Positions 1 through 32,774 of a DNA stretch of 32,774 nt are shown here, piece by piece. Numbering within the stretch: the first letter of the stretch is position 1; the number at the start of each line of letters is the position of its first letter. The translations under genes were made by a program, and so were the position numbers. Source of the DNA: Deltaproteobacteria bacterium (GTDB taxonomy: Bacteria; Desulfobacterota; Desulfarculia; Adiutricales; Adiutricaceae); NCBI GenBank assembly GCA_031264045.1, contig JAISEQ010000257.1:1-32774 (forward strand). The letters run 5' to 3'. The notes beneath the pieces were generated by a model, which saw only the letters and a list, made by a program, of their open reading frames with translations, did no database searches and was not told the DNA's origin.

Positions 1-66
1 GATGCTCGCGGCGGGAGGAAGGCAGGTGTCTGGACTTGGAGGCCGCGCGGCTTGAAGGCGGTTGCC

Positions 67-1212
67 TCAGGACTGCCCGGCAACGGCCGCAGATTTCCTG
101 CAGGAGACCATGAGGCCCACTGCCGTCTTCTCCAGCCTCTTTAGCACCACCGCGAAGCACGTGGACACCGCGAAGGTGAGGACTCCGAAGGACAGGAAAC
201 CCCACAGCCGGGAGATGTCGTATCCGGTCACGGCCAGGAGCTTGTGGTAGACTGCTTCGTGGATGATGTAGGTGTAGAAGGTCTTGTCGGCCACGAAAAG
301 TATGACCCTGGAAGCCAGGCCCCTGCCGGGGTCGAGCGACATGAAGAAGAGGAACATGCCCAGCTGGGCCAGGAGGTATGGCGCGAACTCCCGGTTGAAG
401 TAGAGCTGGTTGGACTGGCCGTCGGGGGCGATGTTCCATGCCATGGTGGCGAAGAAGAGGGCGGTGCCGCCGGCCAGGTAAACCAGTAGGCTCCCCCAGA
501 GTATCTTCCTCCTCCACTTCTCCCTGAAGCCCGGGGCGTCCCATACTGCCCGTATCTCGTGGCCCAGGATCATGAGCCACAGCCAGTAGAATGGCTTCTG
601 GGAGATCCACCAGTCCAGGTGCTGGAAGGTGAAGCTGTCCATGAAGAGGCAGCGGAGGGTCACACGGACCACAAAGAAAATCGCACCGGCCAAGAGGACG
701 TAGCGCTTGAGCTTTCTGGAGGACGGGGTGTCGGCGCAAACTATCTTCAGAAACGGTATGAAGAGATAGCAGAGGAAGAGGGCGAAGCTGAACCACACCG
801 ACAGGAAAGGGTTGTAGCCGTCCACGTAGTCGTATGGCCAGGTGGTGACGAGGATCCTCCCCACAAGGAGGAAGTTCGTGACGTTGAGGCCCTTCATGCA
901 GTCCGTGATGCTCCCCTGCCCCGACAGCCAGGGGGTCAGCTGGGCTATCACCAGCATCACCGCCACGAGGGGTATCATCACCCTCGCCGTGATGCGCTTC
1001 ATGTACATCGAAAAGGGCTTGTCGTGGGCGAAGAAGAAGCCCGCTATGAGAAAGAAGACCGGGGTCGCCGCGCACTTGGCAAGCGACCATGCCCAGGAGA
1101 CGTCCGGCTGGGAGGGCATGAAGTAGCTCAGGTGTATGAGCACCACGCAGAAGCAGCAGAAGATCCTGCCCAGCTCGATACCCGCCTCGCGGGGGGCTTT
1201 GGCCGCGCTCAT
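67..1212 (-). CDS. Acyltransferase family 3 (OafA/YrhL-like) integral membrane protein
   Basis: 381-aa ORF with many hydrophobic segments; N-terminal 'IELGRIFCCFCVVLIHLSY' and 'TPVFFLIAGFFFA', C-terminal 'KTFYTYIIHEAVYHKLL' typical of acyltransferase-3 proteins. Confidence 0.8.
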   Translation of the reverse strand: MSAAKAPREAGIELGRIFCCFCVVLIHLSYFMPSQPDVSWAWSLAKCAATPVFFLIAGFFFAHDKPFSMYMKRITARVMIPLVAVMLVIAQLTPWLSGQGSITDCMKGLNVTNFLLVGRILVTTWPYDYVDGYNPFLSVWFSFALFLCYLFIPFLKIVCADTPSSRKLKRYVLLAGAIFFVVRVTLRCLFMDSFTFQHLDWWISQKPFYWLWLMILGHEIRAVWDAPGFREKWRRKILWGSLLVYLAGGTALFFATMAWNIAPDGQSNQLYFNREFAPYLLAQLGMFLFFMSLDPGRGLASRVILFVADKTFYTYIIHEAVYHKLLAVTGYDISRLWGFLSFGVLTFAVSTCFAVVLKRLEKTAVGLMVSCRKSAAVAGQS

Positions 1213-1365
1213 ACGGTAGCCGGGCAGCGGCGCCGGGAAGCCGCAGTGATGGTGTTCTCAGTCAAAAAAGTTGCCGTGAGCCTTTGGGATGCCGGCGGGG
1301 CTTAGGTCCGGAAGGACTGCGATGCCGGGGAGGTGAGCGGGCCTTCGGAGGCTGAGGGGGTCAGG

Positions 1366-1511
1366 GGGCGCCTGGCGCGCCCGGAAGAGCGGAAGGTGTC
1401 CGGCGGGCGCCTGGCGGGCCCGGCGAAGCGGAATGTCCCCGGCGGGCGTCTGGCGCGGCCGGCGGAGCGGAAGATATACGGCGGGTGCCTTGCGGGCACG
1501 GAAGGTTGCGG
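1366..1511. repeat. 39-bp tandem repeat, about 3.7 units, each with a GC-rich inverted repeat
   Basis: Units at 1366-1404 (gggcgcctggcgcgcccggaagagcggaaggtgtccggc), 1405-1443, 1444-1482 and a partial from 1483. Unit 1 contains GGGCGC-CTGGC-GCGCCC. Confidence 0.85.
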
Positions 1512-1799
1512 AAGCTGTTCCGGGATGGCATTCCGGAGACGGCCGCCGCAGCCCAAGCCTCGGAAGGGCAGGAGGCAACAGGGATTATATCCCAAATCGG
1601 CGACTTAACAAACCCCACCAGGGGGTCCCGCGAAAGCCGGAACACGTTCGGGACCGGCCGGCGGGAGACACTTCTCCGGTCGCGCCGTGCTGCGCCGCCG
1701 CTTCGGCGTCCGAGCGTACCTTCCTCTCGCCCTGAGGCGGCTCCCGACGTTTCGGCGGCGGCCTCACCTGCCCTCCGGGACATGTCGGTTTCAAGTCCA

Positions 1800-1881
1800 T
1801 GAAAGCCTTCATCCGCCGGGTTGCTGTACGGGATGCAGCAGATATCCCGCAGGCAGCGGGCAAGATCCTGATTAATCACTG
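1800..1881 (+). pseudogene. Possible N-terminal relic of a GNAT-type acetyltransferase
   Basis: Short reading frame MKAFIRRVAVRDAADIPQAAGKILINH* resembles a GNAT N-terminus ('xIRRATxEDAxxI'), then stops. Confidence 0.25.
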
Positions 1882-2724
1882 AGGGCCCCGCAGGTTCCCG
1901 TGACTGTTGGGGGCCCAAGCAGGTTCAGAACGGTCCGCGGAGCGGTTCAGTCCGAACCTCCTGAGCCGGTCGTGCCGATTCGAAAGCTGCCTTGCGGTGC
2001 CGGGGCAGGACATGATGAGGCGTATTCGTTCCGAATATCGAACATCGGACTTCAGCGCGGGAGCTCTCCGGTAACGTACCCGGTATGAACCGTCATCAGC
2101 CTTTCTTCAGACCGACTGATCTGAAAGACCAATCTCCCGTGCCTGTAAAGCGGCGGGAAAATTCCGAGGAAATCCTACAAAATATGCTAGTTTTCTGGGC
2201 GGGCGGTCTAGCCCATTATGAATGAGCGATGGTCTGGATTGGATAAAAAATACAATTTATCAAAGAGTTAACATCAATCTCAGATGAAACTTAATGCGTT
2301 GCCCCGCATGATGCGGTTACAAGACTCGCCACGCCCCGGCCTTGCTGGCATTTGCAGATGCGGGTATGGGTTAAAGTCAGCGGTACTTCATCCGCCGATT
2401 AAATCGATGGGTAAATTTTGTATTGTCAACATATCGTATCCGTCACAGAAGCTGAGCATATCAGATCCGAGAAGATACGTCCAAGATGACCAACAAAAAG
2501 GAATTCGAAAATGCCACAGTATTTCAAGGAGTTATATCAAATTTTATTGGCAATACATCGTATTGTCGCATTCCAATATCGGAGAGAAGCAACCAAGCCA
2601 AGCGCCCAAAGCGGCTCATGGCCTTATAGCCGAAGAAACTTGCTAATTGCGCTGAGTTCAACTCAATCACACCATATACAGCGCCGTTTTTCTAAACATA
2701 TGCCTCTGACAGCACCAAGCATCC

Positions 2725-2935
2725 TGATTCATATCGAAACCGTAAAAAGTCGGTGGAGCTGCCTTGGACAGTTTGCGTCCCCCAGTCTGAGGTTTCTTGG
2801 AGCCAGAGGATGAATGAAATCGTACCGGATATAGAGGACGGTGCCTGCCCAGCCACCATTTTCTGGCACCACCGATTCATCCATGTCTTCATCAGAAATG
2901 CCTATCCTAGTTTTTACGGTTTAGTCATTCATCCC
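2725..2935 (-). repeat. Dispersed repeat family, copy R1 (minus orientation)
   Basis: Reverse complement contains atgaatgact...ggcatttctgatgaagacatggatgaa...ctccaagaaacctcagactgggggacgcaaac...ccgactttttacggtttcgatatgaatc, matching R2, R4 and R5. Confidence 0.7.
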
Positions 2936-3369
2936 TATCTGAATGATGGGGCGGGCGATTTATTTCGCAACTCAATTCTGTACCATGACGATGTCAGAAG
3001 CAAAGTCGGCACATGCATTGAAGACTTGTTCTCGCAGAGAAGCATGAACGTAAAACATTTGACTTTATGACTGCTGAATAAGGCACCCGCCAAAGACACC
3101 TTATATCGCTCTAACAAGGGCGGGAAGGATTCACAGATTCGACATGACTATCCGTCCAGAAGGGCTCACTGGCCTGCGGAGACGTGCAGACTGGTTCATC
3201 GAGGGATCGGAGAAGCGGAGTCCAGGAGAAGGGCGGTTGGGTCGGTTTGCATTTCGTCCGCTGTCTGGCTAAAATTGCTTCAAATGGGACCGGATGGCCC
3301 CAGGAACCGGGGATAATCCGGCCCCGGAAGACCGACAGACATCCACGGACGGCACGGATGGAGTTCCGG

Positions 3370-3856
3370 ATGGGCCTCCCGGTCGAGGACATCAGAATGA
3401 TTGTTGGACCGATTGCCCAAAAACACGGTGTTGAGCAGCGTGTGGCTTTTCGGCTCCTACGCCCACGGCGAAGAGAAGCCCGACAGCGACATAGATCTCC
3501 TCATTGACAAGGGGAAAATCACCAGCTATTTGCAACTGAGCGAACTCTACGCCTACTTGCAGGAGTCCTTGCACACTAAGCTGGATCTTGTCACGACCGG
3601 AGCATTATGGGATGATTTTCTGGAGCAAGTAACTAGAGAGCAAATACTGATATATGACGCCACCGAAATCAGTCGCCGGGAGATTTCGATTGGGAAACGG
3701 ATGAGTCTTCGGACACCGAAAATGGAGACTGGTCAGTCGCCAGGCCCAATATACGGCACGCTTTCGCCTGTTCTCGGCCTCCCAGAACCCTCAAGCTGGG
3801 AGACGCAAACGATCCAGTTTTGCCTAACCGACTTATTAAGGTTCAGTCATATATGA
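3370..3856 (+). pseudogene. mntA: MntA-type nucleotidyltransferase antitoxin, probable 1-nt frameshift and altered C-terminus
   Basis: Frame 1 from ATG 3370 gives MGLPVEDIRMIVGPIAQKHGVEQ; frame 2 continues VWLFGSYAHGEEKPDSDIDLLIDKGKI...LEQVTREQILIYDA. GSx10DxD motif intact. ORF 3401-3856 could also start at TTG 3401. Confidence 0.7.
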
Positions 3857-3858
3857 TT
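3660..3858 (+). repeat. Dispersed repeat family, copy R2
   Basis: aatcagtcgccgggagatttcgattggg...cccaatatacggcacgctttcgcctg...cctcccagaaccctcaagctgggagacgcaaac...ccgacttattaaggttcagtcatatatga; aligns with R4 and R5. Confidence 0.75.
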
Positions 3859-4260
3859 CACTCCCGTGATATCAACATCATCAGCCATATTGACAATTAC
3901 TGCGATCAGATTCTGACAGCCATGTCAAGATACGGGAATTCGTTCGCGATTCTGAAAGCTGACGATGTCTACAGATACGGCATGGGCATGAAACTCCAAC
4001 AGATAACCGAGTTATCGCAACATCTGACGGCTGACTTCACGAGAGAGCACGGAAACATGCCGTGGCACTCCATCAAATGTTTAAGGATTGTTTTTGTCCA
4101 CCGTTACGGGAAACTGGATATCGGAGCAATGTGGAGTATCATGTCCGTTGACATACCGGAACTGAAACAATTCTGCACAAAAATTATTGCTTTGACGAAA
4201 AGATCGGATGACCCTGAGTCATACAACGGCCCGGGCGACTGCGGTCCCAGGATGAGGTGA
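3853..4260 (+). CDS. hepT: HepT-like HEPN ribonuclease toxin (DUF86 type)
   Basis: MIHSRDINIISHIDNYCDQILTAMSRYGNSF...IKCLRIVFVHRYGKLDIGAMW; Rx4HxY motif present (R-IVFV-H-R-Y). Confidence 0.75.
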   Translation: MIHSRDINIISHIDNYCDQILTAMSRYGNSFAILKADDVYRYGMGMKLQQITELSQHLTADFTREHGNMPWHSIKCLRIVFVHRYGKLDIGAMWSIMSVDIPELKQFCTKIIALTKRSDDPESYNGPGDCGPRMR

Positions 4261-4677
4261 CAGGCTCCGTGAATTTTCGAATATCCATAAAACATCAAAG
4301 CTAAGGTTTCGATAGCCGGTAACCTACGTTTGGACTTAACCCGCGTTCATGAAATGGCCGCCTGACCCTGTCATGGCTGTTGAGCAAAGCGGTACTCTAT
4401 ACGGCATCAATCCAGGGCTCCCCATCGCGGCAGGACACCGTTCCGGCTCGGATGTCCGCGCGGAAAGACAAGCCTCACGCTTCATGGGAGTACGGATCCC
4501 CGCATTGCGCCTCAGTCGGAGGACCCCAGGTGCTTCCCGTGCCGACTTGGCCGGGGGCGCGGAGTCCGGGGGAGCACCGGGCACTTAATCGCGCCCGTCT
4601 ACGGCTACCGGCGATCCCGGCGGCGTTTCCGGCGCGCGCTCCATCCGAGGCTCCGCCGTTAACGGGGATTCCGCACG

Positions 4678-5835
4678 CTACTCGGCGGTGTAGGCCACCC
4701 TGAAGCCCTGGTTGGGGAGTTTCTCGTGGGGGGTGAGGTTGCCGCGGTCGGCGGAGCGGCAGGGGAAGTAGTCCATGTCGAAGGCGCATCCCCTGACCGA
4801 ACGGAGCTGCCTCCCGTCCTGGGGTCCGACCGGGTCCACCATGGGGCTCACCTCGTAGTAGAATTCGTCGTAAGCGTCGGACGTCCACTCGAAGACGTTC
4901 CCAAGGATGTCGAAGAGGCCGTAGGGGTTGGGGAGGAGCTGGCCCACGGGCCGGGCACTGCCCCCGGAGTTCCCATTGTACCAGGCGAACTTCGCGAGCT
5001 CCTCGGGGCCGTCCCCGAAGAAGTAGTCGGAAACGCTCCCTCCCCTGGCCGCCCGCTCCCATTCCGCCTCGGTGGGCAGCCGGTACCTCATGGTGCCCTC
5101 CATGCGGTTCATCGCGGCCACGAAGGCCATGGCCCGATCGTAGCTGACGGACTGGGCAGGAGCTCCGGGCGGCCGGTTCCCGCCGGTGCTTTCTCCCATG
5201 ACCAGGTCCCACTGCTCCTCGGTCACCTCGAACACCCCAAGGTAGAAGGGCCTCGTGAGCCTCACCTGGTGTACAGGCATCTCGTCCCGGAACGAGAAGG
5301 GGCGGCCCTCGGGCGATCCCATCGAAAATGTTCCGTCCGGCACCAGCGCGAACCTCATGCCGAGGGAACGGGCGGGTTTCGCGGGGACAGCTTCACTGCC
5401 GGGAGAGGGGGCGGTCCGGTTTCCGGGTACCTCTGCCGGGGGCCTGGATCGGGATGAAGACGCCGGGGACGGGGCGGACCGGGGGACGACGAGAGCTTCA
5501 TCTGCCGACAGAACGCGGGCGGTTCCGGCAGACGGGCGCGGGGAGGCCCCGGCAGACGGCCGAACGCTTGCCGCCTTCTCGCTGGAGGTCCGAGACCGTC
5601 CAGGAGCGGTCAGGAACGGCGCGCGGACAGGGGTCCGGAAAGATCCGCCTGCGGGAGGGTGTCCGGGGATATCGGCTTCGGGCACCGGCCGGTTCCCCCC
5701 GTAAGCAGGGGTATCCGGCGCCCGGGTATTTCCGTGCCCGGGAACGGTATCGGGGGACGCGGCGTGGGAAGCGAGGCTGAGCCCTGCCGCGAGGGCGGCC
5801 GCGGCCGCCATGACTGCGATCAGACGCCCCTTCAA
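4678..5835 (-). CDS. Secreted SUMF1/formylglycine-generating-enzyme-like domain protein
   Basis: N-terminal signal sequence, low-complexity linker, then LGMRFALVPDGTFSMGSPEGRPFSFRDEMPVHQVRLTRPFYLGVFEVTEEQWDLVMG...RLPTEAEWERAARGG...NPYGLFDILGNVFEWTSD...NQGFRVAYTAE. Confidence 0.9.
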   Translation of the reverse strand: MKGRLIAVMAAAAALAAGLSLASHAASPDTVPGHGNTRAPDTPAYGGNRPVPEADIPGHPPAGGSFRTPVRAPFLTAPGRSRTSSEKAASVRPSAGASPRPSAGTARVLSADEALVVPRSAPSPASSSRSRPPAEVPGNRTAPSPGSEAVPAKPARSLGMRFALVPDGTFSMGSPEGRPFSFRDEMPVHQVRLTRPFYLGVFEVTEEQWDLVMGESTGGNRPPGAPAQSVSYDRAMAFVAAMNRMEGTMRYRLPTEAEWERAARGGSVSDYFFGDGPEELAKFAWYNGNSGGSARPVGQLLPNPYGLFDILGNVFEWTSDAYDEFYYEVSPMVDPVGPQDGRQLRSVRGCAFDMDYFPCRSADRGNLTPHEKLPNQGFRVAYTAE

Positions 5836-6178
5836 TGGGGTACCTCCGGAAAAGACGAAATCGGGCGGAAATGCGGGGTTTCGTCAGTTTCGGGATTCTA
5901 CACCATTTCTCGGCCCCGGCCAACCGGAGAGCGTTGCGGCACGGGGGCAGTTCGCCCGCCGACGGCGGGAGAGGCGAATGACTGAGCCTGAACGGACTGC
6001 CCGGACCCGGCGCCGACCCGCGCGTGAGCCGGGCCATGTATTTTCGAAGCGGATTCGGCCATCAGATCGGGAAACGCGGCTCATCCCTCCGGGACGGGAA
6101 GGGCTGAAGTCTGGCACCGTGACGGAGATCCGACGGCGACAGGGACGTTTCACCAGGAAGAGAAACGATGCCAGACGT

Positions 6179-6201
6179 TATCCCTGACCCTTTTAGGGAT
6201 A
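6179..6201. terminator. Hairpin at a GC-to-AT composition boundary; possible terminator
   Basis: TATCCCT-GACCCTTTT-AGGGATA, perfect 7-bp stem, followed by gcctttta. Confidence 0.35.
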
Positions 6202-7060
6202 GCCTTTTAAATTTACTATTATTACTGGACCTAGATAATTTTCTCAACTATCACTTGTTTCCAAGAATAAACACTTTGATTGATATCACTTTGGAATCAA
6301 AATATTCTTCAATTTTCGGTTTTATACAATAAAAAATGCATTATTTTACGGAACATCTCGAATCAGCATTGAATTGCCTTAAATCAAATGGCTGTTTTGA
6401 TTCTGGTGCCACTGCCGATGATATAATGCTCCAATTTTTGGATACTGAAGCGGTTACATTTGGAATGTAAAGACAAAAATATTTTGAATTAATATCCAGC
6501 AACACTTATTATCGAAAACTTATTTATAGATTTGTTGGTATATGTCAAGCAAGTCTATGCAATTTTAAATGATTAATCTCAATAACGTTAGAAATTTTAA
6601 CGAATTTTCAGATAGCTGTAATGTCTCTACAGTTTTACTAGTCTCTGACATTGCTGATCTTGCTAGCACTTTCATTATTTTACCGCCAGACTATATACAG
6701 TTGGAAAAATAATTTTATCATTAGACAATAAACACAAATACATTTTAACAACTTCCAATAATGAAGCTACAGGTGCGCTTAAACGCGAATATATTTTAAA
6801 CCAAACAACTTGTTTTTCAGGGATTGTTGTGATGAGCGTACATGTGTTAATCTTCATTCAGATAATTCATGACAAGTTTCAGCAAATGAATAATACATCA
6901 CGATATAAAATAATTATGCTATATTTAATTATTTTGTTTAATTAATTTTTAAATAATTATAAATATATTTATTCCGATCATATAAATTATATATTTTAGC
7001 ATATATTGTGGATATACAATTTATTTTTATTTTTCAATACTTAATTAAAACCGGTCAAAA
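6200..7060. other. AT-rich island with no intact ORF; possible gene relics
   Basis: Sharp drop in GC. Short open stretches such as MHYFTEHLESALNCLKSNGCFDSGATADDIMLQFLDTEAVTFGM* (from 6337) and YTVGKIILSLDNKHKYILTTSNNEATGALKREYILNQTTCFSGIVV (around 6690-6830) are interrupted. Confidence 0.45.
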
Positions 7061-7601
7061 GATGATAAACGCTACCAGCCGACAGGTCTCAGCCAAAATG
7101 TCCGGAGCGATATCCAGGTATCCCTTCACCGTGAAAGGTCTTCCCCTGGACGAACTTCCTGAATCCTCCGCCTTTTACTTCCCTACGGGCTCTCGCAGGA
7201 GCGCCTGCGCCGGGACTGTCAGCGAAAGGATACCTGAAGCTTCCGGACGTATGATGCATGTTTTAATCTTGATTCCACTGCGAAAACCCATCACTCCTCG
7301 TAATGTGAAGATGAAGGCTTTGGGTCATCGGCATCGAAAGCACGTGTATTTATGCTAAATCCTCGCCAGTGCACGCTGCCCTTGCCAAAGCGCTCTGGCC
7401 TCTGAAAGGTCAAGTGAAGTTTTTTTGCAGTGAAATCAAGCTTCCCTGAAAATTCCGTTTCGGCGGTCCAGGAGAACCGGAGACGGCTCCGTCAATTTTC
7501 TTCCGCGTCCCCGCATGAACTTTGAAGCTCGATCTTCGGGCTCTGCGCTGGAGCGCGGCCGCGGAACGCTTCGGGCTCCTGTCGCCGGGAACACGGGGAT
7601 T

Positions 7602-8783
7602 TCAGGAAGGCGCGGGGAGCTCCCCCCCCGCGTTCGTTCTGGCCTGAAGATCCTTGCCGGAGGACGGTCCGGCGAGCCGGACCCCGCCGTCCGGGAGCGG
7701 AACATCGAGAAGCCCGGCGAGGAGCCCCGCCAGCCTGAGTCCTTCGGCGAAGCGCTGCGGGGTATCTTCATCCCCACACCCGCCGCGTCCGCAGCATGCC
7801 GAAGAGGCTTCAGCGGTCGCATGCGCTTCCGCCCGGGCCGGTTCCGGCTCCTTATCCCCACCGGCCGCGGCCGGGCCGGTAGCTCCCCCCCCGCCTTCGA
7901 ACCCGAACAGCCCCTCCGAGAGCTTCGCCGTCTCCGCCGCCAGGAGCCGGCTCGTCTCCTCCGTTGCGTCCGCGGCGACGGCCGCCTCCTCGGCCGTCCT
8001 CGCCGTTCCTTCCCGGAGCTCCAGGCAGGCCGCCGCGTATTCCCCGGCACTGCCGAGCATGCGCGAGGCCTTTCCGGCGGAAGCCCTTCCCGAGAGGGCA
8101 AGGACGGCGCCGCAGGCCAGAAGGGCCGGTCCGGCCGCCGAGACGACGGCCATGAGAAGCCCTCCCGCGATGCCGCTGCCCGCCGAAGCCAGGCTCCCGC
8201 CTCCGAGCCAGGCCCGGATAGCGCTCAGGACGCCGCCGCCGGCGATCGAGGCTATGGCCCTGACGGTTCCGGAGTACGCGAAATGGATCACGGCCTTCCA
8301 GGCCCCCCAGGCGGCAAGGGTCCCGCAGAGGGCCCCCCCGGCCACCCCCAGGAAAGCCCAGCCGGGGGACCCGGGAGATCCGAGCTCCGGGTAGGGGGGG
8401 GGCTTGGGCAGTGCCGGATAACGGAGCTCCCTCCCGGAGGGGGCCTCCGGGGAAGAGGAGGAACCGTCCCGGTACGGGAAGGGCTTCCCGCCCGGAACAC
8501 CGGCATCCGGGCGGGCTTCCGGGGAAAAGCGGACCGCAAGCGTCCGGAAAGCGTCCAGAGCGGGGAGGGCCGCGGAACGCCTCGCGGAATGGAGCCTGTC
8601 AAGCGCTGCCCGGGCCATTTCAGCCGTCTGGAGGAGATCCCGCCGGGCGAGCCAGACCGTCCTCGCGGCATCCTTCCCCGCAGACGACGATCTGCCCAGG
8701 CGCGCGGCGCCGAAAATTGCGAGGCCCAGCCCGGCAGCTCCGGACAGGGCTGAGAGGACTGGAACTGCGGCTGGCAGGGCCAT
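7602..8783 (-). CDS. Hypothetical membrane protein with a glycine/alanine-rich hydrophobic domain
   Basis: ATG at 8783 (MALPAAVPVLSALSGAAGLGLAIFGAARLG). Hydrophobic core 'AIRAWLGGGSLASAGSGIAGGLLMAVVSAAGPALLACGAVLALSGRASAGKASRM' followed by a helical segment. Confidence 0.65.
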   Translation of the reverse strand: MALPAAVPVLSALSGAAGLGLAIFGAARLGRSSSAGKDAARTVWLARRDLLQTAEMARAALDRLHSARRSAALPALDAFRTLAVRFSPEARPDAGVPGGKPFPYRDGSSSSPEAPSGRELRYPALPKPPPYPELGSPGSPGWAFLGVAGGALCGTLAAWGAWKAVIHFAYSGTVRAIASIAGGGVLSAIRAWLGGGSLASAGSGIAGGLLMAVVSAAGPALLACGAVLALSGRASAGKASRMLGSAGEYAAACLELREGTARTAEEAAVAADATEETSRLLAAETAKLSEGLFGFEGGGGATGPAAAGGDKEPEPARAEAHATAEASSACCGRGGCGDEDTPQRFAEGLRLAGLLAGLLDVPLPDGGVRLAGPSSGKDLQARTNAGGELPAPS

Positions 8784-8931
8784 GCCTGACTCCTGGGGGA
8801 AGTCGCTTCCGGACCGGTGGCCGGAAACGGGATGACGGGAAGTTCCGGGGGGGCGCATGAGCAGGGAGGGGCAGTTCGGGCAGGGACGGCGCACGCCCTT
8901 ACGGGATCCGAGTCCCTCCCCGGTCCGGCCC

Positions 8932-11178
8932 TCAGTCCAGCCCCCAGAGCCGCGCCCTCGCGCCCTCCAGCCGCCAGACGCGGGCATGGAGCTCGGCCAT
9001 TTTCGCGGGATAGTTCAGAAGAAGGCGCTTCTCGGCGGGGGCGAGCGCGTCCGGGCCTCCGTCCTCGGCCTTGGAGGCGGCGGCCCGCAGCCTTTCGGCG
9101 GTACCCGGGCCCGGCATCCTGCGTCTCGCGAAGACCCTGGCGTGGAAGGCCAGGAGCTCCGGGTCCGCCACGGCCCTGGCGAATCCCTCCCCGGGGCCGA
9201 GCCGCGAGGGCGAGCGCGGCGGGGGTTCCGAGAGGGCCCTCTCCAGCTCCGCTATCTCCGGATCGGGCTCGGTCTCGGCGGGCGTGGCGAAGAGCCCCAG
9301 GCGTCGGGTCAGGTCGCCCAGGCTCAGGCGGCTCGTGAAAACCGTGAGGGGTATGGAGAGGGCAAGGCCCGCAGCCACCGGCGAGAGCCACACGAAGAAG
9401 CCGGGGCTCAGCATGTACATGGAGAGCCCCCAGACTATGCCCAGGAGGCTCCCCGGCCAGCAGGAGCGGAAAGCCGCCCCCCAGGGGATGCCCTTCCCGT
9501 CCCCGCGGTTCTGGGGGTTCCAGGCGACCTTGAAGCCGAAAAGCGTCGTCACCACGAAGAAGCTGTGGAAGAGCATGCGCACGGGGGCCAGGAACGTGGA
9601 CACCGCGACCTCCAGAAAGATGGAGATCGCGAGACGCGCCATGCCACCGAAGGCCCGCGTCCGGCCCCTGGCCGCCACGTAGGCCAGGGCGAAGAGCTTG
9701 GGCAGGAACAGGAGAACCCCGGTGCTCGACAGGAGCGCCAGTGCCCACGCCGGGAAGTAGCGGGGCCAGTCGGGGAAGAGGCTGGGGCCGGACGGGAAGT
9801 AGGTGGGAGGCACCACTATGGCCGATACCGCCTCCACCGTCGAGGCCAGGAGGAAGAAGAACCACAGGAGCGCCGAGCCGTAGCTCAGGATCCCGTTTAT
9901 GAAGAGCGCCCTGTGGGTGGGGAAGAAGCCCCGCGTGAAGATGAGCCGCATGTGCTGGAGGTTGCCCTGGCACCAGCGCCTGTCGCGCACGAGCTCGTCC
10001 ACCAGGGTGGGGGGCGTCTGCTCCCACGAACCCTCCAGATCGTAGGCCAGCCACACCCCGTAGCCCGCCCGGCGCATCAGCGCCGACTCCACGAAGTCGT
10101 GGGAGAGTATCTCGCCCCCCAGGGCGGAGCTTCCCGCGAGCCTCGGGAGCATGCAGTGCTCCATGAAGGGTGCCGTCCTCAGTATTGCGTTGTGCCCCCA
10201 GAACTGGGCGCATCCCAGCTGCCAGAAGTGGAGCCCCGCGGCGAATATCGGCCCGTAGAGGTGGTTCGCGAACTGCTGCACCCGGGCGAGGGGAGTCCTG
10301 CTGAATATCGCCTTGGGCGGCGTCTGGACGATTCCTATCCCCTGGTTCGCCTCCATGGCCAGCACCAGCCTGCAGAGCGCCTCCGCGCTCATGAGGCTGT
10401 CCGCGTCGAAGACGACCATGTAGCGGTAGTCGGCCCCCCAGCGCCTCAGGAAGTCGGCGATGTTGCCGCTCTTGCGCTTCAGGTTGAACTGGCGGTGACG
10501 GTAGAAGAGCCTGCCTCCCCCGGCGCCGCCTCCTTCCGCCGCGCCGGCGGCTTCCGCGGAGCCGGTGGCTTCCCCCGCACCCGCATCCGCTCCTGCCGCG
10601 CCCTGCCCGGAGGGGCCCTCCCCGGGCGACGGGGCACCGTCCTCTTTCAGGGCCGCCAGGAACGCCTCCTCCTCGGCAGCCCAGGAGTCCGGGCTCGTGG
10701 AGTCGGAGAGCACGAAGACGTCGAACTTGGACGCCTCGCCCAGCTTCCGGAGCGCCCTGCGCACGGTGCGCACCCCGCGGGCCACCGCCCACGGGTCCTC
10801 GTTGTACACGGGGAACAGCACGGCCGTCCTGAAGGAGTCCGGAAGAATCTTTCCGGCGGGGGCGTCGGGAAGGGGACCCGCAAGCCTCCTCGGGTCCCTG
10901 CCGAAAGCCAGGAGGAGGAAGCCCGTGAGGGAGCTCCAGAAGCCCACCGAGATCCACGCGAACAGCACCGCGAAGAGGGCCGTCATGACAACGCTCAGGA
11001 CGGGCTCGCCGCGGTGGGGGAGTATCGAGTACATGACGTCCGCGGCCACGAGGGTCGGGAAGGCGATGAGCGCCAGGAGCAGGATCCTCCGCAGTGTCCC
11101 GGAGCGCTCCCAGCGGTCCAGCTTGTTGACGGGCATGTGTGGTCCCGGGCGCCCCGCGTGGATGCGGGTGCCCCGCAT
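8932..11178 (-). CDS. opgH: Glucans biosynthesis glucosyltransferase H (OpgH/MdoH, GT2)
   Basis: RKSGNIADFLRRWGADYRYMVVFDADSLMSAEALCRLV, QFANHLYGPIFAAGLHFWQLGCAQFWGHNAILR, ILSHDFVESALMRRAGYGVWLAYDLEGSWEQTPPTLVDELVRDRRWCQGNL. Start chosen at 11178 (MRGTRIHAG...); 11136 is an alternative. Confidence 0.93.
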   Translation of the reverse strand: MRGTRIHAGRPGPHMPVNKLDRWERSGTLRRILLLALIAFPTLVAADVMYSILPHRGEPVLSVVMTALFAVLFAWISVGFWSSLTGFLLLAFGRDPRRLAGPLPDAPAGKILPDSFRTAVLFPVYNEDPWAVARGVRTVRRALRKLGEASKFDVFVLSDSTSPDSWAAEEEAFLAALKEDGAPSPGEGPSGQGAAGADAGAGEATGSAEAAGAAEGGGAGGGRLFYRHRQFNLKRKSGNIADFLRRWGADYRYMVVFDADSLMSAEALCRLVLAMEANQGIGIVQTPPKAIFSRTPLARVQQFANHLYGPIFAAGLHFWQLGCAQFWGHNAILRTAPFMEHCMLPRLAGSSALGGEILSHDFVESALMRRAGYGVWLAYDLEGSWEQTPPTLVDELVRDRRWCQGNLQHMRLIFTRGFFPTHRALFINGILSYGSALLWFFFLLASTVEAVSAIVVPPTYFPSGPSLFPDWPRYFPAWALALLSSTGVLLFLPKLFALAYVAARGRTRAFGGMARLAISIFLEVAVSTFLAPVRMLFHSFFVVTTLFGFKVAWNPQNRGDGKGIPWGAAFRSCWPGSLLGIVWGLSMYMLSPGFFVWLSPVAAGLALSIPLTVFTSRLSLGDLTRRLGLFATPAETEPDPEIAELERALSEPPPRSPSRLGPGEGFARAVADPELLAFHARVFARRRMPGPGTAERLRAAASKAEDGGPDALAPAEKRLLLNYPAKMAELHARVWRLEGARARLWGLD

Positions 11179-11183
11179 ATGGC

Positions 11184-11729
11184 TCAGATCCTCTCCGAGC
11201 ACATGGAAGTGCGCCGTATCGCGGGAGCCCCGGCCGGGAACCCCGCCGCCAGCCGCATGAGCCCTTCCGTCCCGCCCAGGCCTGCCCGCTCGACCAGGAG
11301 ATCCAGCGCCTCGGGAAGGGCGGGGGGCCCCTCCTCCATTATGGACGCCACGATCCTGAGATACGCTTCCGGCTCCAGGCGCAGGGCCCTCGCGTAGGAA
11401 AGGAGCCTCTCGCAGATCGCTCCCGCCCTCTCCCGCCGGGTCGCCTCCGCGCGGGGGGCCTCCCCCCAGGCTCCCGCGGCCGGACACGATTCCGCGGGGG
11501 ACCGGGCGTTACCGGCTGCGGCGTCCCCTTCAGCGGCGTCCGGGGCGCCGATGGGCAAGGCGGTGGGAACCACCACCATGGCGGAGGGAGAAGCTCCGGA
11601 ACCGGCCCCCATGCCGGGTTCCGCCCCGGCTCCGAGGGGAGCGGGAGCGGCCGGGCCGCAGCGGGCTAAGAACGCGGCGCTGGAGGAGGCACCGGCGGAC
11701 GCCGGGTCAGTCGAGGGCGGGAAAGTCAT
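11184..11729 (-). CDS. Small hypothetical protein between opgG and opgH
   Basis: 181-aa ORF overlapping the opgG 3' end by 23 nt and ending 5 nt before the opgH start. C-terminal half 'ICERLLSYARALRLEPEAYLRIVASIMEEGPPALPEALDLLVERAG' looks like plausible protein. Confidence 0.55.
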   Translation of the reverse strand: MTFPPSTDPASAGASSSAAFLARCGPAAPAPLGAGAEPGMGAGSGASPSAMVVVPTALPIGAPDAAEGDAAAGNARSPAESCPAAGAWGEAPRAEATRRERAGAICERLLSYARALRLEPEAYLRIVASIMEEGPPALPEALDLLVERAGLGGTEGLMRLAAGFPAGAPAIRRTSMCSERI

Positions 11730-13713
11730 AAACGAAGGTCTCCGTCATGGGGAGAGGAAGGTTCTCGCCGCGCACCAGCCTCACGAACACCCTGCCCCTG
11801 CCCGAGGCGAGGTTCTTGTAGCCCGTGAGCCTGTCCAGGAAGCCGGGCTCCCGGGGGGCCTTCAGTTTCAGGCGGAGCCTCCAGCCGCCGGTCACGGGGT
11901 TCTTGAAGAGTGCCCGCTCGATGACCGGGGCCTGGTCGGACTCTATGACGGAAGCCAGGGCCTCCACTTCCGTTATTGAATTGAGCACGCTGTTGTCGAA
12001 GTCCAGGTAGAACTCCGCGAACTCCTTCGAGGTTCGCGAGAGCAGCCTCGCCCCCACCACCCTGCCAAGGTTGTGGGGGTTAGACGCGGGAGGCATCCAG
12101 AACAGGCTGTAGGAGCACCGGAGCGAGTCCCCGGAAAGCGCGTCCGGGTCCACGGCCCAGTACGCCAGCACGTTGTCGTGGATTTCCTGGGAGCTCGGGA
12201 TCTCGATGAGCTCCAGCGAACCCGGCGGGAAGCCCCGGCCGGGCTCCGTCCAGGCCCAGGTCCTCAGATCGTATCTCCTCCCCACGTCCTGGTAGTGGTC
12301 GAAGTCGTTGTCCCGCTGGATGAGGCCCCATCCCCCTCCGGAGAGTCCGGGCTGGAAGGTCGTGGTCATGAGCCTCCCGGGGTTGTTCAGCGCCCTCAGG
12401 TACCATCCTCCGTTCCCGTCGGTGAAGACCAGCCCGTCCGTGCCGTGCAGCTCGGGCCGCCAGTCGTAGGGGGAGCCGTTCTCCTTTTCGGAGTACAGGT
12501 ACATCCCGCTCGCGGGGGCCAGCCCCAGCTTGCCCGGCCAGGACCCGCCGGAGCGTCGGTAAAGCGAGAGGGTCACTTCCATGGACATGGAAGAGCCGGG
12601 CCTCACGACTATCCTGGCCGCCCCCGTGAGGCTCCGGGACTCCACGAGCGCGTAGACGGTCATCTCGAGGGCCCCGGGCTCGGGCCTCATGAGCCAGAAC
12701 TCCCTGAAGTAGGGGAACTCCTCGCCCCCGGTGCCCGCGGGATCCATTATGAGCGCCCTGGCCGTCTCGCCGAAGCGGGAGTGCCTGGCCGCGGCCCGGA
12801 AGTGGCTCGCGCCAAGAAATATGACCGCATCGTCCATCCGGCCCGCCTGGTTCACGGGATAATGCAGGGTGAACCCGGCGATCCCCTTCACCTGTCCCCG
12901 CCAGGAGCCGGCCCCATCGGGGAACTCGAAATCGTTCTGGACGTAGCCGACGTCGCGGATCGTCCCGCCTTCCACGACGTGCAGCCTGATCGAGCGGTCG
13001 TAGATGAATCCCTTGTGGAACAGGGACACCTCGAAGGGGCTCTCCCCTCCCCTCCACAGGCGCGAGGACTCCCTGAAGGAGATCCCCCTCCAGTCCGCCT
13101 CGGCGAGGGCTGCCGCTGCCTCCCTGTCGCGGGCCGGATCGTCCTGGAAGGGACGCTGCGCCCGCTCCCTGGCCATGGCCTCCAGCCTGGCGAATGTGAA
13201 GCCCGGTCCCCTCGGGGCTTCCCCGGCGTCCCCTACGCCTCCCTCGGCGGCCCCGCCGCCGCCATCCACGGCAGGGGCGGCATCGCCCGCTCCGGCTCCC
13301 CCGGTCTCCGCGCCGCCCGCCGATCCGGAGGACCGGCCTTCAACGGAACCGGCGTCTCCGGGGACGGTCGGCTCCGGAACGGAAATGCCCATACGCGGCG
13401 CACCGGCAGCCGGTGCCGCTGCGGGGGCAGGAGCCTCCCCGCCGCCGGAGGAAACGGATCCGTCCGGCGCACCGGCCTCCCCGCTCCCCGGACCGGATTC
13501 GGGGGCCGGATCCGGGGGGGCGGCCGCATCCCTCCCTACGGCGGTCGCGCCCTCAGGAGGGGGAGGGGACTGGGCGTCCAGGGGCCAGGGGAAAGCCCCT
13601 TGCCACGCCAGGGCCGCCATGGCCAGGGCCAGGACGGCCAGGGCCGCAGCCAGGTAAGGGGTCCTGGCCGAGTGGAGGGGGGCTGTGTCCCCGGGGAAGT
13701 GGTGGTCTTTCAT
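11707..13713 (-). CDS. opgG: Periplasmic glucans biosynthesis protein G/D (OpgG/MdoG)
   Basis: ATG at 13713 (MKDHHFPGDTAPLHSARTPYLAAALAVLALAMAALAW), Ala/Gly/Pro-rich linker, then FTFARLEAMARERAQRPFQ...DWRGISFRESSRLWRGGESPFEVSLFHKGFIYDRSIRLHVVEGG typical of OpgG. Confidence 0.9.
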   Translation of the reverse strand: MKDHHFPGDTAPLHSARTPYLAAALAVLALAMAALAWQGAFPWPLDAQSPPPPEGATAVGRDAAAPPDPAPESGPGSGEAGAPDGSVSSGGGEAPAPAAAPAAGAPRMGISVPEPTVPGDAGSVEGRSSGSAGGAETGGAGAGDAAPAVDGGGGAAEGGVGDAGEAPRGPGFTFARLEAMARERAQRPFQDDPARDREAAAALAEADWRGISFRESSRLWRGGESPFEVSLFHKGFIYDRSIRLHVVEGGTIRDVGYVQNDFEFPDGAGSWRGQVKGIAGFTLHYPVNQAGRMDDAVIFLGASHFRAAARHSRFGETARALIMDPAGTGGEEFPYFREFWLMRPEPGALEMTVYALVESRSLTGAARIVVRPGSSMSMEVTLSLYRRSGGSWPGKLGLAPASGMYLYSEKENGSPYDWRPELHGTDGLVFTDGNGGWYLRALNNPGRLMTTTFQPGLSGGGWGLIQRDNDFDHYQDVGRRYDLRTWAWTEPGRGFPPGSLELIEIPSSQEIHDNVLAYWAVDPDALSGDSLRCSYSLFWMPPASNPHNLGRVVGARLLSRTSKEFAEFYLDFDNSVLNSITEVEALASVIESDQAPVIERALFKNPVTGGWRLRLKLKAPREPGFLDRLTGYKNLASGRGRVFVRLVRGENLPLPMTETFVYDFPALD

Positions 13714-14202
13714 AAACTTCCGCTGGGTCCGTTCCGGCGAGCCCGTGGGGGCGGGAAGCCGCCCGGGGGCCGGAAAGATTCGGGCGGGCCCGGAGGGGGG
13801 CACCGCAGATCCTTCACGGGGCGTGGCTCCCGCCCCCCCGCCCGTGCCTGAGGTGTCCTCGGACTCCCGGCGGCCTTCGGGGCCGTGACGGTCTTTCGCG
13901 GGTGCCCGGACTCCTCCGCCGATGCCCGGCGGAAGGGCCCGGAGATCGGAGGGCCGTTCCGGAGCGGGCGGTGCGCCGCTCGCTGGCGCGCGGCGCCCGG
14001 ATCAGCGACAACTATAGTTAGATCCGCCCCACAGATCAACAGCTTCCGGGAAAACCTCCTTTCCCTCCGGAAAGCCTCGGGCCGCTGGATCTCACGTCGG
14101 CGGGGAAGGCGGTCCGCGCCGGACCGCGCCAGGCGGAGGAAGATGGGGCGCGGTCAGGCGGGAGGAGGCCACGCCCTCCCGTTCCCGGCCCGGCGGCGAG
14201 GC

Positions 14203-14850
14203 TCAGGAGGGATGGCCGCGACCCGCGCCTGGGACGGCGGCGGAGGGGGACGCCAGGGGCGTCCCGGCCCGGAGGAGACGGGGACGGGCCGCCTCGCCCG
14301 CAGCTGAGTGCCGGTCCCGGCAGAGCCTCCGGCAGGGCGCTGGAGAGCGGAGGGACCGCGGGTCGTTCCGTTTTTCGGATGCCGTCCGCAAGTCGGGGGG
14401 CTGAGCCGGACCCGGGGCCGTACACTGTCCGGTCCTGGCCAGATGCCTTGCGCGCATGAAGTCCAGGAGCTCCCCCTCCATGCCGGGGGGGAGGTGGAGG
14501 GCGTCCATCATGCCGTCCAGGGACTCGAGGCAGTGGCCGCCCACCCTGGCCAGCACCTTGGAGACCGTGTCGGTGGAAAGGCCGGTGGAGCGGCTCAGGG
14601 CGCGTATGCCCATGCCGAGGGTGGAGAGGCGGATCACCAGGCGGATGGAGCCGTCGGGGACGCGGATCGAGAACAGCGGGCCGCCTCTCGCTGGGGAGAA
14701 GCGCCTGCCGCAGGTGCGGCAGTAGAGGATCGCCCTTTCCCTGTTCCTGCCGGTGCGACCCCGCACGGAGACGTTGCCCAGCCCGGTCTTCCCGTGGTGG
14801 GGGCATTCCGGGTTGGGACAGAAAGCGCGGGCAAGATTGGGCATGGGCAC
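14203..14850 (-). pseudogene. Truncated IS1-like transposase N-terminus (zinc finger plus helix-turn-helix), no DDE domain
   Basis: FCPNPECPHHGKTGLGNVSVRGRTGRNRERAILYCRTCGRRFSPARGGPLFSIRVPDGSIRLVIRLSTLGMGIRALSRSTGLSTDTVSKVLARVGGH; the rest is low-complexity Arg/Pro/Ala with no catalytic region. Confidence 0.6.
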
Positions 14851-14997
14851 CTCGTGGCCCGGCTCCCCTGGGAAGGCGGGAGGGACTGCGGGCCGGACTT
14901 GCGGGAGACCAGGGTCCGGAGGTTATGCGGAAAGGGAAAGGGAGGACTCCGGGGAAAGGGGACGGGAGCCGGGCGGTCCGGACCGTCGGCGGTCGGA

Positions 14998-16629
14998 TCA
15001 GTGCCGGGAGCGGTCCGCCGGGGTGCCCCCGCCCGGGGGGTCAGGGTGCTGGGGCGGCTCCGCCCGCGCCGGACGCGGGCGCGGACGGGGTTCCCGGAGA
15101 TATTCCGCCCACATCCCCTCCCCGGGTTCGGCGGTCGACTCCAGGCTTTCCGCGTAGAGTTCCGCGAGGTGCCTCACCTCGATCCGATCCCCGGATCTGG
15201 AGAGCATGTCCATGAGCTGGATCATGCAGGCCGGGCACGTGGTGGCCACGGCGTCCGGGGAGACGGAGGTGATGTTCGTACGCTTGCGCACCCCAATGCT
15301 CTCGGAGATATCGGGATGGAGGAGGGTGAAGCTCCCGCCGCTCCCGCAGCAGCGATCGGCCTCGGGCATCTCCAGGTACTCCCAGTCGGGAAGGCTTTTC
15401 AGGATTCGCCTCGGCTCCTCCGCCACGTTCAGGGCGCGGCGCAGGTGGCAGGGGTCGTGGTAGGTGAGCCTGCGCCGGGGCGCTCCCCCCCCTCCTCCCG
15501 GCTCCGGAACTCCCCGGCGGTCGGGGAAGTCGGCGCGGAGCACGTTCACGAGAAAGGAGCTCAAATCGAAAGTCCTTTCCGAGAGTCGGTCGACGGTTTC
15601 CAGCCCGTGCCCGGAGAATGCTCCCCTGTACCTGGGCCAGGTCTCCCTGATGGCGGACGCGCATGTGGCGCAGGAGGTGACGAGGCAGTCGAAGTCGAGG
15701 GCCATGCGCTCCAGGTTGCGGCCGAGTAGCCCCAGGAAGCCGCGTCGGTCGCCCGAAGCCAGCGCGGGCATGCCGCAGCAGACGAGCCCTTCGGGCATGA
15801 CGACTCCCGCACCGTGGTGGCGGAGGATCTTCAGGGTCGCCTCGGAGATCTGCGGGAAGAGGCGGTCCGGGACGCATCCGGGGAAGTAGAGGACCTTCAA
15901 CCCGCTCCTGCCGGAGGGCTCCAGCATCCTCCCGCTGGAGGCCGTGAATCCCCTGGCGGGCAGGGAAGGCACGTGCCTGGGGCCCAGCAAGGGTTTCAGG
16001 AGCGGTGCGGACGAGGTGCCCACCGTCCGGCTCTCGGGCCTGAGGACGGCATCCTGGTACATGGCCCCCAGCCGGGCGAGAAGCCCGAACAGCCGGGGGC
16101 GCGGCAGGACAAGCCGGAAAATCAGGCGCTTCACGAAGCCCAGGCCCCGGTAGGCCGTGATGGCTGCCCGTGCCCTCAGGAAGATCTCCGCTATGCCCAC
16201 CCCGGGAGGGCAGATGCTCTCGCAGGAGGTGCACAGAAGGCAGCGGTTGAGCCTCTCGTCCACGCCGGCGGCGTCCCTCGTGAGTTCGCGGCCAAGGTCC
16301 TGGAGGAGCGCGAGCTTGCCGCGGGCCACGTCCGCCTCGCGGAAGGTCTGGCCGTACACCGGGCAGACCTCCTGGCAGAAGCCGCAACGCATGCACCTCG
16401 AGAGCGCGTCGTCCAGCTCCTTCATGAGCCCGACCGTCTCGCGGAGGGTGACGCGCCCGTCCCGAACGTCTCCCGGGGGACGTCCGCCCCCGGGCGGGAG
16501 CTTGCCTCCGGCGAGGTCGGCGCCCGGCGGGGCCGACACGGGCATGCCTTCTCCCGGGACTTCCTGGTGGGAGACGCACCGGGCGGGGACGTTCGGGGCG
16601 ACATCGTCAGCGGGGTGTTCCTGGCTCAT
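14998..16629 (-). CDS. glcF: (Fe-S)-binding heterodisulfide/glycolate oxidase iron-sulfur subunit (GlcF-like)
   Basis: Two 4Fe-4S motifs CMRCGFCQEVCPVY and CLLCTSCESICPPG; CCG domains PGCVPDRLFPQISEATLKILRHHGAGVVMPEGLVCCGMPALASGD and YHDPCHLRRAL...RCCGSGGSF. Confidence 0.85.
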   Translation of the reverse strand: MSQEHPADDVAPNVPARCVSHQEVPGEGMPVSAPPGADLAGGKLPPGGGRPPGDVRDGRVTLRETVGLMKELDDALSRCMRCGFCQEVCPVYGQTFREADVARGKLALLQDLGRELTRDAAGVDERLNRCLLCTSCESICPPGVGIAEIFLRARAAITAYRGLGFVKRLIFRLVLPRPRLFGLLARLGAMYQDAVLRPESRTVGTSSAPLLKPLLGPRHVPSLPARGFTASSGRMLEPSGRSGLKVLYFPGCVPDRLFPQISEATLKILRHHGAGVVMPEGLVCCGMPALASGDRRGFLGLLGRNLERMALDFDCLVTSCATCASAIRETWPRYRGAFSGHGLETVDRLSERTFDLSSFLVNVLRADFPDRRGVPEPGGGGGAPRRRLTYHDPCHLRRALNVAEEPRRILKSLPDWEYLEMPEADRCCGSGGSFTLLHPDISESIGVRKRTNITSVSPDAVATTCPACMIQLMDMLSRSGDRIEVRHLAELYAESLESTAEPGEGMWAEYLREPRPRPRPARAEPPQHPDPPGGGTPADRSRH

Positions 16630-16718
16630 GGATTGGACTTTCGGTGCGTCCGCCTTCCCGGATCCGGAGTCCGCGGACTAGGGGCGCACCCGCGTTCCGC
16701 GCCGAACTTCCCTGTGCC

Positions 16719-16883
16719 GGCGGAACCGCCGGGAGCGGCCCGCAGAGGGGCATGACAGGGCCGCCCAGGGGGCGTCTAGCAAAGGGGGGGCATGACAGGG
16801 CCGCCGGGAACGGCCCGCGAAGGGACAGGACAGGGCCGCCGGGAGCGGCCCGCGAAGGGACAGGACATGGCCGCCGGGAGCGG
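16719..16883. repeat. 35-bp tandem repeat array with a perfect hairpin in most units, in the glcD-glcF intergenic region
   Basis: Units start at 16751 (degenerate), 16791, 16826 and 16861 (caggacagggccgccgggagcggcccgcgaaggga); a partial copy precedes. Hairpin GGGCCGC-CGGGA-GCGGCCC. Confidence 0.85.
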
Positions 16884-16893
16884 AGCGGGGAGG

Positions 16894-18282
16894 TTAGATT
16901 ATCTTCTTCCCGGCGTTAAGGAGGCCCTTAGGGTCCAGGGCCTTTCGTATCCTCTTTGAGAACTCCACCGTGGCGCGGTTGGTCTCCTTCTCCATCCACT
17001 TGGCCTTGGCAAGACCTATGCCGTGTTCGCCCGACAAGGTCCCCTGGAGGTTCAGGGCCGTCTCGAAGATGCCGTCGACCATCTCCTCCACGCGGGCGAA
17101 CTCCTCCGGATCACGGCGGTCGCACAGTATGGTCGGATGGAGGTTCCCGTCGCCCGCGTGCCCGAAGACCCCCACCTCCAGGCGGTGCCTGGACGCGAGG
17201 TCCGCAACGGCCTCAACCATGTCCGGGACCCTGGAGCGGGGGACGGTCGCGTCCTCGAGGACCGTGGTGGGCCTGAGCCGCGCCAGCGCAGGCAGCGCGT
17301 TGCGGCGGGCCTCCCAGATCCTGGCCTTCTCGCCCGGATCCCTGGCCTCCCTGATTTCGGACGCGCCGCACTTCGCGCATACCACCTTCACCTCGTTCGC
17401 GTCCGAGAGGACTCCCTCCGAGCTCCCGCCGTCAACTTCTATAAGAAGTATCGCGCCCGCGTCTACGGGGAGGCCGATGTGCTTGAAGGACTCCACCGCC
17501 CGGATGCACCTGGTGTCCATGAATTCCAGGGTGCAGGGGAGGATCCGGGCGGCGACTATCTCGGCCACGGCCTCGGCCGCCTCCCGGAAGCGCTCGAACA
17601 CGGCGAGCATGGCGCGCGAGGCCCTGGGGGGCGGGAGAAGCTTCAGTATGAGGGTGGAGAACACCCCGAGGGTTCCCTCGGACGCGAGCATCAGGCCTGC
17701 CAGGTTGTAGCCGGTCACGCACTTGACCGTTCGCGAGCCGGTCTTGACCAGCTCCCCGCCGTGATCGAAGAGTTCCATGCCCATCAGGTAGTCTTTGGTC
17801 ACGCCGTATTTGAGGCCCCTCAGGCCGCCGGCGTTCAGGGCGACGTTCCCGCCCAGGGTGGACACCTCCTGGGAGCCCGGATCGGGGGGGTAGAAGAGGC
17901 CCTGCGCGGCGACCGCCCTCGCGAGGCGGGCGGTCACAACCCCGGGCTCAACCAGCGCGTAGAGGTCCCGCTGGTTGATTTCGAGTATCCGGTTCAGCTT
18001 CGAAGTGAGGATGACTGCGGAGTCTCCCGGCTCCGGGACCGTCGCTCCCGACAGGTTTGTGCCGCTCCCCCTCACCGTTATGGGGAGATCTGCCCGGTAG
18101 CACATGCCCACCGCGCGGCCCAGGAGCTCCCGGGTTGATGGGGCGAGGACAACGGCAGGCTTCCGCTGTTCCAGGACTGCGGAGTCGTAGGCGTAGGAGA
18201 GCAGATCCGCGTCCTCGGTGAAGACCGAGTCTTCTCCCAGGACCTTCCTGAAGTCGCTTGTGAGGCTTCTGGGTATGCTCAT
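16894..18282 (-). CDS. glcD: FAD-binding oxidase, glycolate/D-lactate dehydrogenase-like (GlcD family)
   Basis: ATG at 18282 (MSIPRSLTSDFRKVLGEDSVFTEDADLLSYAYDSAV); PITVRGSGTNLSGATVPEPGD, YPPDPGSQEVSTLGGNVALNAGGLRGLKYGVTKDYLMG, FGHAGDGNLHPTILCD, LQGTLSGEHGIGLAKAKWME. Confidence 0.92.
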   Translation of the reverse strand: MSIPRSLTSDFRKVLGEDSVFTEDADLLSYAYDSAVLEQRKPAVVLAPSTRELLGRAVGMCYRADLPITVRGSGTNLSGATVPEPGDSAVILTSKLNRILEINQRDLYALVEPGVVTARLARAVAAQGLFYPPDPGSQEVSTLGGNVALNAGGLRGLKYGVTKDYLMGMELFDHGGELVKTGSRTVKCVTGYNLAGLMLASEGTLGVFSTLILKLLPPPRASRAMLAVFERFREAAEAVAEIVAARILPCTLEFMDTRCIRAVESFKHIGLPVDAGAILLIEVDGGSSEGVLSDANEVKVVCAKCGASEIREARDPGEKARIWEARRNALPALARLRPTTVLEDATVPRSRVPDMVEAVADLASRHRLEVGVFGHAGDGNLHPTILCDRRDPEEFARVEEMVDGIFETALNLQGTLSGEHGIGLAKAKWMEKETNRATVEFSKRIRKALDPKGLLNAGKKII

Positions 18283-18929
18283 GAGGGATCTCGTTTCGGT
18301 TGAATCCCCTTCGGGCCGGGCACGGAGGGCGCGCGGGGGAGGCGAGCGCGGAACCGGATGCGTTGAAGGGGGCCGGGGCGGGGGTACCGGGGCTAGTGGC
18401 GAGTCAGACTGAAGGAGGTCTGGGCTACCGGGCTGGCACCGAACCGGACTGAAGGAGATCAGGGGACCGGGGGATGCCCGGAGGCGGATGCGGGGAGGAG
18501 TGGAGGGGGACGGCAGGGCCTGCATGCTGAAACGGCAGACCGGAAGGCCCGGCTTAAGCGCCGGAGGAGCTTGCCGGGGCACCCGTCAGACTCCCGTCCC
18601 GTGTACCTATTGTGACACTTTCGGACCAAGTCTGGAAGAGGCCGGGCCGGAGAAGTCGCCCCGGACGGGTTTACGGAAGGGAATCACGATGATAAAGGCA
18701 TATTATAAAGGTTTTATATCAGATTTGCGTATCCGTTGCTTGAGATGCCCCCTTTTCCTGGACACGTTATATGATAAACCCTCATGCTGCATGGCGGCAC
18801 CCCGGCCAATGAGAGCCGCGTCATGCAACGGGATGCATATGACGGCGTCCCCGGCGGCGAAGCCCCGGAAAACATTTCACACTAAATTTTCATGGCATTT
18901 CTGTATTCCATTAAGCTTAAGACAACTTT

Positions 18930-19065
18930 TGCTACTTAATCACAGTATAATTCTCAGATATCGGGTATGGCAACTGGCCAATCACCATTTTATGTCGCCG
19001 CCGAATCATCCATTTACCCATCAGAAATCTCCCGGCGACTTATTGAGGCAACGTCATCAATGACA
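18930..19065 (-). repeat. Dispersed repeat family, copy R3 (5' part only)
   Basis: Reverse complement ttaatgtcattgatgacgttgcctcaataagtcgccgggagatttctgatgggtaaatggatgattcggcggcgacataaaatggtgattggccagttgccatacccgatatc aligns with R5 29780-29896. Confidence 0.65.
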
Positions 19066-19268
19066 TTAAGTCGGTCGGTCAGTGGGATCTGAAGGTTCCG
19101 GCCCGGAATCTGTCCGTACTGTTAACGCTCAAAACCAGGGAGTGCAACTAGTTCGAAAAATCAATGCTGGACAAAGACTGTGCAGATATGCCGTTGCCAT
19201 CTCAGGATATTCCCCTTCTTCGGGGCATCGCAAGAGGCATGTGCCGCGCTAAATGTTGACTCAAAATA

Positions 19269-19326
19269 AATGATTCGCTATATCATGATTTTGATTTAAT
19301 GATTAGCTATATTATTATTTTGTTTT
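19269..19326. repeat. 29-bp imperfect tandem duplication
   Basis: aatgattcgctatatcatgattttgattt / aatgattagctatattattattttgtttt. Confidence 0.6.
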
Positions 19327-19601
19327 ATGGTCCTGGTGACAAATATTTTTTAAACCCCGTAAGACACGTCAAGAATGAATAATATAATTGTATTTAATTT
19401 ATTATATTCACTTGCAATTTCCACAACAACATTTGATTTCACAATCAATCAAGCATGAATGAATTATTAGTTTTGATTAATTTTCAGAAAAAATGTAATA
19501 TTGAAACAAAAGAATATCAACTCTGTTCAACACTAGCAGTGAAATAATTGTTAATCATTTCAAAAAAAATTGTACTTGTTAAAATTAAATTTTAAGAATT
19601 T

Positions 19602-21911
19602 TTAAAAATGAGGGCCTTCCTTTGTCCTGTTTTTGCTTCCCTTGGGACGGCCTCTACCACGCTTCATTTCGTTGCTTGATAGTTTAACGATAGACGGATC
19701 ATCCATCATCTTGTTTTTGCTCCCCTCCGGACGGCATTTTCTTTTCTCGTCATCGGAATCGTCAGTTGTAACGGCAAAATGGAAATTGTTCTGTTTGTTT
19801 TTACTGCCTTTCGGGCGTCCTCGCCTGATCTTCCCTTCGGAAAAAGACTCTTGAACGCAAGACGGTCGCGTCTGTGATTGATTTTTGCTTCCTTTGGGAC
19901 TCCCTCTTCCTTCACTCACAGAATTGACACTATTTAGAAACGAATTGTTCTCATGTTGAACATTTCCAGTCTTCTGATAAAATGGATTCTCTAAATTCAA
20001 ATATTTAAAAATTTCATTCTGTTCAATGTCCAAACTTTCAATTATTTTAAAGCGATCATAAATTTGAATTTGTAAATTGCGCAATATTACAATTGCATCT
20101 TTCGTTGAATATTTTGTGTTGTTTAACGTGGAGCTTATTGATGAATATACAATTGTTGCTATAAATGACAGTAAAATCATACCACGAATTGTCTCTTCAC
20201 AATGTTCATTTAACTGGAGCATATCAGCACAATCATTAGGAAATTTTAAAATTGTTTCGATTGATTGTCTTTCAAAATATAATTCAATGACTTTATCTAT
20301 ACCATACTCATTGGATGAGATTAGAACAAATATGCCAGAATCTAAATATGCACTATTAATTTGACTATTTCTGTCATAATCGTTGTCATTTTTAATAACC
20401 GCATTGATTTCTTCTTCAGCACATGTTGCAATATCAAGCATAAGATAAGCAAACATTTTATAACCATCAAAATTTACTTTAACCATTTTTCCACATATTG
20501 CTCTACCGTTATGAAGTATTGTGTTATCAGCTGTTTTGAGAGCAGGACCATGCTCATTAATCAGCTGTTTATATTCTTTAATATTTATCGGCATTCTAGT
20601 GATGAACGGTATATTTGTTGCGAACAATTCTGAAATATTGTATTGAGATGAATGTTCAACATCCATTATTATAATTTTTACGTTAATGTTATGAGAAGCT
20701 AACATGTTAATAGTACTGATCAATAGAGAGTTATCGATGATGTTTTCGCAAGTGATTCTTAAAAACATAGGAATATTGGTATTTATATCGACAACATATG
20801 TGACTCTGATCTCATTAGTTATGACATCGTCATGGTCATTTAATTCAGTCAATAAAATTTTAATATCATTTTGTAATCTTGCACTATCAACAATCATCGG
20901 GGTAAATATTTTCCTTTCGTTTTCTAACTGTTTCATAATATTTTTTAAATTCAATTCAAAAAATCTATTGAAAAAACAATTCTCGCCTAGCTTTACCTGA
21001 AACTCGCTTATCCGCTGTGACTCGACTTGAGCTTCCGGATATAAGAATCTGGCATAAGAATTGTTATACCACCTTTCTGTAAACTTATAATCATCATCAT
21101 GAATCAGTTTGTATGCTACAAGTGATTTAAGAGTGTCAGCAGATTCTGGAATAAGGCTATCTAAAACTTCATCGAGACCAATTTGTTTCAACATCTGATC
21201 AAACATCCAGATATCTCCGAAGTCTAAAACCTTCACATTAGGTAACGAATTAATTTCTGAGTCATACAAGGAAGGACAGTCTCCAAAACCTTGCTCTAAT
21301 GTAAAAGTGAAAGTTCCTCGCTTTAAGCTTCGGAATACTCCCTTATCCTTATCTATAACTTTCCCTAAGTATAATGAATCATGATAAATTTTTTGGTTTT
21401 TTACATAAGTATTTGAAAAATATCTTGCATAACTGGCATTGCCCTTCACTTCATAGCCGATAAAACCTGGCAGCGGAGGAGATAGAGAGATGCTGTCTGA
21501 CAGTTCAGGACAAACTTCAAACTGCACAGGTCGATCGTTTGGAAGCTGCCCCGGCACAGTTTCCGGATGAGCCGACTCGGATTCCAAACACACGGGTTCT
21601 CGTTGTTGCAGAAAAATTCCGCCAGGCTTTCTTATCCAGCAATCCGACCGGTTAGAAATGTGTTCCGACACGCGCCGTCCGTCTTCGGGGTGCCACAGCT
21701 CTCCATCGGGCAACCAAAGTTTACCGTCCGGCAGTTTCGTCCAACCATCCAGCTGTCTTGGCTTGATTCCCGTCACCAAATACCTTCCGTCTGGAAGCTG
21801 AAAAATAACTTTATCAAGTTGAAATCCAGATTCCGACTGGCTGGATACGCCTTCCGGCAGTTGAGTCGATTTCCGTTTCCAAGCCTTTCCCTGTCTGTCC
21901 ATAAAATACAC
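19602..21911 (-). CDS. Large IS1634/IS4-like DDE transposase with AT-hook-like C-terminal tail
   Basis: 769-aa ORF. TPMIVDSARLQND and KIIIMDVEHSSQYNISELFATNIPFITRMP (candidate catalytic Asp residues); VIELYFERQSIETILKFPNDCADMLQLNEHCEETIRGMILLSFIATIVY (Y..R..IE region). C-terminus has four (R)GRPKGSKNK-like motifs. Confidence 0.8.
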   Translation of the reverse strand: MYFMDRQGKAWKRKSTQLPEGVSSQSESGFQLDKVIFQLPDGRYLVTGIKPRQLDGWTKLPDGKLWLPDGELWHPEDGRRVSEHISNRSDCWIRKPGGIFLQQREPVCLESESAHPETVPGQLPNDRPVQFEVCPELSDSISLSPPLPGFIGYEVKGNASYARYFSNTYVKNQKIYHDSLYLGKVIDKDKGVFRSLKRGTFTFTLEQGFGDCPSLYDSEINSLPNVKVLDFGDIWMFDQMLKQIGLDEVLDSLIPESADTLKSLVAYKLIHDDDYKFTERWYNNSYARFLYPEAQVESQRISEFQVKLGENCFFNRFFELNLKNIMKQLENERKIFTPMIVDSARLQNDIKILLTELNDHDDVITNEIRVTYVVDINTNIPMFLRITCENIIDNSLLISTINMLASHNINVKIIIMDVEHSSQYNISELFATNIPFITRMPINIKEYKQLINEHGPALKTADNTILHNGRAICGKMVKVNFDGYKMFAYLMLDIATCAEEEINAVIKNDNDYDRNSQINSAYLDSGIFVLISSNEYGIDKVIELYFERQSIETILKFPNDCADMLQLNEHCEETIRGMILLSFIATIVYSSISSTLNNTKYSTKDAIVILRNLQIQIYDRFKIIESLDIEQNEIFKYLNLENPFYQKTGNVQHENNSFLNSVNSVSEGRGSPKGSKNQSQTRPSCVQESFSEGKIRRGRPKGSKNKQNNFHFAVTTDDSDDEKRKCRPEGSKNKMMDDPSIVKLSSNEMKRGRGRPKGSKNRTKEGPHF

Positions 21912-21914
21912 CAG

Positions 21915-21932
21915 ACCTGAACATCTTCAGGT
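21915..21932. promoter_or_regulatory. Perfect hairpin immediately upstream of the transposase start
   Basis: ACCTGAA-CATC-TTCAGGT, 7-bp stem and 4-nt loop, 3 nt upstream of the ORF start codon on the minus strand. Confidence 0.4.
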
Positions 21933-22396
21933 TGATCGCGAAGTATCTTCAGTTGAAGAAATATACAAGAAAAAGATAGGGGAAATCGACATTTTTCGGT
22001 TCATTTCGTCTATCTTTGAATGCGTGTCAGTTCATTAATGAATCCGATTACGGCAAGCAAAGAATATTCGGGCAATCTGTTGATTTTTTTACGATATTAA
22101 ATCTGGCAATAAAAGATTCAATTATGCGGTCAGCTTGTCATTTCAGCCTTAGTGTAGGCATTCTAAAATTTTAAACTAAAAAAAAGCCGCTTTCAATCAA
22201 GATTTAAAATTCTCCCCAGGTGTATAAAAAAATTGAAAAATAGCAAGTGTCAAGTGCGATAGATATTGTTTGTCCTAAAATGTATAATTTACCAGTGGAA
22301 GTCATAAGCCGATAATGGGCTCAGCTCATTTTAGTGGAAATTCAGTCTCTCCGGCTCACCGCCGCCTCAATCCCGCACATGCCTCCGTTCCCCAGC

Positions 22397-23056
22397 CTAC
22401 TTTCCGTCAGTTCCCGGAGAGTCATTCACCGCCGGGGGATCTTCTCCGCCGATGCCGGGGGTTCCGTCACCTTCTTCCGAAGGGGCATCGTCGACTCCCA
22501 GCTCCAGATCCTGGCCGAGCATGACCTCCCTGTTCCACAGATAGACGGAAGTCATGCAGACCTGGAGCCAGTCTCGGATCCTGTCTTCGGAGACGCCGCC
22601 TGTGAAGTCCAGGTCCAGCTCGAGCACGGCGCTCCCGTCCTCGTCCAGAAACCCGCGCGAGAAGCGTTTGTCGCGGTTCCAGCCGTTAATGTCGTCCATG
22701 TCCGCTACGGACCCGAGAGTGGCCAGCCTGAACAGCACCGAGCCGGACTCATCGTAAAACATGATGACGCTCCTGTTGCCGTCCAAGTCCCACAGAATGG
22801 TGACCAGGCCGTCCTCATCCGTCGCTATCTCCGCGTCCAGATCCTCCGCAAGCATCAGGGCGAGGAACTTTTGCGGGGTGACCGATTTCACGGCGGCACT
22901 CCCGCTTTTCCCTTCAGGAGCGAGTTTGGAAGGAGGCGCTTCCTCGGGGGCACCGTCCGAACAGCCCCCGAGGGCGACCGTGGCCAGCAGGGACAGTGTC
23001 AGGACGGCTTCGCGGAATTCACGGCAGACAGGGCGGCGTGTTGCTTCGGGCGACAT
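22397..23056 (-). CDS. YbjN-domain-like lipoprotein, paralog A
   Basis: Lipobox-like 'VALGGC'; 'DINGWNRDKRFSRGFLDEDGSAVLELDLDFTGGVSEDRIRDWLQVCMTSV'. Confidence 0.75.
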   Translation of the reverse strand: MSPEATRRPVCREFREAVLTLSLLATVALGGCSDGAPEEAPPSKLAPEGKSGSAAVKSVTPQKFLALMLAEDLDAEIATDEDGLVTILWDLDGNRSVIMFYDESGSVLFRLATLGSVADMDDINGWNRDKRFSRGFLDEDGSAVLELDLDFTGGVSEDRIRDWLQVCMTSVYLWNREVMLGQDLELGVDDAPSEEGDGTPGIGGEDPPAVNDSPGTDGK

Positions 23057-23575
23057 AGCGGGTCCTTTCTCCGGCGGGGCTCAATTCCGCCCGGTCGGTG
23101 GGAGGAGTTGCAGGAAGAGCGGAGGGGCGTCAGGGAACCCTGACGCGGGAGGAGACGTGCCGGTACCGGCACGGACGGCAGTGCGGATGCGGGGCACGAG
23201 GTCCCGGAAGGGCGTCCGAGCCTGAAGGGGCACAGGTGCGGGTACGTCACCCCCGGCGGGGGCAGGACAATCAAGGTCGCCGGGCGCTCCCGGAACCCCT
23301 CCTGCCGGGCAGTGGCCGGTCTCGCCGCGGACGGGCGATCGGATCCTTAACCCCCCTGGAGTTCCCTAATGCCCGTGACGCTCTCCCCCGCCGTATCCTC
23401 GTCCGGCCCTGGGGCCAGCGAAGGGCGCTGAAGTTCCGGAGGTTCGGGGTCCCGGTGCGGCACCTCCCGCGCCGACTTCATCCCGAGTCGACGCATCCGG
23501 CGCGTGGCCTGGCATCGGGCCGTATCGCCGCACTGCCGCACTGCCGCACAACGCTCTGCGGCGAAGAGGGGGGGA

Positions 23576-24145
23576 TCAGGTGCCGCTGTCCGAAGGGCCC
23601 ACTGCCGGGAAGGGGAAGGAGGGCGGGGCCTGAGGTGGCTTGGCGGTCTCCGGTGCGGTACCTGATCCGGCCTCGGGCATGAGTTCCGCCCACTTGCCGA
23701 AGGCGGCCACGCATGTGTTGAGCCAGTCCCTGATCCGCGCCTCGCATACGCCTCCCGCCAGATCCAGGTCCAGCTCCAGCACGGGGTCTCCGTCACCGTC
23801 AAGATACGAGCGCGAGTAGCGCCAGTCCTTGTTCCAAGCGTTCACGAAGGAGCTTGTGGCCCCGGTGCCGACCATCGCCACGTAGAACTGGAGCGACTCG
23901 CCTTCGGTCAGGAACAACACGGTCGTGCGCGAACCGCGTAAAGTCCATCTTACAGCCGAAGATTCTCCCAGTTTGATCTCCTCCGCCTCCAGGTCCATGG
24001 ACTTCATGATTTTCAGAAGCCTCGGAGGGTCAATGCCGGTGACGGCCCGGCAGGGGCGATCGCTCGAGGAGGACGAGGATGAGCAGGCCGCAAGGAGGAC
24101 TGCGGAGACCAGGATGAGGATCGACAGAGGCAGGCGCGTTGTCAT
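23576..24145 (-). CDS. YbjN-domain-like lipoprotein, paralog B
   Basis: Lipobox 'LLAAC'; 'AWNKDWRYSRSYLDGDGDPVLELDLDLAGGVCEARIRDWLNTCVAAF'. Confidence 0.78.
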   Translation of the reverse strand: MTTRLPLSILILVSAVLLAACSSSSSSSDRPCRAVTGIDPPRLLKIMKSMDLEAEEIKLGESSAVRWTLRGSRTTVLFLTEGESLQFYVAMVGTGATSSFVNAWNKDWRYSRSYLDGDGDPVLELDLDLAGGVCEARIRDWLNTCVAAFGKWAELMPEAGSGTAPETAKPPQAPPSFPFPAVGPSDSGT

Positions 24146-24806
24146 TGTTCTACATTCTCGCTGGTTGTTGCGCGGGCGGAGGGCGGAAGCCGGTCGGGGA
24201 GGGCCGGAGCGGGAGGTGAACCTTGAGGTTCAGGGCGGAGGGGCATGCGGCTGGTCCCGGTCGAAGCCGGTTCGGAGCGATCCCGCGCGAGGCGGGTCCT
24301 CGCGGACCTCCGCCAAGGCGTCGGGGGAGGCCGACCCTAACGCCAGCCGTCTGCGCCCTGGACCTTCCGTCGACCGGGGAGCCGCCTGCCCGGTTTTGGA
24401 TAGCGCACAGGCAATTCATGTGCCAGTTCATGAGCCCTCCTCGGGGATCTCCCGGGCAGCGGAGAGACGGACTGCCGGGGCAGGTTCCCCGTCCAGGTCC
24501 GGACACGCCGTCCGGGCGTGAGGCGGATTCGGTTCCGCCTGGCCATGGACATGAAGGGGTCCGCAGGCGCCGCCGAGAACGGGGCGCCCCGCCGGCGAGG
24601 TCAGGAGCCGTAGCGTCAGTCCGCTTTTCCGGGAAAGAAGCCGGAACTGCGTCCGGCGTCTCCGAAGCGAGGAATGCACCGGTCCGGGCACCATGATGCT
24701 GCGGCCAGCCCTCCTTGAAGGGGGGGGCATGGGCCAGGACGTCAGAGCGGGAAGGACCGCCCTGCCGCCCCCCCTCCGGATATCATGGAAGGGCGGCGAT
24801 CCGGGT

Positions 24807-25295
24807 TCAGAGCTTCGATTGTTCCGACAGCTTCGTGAACCAGAGATCGATCGCGTACTGGCAGGTCGTGAAAAAGTCCCGCAGTCGTTCCTCGCAGATG
24901 CCGCCGGCGAGTTCCACGTAGAGCTCCAGGGTAGGATCGCCATCCTTGTCCAGGTAGCTTTTGCCGAAGAGCTGTTCCCTGTTCCACGTCTCGAGTTGCT
25001 GGCTTGTGGCTTCAAGACCGGAAGACCAGATGAGGAGTATGATGGTCTTTCCAGTCGGGGACATCCTTAAGACGGCGTTGCGGCGATCCAGGGTCCATCT
25101 AACGAACTGCGCATCGTCGTTTTGCATGACTTCGGCCGAAAGATCCATGGACTTCATCAGGTCCGCGAGCGCGGGGATGTCCATGTTTTCCACGGACGTG
25201 CAGCTGTCGGCCCCTGAGACGGAAGGAAAGGCCACGAGGAGCGACAGGGCTGAAGCCAGCGCGAGGAGTTGCAGAGGGAAAAATCTGGATTTCAT
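24807..25295 (-). CDS. YbjN-domain-like secreted protein, paralog C
   Basis: ATG at 25295 (MKSRFFPLQLLALASALSLLVAFPSVSGADSC); 'TWNREQLFGKSYLDKDGDPTLELYVELAGGICEERLRDFFTTCQYAI'. Confidence 0.78.
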   Translation of the reverse strand: MKSRFFPLQLLALASALSLLVAFPSVSGADSCTSVENMDIPALADLMKSMDLSAEVMQNDDAQFVRWTLDRRNAVLRMSPTGKTIILLIWSSGLEATSQQLETWNREQLFGKSYLDKDGDPTLELYVELAGGICEERLRDFFTTCQYAIDLWFTKLSEQSKL

Positions 25296-25924
25296 TGGAG
25301 TCCCTTTCGGAAAGGTTGAGAATTTGAGGGTCAGGCGTGAAGTTCCGTTCCGGAGGCGGGAATCCCGGAACCGGAGGTCGGCCGCCGGTCCGGCTGATCG
25401 GACGCGCCTTGCGAGATGCCCCGCCTCAGGTGGGGGCGAATCACGGGTCCCGCGTCTCCGTCCAGGCGGCTCTGGAGGGGATCGCGCCCGTTGACTCCGC
25501 AGGGTGCCGGATGTCATCCGCCTGCTCCGGGACGGCGGATGGCAAGGCAGGACGGCGCCGAAGGGTGCGGGATATCTCATCCCGAGGGGGAGCGGGGTCA
25601 CGGGCCCGTGCCTGACCGGCGTTCCGTGGAGAAGCCCAGGAAGCTTGCTCCGGCGCACGGGAAGGCGCTGCTGCCTCCGGTAGTCAAGCGGCTTCATGAC
25701 GCGGGGAGGCCGATGACGTCCGGGGAGCTCAGGGAGGGCAATGGGCACGGGAGACGGGCGGGGGATGAACACGACCGCCGCCTTGGATCCCTCGGGGCAT
25801 GCTCCGGACGTCACGGTGGCTCCTTACGAGGTTGTCCGGAGGTTCGCGGCTGAGGTTGGGCAGGGGACCGGCATGCTAGCCGCCGAAGGCGGGGGAAGGC
25901 GGCAGGGCCGGACCGACCGCGCTG

Positions 25925-26401
25925 TCAGTTGGACCTCATCATATCGAGCCAGGTTGTCAGCGAGTATCTGATGCTCGAGAACCAGTCCCGTATCCGGCCT
26001 TCGCAGATCCCGCCGTTGAAGTTCAGAAAGAGCTCGATTACGGCGTCCCCGTCCTTGTCCAGGTATGACTTGGCAAAAAGGGACTCCCGGTTCCAGTCGT
26101 TCAGGTTCTGGAGCGTAACGGGCGCGTCGCGCAATATCAGATAGAACCAGATGAACTTTCCATCCTTCATGAGGGCTATACGGGACATGAGGCCCATGTA
26201 CGTCCAGCTGACGGCTTTCGCGCCTTCTTCCCCGGACACGTCCTCCGCCTCAAGATCCAGGGACTTCATGATCGAGAGCAACTGGTCGACTGACACCGTC
26301 TCCATGGGCACGCACTGGGCCTCGGACGCGGACGTGAGGACGGCGGGGAACGCCATCACCGCAGCGGCTACGATGACCAGGAGAGACGAGCCGGGGGTCA
26401 T
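25925..26401 (-). CDS. YbjN-domain-like secreted protein, paralog D
   Basis: ATG at 26401 preferred (MTPGSSLLVIVAAAVMAFPAVLTSASEAQC); 'DWNRESLFAKSYLDKDGDAVIELFLNFNGGICEGRIRDWFSSIRYSL'. ORF is open to 26536. Confidence 0.75.
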   Translation of the reverse strand: MTPGSSLLVIVAAAVMAFPAVLTSASEAQCVPMETVSVDQLLSIMKSLDLEAEDVSGEEGAKAVSWTYMGLMSRIALMKDGKFIWFYLILRDAPVTLQNLNDWNRESLFAKSYLDKDGDAVIELFLNFNGGICEGRIRDWFSSIRYSLTTWLDMMRSN

Positions 26402-26532
26402 GAGCCATCTCCTGAAGCTCCGGAAGGGATTTCCTGTCTGGCCCGCCCTGACCCGGGCTCCCGACCGGGGAGCGAGTCCGGCGGGGAATCGCCCGTGAAG
26501 CGACGGAACTCTCTGGGACGGCATCGGGAGCA

Positions 26533-27024
26533 TCACTTCCCCGGGACGTTCAGCTTCCAGTGGCCGTATCGGGAGGCGGATGTGCGGAAGAAGGCCCTGA
26601 CGTTGTCCTCGCAGATGCCGCCTTCGAAGTCCAGATCCATCTCGAGCACTGGCGAGCCGTCCCTGTCCAGGTAGGTCCGCGCGAACTCCTGATCATCGTT
26701 CCAGGAGTTGACGGCGTTTTCGCTCGCGGTCCCCCCGAGCCTGAAGGCGACATTCAGGTTCGTGCCGCCGGCTCCCACGCTGATTGTGGCGTTCGAGCCG
26801 TCCAGTCTCCACACCAGCGCCGCTCTCCCGTCGGATGCCGTCTCCCGTGAGACGTCGAAGCCAGCGGCGTGCATAATGTCGCCGGTCCTGTCTATGTCTG
26901 GGACGTTTAAGGGCTGGCATTCAGATGTGGTGCCTGCACCGGCGTTCTGGCCCTCGCTCTCGGCGCAGGCTAGAATCAGAATGGCTACGGTCATCAGGGC
27001 CGCGGCTGGGAGTGTCTTTCTCAT
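26533..27024 (-). CDS. YbjN-domain-like lipoprotein, paralog E
   Basis: MRKTLPAAALMTVAILILACAESEG (lipobox-like); 'SWNDDQEFARTYLDRDGSPVLEMDLDFEGGICEDNVRAFFRTSASRYG'. Confidence 0.77.
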   Translation of the reverse strand: MRKTLPAAALMTVAILILACAESEGQNAGAGTTSECQPLNVPDIDRTGDIMHAAGFDVSRETASDGRAALVWRLDGSNATISVGAGGTNLNVAFRLGGTASENAVNSWNDDQEFARTYLDRDGSPVLEMDLDFEGGICEDNVRAFFRTSASRYGHWKLNVPGK

Positions 27025-27181
27025 GATCATCCTCTGAAGAGAGATTGCGCCCTGCAGGATGCGGACGGGCCGGCTGGGGCCTGGCCTCGGGAAGGCGAAT
27101 GGCCCGGGAGAATGCCGGGCAGCTTAGAGGCTTCGGGATACGCGGATTCTCTCGGCCCCGCCAGCGGAGGCCGCAGGGCCG

Positions 27182-27688
27182 CTACTTCTCTTTTAACTTC
27201 TCCCTCCACATGGAGTCTGACGCGATGCAGGTGGCGAGGAAATCTAAGATCCTATCCTCGCAGACGCCCCCCTCCAGGTTAAGGTCGAGATACAGCCCCG
27301 GATCCCCATCATCGTCCACATAGGAGCGGGAGAAGTAGAAGTTCCGGTTCCAGCCGTTGACCTTTTCGAAACCTGCGCCACCTTCCACGAAGGCGGAATA
27401 GAAGTGGAGGGAGGAGCCACCTTCCGCTATCCTGAGCGACCCCACGCCATCGGGAAGGGTCCACATGAAGCCGTGGTTTTTGGCCACGCCCGGCAGATCC
27501 TGCGTCTCGTAACCCTTCGAACGCATTACTGCCCCGAGCGACTCCATGTTCAGGCCGGTGTAGGCCCTGCAGGGATCCGAGGCCAGGGCTGGCGGGCAGA
27601 GGAGATTCAATACAGCCGCCGCGGTAAGGACCGCGCCCAGCGCGACAAGGGCGGCGGCTGGTGATGGTGCAGAGCTGTGTTGGGGCAT
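27182..27688 (-). CDS. YbjN-domain-like secreted protein, paralog F
   Basis: ATG at 27688 (MPQHSSAPSPAAALVALGAVLTAAAVLNLLCPPALASDPC); 'GWNRNFYFSRSYVDDDGDPGLYLDLNLEGGVCEDRILDFLATCIAS'. Confidence 0.78.
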   Translation of the reverse strand: MPQHSSAPSPAAALVALGAVLTAAAVLNLLCPPALASDPCRAYTGLNMESLGAVMRSKGYETQDLPGVAKNHGFMWTLPDGVGSLRIAEGGSSLHFYSAFVEGGAGFEKVNGWNRNFYFSRSYVDDDGDPGLYLDLNLEGGVCEDRILDFLATCIASDSMWREKLKEK

Positions 27689-28356
27689 AGTGACACGCCT
27701 TTCGTTTGGCTGCGGGAACGGAGGCCGGGCGGGAGAGCCCGGACGGGAACTTGCTGGCCGGAACCGTCGGGGCCGAGCGGACCGGAGGGGGGCGGAAGGC
27801 CGGGAGGGCCGGAAAAGCGGCCCCGGCGGCATCTGCAGGTCGGATTCGGGACACGCGGAAGCCTTCCGGATTCCGGCGAAGCCTCCGGAACCTGGCAGGA
27901 AGGCGGCTCAGGACAAGGTGCGCCGGGGCAGGGCAACCGGTACCCGGATACCGTTTCAGTGGATACCGGGAACTGAAGGCCATATGGGAGGTGGCCGTAC
28001 AGAACGGGTATTAAGGAAGATAGAGCGAATCAGCGCGGTTGTCAACCGGAAAACGCAAGAGGGAACGTCTTCCTGGTTCGAGGCCTACCGCGAGAAGGCC
28101 GTGCGCTGAGCCCGTGGACACCAGACAGACGGAACGTCCCGTCGGGAAGGCATCCGCGAAAACCCGGGAAGCGAACCCACTGGCCGCCGCTGTCCGCCTC
28201 AACCCGCATCAAGACCGGAGGCGCGGAAAGTCCCGGGCAGTCGGGTTCCGTACAGGCCGGGGTTCCCGTTGACTTAGGCTGCCCTTTGAGGTAACAACAT
28301 ATGGCGACCGCCATGCCTGTCGGCGGAACCGCGAAACCGTTCTCCGGAGACCCTCC

Positions 28357-28929
28357 ATGCCGCCCGGACGCATATCCCTTTTGCCCTGCCCGCCTAAAGG
28401 ACTCTTCACCCGGCACCCCCGCAGGGCGGAGGGCTCCGTCGCCCGCACGGTGAGAGACGCCTTTGCGGTGCCCGCCGCCGCGGCGCTCGCCCTGGCCGTC
28501 ATCCTTGTTTTCCAGACTCCACTTACCGCCGGCAAGCCCCCCGGAACAGACTTCCGGAGCCGATCGACGGCCGATGCGATCCCGCACGTTCCTCCCGCAA
28601 CGCCCTGGCCCGTCTTGTCCGGGGCGGATCTGTTCTCTGGCACCCAGGACGAGGGCGCATACCGCGCATACCTGGACTCCGCGCTGGCAGCTGCCGCCTT
28701 TGAGGCCGAGCGGTCACGTCTGGAGACGAAGCTCCGGACGGAGGGGCTCACCCCCGAGGAGTCCAAGCGCCTGGCCGAGCTCCCGTGGCTCATTGCCGAG
28801 GCCAAAGCGGCATTCATGGACCTCCTGAAGCGGCTGAAGGACTTCCTGGGGAGCGGTACGGGAGATCCCGTTCCGGACAGCATGGAACTAACCTTCTTGC
28901 ATAGTCAGCCAGCCGGGGCGGAGAACTGA
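28357..28929 (+). CDS. Hypothetical protein with one N-terminal transmembrane or signal segment and a helical C-terminal region
   Basis: 190-aa ORF; 'VPAAAALALAVILVFQTPL' then 'AYRAYLDSALAAAAFEAERSRLETKLRTEGLTPEESKRLAELPWLIAEAKAAFMDLLKRLKDFLG'. Confidence 0.6.
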   Translation: MPPGRISLLPCPPKGLFTRHPRRAEGSVARTVRDAFAVPAAAALALAVILVFQTPLTAGKPPGTDFRSRSTADAIPHVPPATPWPVLSGADLFSGTQDEGAYRAYLDSALAAAAFEAERSRLETKLRTEGLTPEESKRLAELPWLIAEAKAAFMDLLKRLKDFLGSGTGDPVPDSMELTFLHSQPAGAEN

Positions 28930-29169
28930 TTCTCTTCAACAATCAGAAGTAATTACCAGGTTAAATCGATACACCATATCTACGGATTCACGGATAACAA
29001 AGAAATGTTGTTGGAATGTTAAAAAAAGTTTAATCAAATTCTAACATTGAATCATTTATAAACACATAAAATCTATGATAATCAAAAAATATTAATTATA
29101 TTTTGCATCCATTCAGCGGATAACTTGATTGTAGGCAAGGAAAAATCAGCATCAACAATTTTAAGTTGA

Positions 29170-29390
29170 ATAGAACGCCATGAATGACTCCACCATAATA
29201 AGTCGCCGAGGGATGTCTGCTGAAGAAGCGGATGTGTCGACGGCAACCTAAAATGACGATTAGCTGTGGCCACCTCCCAATATCCGTACGCTTTCGTTTA
29301 TCTTCTACCTCCCAGAACCCTCAGGCTGATGGACGCAAAAGGTCCCGCGTTAGCTTCACCGACTTATTACGGTTCAGTCACGAATGACAC
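29170..29390 (+). repeat. Dispersed repeat family, copy R4
   Basis: atgaatgactccaccataataagtcgccgagggatgtctgctgaag...cctcccagaaccctcaggctgatggacgcaaaa...ccgacttattacggttcagtcacgaatgac. Confidence 0.75.
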
Positions 29391-29666
29391 AAAGTGTTGT
29401 CTTATAGCTACCATCTCCTTGATGATTTATGAAATATTTAAACAATTTAAAAAACTTTATTTTTAATTGAATTTGATACTGGGATCAATTTTTTCAAACG
29501 TCATATAGGATATCTTTATTAAATATAATTAGGATTATATTGCTATTGACAATATTAATGTAGGTCCTTTAACAGTTTCATGATTTGTATATTCGGGCTG
29601 TGGGGATTTCTAATGCTTTTAGAGTGTTACCGGTTAAAATGCGAAGAATTTGAGGTATGCATCTAA

Positions 29667-29999
29667 TCTGGGATCCTTCCGGACGAGCTCGCGTGGGACC
29701 TGAAGACGGATGGAGGGTACGGTCTCGCCCATAAAGCCGCCAGGAACGATCTGTTGCCGCATGATTTCTTGGAATGGCATTTAATCGATGACGCCGCCGT
29801 AATAAGTCGCCAAGGGATTTCTGATGAAGAAATGGAAGGTCGATGGCAACCTAAAATAGCGATTGCTCTGTCGTCGAACCCAATATCTTGTAGCGTTCGC
29901 TTATCCTCTGCCTCCCAGGACCTTCAGACTGGTGAACGCAAACAGCGAATTGATGTACAGAGGCCGTGCGCAGGAAAGCCTGAAGCCAATTCCTACTGA
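29667..29999 (+). pseudogene. Relic of a repeat-containing protein (ankyrin-like units) overlapping repeat copy R5
   Basis: Open frame SGILPDELAWDLKTDGGYGLAHKAARNDLLPHDFLEWHLIDDAAVISRQGISDEEM...; two similar units, no clear native start codon. Confidence 0.4.
29745..29950 (+). repeat. Dispersed repeat family, copy R5
   Basis: atcgatgacgccgccgtaataagtcgccaagggatttctgatgaagaaatggaag...cctcccaggaccttcagactggtgaacgcaaac. Confidence 0.72.
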
Positions 30000-30053
30000 C
30001 GCGCAAGACCCCGGGCACCCGGGCCCGGGCATGGGATCCCGGACCCAGGAGAC

Positions 30054-30071
30054 CGGGGCCTAGCGGCCCCG
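30054..30071. terminator. GC-rich hairpin downstream of the HD-GYP gene
   Basis: CGGGGCC-TAGC-GGCCCCG, perfect 7-bp stem, no obvious T-run. Confidence 0.35.
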
Positions 30072-30134
30072 TCCCGCCCCGGCTCGGTGGTTCGGGGCCG
30101 GGACAGGCGTCCTGGCCGAAGGGGCGGACCGCAG

Positions 30135-31253
30135 CTACTGCATCGCGGCTGCCGCGAGCCCATCCCCAGCGAATTCCCGCACAACGGCCTCCAGCTCGTC
30201 CGAGACCGACTCGAAGACGTCTACTAGGACCGGGTCGAAATGCCGTCCCCTGCCCTCGGAAATGATGCGCCTGGCCTCCTCCGGGGAGAAGGCCTTCTTG
30301 TACGGCCTGTCGGAGATGAGGGCATCGTAGACGTCGGCCACGGCCATGAGCCTCCCCTCAAGGGGGATGTCGTAGCCTGAAAGCCCGTCCGGGTAACCCG
30401 TGCCGTCCCATTTTTCGTGGTGGGTGAGCGCGATGGTCTTGGCGAGCTGCAGGAACGCGTGTTCGACGTTCCTGTCAGAGATGCGCCCTATGGCCTCCGC
30501 TCCCAGACGCGAGTGCTTCTTCATCTCCTCGAACTCGTCGCGGTCGAGGGGCCCGGGTTTCCGGAGTATGCTGTCGCTTATGGCGATTTTTCCGATGTCG
30601 TGGAGCAGGGCAGAGGGCACCAGCCACTCCTGATCGATGCGGGACATCTCTTCCGGGTAAAGCCCCGTCGCCATGATCTTCGCGACCATGATCTCGAGGT
30701 AACGCTGGGTCCTGAAGACGTGACCACCCGTGGCGTCGTCCCGGTACTCCAGCATGTCCGCCAAGGTCGAGATGACAGTGTTCTGGAGATCCATGACCTG
30801 GGCGGTCTTCTCCCTGACCAGCCCCTCCAGGTCCTCGTTGTAGCGCCTCAGCTCCCTGCGCTGGGAGTCCAGGAGAAGCTGGTTCCGGATGCGCTGGAGC
30901 AGAAGCGGCGCCGAGAAGGGCTTCGCCACGTAGTCGATGGCGCCCAAGGAGAGCCCCTCCAGCTCGGAGCCTTCATCGGACTTGCTGGTGAGGAAGATGA
31001 CCGGGATCTCCCCCCAGACGCCCGAGCTCTTGAGCCTCCTTATCACCTCGAAGCCGTCCATCTCGGGCATGAGTATGTCCAGAAGGATCAGGGCCGGCGT
31101 GACGTGCTCCAGGACCTCGAAGAGCTTCTTTCCCGAGGGGATTGGGAAGACCTCGTAATGGTCCTTCAGCATCGATCTCCCGATCGCAAGATTGGAGACG
31201 TTGTCGTCCACGAGCATTATCCTGTGGCGTGCCAGATCAGTCATGCGGCTCAC
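30135..31253 (-). CDS. Response regulator with HD-GYP domain (putative c-di-GMP phosphodiesterase)
   Basis: REC: RIMLVDDNVSN...ALILLDILMPEMDGFEVI...VIFLTSK...DYVAKPF; HD-GYP: LLHDIGKIAISDSILRKPG...THHEKWDGTGYPDGLSGYDIPLEGRLMAVADVYDALISDRPYKKAFS. Confidence 0.95.
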   Translation of the reverse strand: MSRMTDLARHRIMLVDDNVSNLAIGRSMLKDHYEVFPIPSGKKLFEVLEHVTPALILLDILMPEMDGFEVIRRLKSSGVWGEIPVIFLTSKSDEGSELEGLSLGAIDYVAKPFSAPLLLQRIRNQLLLDSQRRELRRYNEDLEGLVREKTAQVMDLQNTVISTLADMLEYRDDATGGHVFRTQRYLEIMVAKIMATGLYPEEMSRIDQEWLVPSALLHDIGKIAISDSILRKPGPLDRDEFEEMKKHSRLGAEAIGRISDRNVEHAFLQLAKTIALTHHEKWDGTGYPDGLSGYDIPLEGRLMAVADVYDALISDRPYKKAFSPEEARRIISEGRGRHFDPVLVDVFESVSDELEAVVREFAGDGLAAAAMQ

Positions 31254-31271
31254 CCCTTTCCCGGCCCCCGT

Positions 31272-32774
31272 TCAGCCGGCGTCCCCGAAGCGCTCCACTA
31301 TCTTGTCGAGCTCCATCATGTCCACCCTCTCCCTTATCCAATCGACCAGCCCGGGCTCGCTAGCGTAGTCGTGGAGGCTCAGCTCCTCCACCGCGCGGTC
31401 CACCCCGTCCATGTCGAAAGCCCTGCAGGCCCCCCCCATGCGCCTCATCAGCTCCGGATCCGGCGCGTCCGCCGAGAGCAGCGGCGCGGACCCGGCTTCT
31501 CCCAAAAAGGCGCTGAGCTCGGCTATGAACTTCCTGGCGGCCGCCAGGAAGGGCGGGTTGCGGGAGGAAATGAAACCCAGATCCCCCTCCCTGGCCGCGG
31601 CCTCCAGCTCCTGTGCGACCTTGCCCAGCTCCTGCGCGCAGATGCCGTAGCTCGAGCTCTTGATGCCGTGGACGCGGATCATGTAGTCCTTGAGGTTCCC
31701 CTCGGCGGGCGACTCCATCAGATCGAGGAGCGCCAGGGTATTCGTCGCGTACGAGCGGAGCGTGTCGCGGTAGACGTCGAAGTCTCCACCGAAGCGGGAG
31801 ATGCCCGCCTCGATGTCCAGTCCGTCGACGCGCCCGAGCTCGGCCCCTCCGGAGGAGCCGTCCCGACCGGAGCCGTTCCCTCCCTCGCGGACCTGGCCCG
31901 GTGCCGGGCCGGCCGCGGGGACAGACCCTCCCCCCTGCCCGAGGGAGGGTGCCCCCGCGCCCGCGGGGCCCGCAGCCCCCGTTCCCGGCATCCCCCGCGC
32001 GCCTGCCTCGCGCGCGGGCGCGGAAGCTGAGGGGGCGCCGTCCGAAGTCGGCCCCCCCGCCTCCCGCATTTCACCTCCGGCAGATCTCGGGTCGCAGGGG
32101 CCGCCCAGGATGCAGGACGTCCCCCCGTGGCCGGCGGTCCCGGAAGCCTCGGCCGCAGCCGCCTCGTACTCGGCCTCCCTGTCCTTGTCCCTCACCCACC
32201 TCTGGAGGACCCGATCCACCGCCTCCATGTCGATCGGCTTGGCCAGGTAGGCCTGGAAGCCGTTGGCCAGGAACATCTCCTCGTTTCCGATGATGGCGTT
32301 GGCGGTAAGGGCTATCACCGGGATCTCCCTGGCGTAGTCCGTGCCTATCTCCTCGCGGATGATGCGCACGGCCTCTATGCCGTCCATCTCCGGCATCATG
32401 TGGTCCATGAATATTGCGTCGTAGCGGATGGCCGCCTTCCGGATGAGCGAGACGGACTGGGCTCCGCTGGTCACGCAGTCTATCTTCATGCCGTACGGCT
32501 TGAGCATCCCCCTGGCGACGTCGAGGTTGGTCTGGACGTCGTCTACGATGAGGACCCGCGCGTAGGGGAGCGGCCGGACGGCGAGCCGGTTGCCCATTGC
32601 GCTCCGTTTGGCCGAGAACCTGAAGCCCTCCAGCGCCTTGCGCTCCTCGCCGCTCATCACCTCGTCGGAGACCCACGCCTGCCTGACCGTGGCCGTGAAG
32701 GTGGAGCCCACCCCGTACTCGGACTCGACGTCGATGGTCCCTCCCATGAGCTGAGCCATCTTCTTGGCTATGGA
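31272..32774 (-). CDS. Hybrid sensor histidine kinase, 3' part only (end of HATPase, REC, HPt); runs off the right edge
   Basis: KMAQLMGGTIDVESEYGVGSTFTATV (HATPase end), RVLIVDDVQTNLDVARGML...AIFMDHMMPEMDGIEAVRII...VIALTANAI...YLAKPI (REC), YMIRVHGIKSSSYGICAQELGKVAQELEAAAREGD (HPt). Confidence 0.92.
   Translation of the reverse strand, partial: SIAKKMAQLMGGTIDVESEYGVGSTFTATVRQAWVSDEVMSGEERKALEGFRFSAKRSAMGNRLAVRPLPYARVLIVDDVQTNLDVARGMLKPYGMKIDCVTSGAQSVSLIRKAAIRYDAIFMDHMMPEMDGIEAVRIIREEIGTDYAREIPVIALTANAIIGNEEMFLANGFQAYLAKPIDMEAVDRVLQRWVRDKDREAEYEAAAAEASGTAGHGGTSCILGGPCDPRSAGGEMREAGGPTSDGAPSASAPAREAGARGMPGTGAAGPAGAGAPSLGQGGGSVPAAGPAPGQVREGGNGSGRDGSSGGAELGRVDGLDIEAGISRFGGDFDVYRDTLRSYATNTLALLDLMESPAEGNLKDYMIRVHGIKSSSYGICAQELGKVAQELEAAAREGDLGFISSRNPPFLAAARKFIAELSAFLGEAGSAPLLSADAPDPELMRRMGGACRAFDMDGVDRAVEELSLHDYASEPGLVDWIRERVDMMELDKIVERFGDAG

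Follow-up and report, generated by a model that had tools for sequence, protein, structure and literature searches.

YbjN proteins have solved structures but, to our knowledge, no agreed molecular activity, and the locus described here encodes six predicted exported members of this family side by side. The window, by which we mean the whole stretch of 32,774 nucleotides that was analyzed, is contig C221 of a 4.76-Mb assembly (G000) that is 83% complete. Between window positions 22397 and 27688, it carries six co-oriented ORFs, A to F, all on the minus strand. Paralogue F (27182 to 27688, 168 aa) is the first gene of the array and also the first of a two-gene F-E cassette, the second being E (26533 to 27030, 165 aa). 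The others are D (25925 to 26401, 158 aa), C (24807 to 25295, 162 aa), B (23576 to 24145, 189 aa, with a proline-rich tail), and A (22397 to 23056, 219 aa, in which a YbjN domain is accompanied by an acidic C-terminal tail). The start of D was set at 26401; an alternative, longer GTG ORF runs into E.

A Pfam profile search assigned all six proteins to the YbjN family (PF10722), with scores of 36.7 to 46.2 bits and E values of 6.6e-12 to 5.8e-9. Given the gathering cut-off of 22 bits for this family, a chance match is excluded, and the original prediction of six co-oriented YbjN-like paralogues was thus borne out. The shared motif proposed at the same time stood in part: W, WN, D.DG, GG, and E are, among others, invariant in all six proteins, whereas the N-terminal helix MKS(M/L)D(L) is present in B, C, and D only, its counterparts being MLAEDL in A, MHAAGF in E, and MRSKGY in F. 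The other five proteins are 26 to 36% identical to A. Comparison with the orthologues of a second genome, G005, gave dN/dS ratios of 0.26 for B (68% identical to its orthologue), 0.44 for E, and 0.38 for F, compared to 0.05 for the adjacent HD-GYP gene. The orthologue pairs of B, E, and F are thus under purifying selection, as expected of real genes, and no decayed YbjN copies were found in the intergenic gaps of the window. These gaps measure 131 nt between D and E and 151 nt between E and F, while A-B, B-C, and C-D are separated by 519 to 661 nt. With gaps of up to 661 nt, a single operon across the array is unsupported. Upstream of F, positions 28017 to 28045 (minus strand) contain a sigma-70-like promoter match (TTGACA-17-TATCTT, 10/12), which is a match to the consensus only.

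All six proteins start with a hydrophobic signal sequence, the maximum 12-residue Kyte-Doolittle values being 2.3 to 3.1, compared to 0.7 to 1.6 for three cytoplasmic proteins. A, B, and E harbor a lipobox (LGGC, LAAC, and ILAC, respectively) and would be lipid anchored as lipoproteins, while the signal peptides of C, D, and F are of the ordinary kind and these three proteins would be soluble. The computed signal sequences are in good agreement with the anticipated exported family. The accompanying statement that YbjN proteins are usually cytoplasmic was too strong, since exported single YbjNs were found in G062 (two, on different contigs), in G421, and on Thermus thermophilus pTT27. The export of YbjN itself is therefore not new, and what is unusual is the array. 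Indeed, lack of an export signal is usual in characterized YbjNs but is no Pfam criterion; all six array proteins carry such a signal, and so does a Thermus family member (P0008), so that export does not bar a protein from the YbjN family. The YbjN domain-containing protein of Thermus pTT27 (WP_011174341.1) combines a signal peptide with a YbjN domain and is 40% identical to B over 117 residues but, unlike the array, is encoded by a single gene and has neither a lipobox nor a cysteine pair. A literature search that covered few subscription journals returned no paper that treats YbjN proteins as exported or as tandem copies.

AlphaFold2 modeled mature B with a pLDDT of 86.7 and a pTM of 0.82 and the mature form of the divergent paralogue E with a pLDDT of 90.2 and a pTM of 0.83. 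Both models consist of a helix, four strands, a helix, two strands, and a helix. Searching the PDB by sequence gave no match. By structure, the best matches of the B model were E. coli YbjN (6vu7, TM score of 0.71), DR1245, ExsC, and AmyR, and those of the E model were headed by AmyR (5fr7) and YbjN (6vu7). Against their solved relatives, namely, E. coli YbjN, AmyR, DR1245, and the class I type III secretion chaperones, the two models reached TM scores of about 0.55 to 0.74 and a Foldseek probability of 1.0, with E values of only about 1e-3. Together with the Pfam matches, these models support the predicted YbjN fold. The array proteins resemble the members of PF10722 with known structure (E. 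coli YbjN, 6VU7; Erwinia AmyR, 5FR7; DR1245, 4H5B; T110839, 2PLG) in their Pfam match, in the order of fold elements, and in a conserved helix and strand of the dimer region. However, characterized YbjNs are single copy, or nearly so, and have been described without export signals, whereas those of the array are exported, partly lipid anchored, arranged in tandem, and endowed with a candidate structural disulfide. The class I type III secretion chaperones ExsC, SycT, SycH, and CesT have the same fold (TM scores of about 0.55 to 0.7) but act in the cytoplasm, while the array proteins are exported and lack a sequence match to the solved chaperones; no secretion genes were recognized beside the array in the window.

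The same fold was also retrieved for BacA (PA14_16140, 8Q8O) of the Bac/Psp-like cluster, which differs from the array proteins in that it is encoded in a Psp-like operon with BacB, is not exported, and is unrelated in sequence. In three order-level relatives (G013, G015, and G016; loci L033, L034, and L035), a YbjN gene without export signal adjoins genes for PspA/IM30 and a Castor/Pollux-type potassium channel, and at two of the three loci (L033 and L034), histidine kinase- and response regulator-like genes lie upstream. This setting is reminiscent of the BacA cluster, for which a Psp-like role has been proposed (PMC10948618).

The shared motif maps mainly to helix 2, strands 5 and 6, the turn between them, and the GG turn. 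Pairwise identity within the window was 0.49 to 0.71 over strands 5 and 6, their turn, and the GG motif but only 0.11 to 0.33 over strands 1 to 4. AmyR dimerizes through an interface made up of helix 2 and strand 5, and its exposed sheet has been suggested to contact clients; conservation in YbjN has been mapped to the core and the dimer interface, with the choice of client assigned to the surface of the sheet (PMC5398634). A conserved helix-2/strand-5 half next to variable strands 1 to 4 is, as judged from sequence, compatible with the diversified specificity that had been proposed but is no proof of it, and the variability of strands 1 to 4 would equally be expected from relaxed constraint.

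As the best explanation, we tentatively favor a family-restricted expansion of extracytoplasmic, dimeric chaperones or adaptors that bind peptides or proteins and whose client surfaces have diversified. That the six genes are real and carry export signals, that their products have the YbjN/type III chaperone fold, that the orthologous groups are old, and that cassettes were duplicated repeatedly was shown by computation. Each protein would dimerize via the conserved helix-2/strand-5 half, as does AmyR, and the variable face formed by strands 1 to 4 would bind, outside the inner membrane, a peptide or protein client that differs between paralogues. More speculatively, adjacent paralogues such as F and E might pair as heterodimers. 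On this reading, the lineage provides natural variation in the proposed client face alongside an unchanging dimer half.

Five of the six proteins in the window harbor a cysteine pair, formed by an arm cysteine just after the signal peptide and the cysteine of a GGxC motif (C32 and C134 in B), while A has serines at both positions. Among 40 copies, 20 have both cysteines and 20 have neither, a single cysteine being found in none (0/40). This co-occurrence predicts a disulfide, which would tether the N-terminal arm to the GGxC turn that precedes helix 3. In the B and E models, the arm and the GGxC turn each contain a short bridge, and most simply the two would pair with each other. The first 31 copies gave a Fisher P value of 4e-9 for the association, a value inflated by ancestry. 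The best tree computed with both cysteine columns masked needs four joint changes, but a single-clade origin of the pair was not rejected (AU test, P = 0.145), which rules out treating the pair as statistically independent of ancestry. One copy, G004_1, is nested among cysteine-bearing copies in the first tree and has neither cysteine, as joint loss predicts. DsbB is encoded in the source genome; no DsbA-family protein was matched in this 83% complete assembly.

The search for the array in related genomes was successful, but arrays were confined to three genera of one family, with two to six copies in nine genomes. All six YbjN matches of G000 fall in the array; G006 has four copies in its array, G001 and G040 have three each, G002, G003, and G012 have two each, G004 has two plus decayed copies, and G005 has six plus a second pair elsewhere. 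YbjN is present in 11 of the 37 genomes of the family and absent from most of its other genera. In a sample of the phylum, it was detected in 14/247 genomes: six copies in G000, two in G290 (on different contigs), and one in each of the remaining twelve. Outside this family, YbjN is thus rare in the phylum and, where present, nearly always a single copy, and a multigene array is unusual for YbjN, as the original prediction had supposed. Searches of plasmids and phages returned only Thermus and one jumbo phage, Tunturiibacter phage Tunturi_5 (308 kb, PP885688.1), whose YbjN-like stretch (105054 to 105245; 34% identity, E value of 3e-4) is annotated as hypothetical.

The tree gives four groups of orthologues (F, E, C/D, and B) that G000 and G005 have in common, in the same gene order; groups F and E were also found in G002. 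The order in G005 is F'-E'-F-E-(C/D)-B, so that the F-E cassette is present twice. F' branches outside group F and E' outside group E, at corresponding depths, which is the pattern that a single duplication of the pair as a unit would produce. Similarly, in G006, which belongs to another genus, genes 1 and 3 and genes 2 and 4 are sisters (X-Y-X'-Y'), and the array contains two copies, 72% identical in DNA, of a two-gene unit of 997 nt. In G005 and G006, arrays thus grew by duplication of two-gene cassettes, and these two separate events suggest a joint role for the two members of a pair. The arrays of G001, G003, and G012 contain one type only and no cassettes. The claim that the duplication is old holds for most copies, as shown by orthologue groups common to species, but not for all, since the G006 cassettes, at 72% DNA identity, and a near-identical pair in G012 are more recent. 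A more specific proposal, which we regard as rather unlikely, is that the type III chaperone fold underlies a set of extracytoplasmic chaperones, in which lipid-anchored and soluble YbjN paralogues would form disulfide-stabilized heterodimers with one client per pair and multiply by pairwise gene duplication. The predicted disulfide and heterodimer pairs give two direct ways of asking whether the type III chaperone fold can serve as a scaffold for client binding in an extracytoplasmic setting.

Gene loss was also observed: contig C55 of G004 (L022:1542-2659) contains YbjN copies with a disrupted frame beside two intact ones. On contig C437 of G005 (L066:4788-7019), a 744-aa ORF carries a divergent cysteine-pair YbjN domain at its C terminus and is followed by another exported YbjN gene. 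No other domain was recognized in this ORF, and it was therefore dropped as a functional clue.

The copies could instead be redundant, dosage-type, or drifting versions of one ancestral exported protein, under relaxed constraint and without distinct clients. This would fit dN/dS values of up to 0.55, the decayed copy in G004, and the sister genera that lack arrays, but the persistence of orthologous groups and their order under purifying selection, together with the strong conservation of half of the domain, makes it quite improbable in our view. The main rival to diversified chaperones or adaptors is an immunity-type array, in which exported binders, anchored or soluble, would neutralize different incoming toxins acting in the periplasm, with duplication and turnover of the genes. 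Tandem, exported, and fast-evolving genes (dN/dS of 0.26 to 0.55, against 0.05 for the adjacent HD-GYP gene), copy numbers of 2 to 9 among species of the genus, and the decay seen in G004 all speak for it, and an antitoxin role has been put forward for homologues with the chaperone fold (DUF3156-VapD; PMC13092808). However, periplasmic immunity proteins are identified by a cognate toxin gene or by proven neutralization, and neither toxin nor secretion genes were recognized beside the arrays examined. Furthermore, orthologues and gene order are kept across species, unlike in typical swap-in immunity islands, and our literature search, which covered few subscription journals, found no connection between YbjN and immunity proteins. 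We thus consider immunity unlikely.

Within the genus, the array is located between FAD-oxidase, Fe-S, and mdoG(H) genes on one side and genes for an HD-GYP response regulator and a hybrid histidine kinase on the other. In the window, these are at 30135 to 31244 (minus strand; 95% identical in G005) and at 31272 to 32774 (minus strand; cut by the contig end). The array proteins could be sensor accessories that bind the periplasmic domain of the kinase and, with the HD-GYP regulator, tune c-di-GMP. Both genes adjoin the array in G000, G001, G003, and G005, and full-length homologues of the kinase have two transmembrane stretches flanking an extracytoplasmic region of about 240 aa. Nevertheless, HD-GYP homologues occur in 33 of the 37 family genomes and YbjN in 11, and the YbjN genes of G040, G009, and G012 share no contig with the closest HD-GYP match. 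HD-GYP being a core gene of the family, its adjacency is no proof of a link, and we judge this role highly unlikely. Assistance to periplasmic glucan synthesis by MdoG/MdoH seems more improbable still: mdoG and the array are 8.6 kb apart in the window and share a contig in G001, and mdoH adjoins the array in G006, but other genes intervene in G000 and G001, and of the 22 family genomes with MdoG, 13 lack a YbjN match. This distribution rules out MdoG and HD-GYP as obligate partners. Both are common in family members without YbjN, so that the conserved location does not by itself show a functional link to the neighbors.

Two further ORFs flank the array. A small divergent ORF (28357 to 28929, plus strand) lies between the array and the HD-GYP gene; it has no known domain and is kept in G005 (76% over 90 aa). 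Just downstream of the array, an AT-rich ORF (19602 to 21911, minus strand; 28 to 43% GC) encodes 769 aa with a weak, below-cut-off match to a DDE transposase (E value of 3.5e-4) and repeated AT-hook-like RGRPKGSKN tails.
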